64,000 bases of DNA from Ralstonia soli. GTDB taxonomy: Bacteria; Pseudomonadota; Gammaproteobacteria; Burkholderiales; Burkholderiaceae. Positions 1-64,000 of this stretch are shown here, piece after piece; positions within the stretch are counted from its first letter, which is position 1, and each line of letters starts with the position of its first letter. The position numbers were made by a program, and so were the translations under genes. The DNA is taken from contig NZ_JAMXHT010000011.1 of NCBI RefSeq assembly GCF_023955655.1, forward strand, positions 62,001 through 126,000, written 5' to 3'. The notes beneath the pieces are model-generated. The model was not told the origin of the DNA, ran no database searches, and worked only from the letters and a program-made list of their open reading frames with translations.

Positions 1-1
1 T

Positions 2-877
2 GTGATGCACGTGCCGGCCGGCGCCGAAGTGCTACTTGGCAACGGTTCGGACGAGATCATCAGCCTGATCGCCATTACCGCGGCCAAGCCTGGTGCGACG
101 GTGCTGGCGCCGGTGCCGGGCTTTGTGATGTATGCGATGTCGGCGCAGTTGCTGGGGCTGAAGTTCGTCGGCGTGCCGCTCAAGACCGACCTGACGCTCG
201 ACCGCGAAGCAATGCTGGCCGCCATGGCCGAACACCAGCCCGCCGTCATCTACCTGGCCTATCCGAACAACCCGACCGGCAATCTGTTCGACGCGGCTGA
301 CATGGATGCCATCGTCCGCGCCGCGCGCGGCCCGGTGTGCCAAAGCCTGGTTGTGATCGATGAAGCCTATCAGCCGTTCGCGCAGCACAGCTGGATGCCG
401 CGCCTGCGTGACTTCGACCACCTGCTGGTGATGCGCACGGTCTCTAAGCTGGGCCTGGCCGGTATCCGCCTCGGTTACGTGGCCGGCCACCCGAAGTGGA
501 TTGCCGAGCTGGACAAGGTGCGCCCGCCGTACAACATCAATGTACTGACCGAGGCGACCGCCCAGTTCGTGCTCGAACACGTCGATGTGCTCGATGCCCA
601 GGCAGCGAACCTGCGCGCCGAGCGCACCAAGCTGATCGGCGCGCTGGCTGCGCTGCCGGGTGTTGAAGTCTTCCCGAGCGCCGCCAACTTCATCCTAGTG
701 CGCGTACCCGATGCAGCGGCGCTGTTCGATCGACTCCTCAATCGGCGGATTCTGATCAAAAACGTCAGTAAAATGCACCCATTGCTGGCCAACTGTCTGC
801 GCGTGACGGTCAGCAATCCCGAAGAAAACGCGCAATTTCTCGATGCCATTGCCGCATCGCTGCAGGAAGCCCCATGA
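2..877 (+). CDS. hisC: Histidinol-phosphate aminotransferase, 5' end missing
   Basis: PLP-dependent enzyme converting imidazole-acetol phosphate and glutamate to histidinol phosphate, in the cytoplasmic histidine pathway. The visible 291 residues are open to the window edge, so roughly the first 60-80 residues of a ~360-residue protein are missing. The fold-type I motifs are present: PNNPTG near residue 88, VIDEAY near 118 (Asp contacts the PLP ring) and [14 protein letters not shown], whose Lys near 149 forms the Schiff base. The stop overlaps the hisB start by 4 bp (ATGA), so translation is probably coupled. Confidence 0.95.
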
Positions 878-1464
878 GCCGTCGTGCCGAGGTCACTCGC
901 AACACCTCTGAAACGCAGATCCGCGTCGCCCTTGATTTGGACGGCACGGGCAAGCAGGCGCTGAACACCGGCGTTCCGTTCCTCGACCACATGCTCGACC
1001 AGATCGCCCGCCATGGCATGGTCGACCTGGACGTTTCGGCCACCGGCGACACCCATATCGATGATCACCACACCGTGGAAGACGTCGGCATCACGCTCGG
1101 CCAGGCCGTTGCCAAGGCCATTGGCGACAAGAAGGGCATCGTGCGCTACGGCCACAGCTACGTGCCGCTGGACGAAGCCCTGTCGCGCGTGGTGATCGAC
1201 TTCTCCGGCCGTCCGGGCCTGGAGTTCCACGTGCCGTTCACGCGGGCGCGCGTGGGCAACTTTGACGTGGACCTGTCCATCGAATTCTTCCGCGGGTTCG
1301 TCAACCATGCCGGCGTGACGCTGCATATCGACAACCTGCGCGGCATCAACGCGCATCACCAGATCGAAACCGTGTTCAAGGCCTTTGGCCGCGCATTGCG
1401 CATGGCGGTCGAGATCGATCCGCGCGCTGCCGGCACGATTCCGTCGACCAAGGGCGCGCTCTGA
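874..1464 (+). CDS. hisB: Imidazoleglycerol-phosphate dehydratase
   Basis: Catalyses the Mn-dependent dehydration of imidazole glycerol phosphate to imidazole acetol phosphate. The protein has 196 residues, the size of the stand-alone dehydratase; the bifunctional HisB of enterobacteria carries an extra phosphatase domain that is absent here. The two metal-binding repeats are visible as DDHHTVED in the first half and NAHHQIE in the second. It overlaps hisC by 4 bp. Histidinol-phosphate phosphatase must be encoded elsewhere. Confidence 0.97.
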
Positions 1465-1519
1465 TCCGACGCGTCGGCCTGGCCGCGCCTACCCGACCCC
1501 AAAAACGGCCACCGATCCG

Positions 1520-2143
1520 ATGGATCTGACCAAGAGCTTTTTCTCGCTGCTCGCGCTGATCAACCCGATCGGCGCGATTCCGTTCTTCATCAGCCTGACC
1601 GAGAGCCAGACGGATGAGGAGAAGCGCCGCACCATCAAGGTCGCGTCGATTTCGGTGGCGATCGTGATTGGCTTGTCCGCGTTGCTGGGCGAGCAGATCA
1701 TCGGATTTTTCGGATTCTCGGTCGGGTCGCTGCAGGTGGGCGGCGGGATCATCATGATCATGATCGCGCTGAACATGTTGAACGCGCAGACCAGCCGCAC
1801 CAAGGCCACGCCCGAAGAAGAGGACGAGGCCGGTGCCAAGGCGAGCATTGCCGTCGTGCCGCTGGCGATTCCGCTGCTCACGGGCCCGGGCTCGATCAGC
1901 ACGGTGATCGTCTACGCGGGCAAAACCAAGCACTGGTGGGATCTGTTCCTGCTGGCCGGCGTGGGTGTGGCAATTGCGCTCGTGGTATGGATCGTGCTGC
2001 GCGCCGCCGAGCCGATCGCCCGTGTGATCGGCCGCACCGGCATCAACGTCGGCACGCGGTTGATGGGTTTGATCCTGGCGGCGCTGGCCGTGGAATTCAT
2101 TGTTGACGGGCTGAAAACCCTGTTGCCCGTCCTTCGGGCTTAA
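1520..2143 (+). CDS. MarC/YchE family integral membrane protein
   Basis: A 207-residue polytopic protein starting [19 protein letters not shown]. The NPIG motif in the first membrane segment and about six hydrophobic helices are typical of the MarC family. An upstream in-frame ATG at 1385 lies inside hisB, so the start at 1520, which leaves a 55-bp gap after hisB, is preferred. The gene sits inside the histidine operon, 11 bp before hisH. This arrangement is known in related beta-proteobacteria, but the biochemical role of MarC proteins is unsettled. Confidence 0.9.
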
Positions 2144-2154
2144 TAAGTGAAGTC

Positions 2155-2808
2155 ATGACTAAGATCGCAATCGTCGATTACGGCATGGGCAATCTGCGCT
2201 CGGTGGCGCAGGCCCTGATGGCCGTCGCTCCGGAAGCCGATGTGCGCATCAGTGCGCAAGCCGACGAGATTCGCGCGGCAGACCGCGTGGTGCTGCCGGG
2301 GCAGGGTGCCATGCCCGACTGCATGGCCGCCTTTGACCAATCCGGCCTGCGCGAAGCGGTGCTGGAAGCCTCCCGCACCAAGCCGATGCTTGGCGTGTGC
2401 GTGGGTGAGCAGATGATGCTCGAGCGCAGTACTGAGGCGCGCGTCGGCCACCAATACACCCCTGGCCTCGGCCTGATCAAGGGCGAGGTCATCCGTTTTG
2501 ATCTGGACGGCCAGTTGCAGCCGGACGGTTCGCGGTACAAAGTGCCCCAGATGGGCTGGAATCGCGTGCACCAGAGCCGCGCTCATGCACTCTGGCAGGG
2601 CGTGGCCGACCAGAGCTACTTCTATTTCGTGCACAGCTACTACGCGCGGCCCGCCAACGCTGAAGAATCGGTCGGAGAGACCGAATACGGCGTGCGGTTT
2701 ACCTGTGCCATCGCCCGGGATAATATTTTTGCCACACAGTTTCACCCGGAAAAAAGTGCGCAAGCCGGCTTGCAGATCTACCGGAATTTCGTGCACTGGA
2801 ACCCGTGA
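2155..2808 (+). CDS. hisH: Imidazole glycerol phosphate synthase, glutaminase subunit
   Basis: Class I glutamine amidotransferase that supplies ammonia to HisF for synthesis of imidazole glycerol phosphate and AICAR. It has 217 residues. The nucleophile is Cys82 in the elbow [10 protein letters not shown], and the His-Glu pair of the triad lies in TQFHPEKS near residue 197. The oxyanion-strand region [10 protein letters not shown] is also present. The gene follows marC by 11 bp and precedes hisA, as expected for a HisH-HisF partner. Confidence 0.97.
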
Positions 2809-2882
2809 ATCCGGCGTTGCTTGTCGCCGTTGCTGCAACGGAACCCGTTTAACCCCACCCCCTCAACTTTGTCGTTACGACT

Positions 2883-3626
2883 ATGCTGCTCATCCCCGCC
2901 ATCGACCTGAAGGACGGTCAGTGTGTGCGCCTCAAACAAGGCGATATGGATCAAGCCACCGTGTTCTCGGAAGACCCTGCTGCCATGGCGCGGCATTGGG
3001 TCGAGCAGGGCGCGCGCCGCTTGCACCTCGTCGACTTGAATGGCGCTTTCGCGGGCAAGCCGCGTAACGAGGCGGCCGTCAAGGCGATCCTCGCCGAGGT
3101 GGGCGATGAGATTCCTGTGCAACTCGGCGGCGGCATCCGCGATCTGGGCACCATCGAGCGCTGGCTCGACGACGGCCTGGAGTACGTCATCATCGGTACG
3201 GCGGCGGTCAAGGATCCGGGCTTTCTGCGCGACGCATGCACGGCATTCGGCGGCCATATCATCGTCGGGCTCGATGCCAAGGACGGCAAGGTGGCGACCG
3301 ACGGCTGGAGCAAGCTCTCCGGCCACGAAGTCGTGGACCTCGCCAAGAAGTACGAAGACTACGGCGTCGAAGGCATCATCTACACCGACATCGGCCGCGA
3401 CGGCATGCTGCAGGGCATCAACATCGATGCCACCGTCAAGCTGGCACAGTCGGTAAAGATTCCGGTGATCGCCAGCGGTGGCTTGTCGAACCTCAAGGAC
3501 ATCGACAACCTGTGCGCCGTCGAAGAGCATGGCGTGGAAGGCGTGATCTGCGGCCGCGCCATCTATTCGGGCGACCTGAACTTCAAGGAAGCGCAAGCCC
3601 TCGCGGACAAACTCGGCGCGGCCTAA
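2883..3626 (+). CDS. hisA: ProFAR isomerase
   Basis: 1-(5-phosphoribosyl)-5-[(5-phosphoribosylamino)methylideneamino]imidazole-4-carboxamide isomerase. This (beta/alpha)8 barrel catalyses an Amadori rearrangement, producing the substrate of HisF/HisH. It has 247 residues. The N-terminal [19 protein letters not shown] holds the catalytic Asp, and [15 protein letters not shown] holds the second catalytic Asp and phosphate contacts. The 74-bp spacing after hisH is the largest gap in this part of the operon and shows no clear terminator. Confidence 0.97.
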
Positions 3627-3662
3627 GCCGCGCTCAACGGGTGCTGCGGCACCCGACTCATC

Positions 3663-4439
3663 ATGCTAGCCAAACGAATCATCCCCTGCCTGGACGTGAC
3701 CAACGGCCGGGTGGTCAAGGGCGTCAACTTCGTCGAGTTACGCGACGCGGGCGACCCCGTTGAAATCGCGCGCCGCTACGACGAGCAGGGCGCGGACGAA
3801 ATCACGTTCCTCGACATCACCGCTACATCGGACGGGCGCGACCTGATGCTGGGCATCATCGAAGCCGTGGCGTCGCAGGTGTTCATTCCGCTGACCGTGG
3901 GCGGCGGCGTGCGCGCGCTGGAAGATGTGCGCCGCCTGCTCAATGCCGGGGCAGACAAGATCAGCATGAACTCGTCGGCGGTGGCGAATCCGCAGCTCGT
4001 GTCGGACGCCAGTGCCCGCCATGGGGCGCAGTGCATCGTCGTGGCGATCGACGCCAAGAAGGTGTCGACCGAAGGCGAAGCGCCACGCTGGGAGGTGTTT
4101 ACACACGGCGGCCGCAAGGGCACGGGCCTGGATGTCGTGGCCTGGGCGCGCGAGATGGCCCAGCGCGGCGCCGGCGAAATCCTGCTCACCAGCATGGATC
4201 GCGACGGCACCAAGGCGGGCTTTGATCTGGAACTCACGCGTGCGGTGTCCGATGCGGTGCCGGTGCCCGTGATCGCATCGGGCGGCGTCGGTAATCTGCA
4301 GCATCTGGCCGACGGTATCAAGCTCGGCCACGCCGATGCGGTGCTGGCCGCCAGCATCTTCCACTACGGTGAATACACCGTGGGCCAAGCCAAGCAGTTC
4401 ATGGCAGAACAAGGCATTCCAGTACGGATCGGACTATGA
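3663..4439 (+). CDS. hisF: Imidazole glycerol phosphate synthase, cyclase subunit
   Basis: A (beta/alpha)8-barrel cyclase partner of HisH, 258 residues. The first strand, [19 protein letters not shown], carries the catalytic Asp11, and the second catalytic Asp is in [14 protein letters not shown]. Half-barrel symmetry with HisA is visible ([10 protein letters not shown] versus [10 protein letters not shown]). The stop overlaps the hisI start by 4 bp (ATGA), which suggests coupled translation. Confidence 0.97.
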
Positions 4440-4858
4440 GCAAGAAGTGGCTGAACAAGGTCCACTGGGACGACAACGGCCTCGTGCCGGTGATCGTGCA
4501 GGAGCAGGGCAGCAACGACGTCCTGATGTTCGCCTTCATGAACCGCGAGGCGCTGCAGAAGACCGTGGAGACCGGCGAGGCCGTGTTCTGGTCGCGCTCG
4601 CGCAAGCGTCTGTGGCACAAGGGTGAGGAATCCGGCCACATCCAGAAGGTGCACGAAATCCGCCTGGACTGCGACGAAGACGTGGTTCTGCTCCGCGTCA
4701 CGCAGATCGGCGGCATTGCCTGTCACACCGGCCGTCACGCATGCTTCTTCCAGAAGTTCGAAGGCAGCGTGGAAGACGGCGACTGGCACACCGTCGAGCC
4801 CGTGCTCAAGAACCCTGACGACATTTACGCCGGCAAGCCCGGCCACAACCATGAGTGA
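4436..4858 (+). CDS. hisI: Phosphoribosyl-AMP cyclohydrolase
   Basis: Zn- and Mg-dependent hydrolase that opens the purine ring of PR-AMP, 140 residues. Family metal ligands are visible: the DCDEDVVLL cluster and the [10 protein letters not shown] segment with two Cys and two His. It is the monofunctional form; the pyrophosphohydrolase step is encoded by the next gene. It overlaps both neighbours, hisF by 4 bp and hisE by 8 bp. Confidence 0.96.
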
Positions 4859-5225
4859 CACCCTGCGCCGCCTGGGCGAGGTGCTCGAATCCCGCAAGCT
4901 CGCCAACGGCGGCGACCCGGACAAGAGCTACATCGCACGCCTGTTCAACAAGGGCGACGACGCCATCCTCAAGAAGATCGGCGAAGAGGCCACCGAGACG
5001 GTCATGGCTGCCAAGGACGCTCGTGCCGCCGGCATGACCGACGAGGCACGCAGCAAGGTTGTCTACGAAGTGGCCGACCTGTGGTTCCACACCATGGTGC
5101 TGCTCTCGCACTTCAACCTGACGCCGGACGACGTCGTCAATGAGCTGGCGCGCCGCGAAGGGCTCTCAGGCCTGGAAGAGAAGGCATTGCGCAAGTCGCA
5201 GGCGCGCGATGCTGCCGGTGACTGA
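4851..5225 (+). CDS. hisE: Phosphoribosyl-ATP pyrophosphatase
   Basis: Hydrolyses PR-ATP to PR-AMP, the second step of histidine synthesis, through a MazG-like all-alpha fold. It has 124 residues from the ATG that overlaps the hisI stop by 8 bp. The [15 protein letters not shown] segment and the later YEVADLWFH segment carry the acidic metal-binding residues of the fold. A longer in-frame extension back to 4623 lies wholly within hisI and is not used. Confidence 0.95.
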
Positions 5226-5257
5226 CCAACGGTGACGAATCGTCGCAGGGAGGCAGC

Positions 5258-5632
5258 GTGGACAAATACGGACCGGCAATGGTGGTGACGGACGATGCAG
5301 AACGCCTGGCTGGACTGCGGCGCCTGACGCATATTCTGTATGCCCTCTACGCCATTTTCTGGCTGACAGGGGGCATCACTGCATTGATTGCCATCATCGT
5401 CGGGTATGTTAAGCGCGACGATGTGCGCGGCACGTTGTACGAGTCGCACTTCCGGTGGCAGATCCGTTCGTTCTGGTGGTGCGTATTGTGGGGTGTGATC
5501 GGCGTGCTGCTCATTCCCCTGGCCTTTGTGGGCTTTGCCGTGCTGTGGGCTCTGGGCATCTGGATGCTGTATCGTATTGTTAAAGGTTGGCTGTATCTGA
5601 ACGACAGCAAGCCGATGTACGCGAACCAGTAA
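5258..5632 (+). CDS. Small membrane protein, DUF4870-like
   Basis: A 124-residue protein with three probable membrane helices (about 25-50, 68-85 and 88-108) and no signal peptide. A GTG start at 5258 is preferred over the in-frame ATG at 5279 because GGGAGG lies at good spacing just upstream. The helix pattern and the charged GYVKRDDVRGT and LYESHFRWQ segments resemble DUF4870-type proteins often found between hisE and tatA in Burkholderiales. The function is unknown. It probably belongs to the same transcript as hisE. Confidence 0.75.
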   Translation: MDKYGPAMVVTDDAERLAGLRRLTHILYALYAIFWLTGGITALIAIIVGYVKRDDVRGTLYESHFRWQIRSFWWCVLWGVIGVLLIPLAFVGFAVLWALGIWMLYRIVKGWLYLNDSKPMYANQ

Positions 5633-5694
5633 CATCAACCAATGGCGCGGCCACCGTTGCCGCACCAATCGCCGTATTTACGTGGGAGTAGGAC

Positions 5695-5943
5695 ATGGGT
5701 TCCTTTAGCATTTGGCACTGGCTGATCGTGCTGGTGATCGTCATGATGGTGTTCGGCACGAAGAAGCTGCGCAACATTGGTTCGGACCTCGGTGGTGCCG
5801 TGAAGGGCTTCAAGGACGGCATGAAGGAAGGGTCGGAAGACAAGCCCGCAGCACCACAGCAGACTGCCGGCCAGCCGCCGCGCGAGCTGCACGACTCGAC
5901 GACGATCGACGTCGAAGCGCGCGACAAGTCCAAGCAAGGCTGA
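5695..5943 (+). CDS. tatA: Sec-independent translocase subunit TatA
   Basis: Pore-forming subunit of the twin-arginine translocase, which exports folded proteins. It has 82 residues: an N-terminal membrane helix ([20 protein letters not shown]), the [21 protein letters not shown] hinge and amphipathic helix split across residues 18-40, and a polar, proline-containing tail. The Gly-Ser-Phe start and the FGT hinge are standard for TatA rather than TatB. tatB follows 20 bp downstream. Confidence 0.95.
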
Positions 5944-5963
5944 GCGCCGCAGCACGCTGACCG

Positions 5964-6482
5964 ATGATCGATCTCGGCATTTCCAAGCTGGCGCTGATCG
6001 GCGCGGTGGCGCTTGTCGTCATCGGGCCGGAGCGCCTACCCAAGGTGGCGCGCACCGCTGGCGCCTTGCTTGGCCGTGCGCAGCGCTATATCGCCGATGT
6101 GAAGGCCGAGGTCGGCCGCGAGATCGAGCTCGACGAGCTGCGCAAGATGCGCACCGAGTTCGAGCAGGCTGCGCGCAATGTCGAGCAGACCATCCATCAG
6201 GAGGTCAGCAAGCACACGACGGAGATCAACGAACGCCTGAACGAGGCGCTCGGCGATCCGGCATTGCAGCAGACGGCTACCTCCGCGCCTGACTGGCGCC
6301 CCGCACCGGGCAAGTCGCGCAACGGCCGCAACAGTTGGCGTAACAAGCAGCTCTCGATGCCCAAGTGGTACCGCCAGAAGCAGGGCGTGCGCATGTGGGC
6401 GCAATCGGGGGCCGCGCGTGTGAAGCGCCATCGCCCACCCATCGTCGCTGCGCAGTCGCGTGCGCGTTCCTTCTTCGAATGA
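5964..6482 (+). CDS. tatB: Sec-independent translocase subunit TatB
   Basis: Receptor subunit that pairs with TatC to bind twin-arginine signal peptides. It has 172 residues. The N-terminus MIDLGISKLALIGAVALVVI is followed by GPERLPKVART, the TatB hinge with its conserved Glu and Pro, then a long amphipathic helix rich in Arg and Glu and a polar C-terminal tail. It lies between tatA and tatC in the canonical order. Confidence 0.95.
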   Translation: MIDLGISKLALIGAVALVVIGPERLPKVARTAGALLGRAQRYIADVKAEVGREIELDELRKMRTEFEQAARNVEQTIHQEVSKHTTEINERLNEALGDPALQQTATSAPDWRPAPGKSRNGRNSWRNKQLSMPKWYRQKQGVRMWAQSGAARVKRHRPPIVAAQSRARSFFE

Positions 6483-6543
6483 TCTTCCAGGCGCCGGTTG
6501 TGTGTGCGGCGCCGCGTCCTGACTTTCCCCCTTTCCAGTCGAC

Positions 6544-7338
6544 ATGAGTGCCGATCCGCAAGAGTCGCCCGAGGACGGCGCGCAGGAAACCTTCATCTCG
6601 CACCTGGTCGAGTTGCGCGAGCGCATCGTCAAGGCCGGCGCGGGCGTGCTGCTGATCTTCCTGGGCCTGGTCTACTGGGCGCCCGACATCTTCAACCTGT
6701 TTTCGCGGCCGCTCATTCAGGCGCTGCCCAAGAACGGCCACATGATCGTGACCGATGTCACCGGCTCGTTCTTCGTGCCGATGAAGGTGACGCTGCTTGC
6801 GGCTTTCCTGATCGCGCTGCCGTGGGTGCTATATCAGGTCTGGCGCTTCGTGGCGCCGGGGCTGTATTCGCACGAGAAGCGCATGATCATGCCGCTGGTG
6901 GTGAGCAGCTATCTGCTGTTCCTGTGCGGCGTGGCGTTTGCGTATTTCCTGGTCTTCCCGACGGTGTTCAAGGTGATGGCGCACTACAACGCGCCGCTGG
7001 GGGCGGAGATGTCGACCGACATCGACAAGTACCTCAGCTTTGCGATGACCACCTTCCTGGCCTTCGGCATCACGTTTGAGGTGCCGGTGGTGGTGATGGT
7101 GCTGGTGCGCTTTGGCATCGTGAGCCTGGATAAGCTGCGCCAGGCGCGGCCGTACGTGGTGGTGGGCGCGTTCATCATCGCGGCCGTTGTGACGCCGCCG
7201 GATGTGATGTCGCAGCTGTTGTTGGCGGTGCCGCTGTGGCTGCTGTACGAACTGGGGCTGATCCTGGCGGCGATCTTCCTGCGCAAGACGGTCGCACCAG
7301 AGGCGGACCCGGAGCATTTGCCGGTCGTGAAGGACTAA
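6544..7338 (+). CDS. tatC: Sec-independent translocase subunit TatC
   Basis: Six-helix core of the Tat receptor, 264 residues. The cytoplasmic N-terminus holds FISHLVELRERIVKAG, whose conserved Glu and Arg help recognise the signal peptide. FVAPGLYSHEKR and the AFGITFEVPVVVMVL segment with its conserved Phe and Glu are also family marks. It closes the tatABC operon and is followed by a strong intrinsic terminator at 7363-7390. Likely local cargo includes the Rieske protein (19636) and the binding protein at 13972. Confidence 0.97.
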   Translation: MSADPQESPEDGAQETFISHLVELRERIVKAGAGVLLIFLGLVYWAPDIFNLFSRPLIQALPKNGHMIVTDVTGSFFVPMKVTLLAAFLIALPWVLYQVWRFVAPGLYSHEKRMIMPLVVSSYLLFLCGVAFAYFLVFPTVFKVMAHYNAPLGAEMSTDIDKYLSFAMTTFLAFGITFEVPVVVMVLVRFGIVSLDKLRQARPYVVVGAFIIAAVVTPPDVMSQLLLAVPLWLLYELGLILAAIFLRKTVAPEADPEHLPVVKD

Positions 7339-7362
7339 CGGGCCGATTCAACGATCGCCAAA

Positions 7363-7395
7363 GAGAAAGGCAGCCTCGGCTGCCTTTCTCGTTTT
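7363..7395 (+). terminator. Intrinsic terminator after tatABC
   Basis: A perfect 12-bp stem (7363-7374 with 7379-7390) has a CTCG loop and is followed by a T-rich run. It ends the tat transcript. The start of the stem is A-rich and the hairpin sits between convergent genes, so it may also serve the minus-strand ABC ATPase gene that ends at 7407. Confidence 0.9.
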
Positions 7396-7406
7396 TGCGA
7401 TGAGGC

Positions 7407-8492
7407 TTACGCCGCATACAACCAGAATTGCTCGCGCGGGAAGGTCAGGGCGTACTTGCCGTCGCTCGGGGCGCTGGCGGAGTATGCGCGCAGGCCTGTG
7501 CCGGCGGCGCCGCTGTCGCCGCTGGCGCGGAACAGGCATTCCCAGCGGTCGCCCAGGTACATGCGCGTCGCCAGCGGCAGGTGGATGGTGTTGTCAGCGT
7601 TGTCCACACCCACGCGCACCTGCTCCAGGCGGATCACGCCATGCGCGGCGGCGCCCGGCTTCAGATCCCCGCGTGCTACACCCCACAGCGACCAGCCGCC
7701 AGCCTCATCGACCAGCCGTGCCATGCCATCACGCACTTCGGCGATCTTGCCGTTGACGCGGTTGTTGCTGCCCATGAACTCGGCGGTGAAGAGGGTTTGC
7801 GGCGCGCCGTACATCTCTTCGGGCGTGCCTTGCTGTTCGATCACGCCGTTGTTCAGCAGCAGGATGCGGTCCGACATGGCCATCGCTTCGCTCTGGTCGT
7901 GCGTGACCATCAGCGCAGAGAGGCCCAGGCGCACGATCAGCTCGCGCAGGAAGGCGCGGGCTTCTTCGCGCAGCTTGGCATCGAGGTTCGAGAGCGGCTC
8001 GTCGAGCAGGATGACGGGCGGGTTGTAGACCAGCGCACGGGCAATCGCCACGCGCTGCTGCTGGCCGCCGGAGAGCTGGCTCGGGAAGCGCTCGCCCAGA
8101 TGGCCCAGGCCCAGTTGCTGCAGCACCGCCTGCACGCGTTCCTTGATCTGTGCGGATGGCGTCTTGCGCAGCTTGAGCGGGTAGGCGACGTTCTCGGCCA
8201 CGGTCTTGTGCGGCCACAGTGCGTACGATTGAAACACGAGGCCCAGGTTGCGCCCTTCGGCGGGCACGTCGAGCTTCTTGGCGCCGTCGAACATGACGCG
8301 GTCGCCGATCTGGACGGTACCCTGGCTCGCCTGCTCGAGGCCGGCGACAGCGCGCAGCAGCGTGGTCTTGCCCGAACCAGACGGGCCCAGCAGCGAGACA
8401 ACCTCGCCCTTCTGCAGCTGCATCGAGACACCCTTGAGGACCGGGTTGTTGCCGTATTGCAGGTGCAGGTTGTTGACGGTGAGTTCAATCAT
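7407..8492 (-). CDS. ABC importer ATPase (FbpC/PotA type)
   Basis: ATP-binding subunit of the importer encoded with the two genes upstream on the minus strand, 361 residues. Walker A is [16 protein letters not shown] near residue 33, the signature is [15 protein letters not shown], Walker B is [12 protein letters not shown], and the switch His is in [13 protein letters not shown]. About 120 C-terminal residues form a TOBE-like domain. Its ATG overlaps the permease stop by 8 bp. The family handles ferric iron, polyamines, sugar phosphates or aminoethylphosphonate, and sequence alone does not settle the substrate. Confidence 0.88.
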
Positions 8493-10296
8493 GGAGCTTT
8501 ACCCCGAAACGCAGTGCAATGCCGAGGCCGACGGCCACCAGCACGATATTGACGAAGGACAGCGCGGCGACGATATCGATGGCGCCGCCCGCCCACAGGG
8601 AAACCAGCATCGAGCCGATCGTCTCGGTGCCCGGCGAGAGCAGGTACACACCGGTCGAGTACTCGCGCTCGAAAATCAGGAAGATCAGCAGCCAGGCGCC
8701 GAGCAGGCCGTAGCGCGTGAGCGGCACGGTCACATCGCGCGTGGTGCGGGCACGGCTGGCGCCCACCGAACGGGCGGCTTCTTCCAGCTCGGGGCCGACC
8801 TGCAGCAGCGCGGCCGAGATCAACCGCAGCCCGTAGGCCAGCCACACCACCGTGTACGCGATCCACACGCTGAAGATCGTGCTGCGCAGGTTACGCAGGC
8901 TCGGCACGATGTTCTCGATGATCCAGTTGGCGAAGGGCACGCTGCTGTCGGTCAGGCCGGTCTCGATCCAGTTCGGCACAAACAGGAACACCCACAGGAA
9001 GGCCAGACCGGCCAGCAGGCCCGGAATGGCGCGGGGCACCAGCACGCTGTAGTCGAGGAAGCGCGTCCAGCCGTCCGGCTTGCGGTGCATGGCGAGCCCG
9101 ATGAAGGTGTAGCAGGCCACCGCGATGGCGCCGCCGATCACACCGATCAGCACCGTGTTGACGATCGCGCGCAGGAACTGCGGTTGCTCGAAGATCTGGT
9201 GGAATGCAGTGAGCGACACGGCCTCCGTCAACGACACGCCTTCACCCCAGTTCGACACGAACGCACGCAGCGCGATGCCCGACAGCGGCACCACCACCGA
9301 AATGAAGAACCACAGCACCACGACTGCCCATGCCGGCCAGCGCCACGAGCCCAGCGGCAGCGGGCGGCTGCGCGTGACCTTGCCCTTGACGGTGACGAAG
9401 CGGTTGGCCGAGCGCAGCATGTAGCGCTGCAGCAGCACCAGCGGGAACGTGACCATCACCAGGCAGACCGCCACGGCCGCCATCAGGTGATAGGCCGGCG
9501 TGCCGAGCTTGTTGGTCAGCTTGTACAGGTACGTGGCCAGCACCAGGTGTCCTTCCGGATCGCCCAGCACGAGCACCAGGCCGAACACCTCGAAGCCCAG
9601 GAAGATCACCAGTACGGCTGCGTACAGCAGCGCGGGGCGCACCATTGGCAGACTCACATTGAGCGCCACCGACAGCGGCGAGGCGCCCGAGATGCGCGCG
9701 GCTTCTTCCACATCCGAGCCCAGGCTGCGCAGCGCAGACGAGACATACAGATACACGTGCGGCACGTGCGTCAGACCCGCGATGATGATGATGCTGGTGA
9801 ACGAATACACGTTCCAGGGCACGCCACCAAAGACCTGCTTGAACCAGATCGTATAGAAGCCGACCGGGCCGGCCGACACCACATAGCCGAACGCCAGCAC
9901 CATCGGCGAGACGAACACCGGGATCATCAGCATCGGCTCGATGATGCGGCGGCCCGGCAGGTCGGAGCGCACCATCAGGAACGCCAGGATGCCGCCCAGC
10001 GGCACCGAGATCACCGCCAGGCCGAGGGCCAGCGCGGCGGATTTTTCGAACGCGTGCCAGAAGTCGGGATCATCGAAGATGAAGCGGTAAGCATCGAGCC
10101 CCGCCAGTGCGTCCGGCATGAAGAACGGCGCGGACAGGAAGCTCTGGTAGAAGATCAGCGCCAGCGGCGTGAAAATCGCCAGCGCGGTAAGCAGGATGAC
10201 CACGCCGCGCGGCAAAGCCTGTCCCACACGCGTCCAGGGCGAGCGTTTGGGAGTGGCTTGGCTGGCGGCGGCACGGTCTTGCGCTAGGGAACGCAT
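8485..10296 (-). CDS. ABC importer permease, two fused domains
   Basis: A 603-residue membrane protein with about twelve helices and two BPD-type permease halves, arranged like the fused FbpB/ThiP-class permeases. EAA loops that contact the ATPase occur in each half: EEAARISGASPLSVALNVSL near residue 195 and EEAARSVGASRARTTRDVTV near 500. A good GGAGG site precedes the ATG by 4 nt. A hairpin just upstream of that site separates the gene from its binding-protein partner. It overlaps the ATPase gene by 8 bp. Confidence 0.88.
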   Translation of the reverse strand: MRSLAQDRAAASQATPKRSPWTRVGQALPRGVVILLTALAIFTPLALIFYQSFLSAPFFMPDALAGLDAYRFIFDDPDFWHAFEKSAALALGLAVISVPLGGILAFLMVRSDLPGRRIIEPMLMIPVFVSPMVLAFGYVVSAGPVGFYTIWFKQVFGGVPWNVYSFTSIIIIAGLTHVPHVYLYVSSALRSLGSDVEEAARISGASPLSVALNVSLPMVRPALLYAAVLVIFLGFEVFGLVLVLGDPEGHLVLATYLYKLTNKLGTPAYHLMAAVAVCLVMVTFPLVLLQRYMLRSANRFVTVKGKVTRSRPLPLGSWRWPAWAVVVLWFFISVVVPLSGIALRAFVSNWGEGVSLTEAVSLTAFHQIFEQPQFLRAIVNTVLIGVIGGAIAVACYTFIGLAMHRKPDGWTRFLDYSVLVPRAIPGLLAGLAFLWVFLFVPNWIETGLTDSSVPFANWIIENIVPSLRNLRSTIFSVWIAYTVVWLAYGLRLISAALLQVGPELEEAARSVGASRARTTRDVTVPLTRYGLLGAWLLIFLIFEREYSTGVYLLSPGTETIGSMLVSLWAGGAIDIVAALSFVNIVLVAVGLGIALRFGVKLHD

Positions 10297-10312
10297 GGTG
10301 CCTCCAGGAGGG

Positions 10313-10340
10313 GCCGGCGCCTGATACGGACGGCGCCGGC
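10313..10340 (-). promoter_or_regulatory. Intercistronic hairpin between binding protein and permease
   Basis: A perfect 9-bp GC-rich stem (10313-10321 with 10332-10340) with a 10-nt loop lies in the 87-bp gap between the two genes, directly before the permease ribosome-binding site. No U run follows, so it is more likely an mRNA-stabilising or translation-tuning element than a terminator. Such elements commonly let a binding protein be made in excess over its permease. Confidence 0.55.
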
Positions 10341-10383
10341 AATTTGGTCAGATGAAGTGAGTCGTGATCGGCAAGTCAGCAGA

Positions 10384-11502
10384 TCAACGGCCGGCGGCAG
10401 TGCGCCATTGCTTGATGAAGTCCAGGCGTTTCTTCGGCTCCAGGAACGTCAGGATCGAGTCGTCCACCGGAATCGGCTTGATGGTGTTGCCGAGAATCTT
10501 CTTCAGGCCGGCGGCGGTCGCTTCGCCAGTCACGTCTTCACGCAGCGAGTGCAGATCGGACTTGTTGGCGAGGATGTCCTGGCCGCGCTTGGACAGGATG
10601 TAGTCCAGCCACAGCTTGGCGGCGTTCGGGTGCTGCGCCTTCTTGGCGATCATCGCCACGCGCGACACCACCAGCGTGTAGTCCTTCGGATACACGATGC
10701 CGATCGACGGATCCTTCTTGGCGCGCGCCATCGCATACGAACCGAGGATGTTGTAGGCGATCAGGTTTTCACCCGAGGCCACGCGTTCCATCATCGTGCC
10801 GGTGGACGACTGCAGCACCAGGTTCGGGCCGACGGCCTTGATGAAGTCGAAGTACTGCGGCGAATCCTGGTTGTCCTGCACGGCCATCATGAAGCCCACG
10901 GCGGACTTCTCGATGTCGTACGTCGTGACCTTGTTCTTGAAGCGATCGCCCTGGCTGCCGACCAGCTTGGCGAGGTCAGCGTGCGTTTGCGGGACTTCGC
11001 TGTCCTTCACCAGGCGCTTGTTGTACAGGAACACGGCCGGCTCGTACGTCGTGCCGTAGGCCAGACCCTTGTAGACGGCCCACTTGGGCAGGTTCGGCAC
11101 TTCGGGCGAGTCGTACTTCAGCGCGTAGGACTGGGCCAGCTTGAGCTGCGAGTCCATCGACGAGTTCCACATCATGTCGGCCGAGGCGCCGCCCGCAGCC
11201 TGCTCGCTGATGAAGCGGTTGTACAGCTCGCTGCTGTTCATGTCGTTGTACTCGACCTTCACGCCGGGGTAGAGCGACTCGAAATCCTTGATCAGCGGAT
11301 CCGCGGCCTTGGTGTCGGTCGTGGCGTACACCACCACCTTGCCTTCCTTCTTGGCGGCGGCGACGGTGTCGGCGTAGTTGGCCGGATAGCCGGCCGGGAC
11401 TTGCGCGAATGCGGCGGTGCTGAGGGTCAGTGCGGCAGTTGCGATGGAAGCGAGCGCGGCGTGCGCGGGCACGAAGCGGGGCACGAAGGGGCCACGAAGC
11501 AT
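10384..11502 (-). CDS. ABC importer periplasmic substrate-binding protein
   Basis: A 372-residue protein with a Sec-type signal peptide (hydrophobic ALASIATAALTLSTAAFAQ, cleavage near residue 34) and a class II binding-protein fold resembling the AfuA/FbpA/PgtC group. Conserved blocks include VVVYATTD, ADMMWNSSMD, AYGTTYEPAVFLYN and NAAKLWLDYILS. It is the first gene of a minus-strand operon with the permease and ATPase. The protein at 13972-15114 is clearly homologous along its whole length. Candidate substrates are ferric chelates, sugar phosphates or organophosphonates; none can be chosen from sequence. Confidence 0.85.
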   Translation of the reverse strand: MLRGPFVPRFVPAHAALASIATAALTLSTAAFAQVPAGYPANYADTVAAAKKEGKVVVYATTDTKAADPLIKDFESLYPGVKVEYNDMNSSELYNRFISEQAAGGASADMMWNSSMDSQLKLAQSYALKYDSPEVPNLPKWAVYKGLAYGTTYEPAVFLYNKRLVKDSEVPQTHADLAKLVGSQGDRFKNKVTTYDIEKSAVGFMMAVQDNQDSPQYFDFIKAVGPNLVLQSSTGTMMERVASGENLIAYNILGSYAMARAKKDPSIGIVYPKDYTLVVSRVAMIAKKAQHPNAAKLWLDYILSKRGQDILANKSDLHSLREDVTGEATAAGLKKILGNTIKPIPVDDSILTFLEPKKRLDFIKQWRTAAGR

Positions 11503-11593
11503 GGGTTTGTCTCCTGTTTGCTTGTGATGGTGTGGGGCCGGCTACTTAGTGCGCGTTGCGTGTAGCTCGGACGGATGGCCCCAGGTGCGGCGG

Positions 11594-11599
11594 ATTATA
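11594..11599 (-). promoter_or_regulatory. Candidate -10 element for the binding-protein operon
   Basis: Read on the minus strand this is TATAAT, about 92 nt upstream of the binding-protein ATG and just past the 3' end of the sensor-kinase gene. I see no good -35 hexamer at 16-18 bp, which would suit a promoter that depends on an activator such as the adjacent response regulator. That last point is inference. Confidence 0.4.
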
Positions 11600-11624
11600 G
11601 AAATCGCGCGCTTTCGCCACGCTT

Positions 11625-13154
11625 TCATTGCGTGTGCTGCGTCGCAGCATGTTCGGCCGAGGCTGCTGCGGTCGCCAACGGCACGCGGATTCGCGCCGAG
11701 AGCCCCACGCCGCCGTGTCCGTTCGGCTCGCCGTCGGCCAGCTCGATCTGCCCGCCGCTGCGTGCCGCATAGGCGCGTGCGATGGCCAGGCCAAGGCCAG
11801 ACCCTTCGGCCGCATACCGGGTGTCTTTGGGCGCATGTTTCAACTTGGCTGTGCGACTTCCGCCCTCGTGTGCGCGGCGAAAGCGCTGAAATGCGTGCGC
11901 GCGCTCATCGGCGCTCATGCCGGGGCCGGTGTCGTCCACGCAGAGCAGCGCCGTATCGCCATCGGCCGTCGCGCGCACGGTGATGCGCCCCCCGGCAGGT
12001 GTGTAGCGGATCGCGTTGTGCACAAGGTTGGAGAGCGCCTCGCGCAGAAACGCCGGATAGCCTGTGACGGACAGCACCCTGTCGAGGCCGCCGTCGTCCC
12101 AGCCAAGATCCTGCTGCTTTTCGCGCGCCAGCGGCAGGGCGTCGAGGACGACGTCGCGTGCCAGCTCTGCCACGTCGAAGGTTTCGGCCGGCGCATCCTG
12201 CCCGGCGTGCCGTGCGCGGGCAAGGGCGAGCAGTTGCGTGGTCAGCCGGTTGGTGGACTGCAGCCGCGCGATGATGGCCGACAGGCTTTCGCGTACGCGG
12301 GCCGGGTCGGTTTCGCGCAGCGCGTATTCGGCCTGCGTGAGCAGCACGGCCAGCGGCGTGCGCAGCTGATGCGATGCATCGGCGAGAAACTGGCTCTGTG
12401 CCTCGGCCAACTCGGCATAGCGGTGGATGTGGTGGTTGATCGCGTCGACGAGCGGGCGGACTTCGGCGGGCACGTCGGCGGCATCGAGTGGGCGCAGGTC
12501 ATCAGAGGCGCGTACGCCGATGCTGCGCGCCAGGCGATTGAGCGGGCGCAGCGCGACAGTCACGCCGAGCCACAACAGCGCGGCGCTTACCGCCACCAGC
12601 GCCGCATCGCGCAGCAGCGTGCCGCGCCAGACCGCCTGTTGCAGCGCGCGCCGTGTCTCGATGGTCTCCGCCACCTGGATCACGATGCGCCCCGGCAGCC
12701 CCGGCTGATACAGCGGTTTGGCCACGGCGGCCACGCGCACCGCTTCATCGTGGTAGGTCGCGTCGTAGAACAAGGGGGTGTCGTTCTCGAGCCGTTTGGC
12801 GGGCAGCGGCAGATCGTCGTAGCCGGTGAGGGCGGCGCCGGGCGGCTTGCCCGGCGCAGGCTCAAAGGCGACGCGGTAATAGACGTTGCTCTGCGCCGTC
12901 GATTCGAACATCGACAGCGCCACATACGGCACGTTGACCTGCACCTGCCCGCGCTCGATCGTCACGCCGTTTTCGATCGCGCGCACCGAGCCGAGCAGGG
13001 CGCGGTCGTACGCGCGGTCGGTGGCGGCACGCAGCGCCTGGTACGTCGGGACGACGTCGATGGCCAGCACGCCCGCCAGCCCCGGCAGCAGCAACCAGAG
13101 CAGCGTGAGTTTCAGGCTGTGCGGCAGCCGGAGCCAGGCGGGCCGTTGCATCAT
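11625..13154 (-). CDS. Sensor histidine kinase, TctE-like
   Basis: Membrane sensor of a two-component pair, 509 residues. A first membrane helix (about 14-34) and a second (about 180-203) enclose a periplasmic 2CSK_N-like sensor region. A HAMP-like linker follows, then the H box FLADASHQLRTPLAVLLTQA, the N box LSNLVHNAIRYTPAGG and the ATP-lid motifs DDTGPGMS and GSGLGLAIA. The gene overlaps the regulator stop by 4 bp. TctE-type kinases often sense tricarboxylates or other carbon sources. The nearby binding proteins suggest sensing of their ligand. Confidence 0.9.
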   Translation of the reverse strand: MMQRPAWLRLPHSLKLTLLWLLLPGLAGVLAIDVVPTYQALRAATDRAYDRALLGSVRAIENGVTIERGQVQVNVPYVALSMFESTAQSNVYYRVAFEPAPGKPPGAALTGYDDLPLPAKRLENDTPLFYDATYHDEAVRVAAVAKPLYQPGLPGRIVIQVAETIETRRALQQAVWRGTLLRDAALVAVSAALLWLGVTVALRPLNRLARSIGVRASDDLRPLDAADVPAEVRPLVDAINHHIHRYAELAEAQSQFLADASHQLRTPLAVLLTQAEYALRETDPARVRESLSAIIARLQSTNRLTTQLLALARARHAGQDAPAETFDVAELARDVVLDALPLAREKQQDLGWDDGGLDRVLSVTGYPAFLREALSNLVHNAIRYTPAGGRITVRATADGDTALLCVDDTGPGMSADERAHAFQRFRRAHEGGSRTAKLKHAPKDTRYAAEGSGLGLAIARAYAARSGGQIELADGEPNGHGGVGLSARIRVPLATAAASAEHAATQHTQ

Positions 13155-13852
13155 GCGCCGCTGTCAGCGGCAGGGTGGGCGTCATCGGCGCCGGCTTCGA
13201 GCATGTAGCCCAGCCCGCGTACGGTGACGATCTGCACGCCCGTGCCCGCCAGCTTCTTGCGCAGGCGGTGCACGACTACCTCCACGGCGTCGGGGCTTGA
13301 ATCGCTGTCCAGGTTGAAGACCTTGTCGAACAGATGCACCTTGGTAATCGGCTGGCCAGTCTTGTGCAGCAGTGCCGACAGCGCAGCGTGCTCACGCGGC
13401 GTAAGAGACAGCGGCTCGCCCGACAGCAGGAACGCCTTGCGCCCCGTGTCGAACTCCAGCGGCCCGCAGCGCAGGCGCGGGAACGCCCGGCCGCGGCTGC
13501 GGCGGATCAGCGCCATCAACCGCGCTTCCAGCTCGGACAGCGCGAACGGCTTGGTGAGGAAATCGTCGGCGCCGGCATTCAGGCCGCGCACGCGTTCATC
13601 GAGCGCACCTTGCGCCGTGAGGATCAGCACCGGTGTGCGATCGTCGCGCGCGCGCATGTCGGCCAGCACGGCAAAGCCATCCTTGCGCGGCAAGCGCAGG
13701 TCCAGCACCACCGCGTCAAATTCGCCGGAGCCGAGAAACGCTTCCGCCAAGACGCCATCGGCCGCACGCTCAATTACAAAGCCGCTTTGCGCCAGCGCGC
13801 GCGCCAGCCACGCGGCCAATTCGTCCTCATCCTCCACCAGCAAGATCCGCAT
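13151..13852 (-). CDS. OmpR/PhoB-family response regulator, TctD-like
   Basis: DNA-binding partner of the kinase downstream, 233 residues. The receiver domain has the acidic pocket LLVEDEDE, the phospho-acceptor Asp in VVLDLRLPRKDG (about residue 51), and Thr and Lys in ILTAQ and FLTKPF. A winged-helix domain occupies the C-terminal half, with VEVVVHRLRKKL as recognition helix and VRGLGYML as wing. It is divergent from the binding-protein gene at 13972 across 119 bp, where its operator probably lies. Confidence 0.92.
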   Translation of the reverse strand: MRILLVEDEDELAAWLARALAQSGFVIERAADGVLAEAFLGSGEFDAVVLDLRLPRKDGFAVLADMRARDDRTPVLILTAQGALDERVRGLNAGADDFLTKPFALSELEARLMALIRRSRGRAFPRLRCGPLEFDTGRKAFLLSGEPLSLTPREHAALSALLHKTGQPITKVHLFDKVFNLDSDSSPDAVEVVVHRLRKKLAGTGVQIVTVRGLGYMLEAGADDAHPAADSGA

Positions 13853-13971
13853 CGGGTGTCTCTCAATATCGTTCTGTGTGCTTTTTCATGATAATGCGTG
13901 GCGCCCGCATCCCGATTACATCGCTGATGACATCGTCCACCTGATGCGGCCCCAGTTGTGGTTCACCCGGC

Positions 13972-15114
13972 ATGTCGTCCATCCTGAATTCCCGTCGTCG
14001 CTGGCTTTGTCAGACTGCCGCATTGCTGGCCGCAAGCGGCGTCGCTTCGCCTGGAGCGCGCGCGCAGTGGCTGGCCCATGCGGCGCCGGAACTGCCGTCG
14101 TACTACCCGCGTGACTACGGCGCGATGATCGACGCTGCCCGTCGCGAGGGCCACGTCACGGTGTACTCGACGACCGATTTCTCCGCCGCCCACCCGCTCA
14201 TCCGCGCCTTCGAGGCGCGCTATCCCGGCATCACCGTCGACTACCGCGAGCAGAACAGCGACGACATCTACCGGCGCTTCCTCGCCGAGCTCAGCGCCAA
14301 ATCACCGAGCGCGGACGTCGTCTGGAGCTCGGCCATGCCCGAGCAATTCAAGCTCGTGAATGATGGCCACGCGCTTTCGTATGCGTCGCCCGAGCGGCCG
14401 TACCTGCCGTCGTGGGCCATCTGGAAGAACGAGGCCTACGGCACGAGCTACGAGCCTGTCGTCTTCGTCTACAACGCGCGCCAGTTGCCCGCGGAGCTGA
14501 TTCCTTCCACCCACGCCGACTTCGCCCGCATTCTCAATAGCCACCGCGACTTGCTGCGCGGCCGCGTCGCCTCGTACGACATCGAACATTCTGGCTCCGC
14601 CTTCCTCTTCGCCGCTGAAGACGCACGCACCACGCCCGTGTTCTGGGATGTTGCCAAGGCACTGGGTGGCGTCAACGTCAATCTGTACATCACCACGGCC
14701 GCGATGCTTGAGCGCGTGGCCGCCGGCGAAAGCCTGCTCGCCTATGACGTGATCGGCTCGTACGCCGCACGCTACGCCGATCGCAACCCGGCGCTCGCCA
14801 TCAAGATGCCGACCGACTACACGCTGGTCGCCACGCGCGTCGCCTTCATCGCCCGCCGCGCCGCTCGGCCGAACGCCGCGCGGCTGTGGCTCGACTTCAT
14901 GCTCTCGCGCGATGGCCAGAGCGTGATGGCCGACCGCGCGTTCCTGTTCTCGCTGCGCCAGGATGTGGAAACCGGGCTGACCGCGAAGCGTCTGCTCGCT
15001 GAGCTCGGCAACACCCATCGGCCGATTCCGGTCGGCCCGGGTTTACTCGCCCATCAAGATCAGCTCCGCCGTGCCGATTTCCTAAAGCGATGGCACGCTG
15101 CCCTCGGCAAATAA
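13972..15114 (+). CDS. Second substrate-binding protein, paralogue of the one at 10384
   Basis: A 380-residue periplasmic binding protein. Blocks shared with the product of 10384-11502 include VTVYSTTD, YGTSYEPVVFVYN, YDIEHS, MLERVAAGE and NAARLWLDFMLS. The N-terminus SRRRWLCQTAALLAAS looks like a twin-arginine signal rather than a plain Sec signal. There is no permease or ATPase beside it on this strand, and it is divergent from the two-component genes. It may share the importer or act as a ligand-presenting partner of the sensor kinase; both are inference. Confidence 0.85.
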   Translation: MSSILNSRRRWLCQTAALLAASGVASPGARAQWLAHAAPELPSYYPRDYGAMIDAARREGHVTVYSTTDFSAAHPLIRAFEARYPGITVDYREQNSDDIYRRFLAELSAKSPSADVVWSSAMPEQFKLVNDGHALSYASPERPYLPSWAIWKNEAYGTSYEPVVFVYNARQLPAELIPSTHADFARILNSHRDLLRGRVASYDIEHSGSAFLFAAEDARTTPVFWDVAKALGGVNVNLYITTAAMLERVAAGESLLAYDVIGSYAARYADRNPALAIKMPTDYTLVATRVAFIARRAARPNAARLWLDFMLSRDGQSVMADRAFLFSLRQDVETGLTAKRLLAELGNTHRPIPVGPGLLAHQDQLRRADFLKRWHAALGK

Positions 15115-15447
15115 AAAGAGAATAAAGCAGCACTTTTCGCTGCGGCGTGGCGCGAAGGCGACAATTCAGAACTGTCACAAGGTGGCAAATTTGTGGCGGG
15201 GAAGAGGGGCTGCAACAGCCCGCCAACCCCCGTGCCATCGCGCCAAAAGCGGGTCGCGACCCCCTTCAAAGGGGGGCTTGCGCGTGTTGCCCATGAGCAA
15301 CAACTTGGCCGCAAATCGCGTCCCAGAGCCAGAAAGGGTTTCCGGAATCCGTCACCGCTGGCACATAATGCGGTCAGACGTGAGGTATCTGCGTCGTCCA
15401 TAAGGACAGTCAAGATTTCCCAATCAGTTGACAAGGAAAGTGTCGAT
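15115..15447 (+). other. Intergenic region upstream of the porin
   Basis: This 333-bp stretch has no convincing gene. It contains a short C/G-rich hairpin around 15260-15276 that is not followed by a T run, and a candidate -10 (CATAAT, 15364-15369). The last ~70 bp form a plausible mRNA leader ending in AAGGAAAG before the porin ATG. Confidence 0.6.
15364..15369 (+). promoter_or_regulatory. Candidate -10 element of the porin promoter
   Basis: CATAAT lies about 80 bp upstream of the porin start. The best -35 match (TTCCGG at 15340, 18-bp spacing) is weak. The strong codon bias of the gene implies high expression, so the real promoter may be better than this match shows. Confidence 0.35.
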
Positions 15448-16560
15448 ATGAAGATGAAACTGTTTGCAGCTGCTGTTGCAGCTCTGGCCGCCGGTGGCGC
15501 CTATGCACAATCCTCCGTGACCCTGTACGGCGTGGTCGACGCTGGTCTGACGTACGCAAACAAGGTGCCGAACGGCAACGGCGGCGGTAGCTCGCGCGTT
15601 GGCCTGGATTCGGGCGGCCTGTCGGGTTCGCGTTGGGGCCTGCGTGGCGTGGAAGACCTGGGTGGTGGCCTGAAGGGTATCTTCACCCTGGAAAGCGGCT
15701 TCAACCTGGACAACGGCACGTCGGCTCAAGGTGGCCGTCTGTTCGGTCGTTCGGCTTACGTTGGTCTGCAAGGCCAGTGGGGTCAACTGACCGTTGGTCG
15801 CCACACGAACCTGTTCTACGACTTTGGCGTGAACTTCGACCCGATGGCTATCGCTGGTCGTTACTCGCTGGGCGCACAAGACAACTTCATCGGTTCGGGC
15901 CGTGCTGACAACTCGATCAAGTACCTGGGTACGTTCGGTGGCCTGGGCGTGCAAGCTCTGTACTCGTTCAACAACAACGGTAACGAGCAAGCTGGTCTGA
16001 ACAAGCTGGGCCGTGAGTGGAGCCTGGGCGCAACCTACGCCGGCGGCCCGTTCGGTCTGGGTGTGGTGTACGACCAAACGAACAGCGCGACCGTTGCTAC
16101 GGTTGACAACAAGGAACAACGCGCCGCGATCGCTGGTACGTACGCCTTCGGCCCGGCCAAGCTGTACGCTGGCTACCGTTGGTACCACGCTAACTTCGCA
16201 ACGGTTGCTGGCAACGGTAACCTGCGTTCGAACCTGTACTGGGCTGGCCTGGGTTACCAAGCTACCCCGGCTCTGTCGCTGACCGGCACGGCTTACTACC
16301 AACAGTTCAAGAACGCAGCTGGCGGCAACCCGTGGCTGTTCGTGGTCGGTACCGACTACGCTCTGTCGAAGCGCACCGACGCCTACTTCAACGTGGCGTA
16401 CGCTCTGAACAAGAGCGGCTCGGGTCTGGGCGTGCTGAACCTGAACGCCGCAGGCTATCCGGGCTCGAGCCTGGCTAGCGGTGACAACGTGTTCTCGAAC
16501 ACGACCAACGGCAACGGCAATCAAGTCGGCGCTACGGTTGGTATTCGTCACAAGTTCTAA
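15448..16560 (+). CDS. Gram-negative general porin
   Basis: A trimeric outer-membrane beta-barrel porin of the beta-proteobacterial OmpC/Omp32 type, 370 residues. The signal peptide is MKMKLFAAAVAALAAGGAYA, and the mature start SSVTLYGVVDAGLTY is diagnostic of the family. Alternating aromatic strands and a terminal Phe (GATVGIRHKF) complete the barrel. The ATG at 15448 has AAGGAAAG at good distance. Codon use differs from neighbours, with many GGT, GCT, CGT and AAC codons, as in very highly expressed genes. It ends with a GAAA-loop terminator. Confidence 0.93.
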   Translation: MKMKLFAAAVAALAAGGAYAQSSVTLYGVVDAGLTYANKVPNGNGGGSSRVGLDSGGLSGSRWGLRGVEDLGGGLKGIFTLESGFNLDNGTSAQGGRLFGRSAYVGLQGQWGQLTVGRHTNLFYDFGVNFDPMAIAGRYSLGAQDNFIGSGRADNSIKYLGTFGGLGVQALYSFNNNGNEQAGLNKLGREWSLGATYAGGPFGLGVVYDQTNSATVATVDNKEQRAAIAGTYAFGPAKLYAGYRWYHANFATVAGNGNLRSNLYWAGLGYQATPALSLTGTAYYQQFKNAAGGNPWLFVVGTDYALSKRTDAYFNVAYALNKSGSGLGVLNLNAAGYPGSSLASGDNVFSNTTNGNGNQVGATVGIRHKF

Positions 16561-16600
16561 TTTGACGCGCTCGTAAGGGCGCATCGAATTAAACGGTTAA

Positions 16601-16632
16601 ACGCCGATCCCGAAAGGGGTCGGCGTTTTTCT
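16601..16632 (+). terminator. Intrinsic terminator of the porin gene
   Basis: An 11-bp stem (16601-16611 with 16616-16626, one G-T pair) is capped by a GAAA tetraloop and followed by a T-rich run. It lies 40 bp past the porin stop. Confidence 0.9.
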
Positions 16633-16916
16633 TTGTACGAATGGTTTTCCATATTGTGCGTGGCCAGTGTGCAGCGCCAGCAGACTAAGTGGCCGGCGGA
16701 TCTGATGGCGGGCATTGGCGGCGGTTCGGCGAAGGCGAGGGCTCTAATCTAGGCGTCGAGCGGCTACGCTTAACAGCGCCTTGCCGGGGAGGGGCCGCTA
16801 ACGCAGCCTTTGGCGTATGCCTTGAGGCAAGGCCCGCGTTGCTCCTAGACCTAAGGCTGTGGGGCCATCGACGATAGGCAGGAAGAAAAGACGGCGGCCT
16901 TCGAAGTCGGAAGGAC

Positions 16917-16943
16917 AAAAAAACGGCGGCACATTGGCCGCCG
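16917..16943 (-). terminator. Intrinsic terminator of the protease gene
   Basis: A 7-bp GC stem (16924-16930 with 16937-16943) and 6-nt loop are followed, on the minus strand, by seven U residues. A T-rich stretch on the plus-strand side suggests that it also works in that direction. Confidence 0.8.
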
Positions 16944-16969
16944 CTTCTTTTTGTATGGATCGCTCGTGC

Positions 16970-18181
16970 TTACTGCTCTTCCTCGTCCGGCGAGGGCATT
17001 GGTACATTGCGGCGCGTGGGCGGGGGGCGCTTGCCGACGATGATCGTCAACTCCACCGCTTTGCCCTTGCGCGACACCGTCACCTTGGCTTCCGCGCCCG
17101 GTTTGAGCTGGGCGATGCTGTTGAGCAGCGCTGTCGTATCCAGGATCGATTCGCCGTTGACGCTGGTAAGGATATCGCCGGGGCGCAGACCCGCGCGGTC
17201 TGCCGGGCCGCCTTGAACCACCGCGGCGATCAGCGCGCCGTCCTTGCGCGACAGGCCGAACGATTCGGCAATTTCCGGCGTCACATCCTGCGGCTCGACG
17301 CCGATCCAGCCGCGTACCACGCTGCCGGTGGAAATGATCGACTCCATCACCTGCTTGGCCAGCGACACCGGAATCGCGAAACCAATGCCCAGCGAGCCGC
17401 CCGAGCGCGAGTAGATCGCTGTGTTGATGCCGAGCAGGTTGCCGTCCGCATCCACCAGCGCGCCACCCGAGTTGCCTGGGTTGATTGCCGCGTCGGTCTG
17501 GATGAAGTTTTCGAACGTGTTGATGCCCAGGTGGCTGCGGCCCAGTGCGGACACAATCCCCATCGTCACGGTCTGGCCGACGCCGAACGGGTTGCCGATG
17601 GCGAGCACCACGTCGCCGACACGTACGTTTTCGAGCCGACCCAGCGTGATGGCAGGCAGGTTCGGCAGGTCGATCTTCAAGACGGCCAGGTCTGTTTCAG
17701 GGTCGGAGCCAACCACCTTGGCGTTGCTCTTGCGGCCATCCGTGAGGGCGACTTCGATCTCGTCGGCCCCGTCTACCACGTGGTGGTTCGTTAGAATGTA
17801 GCCTTCCGAGCTGACGATCACGCCCGAGCCGAGGCTGGCCGTGGGTTCCTGGCGTTGTTCGGGGGCGCGGTCGCCGAAGAAGAAGCGGAACCACGGATCC
17901 GCGCTGGCCTGCGGATTGTTATTGCGCTTGGGCGCATTCTTGCTGCTGAAGATGTTGACCACCGCCGGCATCGCCACCTTGGCGGCTTCCGCGTAGGAGT
18001 TGCTGGAGGTGCCGCCATGGCCAATTGGCGCGACTTCCTTGAGCGCGACGATGGGCGAGCCGGATTGCACCGCCACCTTGCCCCGCTGCAGCCAATCCGG
18101 CTTGAGCGTGGCGATCACAAACCAGACGGCCAGCACGACCGTGACGGCTTGCGCAAAAAACAGCCAAAAGCGGCGCAACAT
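16970..18181 (-). CDS. DegS/AlgW-type periplasmic serine protease
   Basis: A 403-residue HtrA-family protease anchored by one N-terminal helix (WLFFAQAVTVVLAVWFVIA). The catalytic triad is His134 (TNHHVVDG), Asp164 (ETDLAVLK) and Ser238 (NPGNSGGAL). A single PDZ domain (about 290-380, PADRAGLRPGDILTSVNG) and the membrane anchor fit DegS/AlgW rather than two-PDZ DegP. Such proteases cleave the anti-sigma factor in the envelope stress response. Only 19 bp separate its start from the divergent Nif3-like gene. Confidence 0.9.
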   Translation of the reverse strand: MLRRFWLFFAQAVTVVLAVWFVIATLKPDWLQRGKVAVQSGSPIVALKEVAPIGHGGTSSNSYAEAAKVAMPAVVNIFSSKNAPKRNNNPQASADPWFRFFFGDRAPEQRQEPTASLGSGVIVSSEGYILTNHHVVDGADEIEVALTDGRKSNAKVVGSDPETDLAVLKIDLPNLPAITLGRLENVRVGDVVLAIGNPFGVGQTVTMGIVSALGRSHLGINTFENFIQTDAAINPGNSGGALVDADGNLLGINTAIYSRSGGSLGIGFAIPVSLAKQVMESIISTGSVVRGWIGVEPQDVTPEIAESFGLSRKDGALIAAVVQGGPADRAGLRPGDILTSVNGESILDTTALLNSIAQLKPGAEAKVTVSRKGKAVELTIIVGKRPPPTRRNVPMPSPDEEEQ

Positions 18182-18200
18182 AGGGCGAAATTGAGTCGAA

Positions 18201-18947
18201 ATGGATCGAAAAGAACTTGAATTGTACTTGAACGACCTGTTGCAGGCGGCGCGTTTTCGGGACTATTGCCCCAATGGGCTGCAGGTGCAGGGGCGTGAAA
18301 CCATCACCCATATCGTGACCGGTGTGACTGCCAGCCTGGCGCTGATCGAGGCTGCTATCGACGCGCACGCCGACGCCATTCTTGTGCACCACGGCTACTT
18401 CTGGAAAGGGGAGGATGGCCGTGTCGTCGGCCAGAAGCATGCCCGCCTGAAGCAACTTCTGGCGCACGATCTGAACCTGTTCGCGTATCACCTGCCGCTG
18501 GATGCGCATCCCGAACTGGGTAACAACGCCCAATTGGGCGCCTTGCTCGATATCGAGCCGCAAGGCCGGTTTGGCGACGACGAGCTTGGCTGGATTGGCG
18601 TGCTGCCCGAGGCCACCACGCTGGGGGCTTTTGCCGAGACAGTGTCGGCAAGGTTGGGCCGGGTGCCGCTGGTGATCGGAGAGGGTGACCGCCTAGTGCG
18701 CACGGTCGGCTGGTGCACGGGTGGGGCGCAAGGCTGGTTTGATGCCGCCATTGCGGCCGGTGTGGACGTCTACCTGAGCGGCGAGGCATCTGAGCAGACC
18801 ACGCACCTGGCGCGCGAATCGGGTGTGGCCTACATCGGGGCGGGCCACCACGCCACCGAGCGCGGTGGCGTGCGGGCGCTCGGCAACCACCTCGCCGAGC
18901 GCTTCGGGGTGCGTCACACCTTCATCGACATCCCGAATCCGGTGTGA
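18201..18947 (+). CDS. Nif3-like dinuclear metal-centre protein
   Basis: A 248-residue member of the NIF3/YbgI family, which forms toroidal hexamers with a two-metal centre in each subunit. Metal-ligand segments are visible: [10 protein letters not shown] near residue 55, [17 protein letters not shown] near 95, and [15 protein letters not shown] near the C-terminus. The true activity is unknown, with GTP cyclohydrolase-like roles debated. It is divergent from the protease gene with a 19-bp gap. Confidence 0.9.
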
Positions 18948-18961
18948 GCTGACTGCGTTCG

Positions 18962-19390
18962 TTACTTGCTCTTCAGGCTGTCGCGAATCTCGCGCAGCAA
19001 TACGATGTCTTCCGGCGTGGCGGGCGCTTCCGCCGGCGGCTGGTTGGCTTCGGTCAGGCGCGTGATCGCGCGAACCATCAGGAACACGATAAACGCCAGG
19101 ATGACGAAATTGACCGCCACGGTGATGAAGTTGCCGTAGGCGAAGACCGGCACGCCCGCCTTCTTCAGGTCCGCCAGGGTATGCGGCACGCCCGCCGGAG
19201 CTTCGGCGAGCTGGATGAACAGATTCGAGAAATCGAGCTTGCCAATGATGCGGCCGATCACCGGCATGATCAGATCATTGACGAGCGAATCGACGATCTT
19301 GCCGAACGCCGCGCCGATGATCACACCTACCGCCAGGTCCATCACGTTGCCGCGCATCGCGAATTTCTTGAAGTCTTGCATCAGTGCCAT
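18962..19390 (-). CDS. mscL: Large-conductance mechanosensitive channel
   Basis: A homopentameric channel that opens on membrane tension during hypo-osmotic shock, 142 residues. The N-terminal helix and TM1 read [20 protein letters not shown], followed by [22 protein letters not shown]2 is near 80-105 ([16 protein letters not shown]). The C-terminal helical bundle ends in [11 protein letters not shown]. It converges on the Nif3-like gene with only 14 bp between stops and has its own upstream region. Confidence 0.96.
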
Positions 19391-19560
19391 CGGTTTTCTC
19401 CGGATTGTTTGATTCGAGACAAACGGTCAAGCTGCGGATTGGTTGACCTGAATTGTAGAAAGCGAGGTTGCAAGAGACATGCCGAAGCCTTGTCTGCACT
19501 GGGCTGGCGGGCAATCGGTGTGTCCACTATATCTGCAACCGGCATGCCCCGCGACCGCTA

Positions 19561-19588
19561 TTGTTGGCAAGGTACGGTCAGGTATAAT
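19561..19588 (+). promoter_or_regulatory. Promoter of petABC
   Basis: A perfect TATAAT (19583-19588) lies 16 bp downstream of TTGTTG (19561-19566). Transcription would start near 19595, giving a leader of about 40 nt before the petA ATG at 19636. Confidence 0.7.
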
Positions 19589-19635
19589 TTTTGGTTGACG
19601 CGAATCTATCTTGATTTCTCACCCTGGGGTCTTGA

Positions 19636-20244
19636 ATGAGTGACCAGCAAAACGTGGACAAGGGTCGCCGTAATCTATTGATTGCGACGTCCGTGGCTGG
19701 TGGTGTGGGAGGGGTTGCAGTTGCGGCCCCTTTCGTTTGCACATTCGCACCATCTGAAAAAGCCCGTGCAGCGGGCGCGCCCGTAGAGGCGGACGTGAGT
19801 GACCTGGCCCCCGGCCAGATGAAGGTGGTGGAATGGCGCGGCAAGCCGGTCTGGCTGCTCAAGCGCACGCCCGACATGCTGGAATCGCTCAAGAAGACCG
19901 ACACCGAAGTCGCCGACCCCAAGTCCGACGTGCCCTTCACCATGAAGACGCCGGACTACTGCAAGAACGAAACCCGTTCCCGTGCCGAACATAAAGATCT
20001 GCTGGTCGTGGTCGGTATCTGCTCCCACCTCGGTTGCTCCCCGTCTGGCCCGTTCCCCGCTGGCGCCAACGTGCAGCTGGCCGGCGACCCGGGCTTCGTC
20101 TGCCCGTGCCATGGCTCGACGTTCGACCTGGCTGGCCGCGTATTCAAGAACAAGCCCGCACCGCAGAACTTGGATGTTCCGCCGTACATGTTCCTGTCGG
20201 ACACGAAGCTGCTGATCGGTAAAGACGAGAAAGGAGAGGCTTGA
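19636..20244 (+). CDS. petA: Ubiquinol-cytochrome c reductase, Rieske iron-sulfur subunit
   Basis: Electron-accepting Fe-S subunit of the cytochrome bc1 complex, 202 residues. The N-terminus has a twin-arginine motif (KGRRNLLIATS) ahead of a hydrophobic anchor, consistent with Tat-dependent insertion. The [2Fe-2S] ligands are in CSHLGCSPSG and CPCHGSTFD near residues 134-155. It leads a three-gene operon whose next ribosome-binding site (AAGGAGAG) overlaps its 3' end. Confidence 0.97.
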   Translation: MSDQQNVDKGRRNLLIATSVAGGVGGVAVAAPFVCTFAPSEKARAAGAPVEADVSDLAPGQMKVVEWRGKPVWLLKRTPDMLESLKKTDTEVADPKSDVPFTMKTPDYCKNETRSRAEHKDLLVVVGICSHLGCSPSGPFPAGANVQLAGDPGFVCPCHGSTFDLAGRVFKNKPAPQNLDVPPYMFLSDTKLLIGKDEKGEA

Positions 20245-20246
20245 TC

Positions 20247-21647
20247 ATGGCCGAGAAGAAGGTGGAGACAACCGGGCTGCTGGGCTGGATCGATGCTCGC
20301 TTCCCGTTGACCGAGACATGGAAGGCGCATCTGTCGGAGTACTACGCGCCGAAGAATTTCAACTTCTGGTATTTCTTTGGTTCGCTGGCGCTGTTGGTGC
20401 TGGTGATCCAGATCGTCACGGGCATCTTCCTGGTGATGAACTACAAGCCGGACGGCACGCTCAACGCCGCCGGTATTCCCGTCGCCTATGCGAGCGTGGA
20501 GTTCATCATGCGCGAGGTGCCGTGGGGCTGGCTGGTGCGCTATATGCACTCGACCGGCGCGTCGGCGTTCTTCATCGTCGTGTATCTGCACATGTTCCGC
20601 GGCATGCTGTACGGCTCGTACCGCAAGCCGCGCGAGCTGGTCTGGATCTTCGGCTGCCTGATCTTTCTGTGCCTGATGGCCGAAGCCTTCATGGGCTATC
20701 TGCTGCCGTGGGGCCAGATGTCGTACTGGGGCGCGCAGGTGATCGTGAACCTGTTCTCCGCCATCCCGCTGATCGGCCCGGACCTGTCGCTGTGGATCCG
20801 CGGTGACTACGTGGTGTCGGACGCGACGCTGAACCGCTTCTTCTCATTCCACGTGATTGCGGTGCCGCTGGTGCTTCTGGGCCTGGTGGTGGCGCACGTG
20901 ATTGCGCTGCACGAAGTGGGCTCGAACAACCCGGACGGCGTGGAGATCAAGGCGAAGAAGGACGCGCGCGGTATTCCGCTCGACGGCATTCCGTTCCACC
21001 CGTACTACTCGGTGCACGACATCGTGGGCGTGGCGGTGTTCCTGTTCATCTTCAGCGCGATCGTGTTCTTCGCGCCGGAAATGGGCGGCTACTTCCTGGA
21101 AGCCAACAACTTCATTCCGGCGGATTCGCTCAAGACGCCGCCGCACATCGCGCCGGTGTGGTACTTCACGCCGTTCTACTCGATGCTGCGTGCGACCACG
21201 TCGGACTTCCTGCCGTGGCTGTGGGGCTTCATCGCCATCATGCTGGGCCTGCTGTTCGTGCGCTCGAAGAGCATGATGATCAAGGGCGTGGCGGTGGCCG
21301 TGGCCGTGGTTCTGGCGCTCGGCTTTGCCTTCATCGACGCCAAGTTCTGGGGCGTGGTGGTGATGGGCGGCTCGGTGGTGATCTTCTTCTTCCTGCCGTG
21401 GCTGGACCACTCGCCGGTCAAGTCGATCCGCTATCGCCCGGGCTTCCACAAGACGCTGCTGATCCTCTTCGTGATTGCGTTCGCGGTGCTGGGCTACCTG
21501 GGCATTCAGCCGCCGAGCCCGGTCGGTTCGATCATTTCGCAGATCGGCACCATTCTGTACTTCGCGTTCTTCCTCGCGATGCCGATCTGGAGCCAGATCG
21601 GGACGTTCAAGCCAGTGCCTGAGCGCGTCACGTTCACGCCGCACTGA
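20247..21647 (+). CDS. petB: Ubiquinol-cytochrome c reductase, cytochrome b
   Basis: Membrane core of the bc1 complex that carries two b hemes and the quinol and quinone sites, 466 residues. Heme-ligand regions are visible in helices B and D (RYMHSTGASAFFIVVYLHMFR and FFSFHVIAVPLVLLGLVVAHV, each given by its central segment). The Qo-site signature PEMGGYF stands where PEWY is usual in mitochondria. A TTG codon at 20241 is in frame, but the ATG at 20247 fits the AAGGAGAG spacing. Confidence 0.95.
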   Translation: MAEKKVETTGLLGWIDARFPLTETWKAHLSEYYAPKNFNFWYFFGSLALLVLVIQIVTGIFLVMNYKPDGTLNAAGIPVAYASVEFIMREVPWGWLVRYMHSTGASAFFIVVYLHMFRGMLYGSYRKPRELVWIFGCLIFLCLMAEAFMGYLLPWGQMSYWGAQVIVNLFSAIPLIGPDLSLWIRGDYVVSDATLNRFFSFHVIAVPLVLLGLVVAHVIALHEVGSNNPDGVEIKAKKDARGIPLDGIPFHPYYSVHDIVGVAVFLFIFSAIVFFAPEMGGYFLEANNFIPADSLKTPPHIAPVWYFTPFYSMLRATTSDFLPWLWGFIAIMLGLLFVRSKSMMIKGVAVAVAVVLALGFAFIDAKFWGVVVMGGSVVIFFFLPWLDHSPVKSIRYRPGFHKTLLILFVIAFAVLGYLGIQPPSPVGSIISQIGTILYFAFFLAMPIWSQIGTFKPVPERVTFTPH

Positions 21648-21684
21648 TTCGAACCGAGCACAAGGACCCATGAAGGACACAAGA

Positions 21685-22431
21685 ATGAAAAAGCTGCTTG
21701 CGATTTTCGCCTTGGCCGGTCTCGTGTTTGCCGCGCCTGTGATGGCCAATGAGGGCGGCGTGCCGCTCGATACGGCGCCCAACCAATCCAGCGACACCTC
21801 CGCGCTGCAGCGCGGCGCGAAGCTGTTCGTCAACTACTGCCTGAACTGCCACGGCGCCAGCGCCATGCGCTACAACCGCCTGCGCGACATCGGCCTGACC
21901 GAGGAGCAGATCAAGCAGAACCTGCTGTTCACCTCTGACAAGGTCGGCGACACGATGCACATCGCCATGGACCGCGAAGACGCCAAGAAGTGGTTTGGCG
22001 CCGTGCCGCCGGACCTCTCGGTGATCGCCCGTGCGCGCGGCAGCGACTGGCTCTACACCTACCTGCGCACGTTCTACCGCGACGACACGCGTCCGACCGG
22101 CTGGAACAACCTGGTGTTCGACAAGGTCGGCATGCCGCACGTGCTGTGGGAGCTGCAAGGCCAGCGCGTGCCGAAGTACGAGACGGTCAAGTCAGAGCAC
22201 GGCGGCGAGCCGGAGCACAAGCTGGTCGGCTTCGAGCAGGTCACCCCGGGCAAGCTGAACAACGTGGAATACGACCAAGCGGTGGCCGATCTCGTCACGT
22301 ATCTGGACTGGATGGCCGAGCCTGCCGGTAACCTGCGCAAGCGCCTGGGTGTGTGGGTTTTGTTGTTCATCGGCGTGTTCTTCGTGCTGGCCTGGCGCCT
22401 GAATGCGGCCTATTGGAAGGACATCAAGTAA
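21685..22431 (+). CDS. petC: Ubiquinol-cytochrome c reductase, cytochrome c1
   Basis: Heme c subunit of bc1, 248 residues from the ATG at 21685. That start has AAGGA at 7-nt spacing; the ATG at 21670 has its site only 3 nt away. The signal peptide MKKLLAIFALAGLVFAAPVM is followed by the heme-binding CLNCH near residue 52, and the axial Met is probably in VGMPHVLW. A C-terminal membrane anchor (VWVLLFIGVFFVLAW) follows. It ends the operon before the terminator at 22450. Confidence 0.94.
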   Translation: MKKLLAIFALAGLVFAAPVMANEGGVPLDTAPNQSSDTSALQRGAKLFVNYCLNCHGASAMRYNRLRDIGLTEEQIKQNLLFTSDKVGDTMHIAMDREDAKKWFGAVPPDLSVIARARGSDWLYTYLRTFYRDDTRPTGWNNLVFDKVGMPHVLWELQGQRVPKYETVKSEHGGEPEHKLVGFEQVTPGKLNNVEYDQAVADLVTYLDWMAEPAGNLRKRLGVWVLLFIGVFFVLAWRLNAAYWKDIK

Positions 22432-22449
22432 AATCCGTGTTTTCCGGGC

Positions 22450-22493
22450 AAGGGCTAGGCCGGTGGAGAACTGGTCCTAGCCCTTTGCCTTTT
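22450..22493 (+). terminator. Intrinsic terminator after petABC
   Basis: A perfect 10-bp stem (22450-22459 with 22476-22485) with a 16-nt loop is followed by T-rich sequence. It separates petABC from sspAB. Confidence 0.75.
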
Positions 22494-22579
22494 CGCTTTT
22501 GTGCCGTGGCGGCGCCATTTGCCGCCCGGTTGTACCGTCATCGGGCCGCCCCCGGCCCGTGCGCCAAGGAACTACAACC

Positions 22580-23191
22580 ATGATGGTCTTGTACTCGGGC
22601 ACCACTTGCCCGTTCTCGCAGCGTTGCCGCCTCGTCCTGTTCGAAAAGGGCATGGATTTCGAGATCCGCGACGTCGATCTCTTCAACAAGCCGGAAGACA
22701 TCGCGGTGATGAACCCGTACGGCCAGGTGCCCATCCTGGTCGAGCGCGACCTGATCCTGTACGAGTCGAACATCATCAACGAGTACATCGACGAGCGCTT
22801 CCCGCACCCGCAGCTGATGCCGGCCGACCCGGTGCAGCGTGCCCGCGCCCGCCTGTTCCTGTTCAACTTCGAAAAGGAACTGTTCACGCACGTGTCCGTG
22901 CTCGAGAACGAAAAGGGCAAGGCCGCCGAGAAGAATCACGAGAAGGCGCGGGCTGCCATTCGTGACCGTCTCACGCAGCTCGCTCCGATCTTCCTGAAGA
23001 ACAAGTACATGCTGGGCGAAGAGTTCTCGATGCTCGACGTGGCGATCGCGCCGCTGCTGTGGCGTCTGGACCACTACGGCATTGAAGTCTCGAAGAACGC
23101 TGCCCCGCTGATGAAATACGCGGAGCGTATCTTCAGCCGTCCGGCGTATATTGAAGCGCTGACGCCGTCGGAAAAGGTCATGCGCCGCTGA
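22580..23191 (+). CDS. sspA: Stringent starvation protein A, GST fold
   Basis: RNA-polymerase-associated protein of the glutathione-transferase fold, 203 residues. The thioredoxin-like half reads MMVLYSGTTCPFSQRCRLVL and the helical half follows from about residue 85. The GST-fold motif PYGQVPILVERDLILYESN is present. SspA proteins alter sigma70-dependent transcription in stationary phase. Position between petC and sspB is the conserved arrangement. Either of two adjacent ATG codons (22580, 22583) could be used. Confidence 0.9.
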   Translation: MMVLYSGTTCPFSQRCRLVLFEKGMDFEIRDVDLFNKPEDIAVMNPYGQVPILVERDLILYESNIINEYIDERFPHPQLMPADPVQRARARLFLFNFEKELFTHVSVLENEKGKAAEKNHEKARAAIRDRLTQLAPIFLKNKYMLGEEFSMLDVAIAPLLWRLDHYGIEVSKNAAPLMKYAERIFSRPAYIEALTPSEKVMRR

Positions 23192-23264
23192 TTGCCGCCG
23201 GGTTGCGGACCGCGCGTTCGAGTCGAATCCATGCGCGGCCGCACCCACGGTCACCGATTTCATC

Positions 23265-23762
23265 ATGCCGGAAACTTCCACCAAGCCCTACCTGATCCGT
23301 GCCATCTACGAATGGTGCACGGACAACGGCTTCACGCCGTACATCGCTGTCTTCGTCGACAACAGCACCAACGTGCCGCGCGAGTTCGTCAAGAACGACG
23401 AGATCGTGCTGAACGTGAGCTTTGACGCGACCAGCCAGCTCGACATGGGCAACGAGTGGATCACGTTCCACGCGCGTTTTTCGGGCGTGTCGCGCAAGAT
23501 CGAAGTCCCGGTCGAGAACGTGCTTGCGGTGTATGCACGCGAGAATGGGCAAGGTATGGCCTTCCCGGTCGAGCGCAGCACGCCGACCACGCAGGCGGCC
23601 ACCGAGCGCGAGAGCAACCCGCCGCCCAAGCTGGCCGCGGTGGATTCCGAATCGGCCCCCGCACCTGTTACCGCCGAAGTGGACGGGGGGGGCGACGATG
23701 AGCCGACGCCGCCTAATGTGCCGCGCATTGGTGGCAAACCTGCGCTGAAAGTCGTCAAGTAA
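23265..23762 (+). CDS. sspB: ClpXP specificity-enhancing factor SspB
   Basis: Adaptor that delivers ssrA-tagged proteins to ClpXP, 165 residues. The N-terminal folded domain (about 1-110) contains the substrate groove segment PYIAVFVDNSTNVPREFV. A long acidic, proline-rich linker follows and ends in PALKVVK, the typical ClpX-binding tail. It lies 73 bp downstream of sspA, which it usually accompanies. Confidence 0.92.
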   Translation: MPETSTKPYLIRAIYEWCTDNGFTPYIAVFVDNSTNVPREFVKNDEIVLNVSFDATSQLDMGNEWITFHARFSGVSRKIEVPVENVLAVYARENGQGMAFPVERSTPTTQAATERESNPPPKLAAVDSESAPAPVTAEVDGGGDDEPTPPNVPRIGGKPALKVVK

Positions 23763-23780
23763 GCCGTGTTAGGTTAGAAT
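23752..23780 (+). promoter_or_regulatory. Candidate promoter of tRNA-Thr
   Basis: TCGTCA (23752-23757) and TAGAAT (23775-23780) are separated by 17 bp. Transcription would start near 23787, five bases before the mature tRNA end. The -35 overlaps the last codons of sspB. Confidence 0.5.
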
Positions 23781-23791
23781 CGCGTTTCTTT

Positions 23792-23867
<76 letters not shown>

Positions 23868-23878
23868 GCTTCACAAAA

Positions 23879-23909
23879 ACGGCCTCCCTTGCGGAGGCCG
23901 TTTTCTTTT
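23879..23909 (+). terminator. Intrinsic terminator after tRNA-Thr
   Basis: A perfect 9-bp stem (23879-23887 with 23893-23901) with a 5-nt loop is followed by a T-rich run. A-rich sequence on the other side suggests that it also terminates the minus-strand lipoprotein gene at 23930. Confidence 0.88.
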
Positions 23910-23929
23910 CCGCTCCTGGCGTGAGCAGC

Positions 23930-24256
23930 TCAACCGCGCCGCACCCAGATCACCTTGCCGTTCTGGAGGCCGAGGTTGCGCCGTTCCTGCCGGTAATCCA
24001 TCGTGCCGGGCAGCACCTTGCCGTCGCGTTCGCTGATGCGCCACAGGCAACCGTTCAGCAGCGCGGTCGCTTCGTGTTCCGTCTTGCCGATCAGCGCGTC
24101 ATCCGAGGCGGCCGCCGCCTGGCACGTGCCGTCAGGTTGAGCATGATTTGCCATGGGGGTTTCGCCTCCATTCTTGGTGGGCCCGGTGCCGGCCATCGAG
24201 CATCCGGCCATGCCTGCGATTGCGGCCATCGTGAGCATCGTTGCTAGGCGTGTCAT
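23930..24256 (-). CDS. Lipoprotein with peptidase-inhibitor I78-like domain
   Basis: A 108-residue protein beginning MTRLATMLTMAAIAGMAGC, where MAGC forms a lipobox. The C-terminal half resembles inhibitor family I78: LIGKTEHEATALL, then a basic stretch, then MDYRQERRNLGLQNGKVIWV, which matches the family's D-R-x-N-x-x-x-D/N-x-x-G-x-I spacing. GAGAGG precedes the ATG. A role against serine proteases is inferred from the family only. The final Cys-Gly seen in many I78 members is replaced by Arg-Arg-Gly. Confidence 0.7.
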   Translation of the reverse strand: MTRLATMLTMAAIAGMAGCSMAGTGPTKNGGETPMANHAQPDGTCQAAAASDDALIGKTEHEATALLNGCLWRISERDGKVLPGTMDYRQERRNLGLQNGKVIWVRRG

Positions 24257-24912
24257 ACAACCTCTCGTTTGTGTTGGATGTGATGTGCGTTCGAGTGCTG
24301 TGTGCACGCGGCGCGGTGCATTCGATTCGTGGAGGCAGTGTATCCAACCGGTTGGCTAAGCGGATGCAACAGCGGGGAGCGAATGCCCACGACCTGTGGT
24401 CTGCGCATCAAGAGTAGGCATGTGGTTTGTGTGATTGTGCGTGTACCTGGGGGAGTATTTTCCGTGTGGTCCAAACGCCTGTACATGGCGCCACCAAGCC
24501 AATTGCACGCCGGCCTTGGGTTCGGCCGGGCACGTTCATGTTGCCGGTGTGCAAAGAGCCTTCCACCCCCTCCCAAAAAGGCTTGCCGAGTCCGAGAACA
24601 CTTTGTTACTCTGCGCCCCGTCATCGCTACGGAGTGCATCTCCATGGACAGTTGTTCTAGTCGATCTTCGATCGCACATTGAACGGCTAGACAGTCTCGG
24701 CGCATCGTTTTCGCGCCTGACCACTGCCTAGCCGTATTTCACGGCGGGTAGTGGCGCTTGTGCGGGTTCTCCGCAACAAGTCCCTTCCCACAATTCGATT
24801 GTTTTACCGACACGGCCATGTGGCTGCGTGCGTGTTTGCGCGCGTGGTTTCCTGGGAGCACCGTGGTCGGCTCATGCCTACGTTCGTCATAGAAACGAAT
24901 GGGGGAGGTCTC
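24257..24912. other. Long intergenic region before the OprB-family porin
   Basis: This 656-bp stretch shows no convincing gene. Short open frames (for example 24302-24682) lack ribosome-binding sites and recognisable domains. It must hold the start of the divergent lipoprotein transcript and the OprB promoter, but no clear -10/-35 pair was found. The reading frame of the porin is open back to 24751, so its exact start affects the right boundary. Confidence 0.5.
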
Positions 24913-26355
24913 ATGCTGTTTCTCTCGATGCTGCAATACGTTTGGGTTTCCGTGCGTCCGCTGGTTCTGGTGCGCGCCGCTGTGCTTCGCCGCCCGGCTC
25001 TGCTGACCTTGATGGCTCTGCTGTCTGCTTCCACTCAACTTGCACGCGCAGACGACGCGCCCGCTTCCGCTCCGGCGGCCGATGCCCTGCCCATCGCCAG
25101 CGGTGAGCTGGATGACCGCTTCGGCTTTCACGGCCAATCCACCTGGATCTGGCAGGCCAAGCCCGCATTCAATGCGCCGTACAGCGGCGACAACAGCCTG
25201 ACGCCGGATCGTGCCACCAGTTATTCCTTCAGCACCACGCTCGATTTGGGCATGCGGCTGTGGAAGGGGGCAGAGTTCCATTTCAACCCGGAAGTCGCGA
25301 TGGGCAAGGCCTTCTCGGATCTGCATGGTTTGGGCGGCCCAACCAACGGGGAGCTGGCCAAAGTCACAGGCGTCGATCCGACGTTGTATCGCGCCCGCGT
25401 TTTCCTGCGCCAGACCTGGGGCCTGGGCGGTGATGCCGAAAAGATCGACGCCGATTTCAACCAGTTTGCCGACGTGGTGGACAAGCGCCGCGTGGTACTG
25501 ACCGTGGGCAACCTGTCAGTGCTCGACGTGTTCGATGCCGTGGAATATGCGCATGACCCACGCACACAGTTTCTGAACTGGTCGTTCATGACGCATCCGT
25601 CGTTCGACTATCCCGCCGATGCGCGTGGCTACAGCTGGGGCGTGGCGCTCGAATACATCGACAGCGAACTCGGCTGGGCTGTCCGCGCCGGCCGTTTCCT
25701 GCAACCGGTGGAGTCCAATGGTTTGCCGCTCGACACGCGTTTTCTCAAACACTACGGCGACATGCTCGAGCTGGAAAAGAGCTACACGCTGTTCGGCCAG
25801 GAGGGCAAGGTGCGCCTGCTCGGCTGGCGCAACTTTGCGCGCATGGGCCGCTTTGACGATGCGATGGCGCTTGGCCAGTCCACGGGCAGCGCGCCTGATC
25901 TGAGCCTGGTGCGCCGCGAGCATGCCAAGGTGGGAGTGGGTTTGTCCTTTGAGCAAAAGGTGGGTGAAAACCTGGGCCTGTTCACCCGTTTGAACTGGTC
26001 GGATGACAGGACGGAGACCTATGCTTTTACGGAGGCCGGTCGCAATGTGTCGTTCGGCGGCCTGCTCAATGGCACGTCGTGGGGCCGGCCCAATGATGTG
26101 CTGGGTGCGGCCTTCTCGCTCAACATGCTGGGTCCCGATCACCGCGCCTATCTGGCGGCAGGGGGCAGCGGCGCGTTCCTGGGCGACGGCGCATTGAACT
26201 ACGGCCAGGAGCGCATACTCGAAGTGTTCTACAGCTTTCAACCGGTCAAGGGCATCACCCTGAGCCCCGATTTTCAGTTGATCCAGAACCCCGGCTACAA
26301 CCGGGACCGCGGGCCCGCCAAGTTCTTTGGTGTTCGCGCCCACGCGGCGTTCTAA
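24913..26355 (+). CDS. OprB-family carbohydrate-selective porin
   Basis: An outer-membrane beta-barrel porin, 480 residues from the ATG at 24913. That ATG has GGGGGAGG 4 nt upstream; upstream starts at 24751 and 24873 have no good site. A basic stretch and hydrophobic LLTLMALLSASTQLARA form an unusually long signal. The mature part begins with FGFHGQSTWIWQAKPAF, typical of OprB, and ends ...FFGVRAHAAF with the terminal Phe of barrels. Same orientation as the Nramp-family gene downstream, so it may serve as outer-membrane partner to that transporter. Confidence 0.82.
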   Translation: MLFLSMLQYVWVSVRPLVLVRAAVLRRPALLTLMALLSASTQLARADDAPASAPAADALPIASGELDDRFGFHGQSTWIWQAKPAFNAPYSGDNSLTPDRATSYSFSTTLDLGMRLWKGAEFHFNPEVAMGKAFSDLHGLGGPTNGELAKVTGVDPTLYRARVFLRQTWGLGGDAEKIDADFNQFADVVDKRRVVLTVGNLSVLDVFDAVEYAHDPRTQFLNWSFMTHPSFDYPADARGYSWGVALEYIDSELGWAVRAGRFLQPVESNGLPLDTRFLKHYGDMLELEKSYTLFGQEGKVRLLGWRNFARMGRFDDAMALGQSTGSAPDLSLVRREHAKVGVGLSFEQKVGENLGLFTRLNWSDDRTETYAFTEAGRNVSFGGLLNGTSWGRPNDVLGAAFSLNMLGPDHRAYLAAGGSGAFLGDGALNYGQERILEVFYSFQPVKGITLSPDFQLIQNPGYNRDRGPAKFFGVRAHAAF

Positions 26356-26373
26356 GACGCACGGAGGACCCAT

Positions 26374-26418
26374 ATGGACAGTCCGAGTCGACCTTATCCG
26401 ATCTCTCTTTCCCACTAG
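26374..26418 (+). CDS. Candidate 14-residue leader peptide with three prolines
   Basis: A mini-ORF, MDSPSRPYPISLSH, starts 18 bp after the porin stop. It has a strong ribosome-binding site (GGAGG, 6-nt spacing). Prolines at positions 4, 7 and 9 recall the proline-containing leaders MgtL and CorL upstream of Mg transporters in enterobacteria. A hairpin (26445-26474) follows before the next ORF. Regulation of the downstream Nramp-like gene is inference; translation is untested. Confidence 0.45.
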   Translation: MDSPSRPYPISLSH

Positions 26419-26444
26419 GCGAGTCCGCCGCACGGTTGTTCCCT

Positions 26445-26474
26445 GCTGCTGACTTGCCGCCCTGGCAAGGCAGC
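26445..26474 (+). promoter_or_regulatory. Hairpin between the mini-ORF and the small ORF
   Basis: The inner stem TTGCC/GGCAA (26454-26458 with 26464-26468) and the outer stem GCTGC/GCAGC (26445-26449 with 26470-26474) form a bulged hairpin in the 165-nt gap. No U run follows, so it is not a simple terminator. It could be part of an attenuation or Rho-loading leader. Confidence 0.35.
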
Positions 26475-26583
26475 GGTGTCTCGCATCGCTCCTTGATCGT
26501 TTGATTCCGCCGCCGCATCCACGCGTGCGCGGCGATTGCTGCGTGCCGCGCGTGAGTCGTGCGCACGCGGCGAGGAGTGTGCC

Positions 26584-26790
26584 ATGCGCAAATTCAATAT
26601 TCCCGCACGTCGTTTCCCGGTGATCGCGCTGCCGTTCAGCTCGCCCTTTGTACAGGCCCGGACCGGTGCACCAGAGCGTGCCGGTGCGACGTCTGTCGCG
26701 ACCAACCAGCGCGCCGGAGATAGCGGTCAGTCGCTCTCCAACCACGGCTACGCCGCAGCGGCCATCCGGCTGTCGCGCACCTATTGGTAA
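26584..26790 (+). CDS. Small hypothetical protein before the Nramp-family gene
   Basis: A 68-residue ORF with GAGGAG 6 nt before its ATG. It starts MRKFNIPARRFPVIALPFSS and continues with a polar, Ala/Gly/Ser-rich tail ending SRTYW. No domain is recognised. The N-terminus is basic with a short hydrophobic stretch, too weak for a confident signal peptide. It ends 42 bp before the transporter ATG and may be a conserved co-transcribed small protein or part of a regulatory leader. Confidence 0.5.
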   Translation: MRKFNIPARRFPVIALPFSSPFVQARTGAPERAGATSVATNQRAGDSGQSLSNHGYAAAAIRLSRTYW

Positions 26791-26832
26791 CCGGCGGGGC
26801 ATCCAACAACATCAAAACCATCGGAGGTCGAT

Positions 26833-28476
26833 ATGACCCAATTTGCTTCGGGCATCGACGCACCACCACGTCATGCCGCGCTCGACGACGCCCACGTGGG
26901 CGACATCCGCGGTGCGCTCGGCACCATCGCGCATCACGATACCGGCGCGCGTGACGGCTGGCGCGCGCGTCTGCGCACGCTGCTCGCCATCCTCGGGCCC
27001 GGCCTGATCGTGATGGTCGGCGACAACGATGCCGGCGCGTTCGGCACGTACACGCAGGCCGGGCAGAACTACGGCACCACGCTGCTGTGGACGTTGCTGC
27101 TGCTCATCCCCGTGCTGTACGTGAACCAGGAGATGGTGCTGCGCTTAGGCGCCGTCACGCGTGTCGGCCATGCGCGGCTGATCTTTGCGCGCTTCGGCAA
27201 GTTCTGGGGCAGCTTCTCCGTGATCGATCTGTTTCTGGTGAACGCGCTGACGCTGGTGACGGAGTTCATCGGCATCAGCTTGGCGCTGGAGTACCTTGGC
27301 ATCCCGCGCTATTGGGGCGTGTGCGCGGCGGCGGCGCTGGTGATGCTGGCCTCGTCCACCGGAGACTTCCGCCGCTTCGAGCGCTTTGCGTTGCTGCTGG
27401 TGGCCGGCAGCCTCACGCTCATTCCCGTGTTCGTGATGGTGCATCCGCCGATGGGGCAGGTGGCGCGTGACTTCTTCGTGCCAGCACTCCCGGCCGGCGC
27501 ACCGCTGGCGGAGGTGATGTTGCTGATCATCGCCATCGTGGGGACGACGGTCGCGCCGTGGCAATTGTTCTTCCAGCAGAGCTATGTGATCGACAAACGC
27601 ATCACCGCACGCTTCATTCGCTATGAGCGTGCGGATTTGTGGCTGGGCATCGTGCTGGTGATTGCCGGTGCCGTGGCGATGATTGCCTTCAGCGCGCAGG
27701 CCTTTCATGGCACGCCTGAATTCGGCAACTACACCGATGCGCTGGGCACCGCGAAAGGGTTGGAAGCCCATTCGGGCCGCTGGGCCGGCGTGCTGTTTGC
27801 GATCGCGCTGCTGGACGCCAGCATCATCGGCGCGTGCGCGGTGTCGCTCTCCACGGCGTATGCGATTGGCGATGTGTTTGCCGTGCGGCATTCGCTGCAT
27901 CGCAAGCCAACGGAGGCCAAGGGCTTCTATGCCGTGTATGCCGGGCTGACGCTGTTGGCGGCGGGTTTGGTGCTGACACCGGGCGTGCCGCTGGGGCTGC
28001 TGACCAACGCGGTGCAGTCGCTGGCTGGCGTGCTGCTGCCGAGCGCGACGGTGTTCCTGCTGCTGCTGTGCAACGACAAGGCTGTGCTGGGCCCGTGGAC
28101 AAACGGCCGCACGATGAACATCTTCACCGGCGGCGTGGTGGCGGTGCTGGTGATGCTCTCCGTCATCCTGACGGCGGCGGTGCTGTTTCCTGGCATCGGC
28201 GAATTCGAGATCGGCGCGATCCTGATCGGCGGCTCGGTCATCGCCATCGTCATGTCGCTGGTGCTGTGGCGCATTGCGCGACGCACGCAGCGGCCGCATC
28301 ACCCGCTGCGCGTCAGCGTGCTCGACCGCGACCGCTGGACCATGCCGCCGCTGGAGCAGCTCACGCCGGCACGGTGGACGCCGCTCAAGCGCACGTGGAT
28401 GTTCGTCCTGCGCGGCTACCTCGTGGTGGCAGCGGGGCTGGTGCTGGTTCGGATTGCCGGATTGCTGACGCAATGA
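26833..28476 (+). CDS. Nramp-family divalent-metal transporter with atypical metal site
   Basis: A 547-residue inner-membrane protein with about eleven helices and a polar N-terminal extension of about 50 residues. The LeuT-fold Nramp core is clear: ILGPGLIVMVGDNDAGAFG in TM1 and AIVGTTVAPWQLFFQQS in TM6. The canonical TM1 motif DPGN is DAGA here (Asn replaced by Ala69). The TM6 motif A-T-V-M-P-H is T-T-V-A-P-W (Ala to Thr238, Met to Ala241, His to Trp243). Loss of the Met argues against a typical Mn/Fe transporter and recalls Mg-transporting Nramp relatives. GGAGG precedes the ATG. Confidence 0.85.
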   Translation: MTQFASGIDAPPRHAALDDAHVGDIRGALGTIAHHDTGARDGWRARLRTLLAILGPGLIVMVGDNDAGAFGTYTQAGQNYGTTLLWTLLLLIPVLYVNQEMVLRLGAVTRVGHARLIFARFGKFWGSFSVIDLFLVNALTLVTEFIGISLALEYLGIPRYWGVCAAAALVMLASSTGDFRRFERFALLLVAGSLTLIPVFVMVHPPMGQVARDFFVPALPAGAPLAEVMLLIIAIVGTTVAPWQLFFQQSYVIDKRITARFIRYERADLWLGIVLVIAGAVAMIAFSAQAFHGTPEFGNYTDALGTAKGLEAHSGRWAGVLFAIALLDASIIGACAVSLSTAYAIGDVFAVRHSLHRKPTEAKGFYAVYAGLTLLAAGLVLTPGVPLGLLTNAVQSLAGVLLPSATVFLLLLCNDKAVLGPWTNGRTMNIFTGGVVAVLVMLSVILTAAVLFPGIGEFEIGAILIGGSVIAIVMSLVLWRIARRTQRPHHPLRVSVLDRDRWTMPPLEQLTPARWTPLKRTWMFVLRGYLVVAAGLVLVRIAGLLTQ

Positions 28477-29097
28477 GATCAAGAAGCCACTTCGGTGGCC
28501 TTGTCTTGGCGCCGAAACAAGATGGATTCGCGCTTGCGCTGCGGTATCGGGGCGCACATCTGGGGGCTGCGTCGGGTGCGCACCACTGTGGCTGATTGTC
28601 GCAGTGCAACAACACGCACTTTCGATTTGCTTACCCGCAAAGCCGCGTAAACCCTAGCCGCACGGCGAGGGGGCCACTTGTCAATCGACGGCGATATCTA
28701 ATTGCCTGAGCAGGCGATGCGATCCCAAGCGCCGTCTGGCGGTAAGATCGCGCCCGCATTCCACTCCCAACCGCGCTCCCAACGGGCGCCTGACGTAGTG
28801 CCTGCATCGAATCCTTCCGCCCCCGATGTGTCGTCCGCTGTGTTGTGCAGTGCGGCGGCGCTCAGCCTCGTCCATGCCAGTCATGGCCGAAGTCCGCCTC
28901 ACCGGCGGGGTGCGCTGGGTTCAGCTTCTCCCTGATCGGCGCCCGATGTGATCGAAGACCCGCTGTCGCACCAGGCGTTTCCAAGGTGCCGGTAGCTCGG
29001 TCTTCTCATTTCCCGCGTTTTTCCGCCTGTGGCCTGCTGTTTGGGCTGTTTGGCACCCGTGATGTCCGGAAAGCATCGCCGGCACAAAGTGCAAGAC
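28477..29097. other. Long intergenic region before the cyo operon
   Basis: This 621-bp stretch has no supported gene. A UUCG-loop hairpin at 28486-28499, just after the Nramp-family stop, is a weak terminator candidate since no U run follows. Open frames such as 28702-28935 lack ribosome-binding sites and domain features. The cyo promoter must lie here or in the last 100 bp, but no clear match was found. Confidence 0.5.
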
Positions 29098-30087
29098 ATG
29101 AAGAACACACTCGTTCCACAACTGAAGCGGCTCCTGGCCGCAAGCCTCCCGCTCCTGCTGGCGGGCTGCAACCTGACGGTCCTGGACCCGAAGGGGATGA
29201 TTGCGGCTGAAGAGAAGACGCTGATCCTGGTGGCGACCGGCCTGATGCTGCTGGTGGTCATTCCGGTGATCGTGCTGACGCTGGTGTTTGCGTGGAAGTA
29301 CCGCTCCACCAACACCAAGGCTCGCTACGAGCCGGACTGGTCGCACTCCAACGCCATCGAGGCGGTGGTGTGGCTGATCCCGTGCCTGATCATCATCGTG
29401 CTGGGCGTGATCACCTACAAGTCCACGCACGCGCTGGATCCGTACAAGCCGATCGAGTCGGACGTGAAGCCGATCACCGTCGAGGCCGTCTCGCTCGACT
29501 GGAAATGGCTGTTCATCTATCCGGAACTGAAGATCGCGACGGTCAACCAGCTCGCGTTCCCGGCCAACACGCCGGTCAACTTCAAGATTACGTCCGACAC
29601 GGTGATGAACGCGTTCTTCATCCCGCAGCTCGGCAGCCAGGTGTACGCCATGGCGGGGATGCAGACCAAGCTGCACCTGATCGCCAACGAGACGGGCGTG
29701 TTTGACGGCATGTCGTCGAACTACAGCGGCCAGGGCTTCACGGGCATGAAGTTCAAGGCCACCGCCATGACGAACGAAGAGTTCGACGCCTGGGTCAAGC
29801 AGGTCCGTGCCTCGTCGCAGAACCTGACCAAGGAAGGCTACGCGGAGCTGGCCAAGCCGAGCGAGAAGGTGCCGCCGGCAGCGTACGCCTCGGTGGACCC
29901 GACGCTGTATCACAGCATCCTGCACAAATACATGGGTGACTCGGACAAGGTCCTGACGCTCGACGAGGCGCTCCAAGGCGCCAACTGCACCACCGCGACG
30001 GCCGAAGCGGCCACGCGCGAGTTGCCGGTGCAATCCGCCCTGCCGGCGCCGAAGGCAGCAACTGCGGCCACGCCCAAGAATTCCTAG
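29098..30087 (+). CDS. cyoA: Cytochrome bo3 ubiquinol oxidase subunit II
   Basis: A 329-residue lipoprotein subunit of the proton-pumping quinol oxidase. The signal ends in the lipobox LLLAGC, and two membrane helices follow (about 42-65 and 88-110). The cupredoxin-like domain (VEAVSLDWKWLFIYPE onward) lacks the Cu-A Cys ligands, as expected for a quinol rather than a cytochrome c oxidase. The start MKNTLVPQLKRLLAASLPLL is preferred over the upstream in-frame codon at 29029. Confidence 0.93.
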   Translation: MKNTLVPQLKRLLAASLPLLLAGCNLTVLDPKGMIAAEEKTLILVATGLMLLVVIPVIVLTLVFAWKYRSTNTKARYEPDWSHSNAIEAVVWLIPCLIIIVLGVITYKSTHALDPYKPIESDVKPITVEAVSLDWKWLFIYPELKIATVNQLAFPANTPVNFKITSDTVMNAFFIPQLGSQVYAMAGMQTKLHLIANETGVFDGMSSNYSGQGFTGMKFKATAMTNEEFDAWVKQVRASSQNLTKEGYAELAKPSEKVPPAAYASVDPTLYHSILHKYMGDSDKVLTLDEALQGANCTTATAEAATRELPVQSALPAPKAATAATPKNS

Positions 30088-30096
30088 GAGTTGACG

Positions 30097-32076
30097 ATGT
30101 TTGGCAAGTTGAGTCTGGAGGCCATCCCGCTGCACGAGCCCATCGTGGTCGTGACGGTGTCGGCCATTCTGCTGGGTGGCGCAGGCCTGTTTGGCCTGAT
30201 CACCTACTTCAAGAAGTGGACCTACCTCTGGAATGAGTGGATCACCTCGGTCGATCACAAGAAGATCGGCGTGATGTACTGCATTCTGGCCATCGTGATG
30301 CTGCTGCGCGGCTTTGCCGACGCCATCATGATGCGCTCGCAACTGGCGGTCGCCTCGGGCGGCGGTGCCGGCTATCTGCCGCCTGAGCACTACGACCAGA
30401 TCTTTACCGCGCACGGCGTGATCATGATCTTCTTCATGGCCATGCCGCTGATGACGGGCCTGATCAACCTGATCGTGCCGCTGCAGATTGGTGCGCGCGA
30501 CGTGGCGTTCCCGTTCCTGAACACGCTGTCGTTCTGGCTGGCCGCTGCAGGTGTGGTGCTGATCAACGTGTCGCTGGGCGTGGGTGAGTTTGCTCGCACC
30601 GGCTGGCTGGCGTACCCGCCGCTGTCGGAGCTGGCCTACAGCCCGGGCGTGGGGGTCGACTACTACATCTGGGCCCTGCAGATATCCGGCCTGGGGACCT
30701 TGCTGACCGGCGTGAACTTTGTCGCGACCATCTTCAAGATGCGCGCGCCGGGCATGACGCTGATGCGCATGCCGATCTTCACGTGGACGTCGCTGTGCTC
30801 GATGATCCTGGTCGTCGCCGCCTTCCCGGTGCTGACTGTGGCGCTGGCACTGCTGGGTGCTGACCGCTACCTGGACATGCACTTCTTCACGAACGAGCTG
30901 GGCGGTAACGCCATGCTGTACGTGAACCTGATCTGGATCTGGGGCCACCCCGAGGTGTACATCCTGATCCTGCCGGCGTTCGGCATGTTCTCGGAAATCG
31001 TCTCGACGTTCTCTCGCAAGAAGCTGTTCGGCTACACGTCGATGGTGTGGGCAACCGCCGGCATCACCGTGCTGTCGTTCCTGGTGTGGTTGCACCACTT
31101 CTTCACCATGGGTTCGGGTGCGAACGTCAACGCGTTCTTCGGTATCGCGACGATGATCATCTCGATCCCGACCGGCGTGAAGATCTTCAACTGGCTGTTC
31201 ACGATGTACCGCGGCCGCGTCGAGCTGAACTCGATGATGCTGTGGACGATCGGCTTCATGATCACCTTCGTGATCGGCGGCATGACCGGCGTGCTGCTGG
31301 CCGTGCCGGGTGCGGACTTCCTGCTGCACAACAGCCTGTTCCTGATTGCTCACTTCCACAACACCATCATCGGTGGCGTGGTGTTCGGTTACCTGGCCGG
31401 TATCACGTACTGGTTCCCGAAGGCCTTCGGCTTCAAGCTGGACGAGAAGTGGGGCAAGCGCGCTTTCTGGTGCTGGTTCGTGGGCTTCTACACCGCGTTC
31501 ATGCCGCTGTACGTGCTGGGCTTCATGGGCATGACGCGTCGTCTGAACCATACCGACAATCCGGCATGGCAGCCGTGGCTGATCGTTGCCGTGATCGGCG
31601 CTGCAATCATCGCCTGCGGTATCGCTTCGCAGTTGATCCAGATCTTCGTGAGCATCCGCAACCGTCATGCGCTGGCTGACCTGACGGGTGATCCGTGGGG
31701 TGGCCGTACGCTGGAGTGGGCGACGTCGTCGCCGCCGGCGCACTACAACTTCCCGGTCCTGCCGGTGGTGCGCGACATCGACGCCTTCGCTGACATGAAG
31801 GCGCGCGGTGAAGTGCCGACGCAAGTGGCCGCCAGCTACGAGAAGATCCACATGCCGAAGAACACCGGCGCCGGCTTCTTCATCGGCATGTTCTCGATCG
31901 TGATGGGCTTCGCGCTGATCTGGCACATCTGGTGGATGGCCGTGCTGGGTCTGGTCGGCATGATCGGCAGCTTCATCCTCCGCAGCAACGACGACGACGT
32001 CGATTACTACGTGCCCGCTCACGAGGTTCACGAGACCGAGTCGGCCTACTTCCAACGTATCGGTTCGCAGGCTTAA
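30097..32076 (+). CDS. cyoB: Cytochrome bo3 ubiquinol oxidase subunit I
   Basis: Heme-copper catalytic subunit, 659 residues and about fifteen helices. Ligand motifs are all visible: the low-spin heme His in [11 protein letters not shown], the Cu-B His linked to Tyr in [15 protein letters not shown] in [10 protein letters not shown], and the HFH pair in [12 protein letters not shown]. An in-frame TTG at 30091 precedes the ATG, but AGGAG at 30086-30090 is spaced for the ATG at 30097. Confidence 0.96.
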
Positions 32077-32079
32077 ACC

Positions 32080-32721
32080 ATGGCTTCCAATGTTCTAGAC
32101 GGTCACGCCGCGCACGCTCACGCGCACGGCCACGACCACGCGCATGACCATGCGCACCACCACGACGTCGCAGACACCAAGGTCTTCGGCTTCTGGGTGT
32201 ACCTGATGAGCGACTTGATCATCTTCGCGTCGCTGTTCGCTACGTTCTGCGTGCTGCGCGGCGCGACAGCGGGCGGCCCGACGGGCAAGGAGCTCTTCGA
32301 TCTGTCGTACGTGGCCATCGAAACCGGCATCCTGCTGGTGTCGTCCATCACGTACGGCATGGTGATGATCAGCGTGCAGAATGGGCGCAAGGATCACGTG
32401 ATGCTGTGGTTGGGCATTACCTTGCTGCTGGGCGCCGCGTTTGTCGGCATGGAAATCAACGAATTCCATCACCTGATCGCTGAAGGCGCCGGCCCGAACC
32501 GCAGCGCGTTCCTGTCGTCGTTCTTCCTGCTGGTCGGCACGCACGGCCTGCACGTGGCAAGCGGCATGCTGTGGATCATCGTCATGATGTGGCAGATCGC
32601 CGCCAAGGGCCTGACCCCGACCCAAACGACGCGCCTGTCGTGCCTGAGCCTGTTCTGGCACTTCTTGGACGTGGTGTGGATCGGTGTGTTCACCGTCGTG
32701 TATCTGCTGGGAGCGATGTAA
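32080..32721 (+). CDS. cyoC: Cytochrome bo3 ubiquinol oxidase subunit III
   Basis: A five-helix subunit III, 213 residues. The N-terminal 30 residues are unusually rich in His ([16 protein letters not shown]), then the family core [20 protein letters not shown] begins. EINEFHHL and [14 protein letters not shown] are conserved blocks. It starts 3 bp after cyoB, and its stop is directly followed by the cyoD ATG. Confidence 0.94.
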
Positions 32722-33090
32722 ATGGAACAGACCAACGTTTCGATGGGCGGTGCCCACGGTGACGCTCACGGCCACGCCGCTGGCGGCGCCGGCCACGCCA
32801 CCATCAAGGGCTACCTGATCGGCTTCGTGCTGGCGGTGATCCTGACGGCCATCCCGTTCAAGATGGTGATGGACGGCGGCTACTCGCACGGCACCGTGCT
32901 GGTGACGGTGATGGCCCTGGCGGTCGTGCAGATCGTCGTGCACCTGATTTATTTCCTGCACTTGGACGGCTCGTCCGCCCAGCGCTGGAACGTGATGGCC
33001 TTCCTGTTCACGCTGCTGATTCTGGCGATCGTCGTTGTTGGCTCGCTGTGGGTCATGCACAACATGAACGCCAACATGATGACGATGTAA
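32722..33090 (+). CDS. cyoD: Cytochrome bo3 ubiquinol oxidase subunit IV
   Basis: A small three-helix accessory subunit, 122 residues, that aids assembly of subunit I. The core [20 protein letters not shown] is typical, with helices near 32-50, 58-80 and 92-112. The N-terminus is Gly/His-rich like that of cyoC. It begins at the base after the cyoC stop. A terminator follows, and no cyoE (heme O synthase) gene is adjacent. Confidence 0.92.
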
Positions 33091-33118
33091 CGAGGCTTGG
33101 CCTCCGTTGCCTCGGAAG

Positions 33119-33146
33119 GGCGCCCCTGGTGGGCGCCTTTTCTTTT
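33119..33146 (+). terminator. Intrinsic terminator after cyoABCD
   Basis: A perfect 7-bp GC stem (33119-33125 with 33131-33137) with a 5-nt loop is followed by a T-rich run. Confidence 0.85.
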
Positions 33147-33235
33147 ACCCGCGCGGCCTGGCCCCCTGGCTTTGCTACACTCCGCGGATTCCCTCTTTCT
33201 GCGTTTTCCCCCGCTTCCAAGCCCGCCTTTTACCT

Positions 33236-34903
<1,668 letters not shown>

Positions 34904-34911
34904 GCGACAAG

Positions 34912-34940
34912 ACGCGGGTCTTTCGGCCCGCGTTTTTCGC
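34912..34940 (+). terminator. Intrinsic terminator after ettA
   Basis: A 7-bp stem (34912-34918 with 34927-34933), extended by two weaker pairs, is followed by five T residues. The converging CDGSH gene ends 12 bp beyond. Confidence 0.8.
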
Positions 34941-34951
34941 CGTGTTGTCGT

Positions 34952-35185
34952 TTAAGGCGAACGGTCCGCCTCCACCGGCGGTGGCGCGTCGAGGTTGCTG
35001 TCGAACTCGGCGCGCTTGTGCGAGCCGTCACAGAACGGCTTGTTCAACGAGTGCCCGCAGCGGCACAGCCATGCCTGGCCTTCCTCCACAGGCAGCTCAC
35101 GCCCGTTCTGGGTGACGATGCGGAAATTCCCCTTGATGTGATACGGCCCGTTATTGCGGGCCGTGATGATGACGTCGTCGGCCAT
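34952..35185 (-). CDS. CDGSH-type iron-sulfur protein
   Basis: A 77-residue protein with one CDGSH motif: CRCGHSLNKPFCDGSHKRAE near residues 41-60. This gives the three Cys and one His that hold a [2Fe-2S] cluster. No signal or membrane helix is seen, so it is cytoplasmic. GGAGG precedes the ATG. A redox or cluster-transfer role is known for the family but not for this gene. Confidence 0.9.
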   Translation of the reverse strand: MADDVIITARNNGPYHIKGNFRIVTQNGRELPVEEGQAWLCRCGHSLNKPFCDGSHKRAEFDSNLDAPPPVEADRSP

Positions 35186-35208
35186 GGTGGCCTCCTTCGT
35201 GCCGCCGC

Positions 35209-35697
35209 TCAGAACAGGATGCCCTGCATCCGATAGGCGAAGTGGGCTGGCTTGGCGTCGCGCATCAAGGCCATGAACTGATCCATGTCCATGTGCACCA
35301 CGTTTTCGTGGTCGCCGGCTTCGAAGTAGACGTCGCCGTGGGTCATGAGGCTGCTGTCGATGTACGTGGGCATGCCGTAAGCCATGCCTACGGGCGGTAC
35401 GGCCCCTGCATCGCAGTCCCTGAAGACCTCGCGCAATTCCGACTCGTCGGCGAGCGTGAGATCCATGCGGCCCGATTCCTTTTGCAGCTCGGATAGGTGC
35501 AGGTGATACGTCGAGGGCAGCACGGCCGCGACATAGCCGAACTTGTCTTCAAGCAACAGCGTCTTGGCCAGACGGTCGCCGGGGACATGCGCGGATTGCG
35601 CGGTTTCGGTGCTGGTGTGGGTATGCGGATGGCGGATCACCTCGTACAGGCAGCCTTTGCTGCGCAGGCAGCCGTCGAGGGTGCTGGAAATCGACAT
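35209..35697 (-). CDS. YbaK/EbsC-family aminoacyl-tRNA deacylase
   Basis: A 162-residue stand-alone editing-domain protein related to YbaK and the ProRS INS domain, which hydrolyse mischarged tRNA. The active-site Lys lies in DRLAKTLLLED, and the GAVPPVGMAYGMPTYID loop is the family signature. It lies 23 bp upstream of the CDGSH gene on the same strand. GGGAGG precedes its ATG. The exact tRNA substrate cannot be read from sequence. Confidence 0.85.
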   Translation of the reverse strand: MSISSTLDGCLRSKGCLYEVIRHPHTHTSTETAQSAHVPGDRLAKTLLLEDKFGYVAAVLPSTYHLHLSELQKESGRMDLTLADESELREVFRDCDAGAVPPVGMAYGMPTYIDSSLMTHGDVYFEAGDHENVVHMDMDQFMALMRDAKPAHFAYRMQGILF

Positions 35698-35800
35698 GGC
35701 GTCCTCCCGGTTGGTTGGCGGCCGGCGGCGAAGTTGCGATGGCCGCTACGTCAGGATAGGTCGGTTTGCGGCGCATGCACGGTGTTGCGTACAAAAGCAA

Positions 35801-35824
35801 CGGGCCGCTCGTGTGAGCGGCCCG
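35801..35824 (-). terminator. Hairpin terminator of the small secreted-protein gene
   Basis: A perfect 10-bp stem (35801-35810 with 35815-35824) has a GTGT loop. On the minus strand it is followed by UUGCUUUU, a weak U tract. It separates the gene at 35856 from the YbaK-like gene. Confidence 0.65.
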
Positions 35825-35855
35825 CGTGGGCTAGGCGATTTGCCGGATGCTGCTA

Positions 35856-36164
35856 TCAGCGATCCCAACCGCGGTGCCAGCCGCGGTCGTGGCGCCATTC
35901 ACGTTCGCGCCACTCGTGACGGCGCCATTCGCGCTCCCGCCAGTCGTCGCGGTCACGGTAGTAGCCACCATAGACCACCGGCGCCGGGGCGTAGACCGGT
36001 GCAGGGCGATAGACCACCGGGGGCGGTGCATAAACGGGCGCCGGGGCCACGTACACCGGTGCAGGCACGCCGAGCGACACGCCGACATCCACATGCGCCA
36101 GCGCCGCCGTCGAGGCGCACAGCGCGGCGCCACCCAGAACGAATGCGAGCAGTGTGCGTTTCAT
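35856..36164 (-). CDS. Small secreted Pro/Val/Tyr-rich protein with basic tail
   Basis: A 102-residue protein with a clear signal peptide (MKRTLLAFVLGGAALCASTA, cleavage near ALA-HVD). The mature part has PVY-type repeats (APAPVYAPPPVVYRPAPVY), then a tail of alternating Arg, Asp, Glu, His and Trp. AAGGAG precedes the ATG. Similar low-complexity envelope proteins are common in Burkholderiales, and their function is unknown. The lipoprotein at 41659 has a related PVY segment. Confidence 0.75.
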   Translation of the reverse strand: MKRTLLAFVLGGAALCASTAALAHVDVGVSLGVPAPVYVAPAPVYAPPPVVYRPAPVYAPAPVVYGGYYRDRDDWREREWRRHEWREREWRHDRGWHRGWDR

Positions 36165-36296
36165 GATGCTTCTCCTTCGGTTGCGAGGCCGGGGCGGGAT
36201 GCCGTCGACTTCGTGTATCAAGTTCGTGAAGCCATTCTATGAACGATGGGGCGCGTCAGGTGATACGCAAATCCTACGGGTGTAACGGAAAGTAAA

Positions 36297-36328
36297 ACGC
36301 CCCACCGGGCAAGATGCTGGTGGGGCGT
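36297..36328 (-). terminator. Intrinsic terminator of opgGH
   Basis: A perfect 10-bp stem (36297-36306 with 36319-36328) has a 12-nt loop. Read on the minus strand, the U-rich UUUUACUUU follows directly. Confidence 0.85.
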
Positions 36329-36351
36329 GGTATTCGGCGTGAGCTCGTTGC

Positions 36352-38928
36352 TCAGCCTTGCGCAGGCTCCCAGGCCGCACGCTGCTCGGGTGACGACCAC
36401 ACCGCCAGATGCAGCGCCGACAACGAGAACGGATCCGACAGCAGCACCAGCTTTTGCTTGCCTGTGAGTTTGTCGGGCCCGACTTCGAGCGCGTGACGTA
36501 CATGCGCCTCCCGCACGGCCAGCAGACGCTTGTCGTGCGGAAAGCGCGCTGTGCCGATCGCGCACATCAACGCGTTGGTGACGGGGTCTACCACGGCCTG
36601 CCGGAAGTCCGGCATCGGCGGCGCATTACGCAGATGCTTGCGCGTGGCACGCAACTCGCGCGGCGGGCGCACTTCCTCGGGGATCATGAACAGCCGCAGG
36701 CGACGCGTGCGTCGGCCCAGACTCACGCGGCTAGAGAGCACCGACAGTGGAATCGACACGATCAGCGCGCCCACCACCGGCGAGAGCCACCACAGGAAGC
36801 TCGGGTTCAGCCAATACACGATCGCGGCCCAGACGATGCCGATCACGGTATGCAGGCCATGACGGCGCACGGCATCGCCCCAATGCGTCTGCGCATCTTC
36901 ACGCGGCGGCGACTTCCAGTGCACCTTCCAGCCAAGGAACGCGGCCGTCACGAAGCGCGTGTGGAACAGCATGCGCACCGGCGCGGCCAACACCGAGAAC
37001 GCCGCCTCGATCGCCATCGACAGCGCCAGATGGATGGCCCCGCCAAAGCGCTTCGGCCCTTGCGCCCACAGCACGAGCACGCTCAGGATCTTCGGCAGGA
37101 ACAGCACGGTGGCGGTGGCCGAGAACAGCGCGGCAGCCTTCTCCGGATGCCACTCCGGCCAGATTGGGAAGATCTGGTGCGGCTGTGTGAAGTATTCGGG
37201 CGCGATCAGCGTGTGCTTGGCCAGCAGCGCCGTCGACAGCAACAGGAACAGGAACCACAGCGGCGCCGACAGATAGGCCATTACGCCCGTGATGAACACC
37301 GCGCGGTGCACGCGATGGAAACCCGGCGCGCCAAACAGGCGGAAGTTCATCAGGTTGCCGTGGCACCACCGGCGGTCGCGGCCCAGCTCGTCGAGCAGGT
37401 TGGGCGGCATCTCTTCGTAGCTGCCGTCGAGGTCGTAGGCGATCCACACGGCCCAGCCGGCGCGGCGCATCAGCGCGGCTTCGACAAAGTCGTGCGACAT
37501 GATTTCGCCCGACAGCGAGCCCTTGCCCGGAATCGGCGCCAACGCGCAGTGCTTGATGAACGGGTCCAGCCGGATGATCGCGTTGTGGCCCCAATAGTGC
37601 GATTCGCCCAGCTGCCAGTAGTGCAGGCCGGCGGTGAACAGCGGGCCATACACGCGCGTGGCGAACTGCTGGATGCGCGCATACAGCGTGTCGCGGCCAG
37701 CGGCGCGCGGCGCGGTCTGGATGATGCCGGCAGAAGGTGCCCCCTCCATCAGCTGCACCAGGCGCGTCAGGCAATCGCCGCTCATCACGCTGTCGGCGTC
37801 GAGCACGATCATGTAGCGGTATTTGCCGCCCCAGCGCCGGCAGAAATCGTCGATGTTGCCGCTCTTGCGCTTCACACGGTGACGGCGCCAGCGGTAGAAG
37901 ATGCGGCCGAACCCGTCGAGCGCGCGGCAGATGTGCAGCCACGCATCGGCTTCTGCGGTGCGGATGTCGGGGTCGCCGGAGTCCGAAAGCACGAAGAAAT
38001 CGAAGTGCTCCAGATGCCCCGTGCGCTGCAGCGACTCGTACGTTGCGCGCAGCCCGGCGAACACGCGCTGCACATCTTCATTGCAGATCGGCATGACGAT
38101 GGCGGTGCGCGCATCGTCGGGGATCACCGCATCGGGCGCGGCGCGGCGCGAGATGACGAAGCGGTCCCCGTGGAAGGCCAGCAGCAGGAAGCCGGTGATG
38201 GCCGTCCAGAAACCCGCCGACACCCAGCAGAACAGCACCGCAAACAGCACGATGATGATGGCTTCGAGCCAGTCGGCGCCGTGGTACGGCAGCACCGTGC
38301 TCATCGCCCAGGTGGCGGCGACGGTCTGGGCGATCATCAGCGCGAGCAGCGTCAGGCGACGGCGCGCGCCGACAAAGCGCCAGATGCCTTTGGGATCGGG
38401 CGAGTCGGGCGCTTCGTATGGCACCGGCGCCTTGCCGCCATGCATCCAGCGATCGATGGCCTTGCGCGCGCGCCAGATCGGCCCGAGCACCCACGGCCAC
38501 GGCACCATCGAGCGACGTGCCGGCGTGGGGCCGGTATCCAGATGGATGCGGCCTTCGCTGTCGTGTTCGAGCGGCGGTGCCGGCTCGGTGGCGGGCTCGG
38601 TCGATGCGGCATCGGCGCGCGTGGTGCCGTAGGCGGCATCCAGGCGCGACCCGACCGATGCGTAGGCCGGTGCGTTGGCTTGGAGCGAAGTCGTCTGTGC
38701 CGGGTCGAGCTTGGCCAGCGCGCGATGCAGCTTCGCGAGTGCCGCAGCATCGTCGTCGCCGGCCGCAATGCCCGCATCGCGTAGCAGCGCGGCACGTGCG
38801 TTGGCCGCCAGCGGCAGCGCTTCAAGATAACGATCGGCGACGGACTGCGCCGTCGCCATGGCAGCGCCTGCGGCGCCGCCGGTCTGGGCCGTCGTCACGT
38901 TCAGCCCGGAGGTAGCAGGTAGCTCCAC
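36352..38928 (-). CDS. opgH: Glucans biosynthesis glucosyltransferase H
   Basis: An inner-membrane family 2 glucosyltransferase that polymerises the beta-1,2 glucan backbone of osmoregulated periplasmic glucans, 858 residues. A cytoplasmic N-terminal part of about 170 residues precedes two helices ([19 protein letters not shown] and the following one). The catalytic domain has [17 protein letters not shown] (metal-binding DxD) and the [10 protein letters not shown] motif equivalent to QxxRW. Further helices lie in the C-terminal half. It overlaps opgG by 28 bp, so the two are co-translated. Confidence 0.95.
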
Positions 38929-40553
38929 GTCTCAGAAAGTCCGGTGCCGCGGCTGCGCAGGTAGCCGCGCAGTTCGACGGGTTTGTCGTCGTCGACCCGC
39001 TTGAGGCGCACGGTCACGCGCCAGCCGCCGGTCGCGGTGTTGGGTTGGCCGAAGATCGATTCGATCTTGCCGTTGGCGTCCGCCGAGAACACCGGCTCGA
39101 CCGGTGCATTGGGCGGCAGCTTGGACAGCGCCGGGCCTTCAAAGTCGACCACGAAGGCGATCGTGTCGTCAGGCTTGCGCTCGTCGGGGCGCTTGGTCGT
39201 CCAGCCATGCGAGCGGCGCGTCTGCGTGACCCACGCCAGCGCCGGCTTCTTGTCGCCGTCCTTCTGCCAGAGCAGGTGGTATTCGAGGTTGAACGGCTGC
39301 TGCGGCTTGGGCGGGTTCTCGGGCACCCAGTAGGCGACCACGTTGTCGTTGGTCTCGTCGGGCGTTGGGATCTGTACCAGCTCCACGCGGCCCGCGCCCC
39401 ATCTGCCGACAGGCTCGACCCAGGCGCTCGGGCGCTGTTCGTAGCGGTCGCCGATCTCCTGGTAGCTCGAGAAGGCGCGGTCGCGCTGCATCAGGCCGAA
39501 GCCGCCCGGGTTGGTGGTGGCAAACGAGCTGACCAGCAGGCGTTTCGGGTTCGTCAGCGGACGCCAGATCCATTCACCCGTGCCCGAAAGCACCGACAGG
39601 CCGTCGGAGTCATGCACTTCGGGGCGGAAGTCCAGCGCGGACGCCGGCTGGTTTTCGCCGAAGAAGAACATGCTGGTGAGCGGGGCGAACGCCAGCTTGC
39701 TCACGTTCTCGCGCATGTAGAGCTGCGCCTTCACGTCGACCGCTGTATCGGAGCCCGGCTTGACGATGAAGCGATAGGCGCCCGTGGCACGGCGCGAGTT
39801 GAGCAGCGCGTAGATCGTCAGCTCCTTCGCGTTGGCGGCGGGGCGCTCGATCCAGAAATCGGTGAAGCGGGGGAATTCCTCGCCCGAGTTGAGCGCGGTG
39901 TCGATGGCCAAGCCGCGCGCGGAGAGGCCGTAGACCTGCCCCTTGCCGATGCCGCGGAAGTACGACGCGCCCAGGAAGACGATGACCTCGTCCTTGTACT
40001 TGGGCGTGTTCATTGGGTAATGCACGCGGAAGCCGGCAAAGCCGAGCTTCTGCAACTGCTTCGGGTCGAGTTTGACGGGGCCGTAGTCGAACAGGCGCGG
40101 ATCGAAGCGGATTTCGCGCACGCCGGCGGGCGACACCTCGCTGATCTTCACGGGCTGGTCGTAGTACGAGCCTTCGTGGAAGAAGCCGAGCTCGAACGGC
40201 AGCTTGTCTTTACGCCAGTAAGCCTGATCAGACTTGAAGCGGATTTCGCGGTACTGGTCGTAGCGCAACTCGCGCAGTTCGCGCGGCAGGGTATTGGCGG
40301 GCGCCTGGTACGGCTTGGCGGCCAGTTGCTTGGCGCGGGCGGCCACGTCGTTGAAGCCGAAGGCCAGCGCAGCATGCGCCGACGCCAGCGCCAGCAAGCC
40401 CACGGCCAGCCGTGCATAGCCGGCGACCGAGCGGGTGCGTGCAGCACGCGCGGTTGCCGGAAAGCGGGGGGAAACAGCGGAGGGAATGTTCAAAATGAGA
40501 TCGCGTCTAGCGGCGGGCCCGAGGAACGTGACGCTTAGGGGCCTGCCGGTCAT
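38901..40553 (-). CDS. opgG: Periplasmic glucan biosynthesis protein G
   Basis: Periplasmic partner of OpgH needed for osmoregulated periplasmic glucan synthesis, 550 residues from the ATG. The N-terminus is longer than usual: about 40 polar residues precede the signal core [21 protein letters not shown] shorter non-ATG start may therefore be used. Family blocks include [14 protein letters not shown] at the mature start, [20 protein letters not shown] and FFGENQPAS. First gene of the opgGH operon. Confidence 0.93.
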
Positions 40554-40799
40554 TCGTCTGTGCCGCCGGGGATTTTACCCGCCCGACCTTTGCGAGATCA
40601 AAACCGGCAACATTTTGATAACGTTTCCTGCCGCCTTGCGCAAATAACTGCGTCAAATGGCGTGTAACGTTGTCATTTTTGGCCCCCTCAGCTGTTCGGT
40701 TGAGGGGAACGCACGCGGCTGCGGGCCGGTCAGAACCGCTTTCGGGGTGCCGGCATTCGGGCATGGCACACTCTCGGCTCTTTCCTCCATGGAGTTCGC

Positions 40800-41537
40800 A
40801 TGACCTGCTGGACGCGACGCGCTACCACGATCGCTATGCTTGCCTTTGCCTCTTCGACCTCGTTGCTGGCGCCGGTGGCGTTTGCCGCACCTGCTGCCAA
40901 GAAGGAGGCGCCCAAGGCGGCTGCCGAGAAAACCGTGCGCGACCCGGGGGATGTGGCGGTGCTGCTCGATGCCTTCCCGCTCGGCAAGCCGCTGCCCAAG
41001 CTGCCCTCGTGTGAAGACGTGCGCACGGCCGGCGGCAAGGATGTCTCTGAATACTGCTCCGACCCGCTCGAATCGCACGGCCGCACCCGCTCGTTGGGGG
41101 TGCCGTCGGCCAAGCGGCCTCAATTGATGGACGGCCCGCAGGCGGTGCTGCTGATCGACCAGGGCAATGTCGCCGGCTTCTTTGTGCCCACGCGCGGCGT
41201 CGACACGGAGCAGCGCATTTTCCAGGCGCTGTCTGACCGCTACGGCAAGCCGGCGCAAGAGGGCAAGGCGCCGCTCAAGCTCAAGTCCGGCAAGACGGTG
41301 GATTCGCTGCGTGCGCGCTGGGCAGGCCACCAGACCATTGTGACGATGTACGCCATTCCCGAAGAGCCGCAGAACGGCACGGTCGAATTTCTCTGGGCGC
41401 CGCGCGCCGGTGCCGTGATGTCTGAGATGCGCGCGGAAGTGGATCCGGATGCGCCCAAGCCGGCGTCCGGTGTGGCGGCTTCTGCGCCTGCCGCGGCAGC
41501 GAGCGCTGCGCAAGCGAAGCCGACGACACGCCAGTGA
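40800..41537 (+). CDS. Secreted protein of unknown function
   Basis: A 245-residue protein with a signal peptide (TIAMLAFASSTSLLAPVAFA, cleavage near AFA-APA). A Lys/Ala-rich segment and a compact domain follow (about 50-215) with CEDVRTAGGKDVSEYC, a possible disulfide pair. The C-terminal tail is Ala-rich and low in complexity. GGAG precedes the ATG. No known domain is recognised. It stands alone, divergent from opgG. Confidence 0.7.
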   Translation: MTCWTRRATTIAMLAFASSTSLLAPVAFAAPAAKKEAPKAAAEKTVRDPGDVAVLLDAFPLGKPLPKLPSCEDVRTAGGKDVSEYCSDPLESHGRTRSLGVPSAKRPQLMDGPQAVLLIDQGNVAGFFVPTRGVDTEQRIFQALSDRYGKPAQEGKAPLKLKSGKTVDSLRARWAGHQTIVTMYAIPEEPQNGTVEFLWAPRAGAVMSEMRAEVDPDAPKPASGVAASAPAAAASAAQAKPTTRQ

Positions 41538-41658
41538 GGTTACGTACACCCGTTCGTAGCCTTCCGTTACAACCCTTACACCCGCATGACCCCGGCGTCG
41601 CCCGCCGGGGCATATAACGTTCGCATGGCCTCACTGGAGGGGCCGAAGGACGCTAATC

Positions 41659-41850
41659 ATGAAAATCGTGGCTCTGGCCTCGCTTCTTGCACTGTCGGCC
41701 GCGACGCTTGGGGGTTGTGCTGTGTATCCGGCACCGGTGGCGGTCGCGCCTGCGCCGGTTTATGCGGCACCGGCCTATCCGGCTTACTACGGTGGTTACG
41801 GCTACTGGGGACCGTCGGTGTACTTCAACTACCACGGCGGACGCCGCTGA
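41659..41850 (+). CDS. Small lipoprotein with PVY-rich segment
   Basis: A 63-residue protein starting MKIVALASLLALSAATLGGC, with the lipobox LGGC. The mature part is Pro/Val/Ala/Tyr-rich and ends in a Tyr/Gly stretch (YYGGYGYWGPSVYFNYHGGR). AAGGA precedes the ATG by 8 nt. The function is unknown. It converges on ubiX, with 17 bp between stops. Confidence 0.75.
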   Translation: MKIVALASLLALSAATLGGCAVYPAPVAVAPAPVYAAPAYPAYYGGYGYWGPSVYFNYHGGRR

Positions 41851-41867
41851 TCAGCCCCTTGCCGACG

Positions 41868-42470
41868 TTAATCCGCTGAACGTAGGCCTGGCCAGCCCGG
41901 CGCCAGCGTCTGCGGCAGGCCCAGCAGGTCGAGCACGCGCCCGACCGTGTGATCGACCAGGTCGTCGATGGTCTTGGGGCGCTGATAGAAGCCCGGCACG
42001 GGCGGGAAGACGATGCCGCCCATTTCCGTAACGGCCGTCATGTTGCGCAGGTGCGCCAGATTCAGCGGTGTTTCACGCACCATCAGGACGAGCCGGCGGC
42101 GCTCCTTGAGCGTGACGTCGGCGGCGCGCGCGATGAGGTTGTCCGACAGACCGTGCGCCACGGCCGCCAGCGTCTTCATCGAACACGGCGCCACCACCAT
42201 GGCTTCGGCCGCAAATGAACCGCTGGCAATGGTCGCGCCGATGTCGCGCACGTTGTGCACCACGTGCGCCAGCGCTTCCACCTCTTCGCGTGCCATGTGC
42301 AGCTCGTGCTGCACGTTCATCAGCCCTGCCGGCGACATCAGCAGGTGCGATTCCACCCCCGCCGATTCACGCAGCTCCTGCAGAACCTGCAGCAGCCGCA
42401 CGCCATAGATCGCCCCCGATGCTCCCGTGATCGCCACAATGATGCGGCGTACACGCTGCGATTCGGGCAT
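41868..42470 (-). CDS. ubiX: Flavin prenyltransferase UbiX
   Basis: Makes prenylated FMN, the cofactor of the UbiD decarboxylase in ubiquinone synthesis, 200 residues. The Rossmann-like start RRIIVAITGASGAIYGVRLL, the VVAPCSMKTLAAVAHGLSDNLI block and MVRETPLNLAHLRNM are family signatures. The start MPESQRV is chosen; upstream in-frame sequence lies within the glutaredoxin gene. It is the last gene of the hemA-to-ubiX minus-strand cluster. Confidence 0.95.
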   Translation of the reverse strand: MPESQRVRRIIVAITGASGAIYGVRLLQVLQELRESAGVESHLLMSPAGLMNVQHELHMAREEVEALAHVVHNVRDIGATIASGSFAAEAMVVAPCSMKTLAAVAHGLSDNLIARAADVTLKERRRLVLMVRETPLNLAHLRNMTAVTEMGGIVFPPVPGFYQRPKTIDDLVDHTVGRVLDLLGLPQTLAPGWPGLRSAD

Positions 42471-42523
42471 GGTGGTCGAAGGGGAGGTCACGCTGAAATG
42501 AGAACGCGTTTGGCGCGCAGCAA

Positions 42524-42835
42524 TCAGGCAGCCAGCAGCGGCTGCAGTTCGCCGCTCTGGTACATCTCCATCATGATGTCCGAGCCGCCGATGAACTCGC
42601 CCTTGACGTAGAGCTGCGGAATGGTCGGCCAGTTGGCGTATTCCTTGATGCCCTGGCGGATTTCCTCGTCTTCCAGCACGTTGACGGTGTGCGGCTTGTC
42701 CACACCGCAGGCCTTCAGGATCTGGATGGCACGGCCCGAAAAGCCGCACATCGGGAATTGCGCCGTACCCTTCATGAAGAGGACGACGGGGTGGCCTTTG
42801 ACGATCTGGTCGATCTTTTCGTGCGTGGTGCTCAT
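42524..42835 (-). CDS. grxD: Monothiol glutaredoxin, Grx4 type
   Basis: A 103-residue CGFS glutaredoxin that carries and delivers [2Fe-2S] clusters. The active-site Cys is in PMCGFSGRAIQIL near residue 30. The glutathione-binding WPTIPQLYVKGEFIGGSDI block is also present. It lies 53 bp upstream of ubiX and 68 bp downstream of prmC. Confidence 0.96.
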   Translation of the reverse strand: MSTTHEKIDQIVKGHPVVLFMKGTAQFPMCGFSGRAIQILKACGVDKPHTVNVLEDEEIRQGIKEYANWPTIPQLYVKGEFIGGSDIMMEMYQSGELQPLLAA

Positions 42836-42903
42836 GGGGAGACTCGATTTGGTGAAGGGCTGCAGCTGGGTTCCCGAGCTGACATCCACATTGGAAAACC
42901 TGT

Positions 42904-43806
42904 CTATTTTAGCGAGGAACGCTCGCCGGCGTTTTGAACCAGCCATTGCCCGCCGCTGCAGCGGTCGTTGCCGGCCAGATCCTGCGCGGTGAAGACGTCG
43001 GCGAAACCGGCATTCGCCAGCAGGGCGCGTACGGCTTCGCCCTGATCGTAGCCATGTTCGAGCAGCAGCCAACCGCCCGCTGCCAGCCGTGCGGACGCAC
43101 CCGCAACGATGCTGCGCAGATGGCGCAGGCCGTCGTCGTGATCCGTGAGGGCGCTGGCGGGCTCAAACCGCAAATCGCCCTGGCCGAGATGCGCATCCGC
43201 CGCAGCGATGTACGGCGGGTTGCTGGCGATCAGGTCGAAGACGGGCGGCACATCGGCTTCCGCGAGTGCGCCGTACCAGTCGCCCAGCGCGGCATGCAGG
43301 TTGGCGGCGCCCAGCGTCTGGGCATTCTCCATGGCCACCGCCAGCGCATCGGCGGAGGCATCGGTGGCCCATACGCGTGCGTCGGGGCGCGCCAGCGCGA
43401 TGGTGATGGCGATGATGCCGCTGCCGGTGCCCATGTCCAGCACGGTAGGCGCGTCGCGCTCTTCGAGGCGATCCAGCACCTGTTCGACCAGCAATTCGGT
43501 GTCCGGGCGCGGGATCAGCACAGCCGGCGTCACCTTGAACGTGCGGCCGAAAAATTCGCGCTCGCCCAGCAGATAGGCCATCGGTTCCCCAGCCAAGCGG
43601 CGCGTGGCAAGGTCGCTGATCTGCGCGCGTGCGGCTTCGTCGATGCCGTAGGTGTCTTGCGTGATGAGTTGCACGCGCGACAGGCCAGTCACGTGCGAGA
43701 CCAGCATGCGTGCTTCGAGCGCGGGCAGGCCGGCGCGCGCGAGCGCCGCCAGTGCGTCGGCCACGCGAGCCAGGGTTTCGGGCGAAATGACGGGGGCAGA
43801 CGACAC
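42904..43806 (-). CDS. prmC: Release factor glutamine methyltransferase
   Basis: N5-glutamine methyltransferase that modifies the GGQ motif of RF1 and RF2 with SAM, 300 residues from a GTG at 43806. The N-terminal helical domain (about 1-95) is followed by a Rossmann domain with VLDMGTGSGIIAITIA and the catalytic NPPY near residue 190. A GTG at 43848 would add 14 residues but overlaps the terminator of the upstream lipoprotein gene. The enzyme's likely target, prfA, is encoded two genes upstream. Confidence 0.93.
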   Translation of the reverse strand: MSSAPVISPETLARVADALAALARAGLPALEARMLVSHVTGLSRVQLITQDTYGIDEAARAQISDLATRRLAGEPMAYLLGEREFFGRTFKVTPAVLIPRPDTELLVEQVLDRLEERDAPTVLDMGTGSGIIAITIALARPDARVWATDASADALAVAMENAQTLGAANLHAALGDWYGALAEADVPPVFDLIASNPPYIAAADAHLGQGDLRFEPASALTDHDDGLRHLRSIVAGASARLAAGGWLLLEHGYDQGEAVRALLANAGFADVFTAQDLAGNDRCSGGQWLVQNAGERSSLK

Positions 43807-43839
43807 GGCAACAGACCAGCGGCAAGGATCGGGCGCACA

Positions 43840-43875
43840 AAATAACACGGGCCCGGCCGATGTGGCACGGGCCCG
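43840..43875 (-). terminator. Hairpin terminator of the Ala-rich lipoprotein gene
   Basis: Two copies of the self-complementary CGGGCCCG (43848-43855 and 43868-43875) form an 8-bp stem with a 12-nt loop. On the minus strand it is followed by UGUUAUUUUG. Confidence 0.65.
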
Positions 43876-43899
43876 CGAGCGGGTCGGAGCAGGGGGCGC

Positions 43900-44238
43900 T
43901 TATTGCTTGTTGGCGGCGTCCTTGACCTTGTCGGCGGTGGCCTTGGCGGCATCGGCCGTCTTGTCGGCGGCTTGCTTGGCGGCATCCTTCGCCTGCGAGA
44001 GTGCGCCCGACGCGGAAACCTGCGCATCCGATGCAGCCTGCGAGAGTTCGACCTTGGCGGCGTCGGCGGCCTTGCTCACGGCGGTGCCGGCGTTGTCGAC
44101 AGCCTGCTTGGCGGCGTCCTTCGATTGCTCCATCGCGCTCTTCGCGGCCTGGTCGGTGGCTTCGTCCTTTTTGCCGCAGGCGGCCAGGCCAAGAGCGAGG
44201 GTGGTAGCGACAGTGATGGCCAGCAGTTGGGTACGCAT
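43900..44238 (-). CDS. Ala/Lys/Asp-rich lipoprotein with helical repeats
   Basis: A 112-residue protein starting MRTQLLAITVATTLALGLAAC, with the lipobox LAAC. The mature part is almost entirely 11-residue-like helical repeats (SKDAAKQAVDNAGTAVSKAA and similar), resembling LEA-like or Lpp-like stress lipoproteins. TAGGAGA precedes the ATG. It has its own upstream -10 and a terminator, and sits between prfA and prmC, which are normally adjacent. The function is unknown. Confidence 0.75.
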   Translation of the reverse strand: MRTQLLAITVATTLALGLAACGKKDEATDQAAKSAMEQSKDAAKQAVDNAGTAVSKAADAAKVELSQAASDAQVSASGALSQAKDAAKQAADKTADAAKATADKVKDAANKQ

Positions 44239-44333
44239 TGCGATTCTCCTAATCGTCGTGGTGGTTGCCGCGCCTGTCTGGAATAGGGTGCCACCGGATG
44301 CGACCAGCGGCGCACTTGGCGCGATCGAAATCG

Positions 44334-44339
44334 ATTATA
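44334..44339 (-). promoter_or_regulatory. Candidate -10 element of the lipoprotein gene
   Basis: TATAAT on the minus strand, about 95 nt upstream of the lipoprotein ATG. It lies in the 200-bp gap after prfA. No strong -35 is seen at the standard distance. Confidence 0.4.
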
Positions 44340-44438
44340 GGAACGGGAGGCCGACGCGCCACCGCGCAAAGCTGTATCAAACGCAAGCGGATGTTACGAG
44401 GCCGGCCCTTTTTAACAATCGGGCGGCGTCAGGCGCAA

Positions 44439-45521
44439 TCAGACGTCGTCGCCCAACGCGGCGAGCTGTTCCGCCTGATGCTCAGCAGCCAACGCGCCCA
44501 CGAGCTCGTCCAGATCGCCGTCCATGATCGCGTCGATCTTGTACAGCGTCAGGTTGATGCGGTGATCGGTCACCCGGCCCTGCGGGAAGTTGTATGTGCG
44601 GATGCGGTCGGAGCGGTCGCCCGAGCCGATCAGGCTCTTGCGCGCGCTGGCTTCCTTGGCCTGCGCTTCGCGTTCCTGGCGGTCTTTCAGGCGCGCGGCC
44701 AGGACCTGCATGGCGCGGTCCTTGTTGCGGTGCTGGCTGCGGTCGTCCTGGCATTCCACCACCAGGCCGGTCGGCAGGTGGGTAATGCGCACGGCCGAAT
44801 CCGTCTTGTTGATGTGCTGGCCGCCCGCGCCGGATGCCCGGAACGTATCGATGCGCAAATCCGCCGGGTTGATCTGGATGTCGGCCAGCGCATCGGCCTC
44901 GGGCATGATCGCCACCGTGCAGGCGGACGTATGGATGCGCCCCTGCGCCTCGGTGGCCGGCACGCGCTGCACGCGGTGGCCGCCCGATTCGAATTTCAGC
45001 CGCGAATACGCACCTTCGCCCACCAGCCGCGCGATCACTTCCTTATAGCCGCCCAGGTCCGACGGCGACTCGCTCACGATCTCCACCTGCCAGCGCTGGC
45101 GCTCGGCAAAGCGCGTGTACATGCGCAGCAGGTCGCCCGCGAAGAGCGCCGATTCATCGCCGCCCGTGCCGGCCCGGATTTCCACGAAGATGTTGCGATG
45201 GTCGTTGGGGTCCTTCGGCAGCAGCAGGCGCTGCAGGTCGCCTTCGAGCGCTTCCATGCGCTCGCGCGCGGCGCGGAGTTCGTCTTCGGCAAATGCCTTC
45301 ATGTCCGGATCGGCCGCCAGTTCCTGCGCGGTGGCGATGTCTTCCTCCGCCTGCTTCCACGCGGCAAATTGCGCGACCACGGGCTCCAGCTCGGCATGTT
45401 CGCGTGTGAGCTTGCGGTATTGGTCGAGGTTGGCGGTGGCGTCTTCGCGTGCGAGCAGCGCGTTGATTTCGACGAGGCGCTCGGCCAGTTGGTCGAGCTT
45501 GGACAGCATGCTGGGCTTCAT
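44439..45521 (-). CDS. prfA: Peptide chain release factor 1
   Basis: Terminates translation at UAG and UAA, 360 residues from MKPSMLSK. The codon-recognition motif is VPATEAQGR (PAT, RF1 type). The catalytic GGQ is in [18 protein letters not shown] near residue 233. The ATG at 45509 (MLSKLDQL) is an alternative start; neither has a strong ribosome-binding site. It follows hemA by 96 bp in the conserved cluster. Confidence 0.95.
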
Positions 45522-45617
45522 TCGGGGGACCGCAGAGGGAAACGCTGAAAGCGAGAGCGGCGCGCAGACGGTGCGCCGGAACATGCGCCGCGCAGGGGCG
45601 CAAGCGATGAAGCGCCG

Positions 45618-46925
45618 CTAGCGCTCGGAGTGGCTGGACTGGCGGAACAGCGCCGGCAACAGGTCGATGAGCTGCTCGCGGCCTTCGCCCTGCGCATGGT
45701 TCAGCGCGTGCGTCGGGCCGTGGAGGAATTTCTTGGTGAGCGCCTGTGACAGTGCTTCGAGCACCAGTGCCGGATCATCGCCGCGCGCGAGCATGCGCTG
45801 GGCGCGTTCCAGCTCGCCCTGGCGCAGCGTTTCAGCCTGCGCGTGCAGATCACGGATCACCGGAACCACGCTGCGCGCATCGAGCCAGTGCATGAAGTTC
45901 TGCACGCGCGTCTCGATGATGGCCTCGGCCTGCGCGACGGCCGCCTGCCGCAGTGCATTGCCCTCGCGCACGATGGCGCCCAGGTCGTCCACGGTGTAGA
46001 GGAACACGTCGGACAGGCGTGCGACTTCCGGTTCGATATCACGCGGCACGGCCAGGTCGACCATGAACATCGGGCGGTGGCGGCGCTGCTTGATGGCGCG
46101 CTCCACGGCACCCAGTCCGATGATGGGCAGCGTGCTGGCCGTGCACGAGACGACGATGTCGAACTCGGCCAGCTTGGTCGGCAGTTCGGCCAAGCGCACG
46201 GCGCGGGCGTTCAGGCCCTGGTTCGACAGCGCCTCGGCGAGCTTCTCGCCGCGCTCGAGCGTGCGGTTGGCGATGACGACCTCACGCGGCATTTGCGCGG
46301 CGAAGTGCGTGGCGCATAGCTCGATCATCTCGCCGGCGCCGATGAACAGCACTCGCTGCTGCGCGATCGATTCGAAGATGCGCTGCGCCAATCGCACGGC
46401 GGCGGCGGCCATCGATACGGAATGCGCGCCGATCTCAGTCGTGCCCCGCACTTCCTTGGCGACCGCAAAGGTGCGCTGGAACAGCTGATTCAGGTACGTG
46501 CCCAGGGCGCCCGCTTCGGTGGCGGTGCGCACGGCGTCTTTCATCTGGCCGAGGATCTGCGTTTCGCCCAGCACCATCGAATCGAGCCCGCTGGCCACGC
46601 GAAACGCATGGCGTACGGCCAGCGACTGGCCCAGCGAATACACATGGGGCGCGAGTTCGCTCGGGTCGATGTTGTGGTGGTGGGCCAGCCAGCGGATCGC
46701 GTGCTCGTGCGCGGTCTCTTCGGGCAGGTTGCCGTCGGTGGCGCAGTAGATCTCGGTGCGGTTGCAGGTGGACAGAATGGCCGCTTCGGCCGTGCTCTTG
46801 AGATGCGGCAGATGCTGGCGCAGCGTGCCCAGCGCGGGCCCCACTTGCTCGAGCGGAAACGCCACCTTCTCGCGCAGGGAAAGCGGCGCCGTGTGGTGGT
46901 TGATTCCGAGAGTCAGCAACTGCAT
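45618..46925 (-). CDS. hemA: Glutamyl-tRNA reductase
   Basis: First enzyme of C5 tetrapyrrole synthesis, reducing Glu-tRNA to glutamate-1-semialdehyde, 435 residues. The N-terminus [20 protein letters not shown] and the catalytic Cys in [12 protein letters not shown] near residue 50 are diagnostic. A NADPH-binding domain ([14 protein letters not shown]) and a C-terminal dimerisation helix follow. The frame is open far upstream through the tandem-repeat array to 47474, but the true start is at 46925, downstream of a TATAAT. Confidence 0.96.
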
Positions 46926-46974
46926 GTGGGGCGGCCGGTTAGGGATGGATCGGCACGAATTTTGATCAACCCGA

Positions 46975-46980
46975 ATTATA
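46975..46980 (-). promoter_or_regulatory. Candidate -10 element of hemA
   Basis: TATAAT on the minus strand, about 50 nt upstream of the hemA ATG. The predicted transcript start near 46968 gives a leader of about 40 nt. The -35 region has no strong match. Confidence 0.5.
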
Positions 46981-47118
46981 ACGCCCGGCCTCCACGCCAG
47001 CAGGACACAGCGCAACCCCTGCGCGGCTTGCCCCGCAAATGTACGGTATGCGTCACGCAAAACAGGCGGCTGTGCCGTCTTTTTGAGCCCATGCGCGAGC
47101 GCCAAACGGTCGCGTCCC

Positions 47119-47538
47119 GAGTTCGGAGCGCGGCACGCGGACCTTTTGGCTCGGCAGGCCGAGCTCGGAGCCCGACACGCGGAGCCTTTTGCTCGGCAGG
47201 CCGAGCTCGGAGCTCGACACGCGGAGCCTTTTGCTTGGCAGGCCGAGCTCGGAGCTCGACACACGGCGCTTTTTGCTCGGCAGGCCGAGCTCGGAGCTCG
47301 ACACACGGAGCCTTTTGCTCGGCAAGCCGAGCTCGGAGCTCGACACACGGAGCCTTTTGCTCGGCAAGCCGAGCTCGGAGCTCGACACACGGCGCTTTTT
47401 GCTCGGCAGGCCGAGCTCGGAGCTCGACACACGGTGCTTTTTGCTCGGCAAGCCGAGCTCGGAGCTCGACACACGGTGCTTTCTGCTCGGAAGGCGGAGT
47501 TCAGAGCTCGACATCCGGCGCTTTCTACCTGGCGGTCG
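47119..47538. repeat. Minisatellite: ten 42-bp direct repeats
   Basis: Ten head-to-tail copies of a 42-bp unit occupy 420 bp, with breaks at 47161, 47203, 47245, 47287, 47329, 47371, 47413, 47455 and 47497. The central seven are nearly identical and the outer ones are diverged. Each junction carries the 10-bp palindrome CCGAGCTCGG followed by a further GAGCTC. Variation among copies falls mainly at unit positions 19, 23, 26 and 39. These spread over all three codon positions, so no frame shows coding constraint. There are no spacers, so this is not a CRISPR. Confidence 0.93.
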
Positions 47539-47648
47539 GGGCTCGGCGTCCCGGGCGTGGCCTTCCGCGCCGTCCTGCGCTAAGGTACGCGTCCAATTGA
47601 ATCGGAATCGGCATCGCCCACGGCAACGCGGGCAACGGAGAACAGGCA

Positions 47649-47891
47649 ATGGGGTGGATCGGGCCGCTGTGGATCGGGCTGGCGGTGGGTGTGGCGGCGC
47701 GTTGGCTGCATCCGGCGGGCGGGCGCCTGGGCTGGCTGGCAGCGCTGCTGTCGGGCGCCATCGGGGCGTTGATCGGCTACTACGGCGGTCAGTTCCTCCA
47801 CCTGTATGCCGACGGCCAGATCATGGCGTGGACGGCCGCAGTGGTGGGCGCCATGCTGCTGCCCGCCGCCTGGGGCCTGCTGCGCCGCTAG
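47649..47891 (+). CDS. Small membrane protein, GlsB/YeaQ/YmgE-like
   Basis: An 80-residue protein with three hydrophobic helices (about 4-18, 28-50 and 58-77). The WIGLAVGVAARWLHP start and the Gly-rich LLSGAIGALIGYYGGQ middle resemble the transglycosylase-associated GlsB/YeaQ/YmgE family. GGAG lies about 10 nt before the ATG. The function is unknown. It lies just beyond the repeat array and converges on the hybrid-kinase gene. Confidence 0.7.
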   Translation: MGWIGPLWIGLAVGVAARWLHPAGGRLGWLAALLSGAIGALIGYYGGQFLHLYADGQIMAWTAAVVGAMLLPAAWGLLRR

Positions 47892-47945
47892 GCCGAGTGT
47901 CCCTGACTGTGCCCCTGACCGTGCCCCTGCGGCATTCTGGCGCGC

Positions 47946-49904
47946 TCAGCCGGCGCTCACGCCGGAGGTCCGCTCATCGCGCGCGGCCTGGTAGCTGGTC
48001 AGCAGCGTTTCCAGCCGCTTGAAGTCCACCGGCTTGGTCAGGTGATCGGTAAAGCCCGCCTGGCGGCAGCGGGCGATGTCGTCTTCCATGCCGTAGCCCG
48101 TGATGGCGATTGACGGCGCGGCCTGCCGTTCGCCAAACACGTGCACCACATCCAGGCCGCTGCCGTCCGGCAGGCCGATATCGCTGATCAGCAGATCGAA
48201 CGTTCCCGACTCGGCGGCTTGCATCGCCGTGCGCGCGCCGTTGGCGACCGTGACGGTGTGGCCCAGGATCTGCAGCATCTGTGACATGGCTTCGGCGGTA
48301 TCAGCGTTGTCTTCCACCAGCAGCACATGCAGGCCCCCTCTGTGCTGTATGCGCGGCATGGGCGAGGGGGGCGGCGTCTCGGGCTGTGCCATCTCGGTGG
48401 CCAGCGGCAAGGTGAGCGTGAAGGTGGCGCCCTGGTGGCGGCCTGCGCTCTCGGCGATGAGCGACCCTTCGTGCTTCTGCACCAGTGCATAGGCAATCGC
48501 CAGGCCCAGCCCAAGCCCCCCAAAGCGTTGTGTGATGGATTCGTCAGCCTGTTCGAACGCCGAGAAGATGCGCGGCAGCGCGTCGGGTTCGATACCGATG
48601 CCGTTGTCCTTCACGGCCACCGCCACGGTGGCGGGGTTCGGGTTCCAGACGTGCACCTCGATGGCGCCGCCCTCGGGCGTGAATTTGACTGCGTTGCGCA
48701 CCAGGTTCCAGATCACTTGCTGGATGCGCGCGCCGTCGGCCAACAGCCGGCTGCGGCCCGCCTCGAAACGGGTCTTGAGCGCGAGACGCTTGATCTGCAT
48801 GTCGCTGCGCGACATCTCCAGCGTGCTCTCCAGCAGCGGATACAGGTCGACCGGCGCAAAGCTCACCGCCAGCTTGCCCCGCGCAATGCCGGTGATGTCG
48901 AGCAGGTCATCGATCAGGCGGGCTTCCAGTTCGGCATTGCGGCGCACGACCTCCAGCTGCGCGACCACGTAGGGCGGCAGGTCCTGGCGCAGTTCCAGCA
49001 GGTGGACGGCGGTCAGGATGGGGGTGAGCGGGGTGCGCAGTTCGTGCGAGAGCACGGCGAGGAAGTGGTCCTTGGCGTGGTTGGCCGTTTCGGCCTCTTC
49101 CTTGGCGCGGCGCAGGGCATCGGCGGCTATGCGTTCCTCGGTGGCGTCGCGCACGATCTTGGAGAAGCCGATCAACTGCCCCGCCTCGTTGTGGATGGCG
49201 GTGACGACGCTCGATGCATAGAACGGTGTGCCGTCCTTGCGTAGCATCCAGCGGTCGTCGGTCAGGCTGCCTTCGCGGCGCACGCGTTCGAGCTTGCGCT
49301 GGAAGTCGCCGGCTTCGCGCGCGGCCTGCGGGTACAGGATCTCGGCCGATTTGCCGAGGATGTCGTCGCGGCCATACCCCAGGATGCTGTGCGACGCTGC
49401 ATTCCAGGTGCGTACGATGCCCTGCGGGTCGAGCGAGAGCACGGCGTGCTCCTTGAGCGCGTTGATCAGCAGGCGGAAGTGCGTTTCCGTTTCACGCAGT
49501 GCGGCTTCGGCGGCAATGCGCTGGCGGCGTTCGGCGGCTTCGGCCAGCGCGCGCAGCAGCACCACGGGCAGGCGCTGCAGGCGCTGCTTGATGACGTAGT
49601 CAGTGGCGCCGCGCTTGAGCATGTCCACCGCGTGCTCCTCGCCCAGCGCACCTGACACGAAGATGAACGGCGTCTGCGGCGCCATGCGGCGCGCGATGTC
49701 GAGCGCCTCCGCCCCGGTGAACTGCGGCAGCATGTAATCGGCCAGGATGGCGTCGAAGGTGTGCGCGTTGAGCTGGGCGATGAAGTCGGTTTCGTTGTCG
49801 ACGAGGGTGGTGTCGGCGGGCAGGTTGGCGGTTTCAAGCCGCGCGCGCGTCAGCTCCGCATCGAGCAGATTGTCTTCGACCAGCAGCAGTTGCAGATTGG
49901 GCAT
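47946..49904 (-). CDS. Hybrid sensor kinase, REC-PAS-HisKA-HATPase-REC
   Basis: A 652-residue soluble kinase with no membrane helices. The N-terminal receiver has VEDN and Asp56 (ILADYMLP), and a PAS domain follows at about 140-260. The H box AVLSHELRTPL has His287. The N box is NLVRNAVKFTPEGG, the ATP lid has DNGIGI and GLGLGLAIA, and the C-terminal receiver has VEDN and SDIGLPDGSG. Third gene of an operon led by the phytochrome-like kinase; it follows the small regulator by 26 bp. Receivers at both ends suggest input from another kinase plus output to a phosphotransfer partner. Confidence 0.88.
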   Translation of the reverse strand: MPNLQLLLVEDNLLDAELTRARLETANLPADTTLVDNETDFIAQLNAHTFDAILADYMLPQFTGAEALDIARRMAPQTPFIFVSGALGEEHAVDMLKRGATDYVIKQRLQRLPVVLLRALAEAAERRQRIAAEAALRETETHFRLLINALKEHAVLSLDPQGIVRTWNAASHSILGYGRDDILGKSAEILYPQAAREAGDFQRKLERVRREGSLTDDRWMLRKDGTPFYASSVVTAIHNEAGQLIGFSKIVRDATEERIAADALRRAKEEAETANHAKDHFLAVLSHELRTPLTPILTAVHLLELRQDLPPYVVAQLEVVRRNAELEARLIDDLLDITGIARGKLAVSFAPVDLYPLLESTLEMSRSDMQIKRLALKTRFEAGRSRLLADGARIQQVIWNLVRNAVKFTPEGGAIEVHVWNPNPATVAVAVKDNGIGIEPDALPRIFSAFEQADESITQRFGGLGLGLAIAYALVQKHEGSLIAESAGRHQGATFTLTLPLATEMAQPETPPPSPMPRIQHRGGLHVLLVEDNADTAEAMSQMLQILGHTVTVANGARTAMQAAESGTFDLLISDIGLPDGSGLDVVHVFGERQAAPSIAITGYGMEDDIARCRQAGFTDHLTKPVDFKRLETLLTSYQAARDERTSGVSAG

Positions 49905-49930
49905 GGGGACGGTGGCTCCGAAGGGCGCGA

Positions 49931-50419
49931 CTAGCTGGTCGTCTGCAGGGCCCGGCGTGCCCGCGTCGACCCTGGCGGCGGTTCGTTCAGCACCGCCCAG
50001 AACACGCCCAGATCGGCTATCGCGTCGACAAACGCGTGGAACTCCACCGGCTTGACCACATAGGCGTTGACGCCCAGGGCATAGCTGCGCAGCAGGTCGG
50101 TTTCTTCGCGCGACGAGGTGAGCATGACCACCGGCAGGCTCTTGAGCGTGGGCGTGGCGCGAATCTCGGCCAGCACCTCCAATCCATCGACCTTGGGCAG
50201 CTTCAGATCGAGCAGCACCACCGCCGGGTTGCCCGGCACACGCTGCGCGTAGAGGTTGCGCGCGTGCAGGTAGTCCAGCGCTTCGGCGCCGTCGCGGGTG
50301 ACGACCACATCGTTGGCAAGCTGGCTGCGCTCCAGCGCCAGCAGGGTCAGCTCGAGGTCGTTCGGGTTGTCTTCAACGAGCAGGATGGGTTTGAGCATGG
50401 TGACAATGGGCGTGGACAT
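49931..50419 (-). CDS. Single-domain response regulator, Rcp1-like
   Basis: A 162-residue stand-alone receiver. VEDNPNDLELTLLAL is typical of regulators paired with phytochromes. The phospho-acceptor is Asp71 in VVLLDLKLPKVDG, and Thr and Lys lie in MLTSS and YVVKPVEF. There is no output domain, so it probably relays phosphate or binds a partner. The ATG is 5 bp past the phytochrome-like stop, so translation is likely coupled. A second ATG at 50398 is possible. Confidence 0.9.
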   Translation of the reverse strand: MSTPIVTMLKPILLVEDNPNDLELTLLALERSQLANDVVVTRDGAEALDYLHARNLYAQRVPGNPAVVLLDLKLPKVDGLEVLAEIRATPTLKSLPVVMLTSSREETDLLRSYALGVNAYVVKPVEFHAFVDAIADLGVFWAVLNEPPPGSTRARRALQTTS

Positions 50420-50424
50420 GACGA

Positions 50425-52713
50425 TCACGCATCGCGGGTGGCGGGGGTACCGGCCCCGGCCGCGGATGCCTCTAGCGGGTCGGGCATGCGCGGCAGCGCG
50501 AAGTAGAACGTCGCGCCGTGGTCGAGCTTGCCTTCGGCCCAGGTGCGGCCGCCATGGCGATCGATGATGCGCCGGACATTGGCCAGGCCGATGCCGGTGC
50601 CCTCGAATTCGTCCATGCGATGCAGCCGCTGGAACACCCCGAACAGCTTGTTCACGTACTCCATCGAGAAGCCCACGCCGTTGTCGGCAATGCGCACGAT
50701 GGTTTCGGTGTCGGTCTGTTCGGCGTGGATCTGGATGCGCGCCGGATTCCGGTCGCGCGTGTACTTGACCGCATTGGAGAGCAGGTTGCGTACCGCCAGT
50801 AGCAGGAAGGTCGGGTCGGCGCGCACCACCGGTAGCGCGGCGATGTTCCATTCGATGTGGCGACGCCCCTGGTCGGTCGTCAGCTCGCGCACGATGCCGC
50901 GCACGAGCTGGGTGAGGTCGACGTCGGCCAGGTGCAGCGCGCCGCGGCCCATCTGCGAGAAGGTCAGCAGATCGTCCACCAGCTTGCCGGCAAAGCGCGA
51001 CGATTCCGAGATCGTCTGCAGGAAGTGCCGCCCGCGCGCCGAGACGTGATCGCCTTCCATCTCGTCGAGCAGTTCGGCATACCCGGCGATATGCCGCAGC
51101 GGCGCGCGCAAGTCGTGCGAGACGGAATACGAAAATGCCTCCAGCTCGTGATTGGCGCGGCGCAATTCGCTGGTCAGCTCCGCTGCCTCTTCGGCGCGGC
51201 GCAGCACGATGTTGAGCACGGCGTAGCGGAATTCCGCGGCGGTTTCCACTTCGCTTGTCCGCCATGGGCGTGATGTGTGCGCGATGTGCTCGTGCCAGTG
51301 GCGCGTGCGGCCGAGCACGGTGGTTGTGTCCTGCTGGCTGGCCAGGCCGGGCGCGTCGCCGGCCCAGCCCACGGTGTGCGGCGTTTCGGGGCGGAACCAC
51401 AGCACGTAGTGCCGATGCAGCTGCGAGACCTGCACTGCCAGCAGGCCGGTGGCCTGGGGCAGCAGCGCCGCGCCGTCGGGGTAGACGGCGGCCAGGCGGT
51501 CGGTGTGGAAAACCTCGCCGGGGCGCTCGTCGGCCAGCCATTCGGTCAGGCGCAGGATGCTCTCGGCGTCGGGCGCCGCACCGATGCGCACGCAATCGTC
51601 CTGGCGCACGATGGCCGCGCCGCTGGCCGAGGCGAAGCGCAGCAGATCGGCCGGCTGTTCGAGCAGGCCGTCGAGGAAGTGGTCGCGATCGGCCATCGCC
51701 GCCAAGAGGCGCACGAGGATGCGGCGCAACTCCAGCCGGTGGGCAATCTCGGCGCGGTCTTCCTTGGCTTCGATCTGCAGCGACAGGATCTGCGCCAGGT
51801 GCTCGCACGCCGTGCGTACCTCGAACGACAGCGAGCAGGGCGTGGCGTGGTGGCACGCCACCAGCCCCCACAACTCCCCGCGCACGGTGAGCGCCAGCGT
51901 GAGCGAGGCCATCGCGCCCATGCGGCGCATGGTTTCGCGCTGGGCATCGGAGGCCGCGCGCAAGGCCGCATACGACAGATCGGTCACGCGCCCCGTGGCG
52001 GGATGCTGCGGCGGCACCAGGCCGACGGGCGTGCTGTCGATATCCGCCACCAGGCGCAACGGGTTGCGGCTGTACAGGCTGCGCAGCACCGGCGTCAGGC
52101 TGGCGCCGGGCAGGTGGGTGCCGAACAGCGTGTCGTAGGCCGTGTCGCGCGCCTCGGCCAGCGCACGCAGGGAGCCATCGGTGTCGATCCGGTAGACGGT
52201 CACGCGGCCAAATTGGGTCAGGCGGCGGACTTCGCGCGCGGCCAGGTCGGTCAGCGTGTCAATGCTGCTCACCGCCTGCAGGCTGCCGACGAAGGTGCGC
52301 ACCAGGGGGTACATCGATGCGAAGGCGCCATCGGCGGCGTGCACGGCGGGTTCGAGTTCGAGGATCAGCACGCCCCGGTGCCGGTGCACAACGGCGTCAA
52401 GGGCGTGGCCTTGCGGCGTGTGCAGCGTGCCGAAGTACAGCGGGTGGTCGTCCACGCTCTGCGTCGCCAGGGCACGCTCCAGCGCCGCGCGCCCGACCGC
52501 GCCGATCACGCGGTCGACCGGCGCCTGCAGTGCGGCGGCGAGCGGCGTGCCCAGCGCGGCTTCCAGGTTTTCACTGGCCTGGTCGATGCGCAGTCCAGGC
52601 TCGGACAGGCACAGCAGCACGCCGCGCGATTGGATGGCGGCCTCGGTGGCTGTGTCAGGGCCGACGCCTGGCGCGGCGTGGGTGTCGGCGAGAAAGGGCG
52701 GATGCGAACTCAT
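50425..52713 (-). CDS. Phytochrome-like histidine kinase lacking bilin-site residues
   Basis: A 762-residue protein with PAS (about 20-125), GAF (140-315), PHY (325-505) and HisKA-HATPase (515-750) regions. The kinase is intact: VSHDLRAPLRH with His533, NLLSNAVKYT, DNGVGF and GTGIGLANV. The photosensory site is not. No Cys lies ahead of the IQPHG-like IQSRG, PASDIP is replaced by PGASLT (202-207), the conserved GAF His is Gln258, and the tongue PRxSF is replaced by LGRTRHW. Only the later His (ACHH, 288-289) remains. It probably binds no bilin, or binds something else. Confidence 0.85.
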   Translation of the reverse strand: MSSHPPFLADTHAAPGVGPDTATEAAIQSRGVLLCLSEPGLRIDQASENLEAALGTPLAAALQAPVDRVIGAVGRAALERALATQSVDDHPLYFGTLHTPQGHALDAVVHRHRGVLILELEPAVHAADGAFASMYPLVRTFVGSLQAVSSIDTLTDLAAREVRRLTQFGRVTVYRIDTDGSLRALAEARDTAYDTLFGTHLPGASLTPVLRSLYSRNPLRLVADIDSTPVGLVPPQHPATGRVTDLSYAALRAASDAQRETMRRMGAMASLTLALTVRGELWGLVACHHATPCSLSFEVRTACEHLAQILSLQIEAKEDRAEIAHRLELRRILVRLLAAMADRDHFLDGLLEQPADLLRFASASGAAIVRQDDCVRIGAAPDAESILRLTEWLADERPGEVFHTDRLAAVYPDGAALLPQATGLLAVQVSQLHRHYVLWFRPETPHTVGWAGDAPGLASQQDTTTVLGRTRHWHEHIAHTSRPWRTSEVETAAEFRYAVLNIVLRRAEEAAELTSELRRANHELEAFSYSVSHDLRAPLRHIAGYAELLDEMEGDHVSARGRHFLQTISESSRFAGKLVDDLLTFSQMGRGALHLADVDLTQLVRGIVRELTTDQGRRHIEWNIAALPVVRADPTFLLLAVRNLLSNAVKYTRDRNPARIQIHAEQTDTETIVRIADNGVGFSMEYVNKLFGVFQRLHRMDEFEGTGIGLANVRRIIDRHGGRTWAEGKLDHGATFYFALPRMPDPLEASAAGAGTPATRDA

Positions 52714-53007
52714 GGCTAGACAAAGAGAGGCGCTACGCCGTTGGCGGCATGCCGTACCTCGGCTGGGTAGTCAACCCATCCTTTCCTGCCGCAGCAATCG
52801 CCATGCCTGAGGGGATCGCGCTGGCGTCACCGCAACTGTGGGGGCCGTGCCAGCCGCTGCCCTATCCCCGCCGCGTGTAAAAAGTGACGGATAGACATTG
52901 CAAGCTTGTAACGCCTACCCGTACCCGGGTCGCTCCGCGTTTTGTTGCGATAAGTGCAGGAGTATCATCAGCGCCTTGCTCACACCACTCGCAGGGAAGA
53001 TTCAACT
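52714..53007. other. Divergent intergenic region
   Basis: This 294-bp gap between the phytochrome-like operon (minus) and the amino-acid importer operon (plus) must hold both promoters. No clear -10/-35 pair stands out. TATCAT near 52971 is a weak -10 candidate for the plus strand. No gene is seen. Confidence 0.4.
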
Positions 53008-53784
53008 ATGTCGATGAAGCGTCTCATGGCTGCAGTCGCTGTCCTGACCACCTTTGCCATGGCGCCGGGCGGCGCGTCGGCGGAGCCCACCTACACCGTG
53101 GGCGCGGGCGGCACGTATCGCCCGTTCGAGTTCGAAACGCCGCAGAAGGAACTGACGGGCTTCGACATCGATCTGATCAAGGCGATCGGCAAGGCTGGCG
53201 GCTTCAACGTCAAGCTGGTCAGCACGCCGTGGGAAGGCATCTTTGCCACGCTCAACCAGGGTGACCGCGACATCATCGTTTCCGGCATCACCATCACTGA
53301 CCAGCGCAAGCAGATGGTCGATTTTTCGGCGCCGTACTTTCCGGCCGGCCAGGTGATCATCACCGCGCCGAATGCCAAGATCGCGAGCCTGGCAGACCTC
53401 AAGAAGCGCCAGGTCGGCGTGGTGGCATCCAGCGCCGGTGACACCGCCGTCTCGGAAGAACTCGGCCGCACGAGCTCGGCCATCAAGCGCTTCGACAACA
53501 CGCCGCTGATGCTCGAAGAGCTGTATCGCGGCGGTGTCGACGCGGCCGTGGGCGATGTGGGCGTGATCAAGTTCTACGTCAAGAGCCACCCGGAAAAGCC
53601 GTTCAGCCTCGTCTCCGACGCGAAGTTCAAGCCGCAGTACTTCGGCATCGCGGTCAAGAAGGGCAACAAGGTCGTGCTCGACCAGATCAACACCGGCCTG
53701 AAGAAGGTTGTGGCCGACGGCACTTACGCCAAGATCTACAAGCACTGGTTCGACGACAACGTGCCCACGCTACCCCAACAATAA
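53008..53784 (+). CDS. Polar amino-acid ABC importer, binding protein
   Basis: A 258-residue family 3 periplasmic binding protein. The signal peptide MSMKRLMAAVAVLTTFAMAP is cleaved near ASA-EPT. The mature part has the family motifs GTYRPFEFE, LTGFDIDLIKAIGK, IVSGITITDQRKQMVDFSAPY and DAAVGDVGVIKFY. GGGAAGA precedes the ATG. It is followed by a hairpin and then the permease and ATPase genes. The exact amino acid cannot be read from sequence. Confidence 0.9.
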   Translation: MSMKRLMAAVAVLTTFAMAPGGASAEPTYTVGAGGTYRPFEFETPQKELTGFDIDLIKAIGKAGGFNVKLVSTPWEGIFATLNQGDRDIIVSGITITDQRKQMVDFSAPYFPAGQVIITAPNAKIASLADLKKRQVGVVASSAGDTAVSEELGRTSSAIKRFDNTPLMLEELYRGGVDAAVGDVGVIKFYVKSHPEKPFSLVSDAKFKPQYFGIAVKKGNKVVLDQINTGLKKVVADGTYAKIYKHWFDDNVPTLPQQ

Positions 53785-53824
53785 GCAGCAGTCAGCGCGA
53801 TTGCGCCGCCACGCGTTTCTCCCG

Positions 53825-53855
53825 GAGCCGGCACTGCCGGCTCGTTTCATTCTGT
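53825..53855 (+). terminator. Partial terminator or attenuator after the binding-protein gene
   Basis: A perfect 8-bp stem (53825-53832 with 53836-53843) with a 3-nt loop is followed by T-rich but broken sequence. It lies inside the operon between binding protein and permease, so it probably lowers expression of the distal genes rather than ending the transcript. Confidence 0.6.
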
Positions 53856-53881
53856 TGCTCCAATAAAAAAAGGTGGTCCCC

Positions 53882-54631
53882 ATGGGTGGGTTCCAGTGGA
53901 ACATCATTGGCGAGTATCTGCCGCTCTTCGTCGAGGGCACGCTGATGACGCTCAAGTGCACGGTGATCTGCGTGATCGCCGGCACCTTGCTCGGGCTGGT
54001 GCTCGGCGTTGGCCGGCTCGCCGAGGCGCGTCACGGCTTTTACAAGTACTTCCTGCGCTATGCGGTGCAGTATCCGGTGCGCTTTTACGTCAGCTTCTTT
54101 CGCGGCACGCCGCTGTTCGTGCAGATTCTGCTGATCCACTTTGCGCTGATGCCGGTGCTGATCAACCCCGCGGATGGCTGGCTCATCAGCGGTGAACTCG
54201 CGCGCGAGGTCCGGCAGCAATACGGCGCGTTCACGTCGGCGGTGCTGGCCATCTCGCTGAATGCGGGCGCGTATGTGTCGGAAATCTTCCGCGCCGGCAT
54301 CCAGTCGATCGATCGCGGCCAGGCCGAGGCGGCACGCTCGCTGGGCATGACCTACATGGAGACGCTGCGCCGCGTGGTGCTGCCGCAGGCGTTTCGCCGC
54401 ATGCTGCCGCCGCTGGGCAACAACGCCATCGCCATCGTCAAGGATTCGTCGCTGGCCTCGGCCATCGGCCTGGCGGAACTCGCCTATGCCGCACGCACCG
54501 TGTCGGGTGCGTATGCGCGCTACTGGGAGCCGTATCTGACAATCTCGCTCATCTACTGGGCAATCACGCTGGTCTTGTCGGCCGGGGTTCAATATCTGGA
54601 AGCGAGGTACGGCAAGAATGATCGTCGTTAA
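53882..54631 (+). CDS. Polar amino-acid ABC importer, permease
   Basis: A 249-residue HisM/GlnP-family permease. N-terminal [18 protein letters not shown] is the typical first helix, [17 protein letters not shown] is the family signature, and the EAA loop is [24 protein letters not shown]. The ATG at 53882 has AGGTGG 5 nt upstream; the GTG at 53873 lies inside that site. Its end overlaps the ATPase gene by 14 bp. Confidence 0.93.
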
Positions 54632-55340
54632 CAACCTGCAGAAGCAGTACGGCAATACGAACGTGCTGCGCGGCATCACCTGCCGCATCGAAGAGCGCGA
54701 AGTGGTGTGCGTGATCGGCCCGTCGGGCTCGGGCAAGAGCACGTTCCTGCGCTGCCTGAACGGGCTGGAAACCGTTTCGGGCGGCGAGGTACTGGTCAAC
54801 GGCTTTCATGTGGAAGACCCGAAGACCGACCTGAACAAGATGCGCGCCAGCGTGGGCATGGTGTTCCAGCGCTTCAACCTGTTCGCGCACATGTCGGTGC
54901 TCGACAACCTGGTGCTCGCGCCGATGCAGGTGCGCCGCATGAAGCGCGACGAGGCCGTCACGGTGGCCGAGCAACTGCTGCGCAAGGTCGGCCTGCTCGA
55001 CAAGATCGATGCACACCCGAGCCAGCTCTCGGGTGGTCAGCAGCAGCGCGTGGCGATTGCCCGCGCGCTGGCGATGTCGCCGACCGTGATGCTCTTCGAC
55101 GAACCCACCTCTGCGCTGGACCCGGAACTCGTCGGCGAAGTGCTGGAGGTGATGAAGTCGCTGGCCGAAGAGGGCATGACGATGGTGGTCGTCACGCACG
55201 AAATGGCGTTCGCGCGGGAAGTATCGGACCGCGTGTTCTTCATCGACCAGGGCGTGATCATGGAAGAGGGCGCGCCGGAGCAGATCTTCTCTGCGCCAAA
55301 GCACGAACGTACGCGCGAGTTTCTGCGCAAGGTGCTGTAG
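54618..55340 (+). CDS. Polar amino-acid ABC importer, ATPase
   Basis: A 240-residue GlnQ/HisP-type ATPase. Walker A is [19 protein letters not shown], the Q loop is [11 protein letters not shown], the signature is [15 protein letters not shown], Walker B is [14 protein letters not shown], and the switch His is in VVTHEMAFA. It overlaps the permease gene and is followed 10 bp later by an MFS gene in the same direction. Confidence 0.95.
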
Positions 55341-55350
55341 GGGCGATCCG

Positions 55351-56607
55351 ATGGAAGCGAACGTGAGCGCATCAACGGCGGACGCCGGTATTCCGGCGTC
55401 GCATCCCGCGCAGACCTCGGCCTACGCCTGGAAAGCGTTGGCCGGCTCGACCATCGGCTACGCGATGGACGGCTTCGATCTGCTGATCCTGGGCTTCATG
55501 CTGCCGGCGATTAGCGCGGCGCTGGCCCTGACGCCGAGCCAGTCCGGCGCCCTGGTGACCTGGACGCTGATCGGCGCCGTGGCTGGCGGCATCGTGTTCG
55601 GCGCGTTGAGCGATGTGTATGGCCGCGTGCGTGTGCTCACCTGGACCATCGTGCTGTTTGCCGTGTTCACGGGCCTGTGCGCATTCGCCCAAGGCTTCAG
55701 CGATCTGCTGGTCTATCGCACCATCGCCGGGATCGGCCTGGGCGGCGAATTCGGGATCGGCATGGCGCTGGCGGCCGAGGCGTGGCCGGCGCACAAGCGG
55801 GCGCGGGTGTCTTCGTATGTGGCGCTGGGTTGGCAGTCGGGTGTGCTGTTGGCTGCGTTGCTCACGCCGATGCTGCTGCCCGTCATTGGCTGGCGCGGCA
55901 TGTTCGTGCTGGGCATGGCGCCGGCGCTGGTGGCCTGGCTGGTGCGCAACAAGCTGCACGAGCCGGAAGTCTTCGTGCGCAACCGGGCTGCGGCGCGCCA
56001 GAAGTCCAATGCCTTCCGCTTGCTGGTCGCCGACGCGCGCACCACGCGCACCAGTGTCGGCATCGTCGTCCTCTGCGCCGTCCAGAACTTCGGCTACTAC
56101 GGCATCATGATCTGGCTGCCCACCTATCTGGGCAAGACGCTGGGGTTCTCGCTCACCAAGTCTGCCGTGTGGACCTCGGTGACGGTGCTGGGCATGATGG
56201 CGGGCATCTGCGTGTTCGGCCATCTGGCTGACCGCATCGGGCGCAAGCCGACGTTCCTGATCTTCCAGGCGGGCGCCGTGGCGATGGTGCTGACCTATGC
56301 GCGGCTGACCGACCCGGTGACGATGCTGTGGGCCGGCGCGGTCATGGGCATGTTCGTCAACGGCATGATTGGCGGCTATGGTGCGCTGATCTCGGAGGCG
56401 TACCCGACGGCCGCCCGTGCCACCGCGCAGAACGTGCTGTTCAACATCGGCCGCGCCATCGGCGGGTTTGGGCCGGTGGCGATCGGCAGCCTGGCTTCGG
56501 CCTATTCGTTTCCGGTGGCGATTGCGCTGCTGGCCGGCATCTATGTGCTCGACATGCTGGCGACGTTCTTCCTCATCCCCGAGTTGAAGGGGGCGGAGCT
56601 GGACTGA
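55351..56607 (+). CDS. MFS permease, organic-acid/aromatic-acid symporter type
   Basis: A 418-residue twelve-helix major facilitator. The motif GYAMDGFDLLILGFMLPAIS in helix 1 and GALSDVYGRVRVL in the helix 2-3 loop place it near the AAHS/SHS-type proton symporters. GIGLGGEFGIGMALAAE is the conserved helix 4-5 region. It begins 10 bp after the ABC ATPase, so it is probably in the same operon, which would give the cell two uptake routes or one uptake and one exchange route. The substrate is unknown. Confidence 0.85.
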   Translation: MEANVSASTADAGIPASHPAQTSAYAWKALAGSTIGYAMDGFDLLILGFMLPAISAALALTPSQSGALVTWTLIGAVAGGIVFGALSDVYGRVRVLTWTIVLFAVFTGLCAFAQGFSDLLVYRTIAGIGLGGEFGIGMALAAEAWPAHKRARVSSYVALGWQSGVLLAALLTPMLLPVIGWRGMFVLGMAPALVAWLVRNKLHEPEVFVRNRAAARQKSNAFRLLVADARTTRTSVGIVVLCAVQNFGYYGIMIWLPTYLGKTLGFSLTKSAVWTSVTVLGMMAGICVFGHLADRIGRKPTFLIFQAGAVAMVLTYARLTDPVTMLWAGAVMGMFVNGMIGGYGALISEAYPTAARATAQNVLFNIGRAIGGFGPVAIGSLASAYSFPVAIALLAGIYVLDMLATFFLIPELKGAELD

Positions 56608-56639
56608 CGGCAGACCGTTGGCTTGCGCGTTGCCCATGA

Positions 56640-56668
56640 AAAAAGCCCCGCAGTGCGGGGCTTTTTCG
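56640..56668. terminator. Bidirectional intrinsic terminator
   Basis: A perfect 12-bp stem (56640-56651 with 56655-56666) has a 3-nt loop, an A run before it and a T run after it. It serves both the MFS gene (plus) and ychF (minus). Confidence 0.9.
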
Positions 56669-56682
56669 TTGCGCTTGCCTGC

Positions 56683-57777
56683 TCAGACGTTGAACAGGAA
56701 GTGCAGCACATCGCCGTCCTTGACGATGTATTCCTTGCCTTCGGCGCGCATCTTGCCGGCTTCCTTGGCGCCTTGTTCACCCTTGAACTGGATGAAGTCG
56801 TCGTACGAAATCGTCTGGGCGCGGATGAAGCCGCGTTCAAAGTCCGTATGGATAGCCGCAGCCGCGCGTGGTGCCGTGTCGCCGATGTGGATCGTCCAGG
56901 CGCGTACTTCCTTCACGCCGGCGGTGAAGTACGTCTGCAGGCCGAGCAGCTTGAACGCTGCGCGGATCACGCGGTTCAGGCCCGGTTCTTCCATGCCGAT
57001 GTCGGCCAGGAATTCGGCCTTGTCAGCGTCGTCCAGATCGGCGATTTCGGCTTCGATGGCGGCGCACACGGCCACCACCGGCGAATTCGTCTGCGCAGCG
57101 TAGGCGCGCACGGCGTCCAGGTGCGGGTTGTTCTCGAAGCCGTCTTCGCGCACGTTGGCCACGTACATGGTCGGCTTGGCGGTGATCAGGCACAGCGGCT
57201 TGAGCGTGGCCCATTCCTCGTCGGTCAGGTTCAGGCCGCGCACGGGCTTGGCTTCGTCCAGCACCTTTTGCGCCTTTTCCAGCACGGCGACCAGCTTGGC
57301 GGCTTCCTTGTCGTTGCCCGACTTGGCGGCCTTGGTGTAGCGCTGCAGTGCCTTTTCGACCGTACCCAGGTCAGCGAGGGCCAGCTCGGTGTTGATGACT
57401 TCGATGTCCGCAATCGGGTCGACCTTGCCGGCCACGTGGATCACGTTGTCATCTTCGAAGCAGCGCACGACGTGCGTGATGGCGTCCGTTTCGCGGATGT
57501 TGGCGAGGAACTGGTTGCCCAGGCCTTCACCCTTGGATGCGCCTGCCACCAAGCCAGCAATGTCGACGAACTCGACCACCGCGGGCAGCACGCGCTCGGG
57601 CTTGACGATCTCGGCCAGCGCGGCCAAGCGCGCATCCGGCACTTCCACCACGCCCACGTTGGGCTCGATCGTGCAGAACGGGTAGTTCTCGGCAGCGATG
57701 CCGGCTTTGGTCAGGGCATTGAACAGGGTCGACTTGCCGACGTTGGGCAGACCGACGATGCCGCATTGGAGGCTCAT
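56683..57777 (-). CDS. ychF: Ribosome-binding ATPase YchF
   Basis: An Obg-class P-loop protein that binds ribosomes and prefers ATP over GTP, 364 residues. G1 is [14 protein letters not shown], the DxxG motif is in [18 protein letters not shown], and the NxxE motif that replaces NKxD is near YVANVRE. A coiled-coil insertion and a C-terminal TGS domain ([20 protein letters not shown] onward) complete the fold. It is convergent with the MFS gene across a shared terminator. Confidence 0.96.
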
Positions 57778-57896
57778 GGTGAAAAAGGCTCTAAATCAAG
57801 GGGTTGCGTGACGCTAGGGCAGGCGGCAGCACAGCGGAATGCGGGCTGTGCGCGTCGTTCACGGAAAGGCGTGATTGTAACCGCTTCGGTCGCGGT

Positions 57897-58790
57897 CTAG
57901 CCCTGGGATGCGGCCTCGGCGCGCTTGCGCTGCGTGCGGCTGGCCAGCACCAGGGCGATGCCGCCCAGGATGGCGGCAGACGCCGTGGCGAGGCGTGGCG
58001 TGAGCGGCTCGGCCAGGAACAGCACCGCGCCGAACGCCGCAATGGGTGGCACCGACAGTTGCACCGCCGCCGCGCGGATCGCCGTGAGCCCTTTGAGCGC
58101 CGCATACCAGATCACATAGCCGATGCCCGAGGTGAGCGCGCCGGAGGCCAGCGCCAGCGCGATGCCGGCCGGGCTGGCGTGGGCGCGGCCAACCAGCACC
58201 GCGCTCAAGGCGAGCGCCATGGGCGCGGCGCGCAGGAAGTTGCCGGCGGTGGCGCCCAGCGGATTATCGAGCCCGCGCCCACGCAGCGAATACACGCCCC
58301 AGGCCACGCCGGCGATGGTCATGAGCGCGGCGCCCAGCGGTGTCGGCGCAGTTACGCCGGGCGATACCAGATAGACGAGGCCGCCAAGCGCCAGCCCAAA
58401 GCCCGCCCAGCCGAGCAGTTCGAACCGTTCGCCCGCGCGCAGGCCGGCCGCCAGCATGGTCAGCTGCACCGCGCCGAACAGGATCAGCGCGCCCGTGCCA
58501 GCACTCAGGGTCAGATACGCAAACGAGAAGAACACTACGTAGGCGAACAGCATGGTGGCGGCCGTCCAGTCCACGCGTGCGGGTGGCAGCCGGCCAGCGC
58601 CTGCCCGCGCGAGGATGGCCAGCACCACCGCGCCCGACACCAGCCGGAGGCTGGAAAAGCTCGCCGCATCGATGGTCGCGTGCTGCAACGCCAGCCGGCA
58701 CAGCAGCGAATTGGACGCGAACGCCACCATCGTGATGCTCGTGAGCAGTACCGTGCGCAGGGCAAGTTGGCCGTCGTTTGTCGCCGTCAT
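57897..58790 (-). CDS. EamA/DMT-family permease
   Basis: A 297-residue ten-helix drug/metabolite transporter-family protein made of two EamA repeats. It starts MTATNDGQLALRTVLLTSIT. The first repeat contains FASNSLLCRLAL, and the second contains YVIWYAALKGL and LSVPPIAAFGAVLFLAEPLT, which is a strong family signature. The start is placed at 58790, since upstream in-frame sequence overlaps the next gene. The substrate is unknown. Confidence 0.87.
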   Translation of the reverse strand: MTATNDGQLALRTVLLTSITMVAFASNSLLCRLALQHATIDAASFSSLRLVSGAVVLAILARAGAGRLPPARVDWTAATMLFAYVVFFSFAYLTLSAGTGALILFGAVQLTMLAAGLRAGERFELLGWAGFGLALGGLVYLVSPGVTAPTPLGAALMTIAGVAWGVYSLRGRGLDNPLGATAGNFLRAAPMALALSAVLVGRAHASPAGIALALASGALTSGIGYVIWYAALKGLTAIRAAAVQLSVPPIAAFGAVLFLAEPLTPRLATASAAILGGIALVLASRTQRKRAEAASQG

Positions 58791-58804
58791 GGTGGGGTTG
58801 GGTC

Positions 58805-59617
58805 TTATGCGATGGGCGTTGCGCCCCAGAGATGCGTGGCCGCGAGTATGGCAGCGCCGGCCAGCAGCGCCACGCCCAGCGGCGCCGACAAGCGCCGTCC
58901 CCAAGAGACGTTCTTCTCGATGGCCATGGCGGCGGCAAGCACCAGCATCCAGCCGAGGCTGCCGGCGCCCACCACGAACATCAGGAGCATGAGCGCCCAG
59001 CAGCACCCCACGCAGAACAGCCCGTGGCGCAGCCCCAGCATGAACGCCTGCCGCTGTGGCGCGGGGCCGTGCCAATGACTGATGACGAAGCTCAATGGCG
59101 AGCGGCATTGGTCCAGACATCGATATTTGAGCGCGCTGAACTGGAATGCGCCCGCGCCCGCAAGCGTGGCGGCGCCGATCAGCCAGCCATGCCAGCCCAG
59201 CAGCGGCACCCGCGCCACACCGGCGAGCAACAGCGCATGCAGGCCATGCGCCAGCAGGCCGAACGCGCTCCACGCCGCCACGTAGCCCGTGCCCAGCAAC
59301 GCCAGCAGGCGCGGGCGATCCGACCGGCCAGCCACCACGCGGTCAAACGCCTGGAACAGCGGCAGCGTGGTCGGCAGCATCATCGCCAGGATCATCAGCG
59401 TCCAGGCCAGTGCGTACAGCGCCGCCGGCACGACCAGCGAACCGGCCGGCACGACCCGGCACAGCCATGCCGCCGGGCCCGAGGCCAGCCAGTCACCGTG
59501 ATCGAGATAGCGCCCGTATGGGCTGCGCGCCCACAGCCACAGCGTGAGCCAGGCGAGCGTCACCAGGCCGGCCAGCACCGGCACGAAGACGCGTAGATGG
59601 CGCGATGCTGCGTTCAT
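58805..59617 (-). CDS. DUF2182 multi-helix membrane protein
   Basis: A 270-residue protein with about six to seven membrane helices. Blocks typical of DUF2182 are ILAMMLPTTLPLF, FQFSALKYRCLDQCRSPLSF and GLFCVGCCWALMLLMF. The Cys, His and Met content (CLDQC, CVGCC) suggests metal binding, which is also proposed for the family. Its ATG overlaps the stop of the DUF1326 gene by 3 bp, so the two are translated together. Confidence 0.88.
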   Translation of the reverse strand: MNAASRHLRVFVPVLAGLVTLAWLTLWLWARSPYGRYLDHGDWLASGPAAWLCRVVPAGSLVVPAALYALAWTLMILAMMLPTTLPLFQAFDRVVAGRSDRPRLLALLGTGYVAAWSAFGLLAHGLHALLLAGVARVPLLGWHGWLIGAATLAGAGAFQFSALKYRCLDQCRSPLSFVISHWHGPAPQRQAFMLGLRHGLFCVGCCWALMLLMFVVGAGSLGWMLVLAAAMAIEKNVSWGRRLSAPLGVALLAGAAILAATHLWGATPIA

Positions 59618-60216
59618 GCATCAAACAGGAAAGTGCTCTGCAGCGCGTTGTGGTTCTTGAGATCGACGTTGATGCCGATGTCCGCGTTCTTCGAGCGATA
59701 GACCGGCGCCTTGCCCACGAACACCGGCGCGCCGGGCACGGTCGAGAACACGGTATCGGCCAGCGTGGTTTGCGCGCCGCTCGGGCCAAGGTAGGGTTCC
59801 AGCTCGGCGTAGTAATCGGTGCCGATCTTGAGCGTGCCCTTGGCGCCGACGATGTCGAACGTGATCGGCGCGCGCTCCACCGAGACCACCTTGCCGATCA
59901 GTTTGGCCAACTCTGCAATCGGCCCGCCCGCCTGGCCCGTGTAGACCTGGAGCAGCGCCTTTTCCTGCGCTTCCGAGGCCGAATCGTTGAGGAAGATCGC
60001 GGCCGTCCAGTTGCCTTCCAGGATGTTGCCCGGCACGCGCGCGACGGCGGCGACGGTGCAGCCGGACACATCGACACCGTCGATCGTGCCGTGGTCCATA
60101 TGCCACGCCACGATCGTGTCGCAGACCTTGAAATCGGGGTCTTCGCCGATCCAGCACGGGCATAGGACGCGGCAATTGCAGACTTCGAGCAGCCTGCCTT
60201 CCAGGTGATAACTCAT
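59614..60216 (-). CDS. DUF1326 domain protein
   Basis: A 200-residue soluble protein with no signal peptide. The N-terminal Cys cluster EVCNCRVLCPCWIG is the hallmark of DUF1326, whose members often occur beside or fused to DUF2182. The start MSYHLEG has GGAGG 5 nt upstream; the ATG at 60228 is less well placed. The function is unknown; metal handling is a guess from the Cys motif and the partner. Confidence 0.87.
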   Translation of the reverse strand: MSYHLEGRLLEVCNCRVLCPCWIGEDPDFKVCDTIVAWHMDHGTIDGVDVSGCTVAAVARVPGNILEGNWTAAIFLNDSASEAQEKALLQVYTGQAGGPIAELAKLIGKVVSVERAPITFDIVGAKGTLKIGTDYYAELEPYLGPSGAQTTLADTVFSTVPGAPVFVGKAPVYRSKNADIGINVDLKNHNALQSTFLFDA

Positions 60217-60691
60217 GGTTTCCTCCATCCGACGCGGTTGACGATTGCACGCCACGAGGGGGCCACCGGCCGGGTTTGACGGAGGTTGGGGCTGGGGCCC
60301 GGATGGAGGGTCGGAAACGCGCGGGCAGACGGCCGGCGAGATCGAAGACAAGCGGACTCAAGCGGCCCCGCAGCCCAACTGCGGCGCGCCATGCTCGAAT
60401 TCTAGGAAGGCACATCGGCGACGCAAGGCGATTCCCCGCCAGCCGGCGTGGCCCGCCGAAAATGCGTTACGGCGCCGTTACGCGTTACGTTCCAGAAACG
60501 TAACAACTTCGCGCGAAATCGCGTTCCGGGCGAGCCGCGGCCACAGGGCTGGGAAGTCCCTATTTGCACGGAAAACCAAGCTGGGAAAGGCTTTGCGGGC
60601 GATCCGAGTTAGGGCGGGCCTGTTGCGCGCAGACCGGGCATGCCTATTGCACTGTCCTGCTCCAAACGACAAAACGTATCTGGAGCACAGC
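60217..60691. other. Divergent intergenic region with an inverted repeat
   Basis: This 475-bp stretch lies between the DUF1326 gene (minus) and the fliT-like gene (plus). Open frames exist but have no ribosome-binding sites. Near the middle is the inverted repeat at 60484-60504. The fliT-like ATG has TGGAG upstream. Confidence 0.5.
60484..60504. promoter_or_regulatory. Perfect 8-bp inverted repeat, possible operator
   Basis: GTTACGTT and AACGTAAC are separated by 5 nt, for a 21-bp dyad. A further GTTACGCGTTACG run overlaps its left side. The size and spacing suit a dimeric repressor or activator. It lies about 190 bp before the fliT-like gene and 270 bp before the DUF1326 gene. Confidence 0.5.
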
Positions 60692-61069
60692 ATGTCCTGG
60701 ACCGTCGCCACCGCCGCTCGCCCGACCCATACGGTCTCTGACAGCGCAGGCCTGTTCGCCTGCTATGAAGCCATCGCCGGCCTGTCGCAAGACATGGTCG
60801 ATGCCGCCGAACGCGCCGATTGGGATGAGGTCAGCCTGCTGGAGCGTGAATGCGCGGCGCACATGGAGCGCCTCGGCCACGGGCAGCGCGTGGCCCTGTC
60901 GCGCGAAGAGATCCAGCACAAGCGCGACCTGATGATGCGCATCCTGGCCAACGACGCCCGCGTACGCGCCTTGGTTTGCCCGCGCCAGGACGAGCTCATG
61001 CGCCTGGTCAGCGGCGAGCGCCGCGCCATCGGCGCCCGTCAGGCTTACGCCGCCGTTTCTTACTATTGA
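60692..61069 (+). CDS. FliT-like flagellar chaperone, orphan
   Basis: A 125-residue mostly helical protein. LFACYEAIAGLSQDMVDAAE, then DWDEVSLLERECAAHMERL, then KRDLMMRILANDARVRAL matches the layout of FliT, the export chaperone for the filament cap protein FliD. The ATG at 60692 has GGAG 7 nt upstream. No other flagellar gene is in the window, so assignment rests on sequence pattern alone. Other short helical chaperones remain possible. Confidence 0.6.
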   Translation: MSWTVATAARPTHTVSDSAGLFACYEAIAGLSQDMVDAAERADWDEVSLLERECAAHMERLGHGQRVALSREEIQHKRDLMMRILANDARVRALVCPRQDELMRLVSGERRAIGARQAYAAVSYY

Positions 61070-61113
61070 GTACTACTGAGCGGCTTCGCGGTCGTCCTGG
61101 GGCCGGACCCGAT

Positions 61114-61587
61114 TCAGCGGTCGGCCCGCAATTCTCCCCACGACAACAGCACCCGCTGGATGCTGCGCGCATAGGCGTCGCGGTGTGCGGGCGTCTCGGA
61201 GTGGTACGCGCCGATGGCCCGCCACGTGTTTCCATGACGCACCATCTTCTGCTTGAGCAGCCACGCCGCCACGAACACGTTGACGCAGGCGTCGGTCAGT
61301 GCGCGGCGCGTCACGCCGTAGCGCGCCAGCGTGCTGAAGTGGATCGAGTTGATCTGCGCCTGGCCGATGTCGACCGAGCCGTCGGCGTTGCGGTGGATGG
61401 CGCCTGCATCGCCCTTTGATTCAAACCACACGATCGCGCGCAGCACCGTTGGGTTGACGCCCTGGTAGGTGCCGGCCTGCTCGAAGCAGTCGCCCGGGGC
61501 GGCGTGCGCGGCAACGCCGGAGGCGGCCAGCACAAGCGCCGCGCCAAGGCGGCCCCAGGTCAGGCAGAGAGTGCGGGCGCTGGGCAT
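61114..61587 (-). CDS. Lytic transglycosylase, IagB/IpgF type
   Basis: A 157-residue secreted peptidoglycan-cleaving enzyme with a signal peptide (RLGAALVLAASGVAAHA). The SLT fold has its catalytic Glu in LRAIVWFESKGDAGAIHRN. SVDIGQAQINSIHFSTLARYG matches the GLMQIN region, with Gln-Ala in place of Leu-Met. AYHSETPAHRDAYA is the C-terminal motif. Size and layout fit the specialised enzymes of secretion systems and pili. AGGAG precedes the ATG. Third gene of a minus-strand operon. Confidence 0.88.
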   Translation of the reverse strand: MPSARTLCLTWGRLGAALVLAASGVAAHAAPGDCFEQAGTYQGVNPTVLRAIVWFESKGDAGAIHRNADGSVDIGQAQINSIHFSTLARYGVTRRALTDACVNVFVAAWLLKQKMVRHGNTWRAIGAYHSETPAHRDAYARSIQRVLLSWGELRADR

Positions 61588-61607
61588 GGCGGCTCCTGTG
61601 CGGTCGG

Positions 61608-61946
61608 TTATTTCTGCAGGGCCACTTCGAGCTGCCGCTCGATGCCGGCCAGATATGTGTGCGATGCCTCCGACACCACCATGCGCGGCACCGGTTCGGT
61701 GGCCTTGCGCCACTGGGTCGTCACCACCTTGCGTTTGCCGCCGCGCGTGCGGGTCGCAGGCGGGGGTTCGAGCTCGGCGCCGCCTCCGGGCGGCAGCATC
61801 GCCAGCGAGGGAAGCGGCGGATAGACGCGGTCGGGCGCGGCAGCCGTCGCCGGCATCGATGCGTCGGGCGGCGCGGCAAAGGCCGACGCGGCCGGTACCG
61901 TCAGCAGGCCGACGGTGAGCGGGAAGAGCAGGTGGGTCATATGCAT
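61608..61946 (-). CDS. Secreted Pro/Ala-rich protein of unknown function
   Basis: A 112-residue protein with a signal peptide (LLFPLTVGLLTVPAASAFAA). A proline-rich segment (YPPLPSLAMLPPGGGAELEP), a basic patch (RTRGGKRKVV) and a short helical C-terminus follow. No known domain is seen. It lies 20 bp upstream of the lytic transglycosylase and 10 bp downstream of the lipoprotein gene on the same strand. Confidence 0.65.
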   Translation of the reverse strand: MHMTHLLFPLTVGLLTVPAASAFAAPPDASMPATAAAPDRVYPPLPSLAMLPPGGGAELEPPPATRTRGGKRKVVTTQWRKATEPVPRMVVSEASHTYLAGIERQLEVALQK

Positions 61947-61956
61947 GACGTTCCTC

Positions 61957-62352
61957 TTAGTCCTGCGTGCGGATCGTCACGCTGTACGGCTGGCTGGCGC
62001 TGACGGTCAGGTTTTCCAGGCGGACGTAGCCGGCACGCTGCGCGGGCACGCCGTTCCACAGTGCCTGGTTCAGGTAGCGGAAATCCTGCGCCAGCGCGGC
62101 CACCTGGATCGTCGCCGGGCGCTTTTGCGCAGCGGCCAGCGCGCCGGCCTTGGTCAGCACGCTGGTCAGTTGCGGGTCATGCGCGCCCAGCGCATCGGGC
62201 GGAATGGCGAAGGTCATGACCTCGCCGGCGGGCGCGGTGCGGGCCACGGGCGCGGCGGCGGGCGTCTGTGCCGGCAATTGAGCGCAGCCCGCCAGCGCCA
62301 GCAGGGCGAATGGCACGAGCAATGCAGCAGTGCGATCGGAGAGAGTCCGCAT
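61957..62352 (-). CDS. Lipoprotein of unknown function
   Basis: A 131-residue protein starting MRTLSDRTAALLVPFALLAL, with the lipobox ALAGC at residue 24. An Ala/Pro-rich linker and a domain of about 90 residues (EVMTFAIPPDALGAHDPQLT to SVTIRTQD) with predicted beta strands follow. No family is recognised. It leads the three-gene envelope operon with the secreted protein and the lytic transglycosylase. The frame extends upstream to 62574, but that part looks non-coding. Confidence 0.65.
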   Translation of the reverse strand: MRTLSDRTAALLVPFALLALAGCAQLPAQTPAAAPVARTAPAGEVMTFAIPPDALGAHDPQLTSVLTKAGALAAAQKRPATIQVAALAQDFRYLNQALWNGVPAQRAGYVRLENLTVSASQPYSVTIRTQD

Positions 62353-62716
62353 GGCAATGAGGAATGCGTAGATCGGACCCGCACTGTATCGGCGGGTCGC
62401 GCGCGTCAAAACGTCGAATTGCCCGGTTTTTATCGTCCATCCCGGGCGATGACCTGAGCGTGCGTTTTGAGGTGAAAACGGCGTCACATCAAGGGTTTGC
62501 GGCATGCGGCGCGCTTCGCACTTATGCGGCGGGCATGCCACGTTGGTGCTCAAAATGTAGGCAGGGCGCAGCAATGGGTTCGGGTGACGCCGTCACCGCA
62601 AACACGCACCGTAGGCGTAAACACCGAGCGGACGGCGCGATAGGGCAGGTGCCCGCCGCGACACATTTGCGCGGCCGCAAAGCTGCAACACCCCCCGCCG
62701 CTATAATCGGCCCACC
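62353..62716. other. Divergent intergenic region
   Basis: This 364-bp stretch lies between the lipoprotein operon (minus) and the UbiH-like gene (plus). It contains TATAAT at 62702-62707. No gene is seen, and the open frames on the minus strand lack domain features. Confidence 0.5.
62702..62707 (+). promoter_or_regulatory. Candidate -10 element of the UbiH-like gene
   Basis: A perfect TATAAT lies only 9 bp before the ATG at 62717. The transcript would start at about 62713-62715, giving an almost leaderless mRNA. No Shine-Dalgarno site is visible and no good -35 lies at 16-18 bp. Confidence 0.45.
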
Positions 62717-64000
62717 ATGAATACACCCGCGTTTTCCTCTTCCAAGGCGGTTTCCAAGGAGCCTGCGGCCTATCACCTGGCCGTGGTGGGCGGCGGCATC
62801 GTCGGGCGTGCCTGCGCGCTGCGGCTGGCGCAACTCGGTCTGCGCATCGCGCATATCGCGCCGCCCGCGCCAGCATCCGCGCCCGCTGGCCCGGACGCCT
62901 GGGATGCGCGCGTCTACGCGTTTTCGTCCAGCTCGCAGGCGCTGCTGGAGCAGCTGCGCATCTGGCCCGCGCTCGACATGACCCGCGTGCAGCCGGTGCA
63001 CGACATGCGCATCTTTGGCGATGACGCAGCCGCGCGCGGCGAACACGTCCACCCCGACCTGCACTTTTCCGCCTATGCCGCCGGCACGCCGCAACTGGCA
63101 TGGATTGCCGAATCGTCGCTGGTCGAGCGCGCGCTGGAAACCGCACTGCGCTTTGCCCACACCGTGCAGACCTTCCCGCACGCCGCCACCGGCTTCGAGA
63201 TGGAAGCCGATGCTGTGCGCCTGACGCTGGCCGACGGGCAGGTCATCCGCGCGGAATGCGTGATCGGTGCCGATGGCAAGCACTCGTGGGTGCGCGAGCA
63301 GGCCGGCATCCAGGCCGAAGCGAAGCCGTACCGCCAGCTTGGGGTGGTCGCCAACTTCCAGGCCGAGCAGTGGCATCAGGACACCGCATGGCAGTGGTTC
63401 CTCGGCACCTCGGCCGAGCAAGCTGCCGCAGCGGACGACACCACGCCCGCACGCGGCGAGATCCTCGCCATGCTGCCGCTGCCCGATCGCCGTGTCTCGA
63501 TGGTGTGGTCCGCCGACGAGGACCACGCCCGCGAACTGCTCGCCCTGTCGCCAGATGCACTGTGCCGTGCGGTGGAAGCCGCCGCAGGTGGCGCCGTCGC
63601 CGCACGCTTTGGGCGTCTGACGAACATCACGCCCGCGCAGGGGTTTCCGCTCGTGCTGCAGCACGCCAGCCGCGTGGTCGCGCCGCGCGTGGCACTGGTG
63701 GGCGATGCGGCCCATGTGATTCATCCGCTGGCCGGGCAGGGCATGAACCTCGGCCTTAGGGATGTGTCCGAAATCGGCAAGGTGATGGCGGAACGTGAAA
63801 CCATGCGCGATCATGGCGATCTGAGGTTGCTGCGCCGTTACGAGCGCGCCCGCCGCGAAGACCTGCTTTCGCTCACGGCCGCCACGGATGGCCTGCACAA
63901 GCTGTTCGCCCTGCCGGGCGCGCTGCCCCGCACGGTACGCAACGCGGGGATGCGCATGGTGGGCATGACGCCATTCATCAAACGCCTGTTGATCAGGCAC
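62717..64000 (+). CDS. UbiH/UbiF-family FAD-dependent hydroxylase, 3' end missing
   Basis: An aromatic-ring hydroxylase of the ubiquinone pathway family; 428 codons are visible and the frame is open to the last base, so the gene is nearly complete. The FAD-binding Rossmann motif is LAVVGGGIVGRACALRLA near residue 21. The DG motif is VIGADGKHSWVRE, and the second FAD motif is GDAAHVIHPLAGQGMNLGL near residue 335. The C-terminal TPFIKRLLIRH is typical. Which ring carbon it hydroxylates cannot be settled here. Confidence 0.9.
   Translation, partial: MNTPAFSSSKAVSKEPAAYHLAVVGGGIVGRACALRLAQLGLRIAHIAPPAPASAPAGPDAWDARVYAFSSSSQALLEQLRIWPALDMTRVQPVHDMRIFGDDAAARGEHVHPDLHFSAYAAGTPQLAWIAESSLVERALETALRFAHTVQTFPHAATGFEMEADAVRLTLADGQVIRAECVIGADGKHSWVREQAGIQAEAKPYRQLGVVANFQAEQWHQDTAWQWFLGTSAEQAAAADDTTPARGEILAMLPLPDRRVSMVWSADEDHARELLALSPDALCRAVEAAAGGAVAARFGRLTNITPAQGFPLVLQHASRVVAPRVALVGDAAHVIHPLAGQGMNLGLRDVSEIGKVMAERETMRDHGDLRLLRRYERARREDLLSLTAATDGLHKLFALPGALPRTVRNAGMRMVGMTPFIKRLLIRH

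What the first reader, a model, noticed from the sequence alone, without database searches (positions are those of the whole stretch)
50425..52713. Phytochrome-like kinase that has lost its bilin-binding and photosensory residues
The PAS-GAF-PHY-kinase layout is complete and the kinase motifs are intact. The photosensory core is systematically eroded: no Cys ahead of the IQSRG segment (usually IQPHG), PGASLT in place of PASDIP, Gln258 in place of the conserved GAF His, no Cys at the alternative GAF attachment site, and LGRTRHW in place of the PRxSF tongue. Loss at every chromophore-linked site with the kinase conserved suggests that the module was re-used for a non-light signal or for protein-protein control.
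Basis: partly seen in the sequence, partly recalled or inferred. Interest (0 to 1): 0.75.

Follow-up and report, generated by a model that had tools for sequence, protein, structure and literature searches.

The report
Light-blind phytochrome kinase of Ralstonia
Several related Ralstonia species keep a red-light receptor kinase whose light-absorbing pocket has been lost together with the gene that makes its pigment, while its kinase and partner genes stay under selection, so it probably signals without light.

Summary
The 762-aa ORF at 50425-52713 (-) is a complete PAS-GAF-PHY-HisKA-HATPase protein with intact kinase boxes. It lacks the biliverdin Cys, the IQPHG His, the PASDIP Asp, GAF His260 and Tyr263, and the PRxSF tongue (numbering from Deinococcus BphP, recalled).

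It is shared: 12 of 16 Ralstonia genomes carry it, all blind, against 1 of 115 other Burkholderiaceae phytochromes examined. That one (L139) is a second, independent case. Heme oxygenase (BphO), beside bphP in operonic relatives, was found in 0 of 16 Ralstonia genomes but in 87 of 91 other phytochrome-bearing genomes. The rest of the operon (bphP, receiver, hybrid kinase) is kept all or none: 12 with all, 4 with none.

Median dN/dS is 0.12-0.20 in the sensor and 0.06 in the kinase, so it is not a pseudogene; former pocket sites have lost their ancestral constraint.

Best reading: a light-independent histidine kinase whose sensory core serves as dimer scaffold and perhaps takes a non-light input. 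Loss of bilin binding is inferred, not assayed. The kind is known (photoinactive fungal FphB; R. palustris BphP4, recalled). New here: fixation across 12 species-level genomes, joint loss of bphO, and recurrence.

The parts
50425..52713 (-). bphP-like ORF, 762 aa: photoinactive phytochrome histidine kinase
   Evidence: 12 distinct Ralstonia-clade sequences aligned
52345..52641 (-). PAS_2 domain (residues 25-123), no N-terminal Cys
52621..52635 (-). IQSRG in place of IQPHG
   Evidence: R30 in 12 of 12 Ralstonia-clade, H in 112 of 115 others (113 counting L139, whose slice was cut short)
51760..52296 (-). GAF domain (about residues 140-318)
   Evidence: 151-315; limits widened by hand
52093..52110 (-). 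PGASLT in place of PASDIP (Asp lost)
   Evidence: D in 114 of 115 others, 1 of 12 Ralstonia-clade (L015)
51940..51942 (-). Gln258 codon in place of GAF His260
   Evidence: Q in 12 of 12 Ralstonia-clade, H in 114 of 115 others
51187..51741 (-). PHY domain (about residues 325-509)
   Evidence: 330-507; limits widened by hand
51304..51318 (-). VLGRT in place of the PRxSF tongue motif
50944..51141 (-). HisKA domain, phospho-acceptor H533, H+1 Asp, H+4 Ala
50488..50817 (-). HATPase_c domain with N, G1, F, G2 boxes
49931..50419 (-). single-domain receiver (response regulator); from this ATG it starts 5 nt after the bphP stop
47946..49904 (-). hybrid kinase with two receivers, PAS, HisKA and HATPase_c (order REC-PAS-HK-REC by eye), third gene of the operon
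52714..53001 (.). upstream gap where bphO stands in operonic relatives; no remnant found
   Evidence: (no tblastn hit at 1e-6 in window or Ralstonia loci)

Best explanation
A bacteriophytochrome that went blind once, before the sampled Ralstonia species split. The ancestor had the bphO-bphP-receiver-hybrid kinase operon still seen in relatives; bphO was lost and the biliverdin pocket decayed. The protein now works as a light-independent histidine kinase: the PAS-GAF-PHY core keeps its fold as dimer scaffold and signalling helix, the kinase should sit near the apo/dark state, and phosphate passes to the adjacent receiver and possibly to the hybrid kinase. Shown: residue losses, BphO not found, one clade, purifying selection, operon conservation. 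Inferred: no bilin binding, kinase activity, partner identity, apo-like activity, order of events.
For: Cys, IQPHG His, Asp, GAF His, Tyr263 and tongue are lost in 12 of 12 Ralstonia-clade sequences (Asp in 11; L015 keeps it) and kept in 112-114 of 115 others. No heme oxygenase in 16 of 16 Ralstonia genomes by Pfam model or two BphO proteins (one 47-aa match, E 0.0024, in G014 discounted). One clade, SH-aLRT 100, on the longest inner branch of the tree. Median dN/dS PAS 0.16, GAF 0.12, PHY 0.20, HK 0.06, receiver 0.03. bphP, receiver and hybrid kinase occur together in 12 of 16 genomes, none in 4 (G013 has only a 41%-identical receiver). H box with H+1 Asp identical in 12 of 12. PMC8292422 (passages): apo-DrBphP was light-unresponsive with activity like its Pr state; an acid at H+1 supports kinase activity; the kinase Agp1 has Ala at H+4, as here.
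Against: No biochemistry. Y214, R220, R252, S255 and H288 are kept in 12 of 12, so non-covalent tetrapyrrole binding is not excluded by sequence, and Cys loss alone does not abolish biliverdin binding in other phytochromes (recalled). Absolute dN/dS is higher in the sighted relatives than in Ralstonia, so relaxation rests on ratios within each set, and it shows in GAF and weakly in PHY; for PAS the two measures disagree. The AlphaFold model failed (mean pLDDT 39.6), so pocket shape is untested. Two genomes with phytochromes that keep Cys, Asp and His have no detected BphO (G127, G201), so its absence alone proves nothing.
Confidence: 0.66

Rival explanations
1. Re-tooled sensor: the core senses another signal, for example thiol redox through lineage-specific cysteines or a small anionic ligand in the Arg-lined remnant pocket.
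For: C374 is in 12 of 12 Ralstonia-clade and 0 of 115 other sequences; C35 in 12 of 12 against 16 of 115; C293 in 11 of 12 against 0 of 115. Cys in the core number 4-6, above the mean of relatives (3.6). Precedent: RpBphP4, light to redox (title in a reference list; content recalled).
Against: The Cys total lies inside the range of relatives (2-9), and lineage-specific fixed residues are no denser in the core (19 of 485) than in the kinase (9 of 229). Former pocket sites vary more than the rest of GAF (0.36 against 0.25 bits, 11 sequences, difference not tested), so no new ligand site is visible there.
Confidence: 0.22
2. Still a photoreceptor with non-covalent biliverdin taken from outside.
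For: R220, R252, S255, Y214 and H288 kept in 12 of 12.
Against: Joint loss of His, Tyr, most of PASDIP and the tongue, no BphO found in the genus, and variability of the pocket within the genus.
Confidence: 0.05
3. Decaying gene on its way to loss.
For: Four Ralstonia genomes lack the whole operon. The sensor evolves faster than the kinase, but this also holds in sighted relatives.
Against: Open frame in 12 of 12; dN/dS 0.06-0.20, far below 1; operon kept all or none.
Confidence: 0.07

Closest known systems
Bacteriophytochrome histidine kinase (BphP) of Burkholderiaceae, operonic type (bphO-bphP-receiver-hybrid kinase)
   Same: Same domains, about 48-54% identity; of six such loci examined all have the hybrid kinase and five the receiver
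   Different: Those keep Cys, IQPHG, PASDIP, His and PRxSF (as counts) and bphO beside bphP
FphB of Aspergillus fumigatus (PMC12607886, passages seen)
   Same: Phytochrome lacking the Cys and GAF/PHY motifs; measured to be photoinactive; kinase kept
   Different: Fungal hybrid kinase that forms heterodimers with a photoactive paralogue; no second phytochrome was found in the window's genome
RpBphP4 of Rhodopseudomonas palustris (Vuillet 2007; title seen, paper not held, content recalled)
   Same: Bacterial phytochrome that lost bilin binding, kinase kept
   Different: Strain-level loss in one species with redox sensing shown (recalled); here across a genus, no new signal shown
L139/L147 in G170 (same family)
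   Same: No Cys, Asp to Glu, His to Gln, tongue lost, receiver kept, no BphO found
   Different: Separate branch of the tree, seen in one genome, IQPHG kept

Membership tests
Phytochrome superfamily (by descent) | PAS_2-GAF-PHY core | tested here: met
   Pfam hits above cut-off; solved phytochromes to E 9.2e-111
Bacteriophytochrome photoreceptor | N-terminal biliverdin Cys upstream of IQPHG | tested here: not met
   0 of 12 Ralstonia-clade, 114 of 114 scorable others; the unscorable one, L139, has none
Bacteriophytochrome photoreceptor | PASDIP Asp and GAF His | tested here: not met
   window S205 and Q258; Asp kept in L015 only, His in 0 of 12
Bacteriophytochrome photoreceptor | PRxSF tongue | tested here: not met
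   0 of 12; PR..F in 112 of 115 others
Bacteriophytochrome photoreceptor | biliverdin supply (BphO) in the genome | tested here: not met
   0 of 16 Ralstonia genomes, (47-aa match in G014 discounted)
Bacteriophytochrome photoreceptor | bilin binding and photoconversion | not testable with these tools
   needs purified protein
HisKA histidine kinase | H, N, G1, F, G2 boxes | tested here: met
Photoinactive (blind) phytochrome kinase | phytochrome descent, chromophore residues lost, kinase boxes kept | tested here: met
Photoinactive (blind) phytochrome kinase | measured lack of red absorbance | not testable with these tools
   needs purified protein
RpBphP4-type redox-sensing phytochrome | redox control of kinase | not testable with these tools
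   C374 and C35 are candidates only

The most novel reading that the evidence does not exclude
Ralstonia converted a red-light receptor into a sensor of another cue (thiol redox through C374/C35, or an anionic ligand in the Arg-lined remnant pocket), fixed across the genus where the operon is kept, and phytochromes of this family are repeatedly re-tooled in this way once bphO is lost.
Probability: 0.22. Interest if true: 0.65.

Novelty: new member of a known kind. Interest (0 to 1): 0.42.

Why it matters
It offers a natural series for asking what a phytochrome core does without pigment: a blind clade with a partly decayed member (L015 keeps the Asp), an independent blind case (L139), and sighted relatives with the same operon. 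It also warns that annotation as bacteriophytochrome does not imply light sensing in Ralstonia.

Tried and rejected
Structure prediction gave mean pLDDT 39.6 with only 9 close sequences; no fold search was run and nothing rests on it. Judging BphO by Pfam alone (81 of 91) was too strict: two BphO protein searches found it in 6 of the 10 misses. A general excess of cysteines or of fixed new residues in the core was looked for and not found. Of 25 pocket sites named, 21 passed the conservation filter; three that failed were tongue sites that I had set two residues off, so the true tongue columns were counted as non-pocket, which works against the test. Literature searches turned up no blind Ralstonia phytochrome in the rows listed: (open-licence library only; some searches listed 25 of 239, 25 of 41 and 15 of 25 papers).

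Full report
What is there. The ORF 50425-52713 (-) encodes 762 residues with PAS_2, GAF, PHY, HisKA and HATPase_c domains, each above its Pfam cut-off. Solved phytochromes match over residues 26-744 (E 9.2e-111). It is the only phytochrome found in the genome: the other 22 of 23 matches cover the kinase part alone. The receiver starts 5 nt after the bphP stop and the hybrid kinase follows, on the same strand.

Who else has it. In the genus, 12 of 16 genomes carry it: the window's own, ten at 84-86% identity and one at 76%. Named copies include Ralstonia pickettii. The four genomes without it also lack the hybrid kinase and a close receiver (G013 has a 41%-identical receiver). R. pseudosolanacearum GMI1000 is reported to have a LOV protein as the only photoreceptor detected (PMC8282871, passages). 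In the family, 105 of 398 genomes match at 1e-60: 12 Ralstonia, 2 with kinase-only matches (G032, G051), and 91 with phytochromes or parts of them.

Residues. I aligned 12 Ralstonia-clade sequences with 115 others. Nine match rows were not fetched because they were fragments, frames with stops, or kinase-only (G296, G306, G166, G226 twice, G184:C2, G214:C410, G051, G032). Position names come from Deinococcus BphP and are recalled. Upstream Cys: 0 of 12 against 114 of 114 scorable. IQPHG His: 0 of 12 against 112 of 115. Asp207: 1 of 12 (L015) against 114 of 115. His260: 0 of 12 against 114 of 115. Tyr263: 0 of 12 against 113 of 115. PR..F tongue: 0 of 12 against 112 of 115. Kept in 12 of 12: Y214, R220, R252, S255, H288. 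The one unscorable sequence is L139, which my slicing cut short; its full frame has IQPHG and no Cys in the 12 residues before it.

A second case. L139, in G170, is the one other sequence without Asp and His. It also lacks the Cys and the tongue motif, no BphO was found in its genome, and it keeps its kinase and a receiver. Among 144 genomes of its genus the nearest relatives are 67-68% identical. Of the seven nearest (L149-L155), FPA[AT]DIP is present in 7 and the Cys in 6; the Cys region of L154, whose frame has a stop, was not readable. On the tree it sits far from Ralstonia, so blindness arose at least twice in the family. That call read these motifs by simple patterns, and I did not align these seven.

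Pigment supply. The Pfam heme oxygenase model finds 0 of 16 Ralstonia genomes and 81 of the 91 other phytochrome genomes. Two BphO proteins searched against the 10 misses, the 16 Ralstonia genomes and one control (27 genomes) add G031, G337, G342, G271, G104 and G386, two of them as partial pieces at contig ends (G271, G386), giving 87 of 91. G306 has a copy with stops; G127, G201 and the blind G170 have none. Ralstonia stays at 0 of 16 apart from a 47-aa match in G014 (E 0.0024), which I discount. In operonic relatives bphO lies directly beside bphP (for example G115); in some other relatives it lies 2-3 kb away (for example G159, G035). No remnant is found in the window or in the Ralstonia loci at 1e-6.

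Selection. Within 11 Ralstonia sequences (55 pairs, Nei-Gojobori) median dN/dS is 0.16 PAS, 0.12 GAF, 0.20 PHY, 0.06 HK, 0.03 receiver. In 18 sighted relatives (17 of one genus, plus L042) it is 0.35, 0.20, 0.31, 0.14, 0.10 at mean dS 0.7-0.8. The absolute values are thus higher in relatives, so I compare domains within each set: dN relative to HK is 2.5 for GAF in Ralstonia against 1.2 in relatives, 2.9 against 2.0 for PHY, 3.0 against 2.5 for PAS. Fixed-tree branch lengths within each clade agree for GAF (2.8 against 1.5) and weakly for PHY (2.5 against 2.1) but not for PAS (2.1 against 2.7); the L139 GAF tip is 0.51 against 0.07-0.11 in its sisters. Among columns at least 97% conserved in 35 relatives, 12 of 21 pocket columns changed, 19 of 99 other core columns, 2 of 79 kinase columns. 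Entropy at GAF pocket sites is 0.36 bits against 0.25 for the rest of GAF in Ralstonia, and 0.08 against 0.97 in relatives. The pocket constraint is gone and the protein is still constrained.

Origin. All 12 form one clade (SH-aLRT 100) on a branch of 1.1 changes per column, the longest inner branch (56 sequences, quick search, midpoint root for drawing). Of six loci with the hybrid kinase (L050, L057, L063-L066; 55-63% identity), five have the receiver (71-79%). L015 shows a partial state: Cys and His gone, Asp kept.

How it probably works. The H+1 residue is Asp and H+4 is Ala, as in the kinase Agp1; apo-DrBphP was light-unresponsive with activity like its Pr state (PMC8292422, passages). 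I therefore expect a kinase-competent, light-independent enzyme feeding the adjacent receiver and perhaps the hybrid kinase. Whether a new cue regulates it is open. C374 (12 of 12 against 0 of 115) is the best candidate residue for a redox role, but fixed new residues are no denser in the core (19 of 485) than in the kinase (9 of 229).

Known or new. Photoinactive phytochrome kinases are known: FphB of A. [quoted passage not shown] palustris BphP4 (Vuillet 2007; not held; title in a reference list; content recalled). This is a new member of that kind, with fixation across a genus, joint loss of bphO and a second origin as additions.

Noticed in passing
window 47117-47524: Tandem array of a 42-bp unit, 9.7 copies, 92% matches, between the hybrid kinase and a hemA-like gene (gene name by eye).
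   Followed up: no
L147 5580-8249 (-), G170: Second, independent blind phytochrome with a linked receiver and no BphO found in its genome.
   Followed up: partly
L056, G127: Phytochrome with Cys and His kept but Tyr176 to His, Tyr263 to Ser, a shortened loop before the tongue, and no BphO found: possibly an early stage of blinding.
   Followed up: no
G306:C36:24020-24619: BphO frame with two stops beside a partial phytochrome frame in a 3.9-Mb genome of 330 contigs: possible decay of the whole system.
   Followed up: no
window 52954-55340: Divergent genes that look like an amino-acid ABC transporter (binding protein, permease, ATPase) directly upstream of bphP, where bphO stands in operonic relatives (names by eye).
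   Followed up: no
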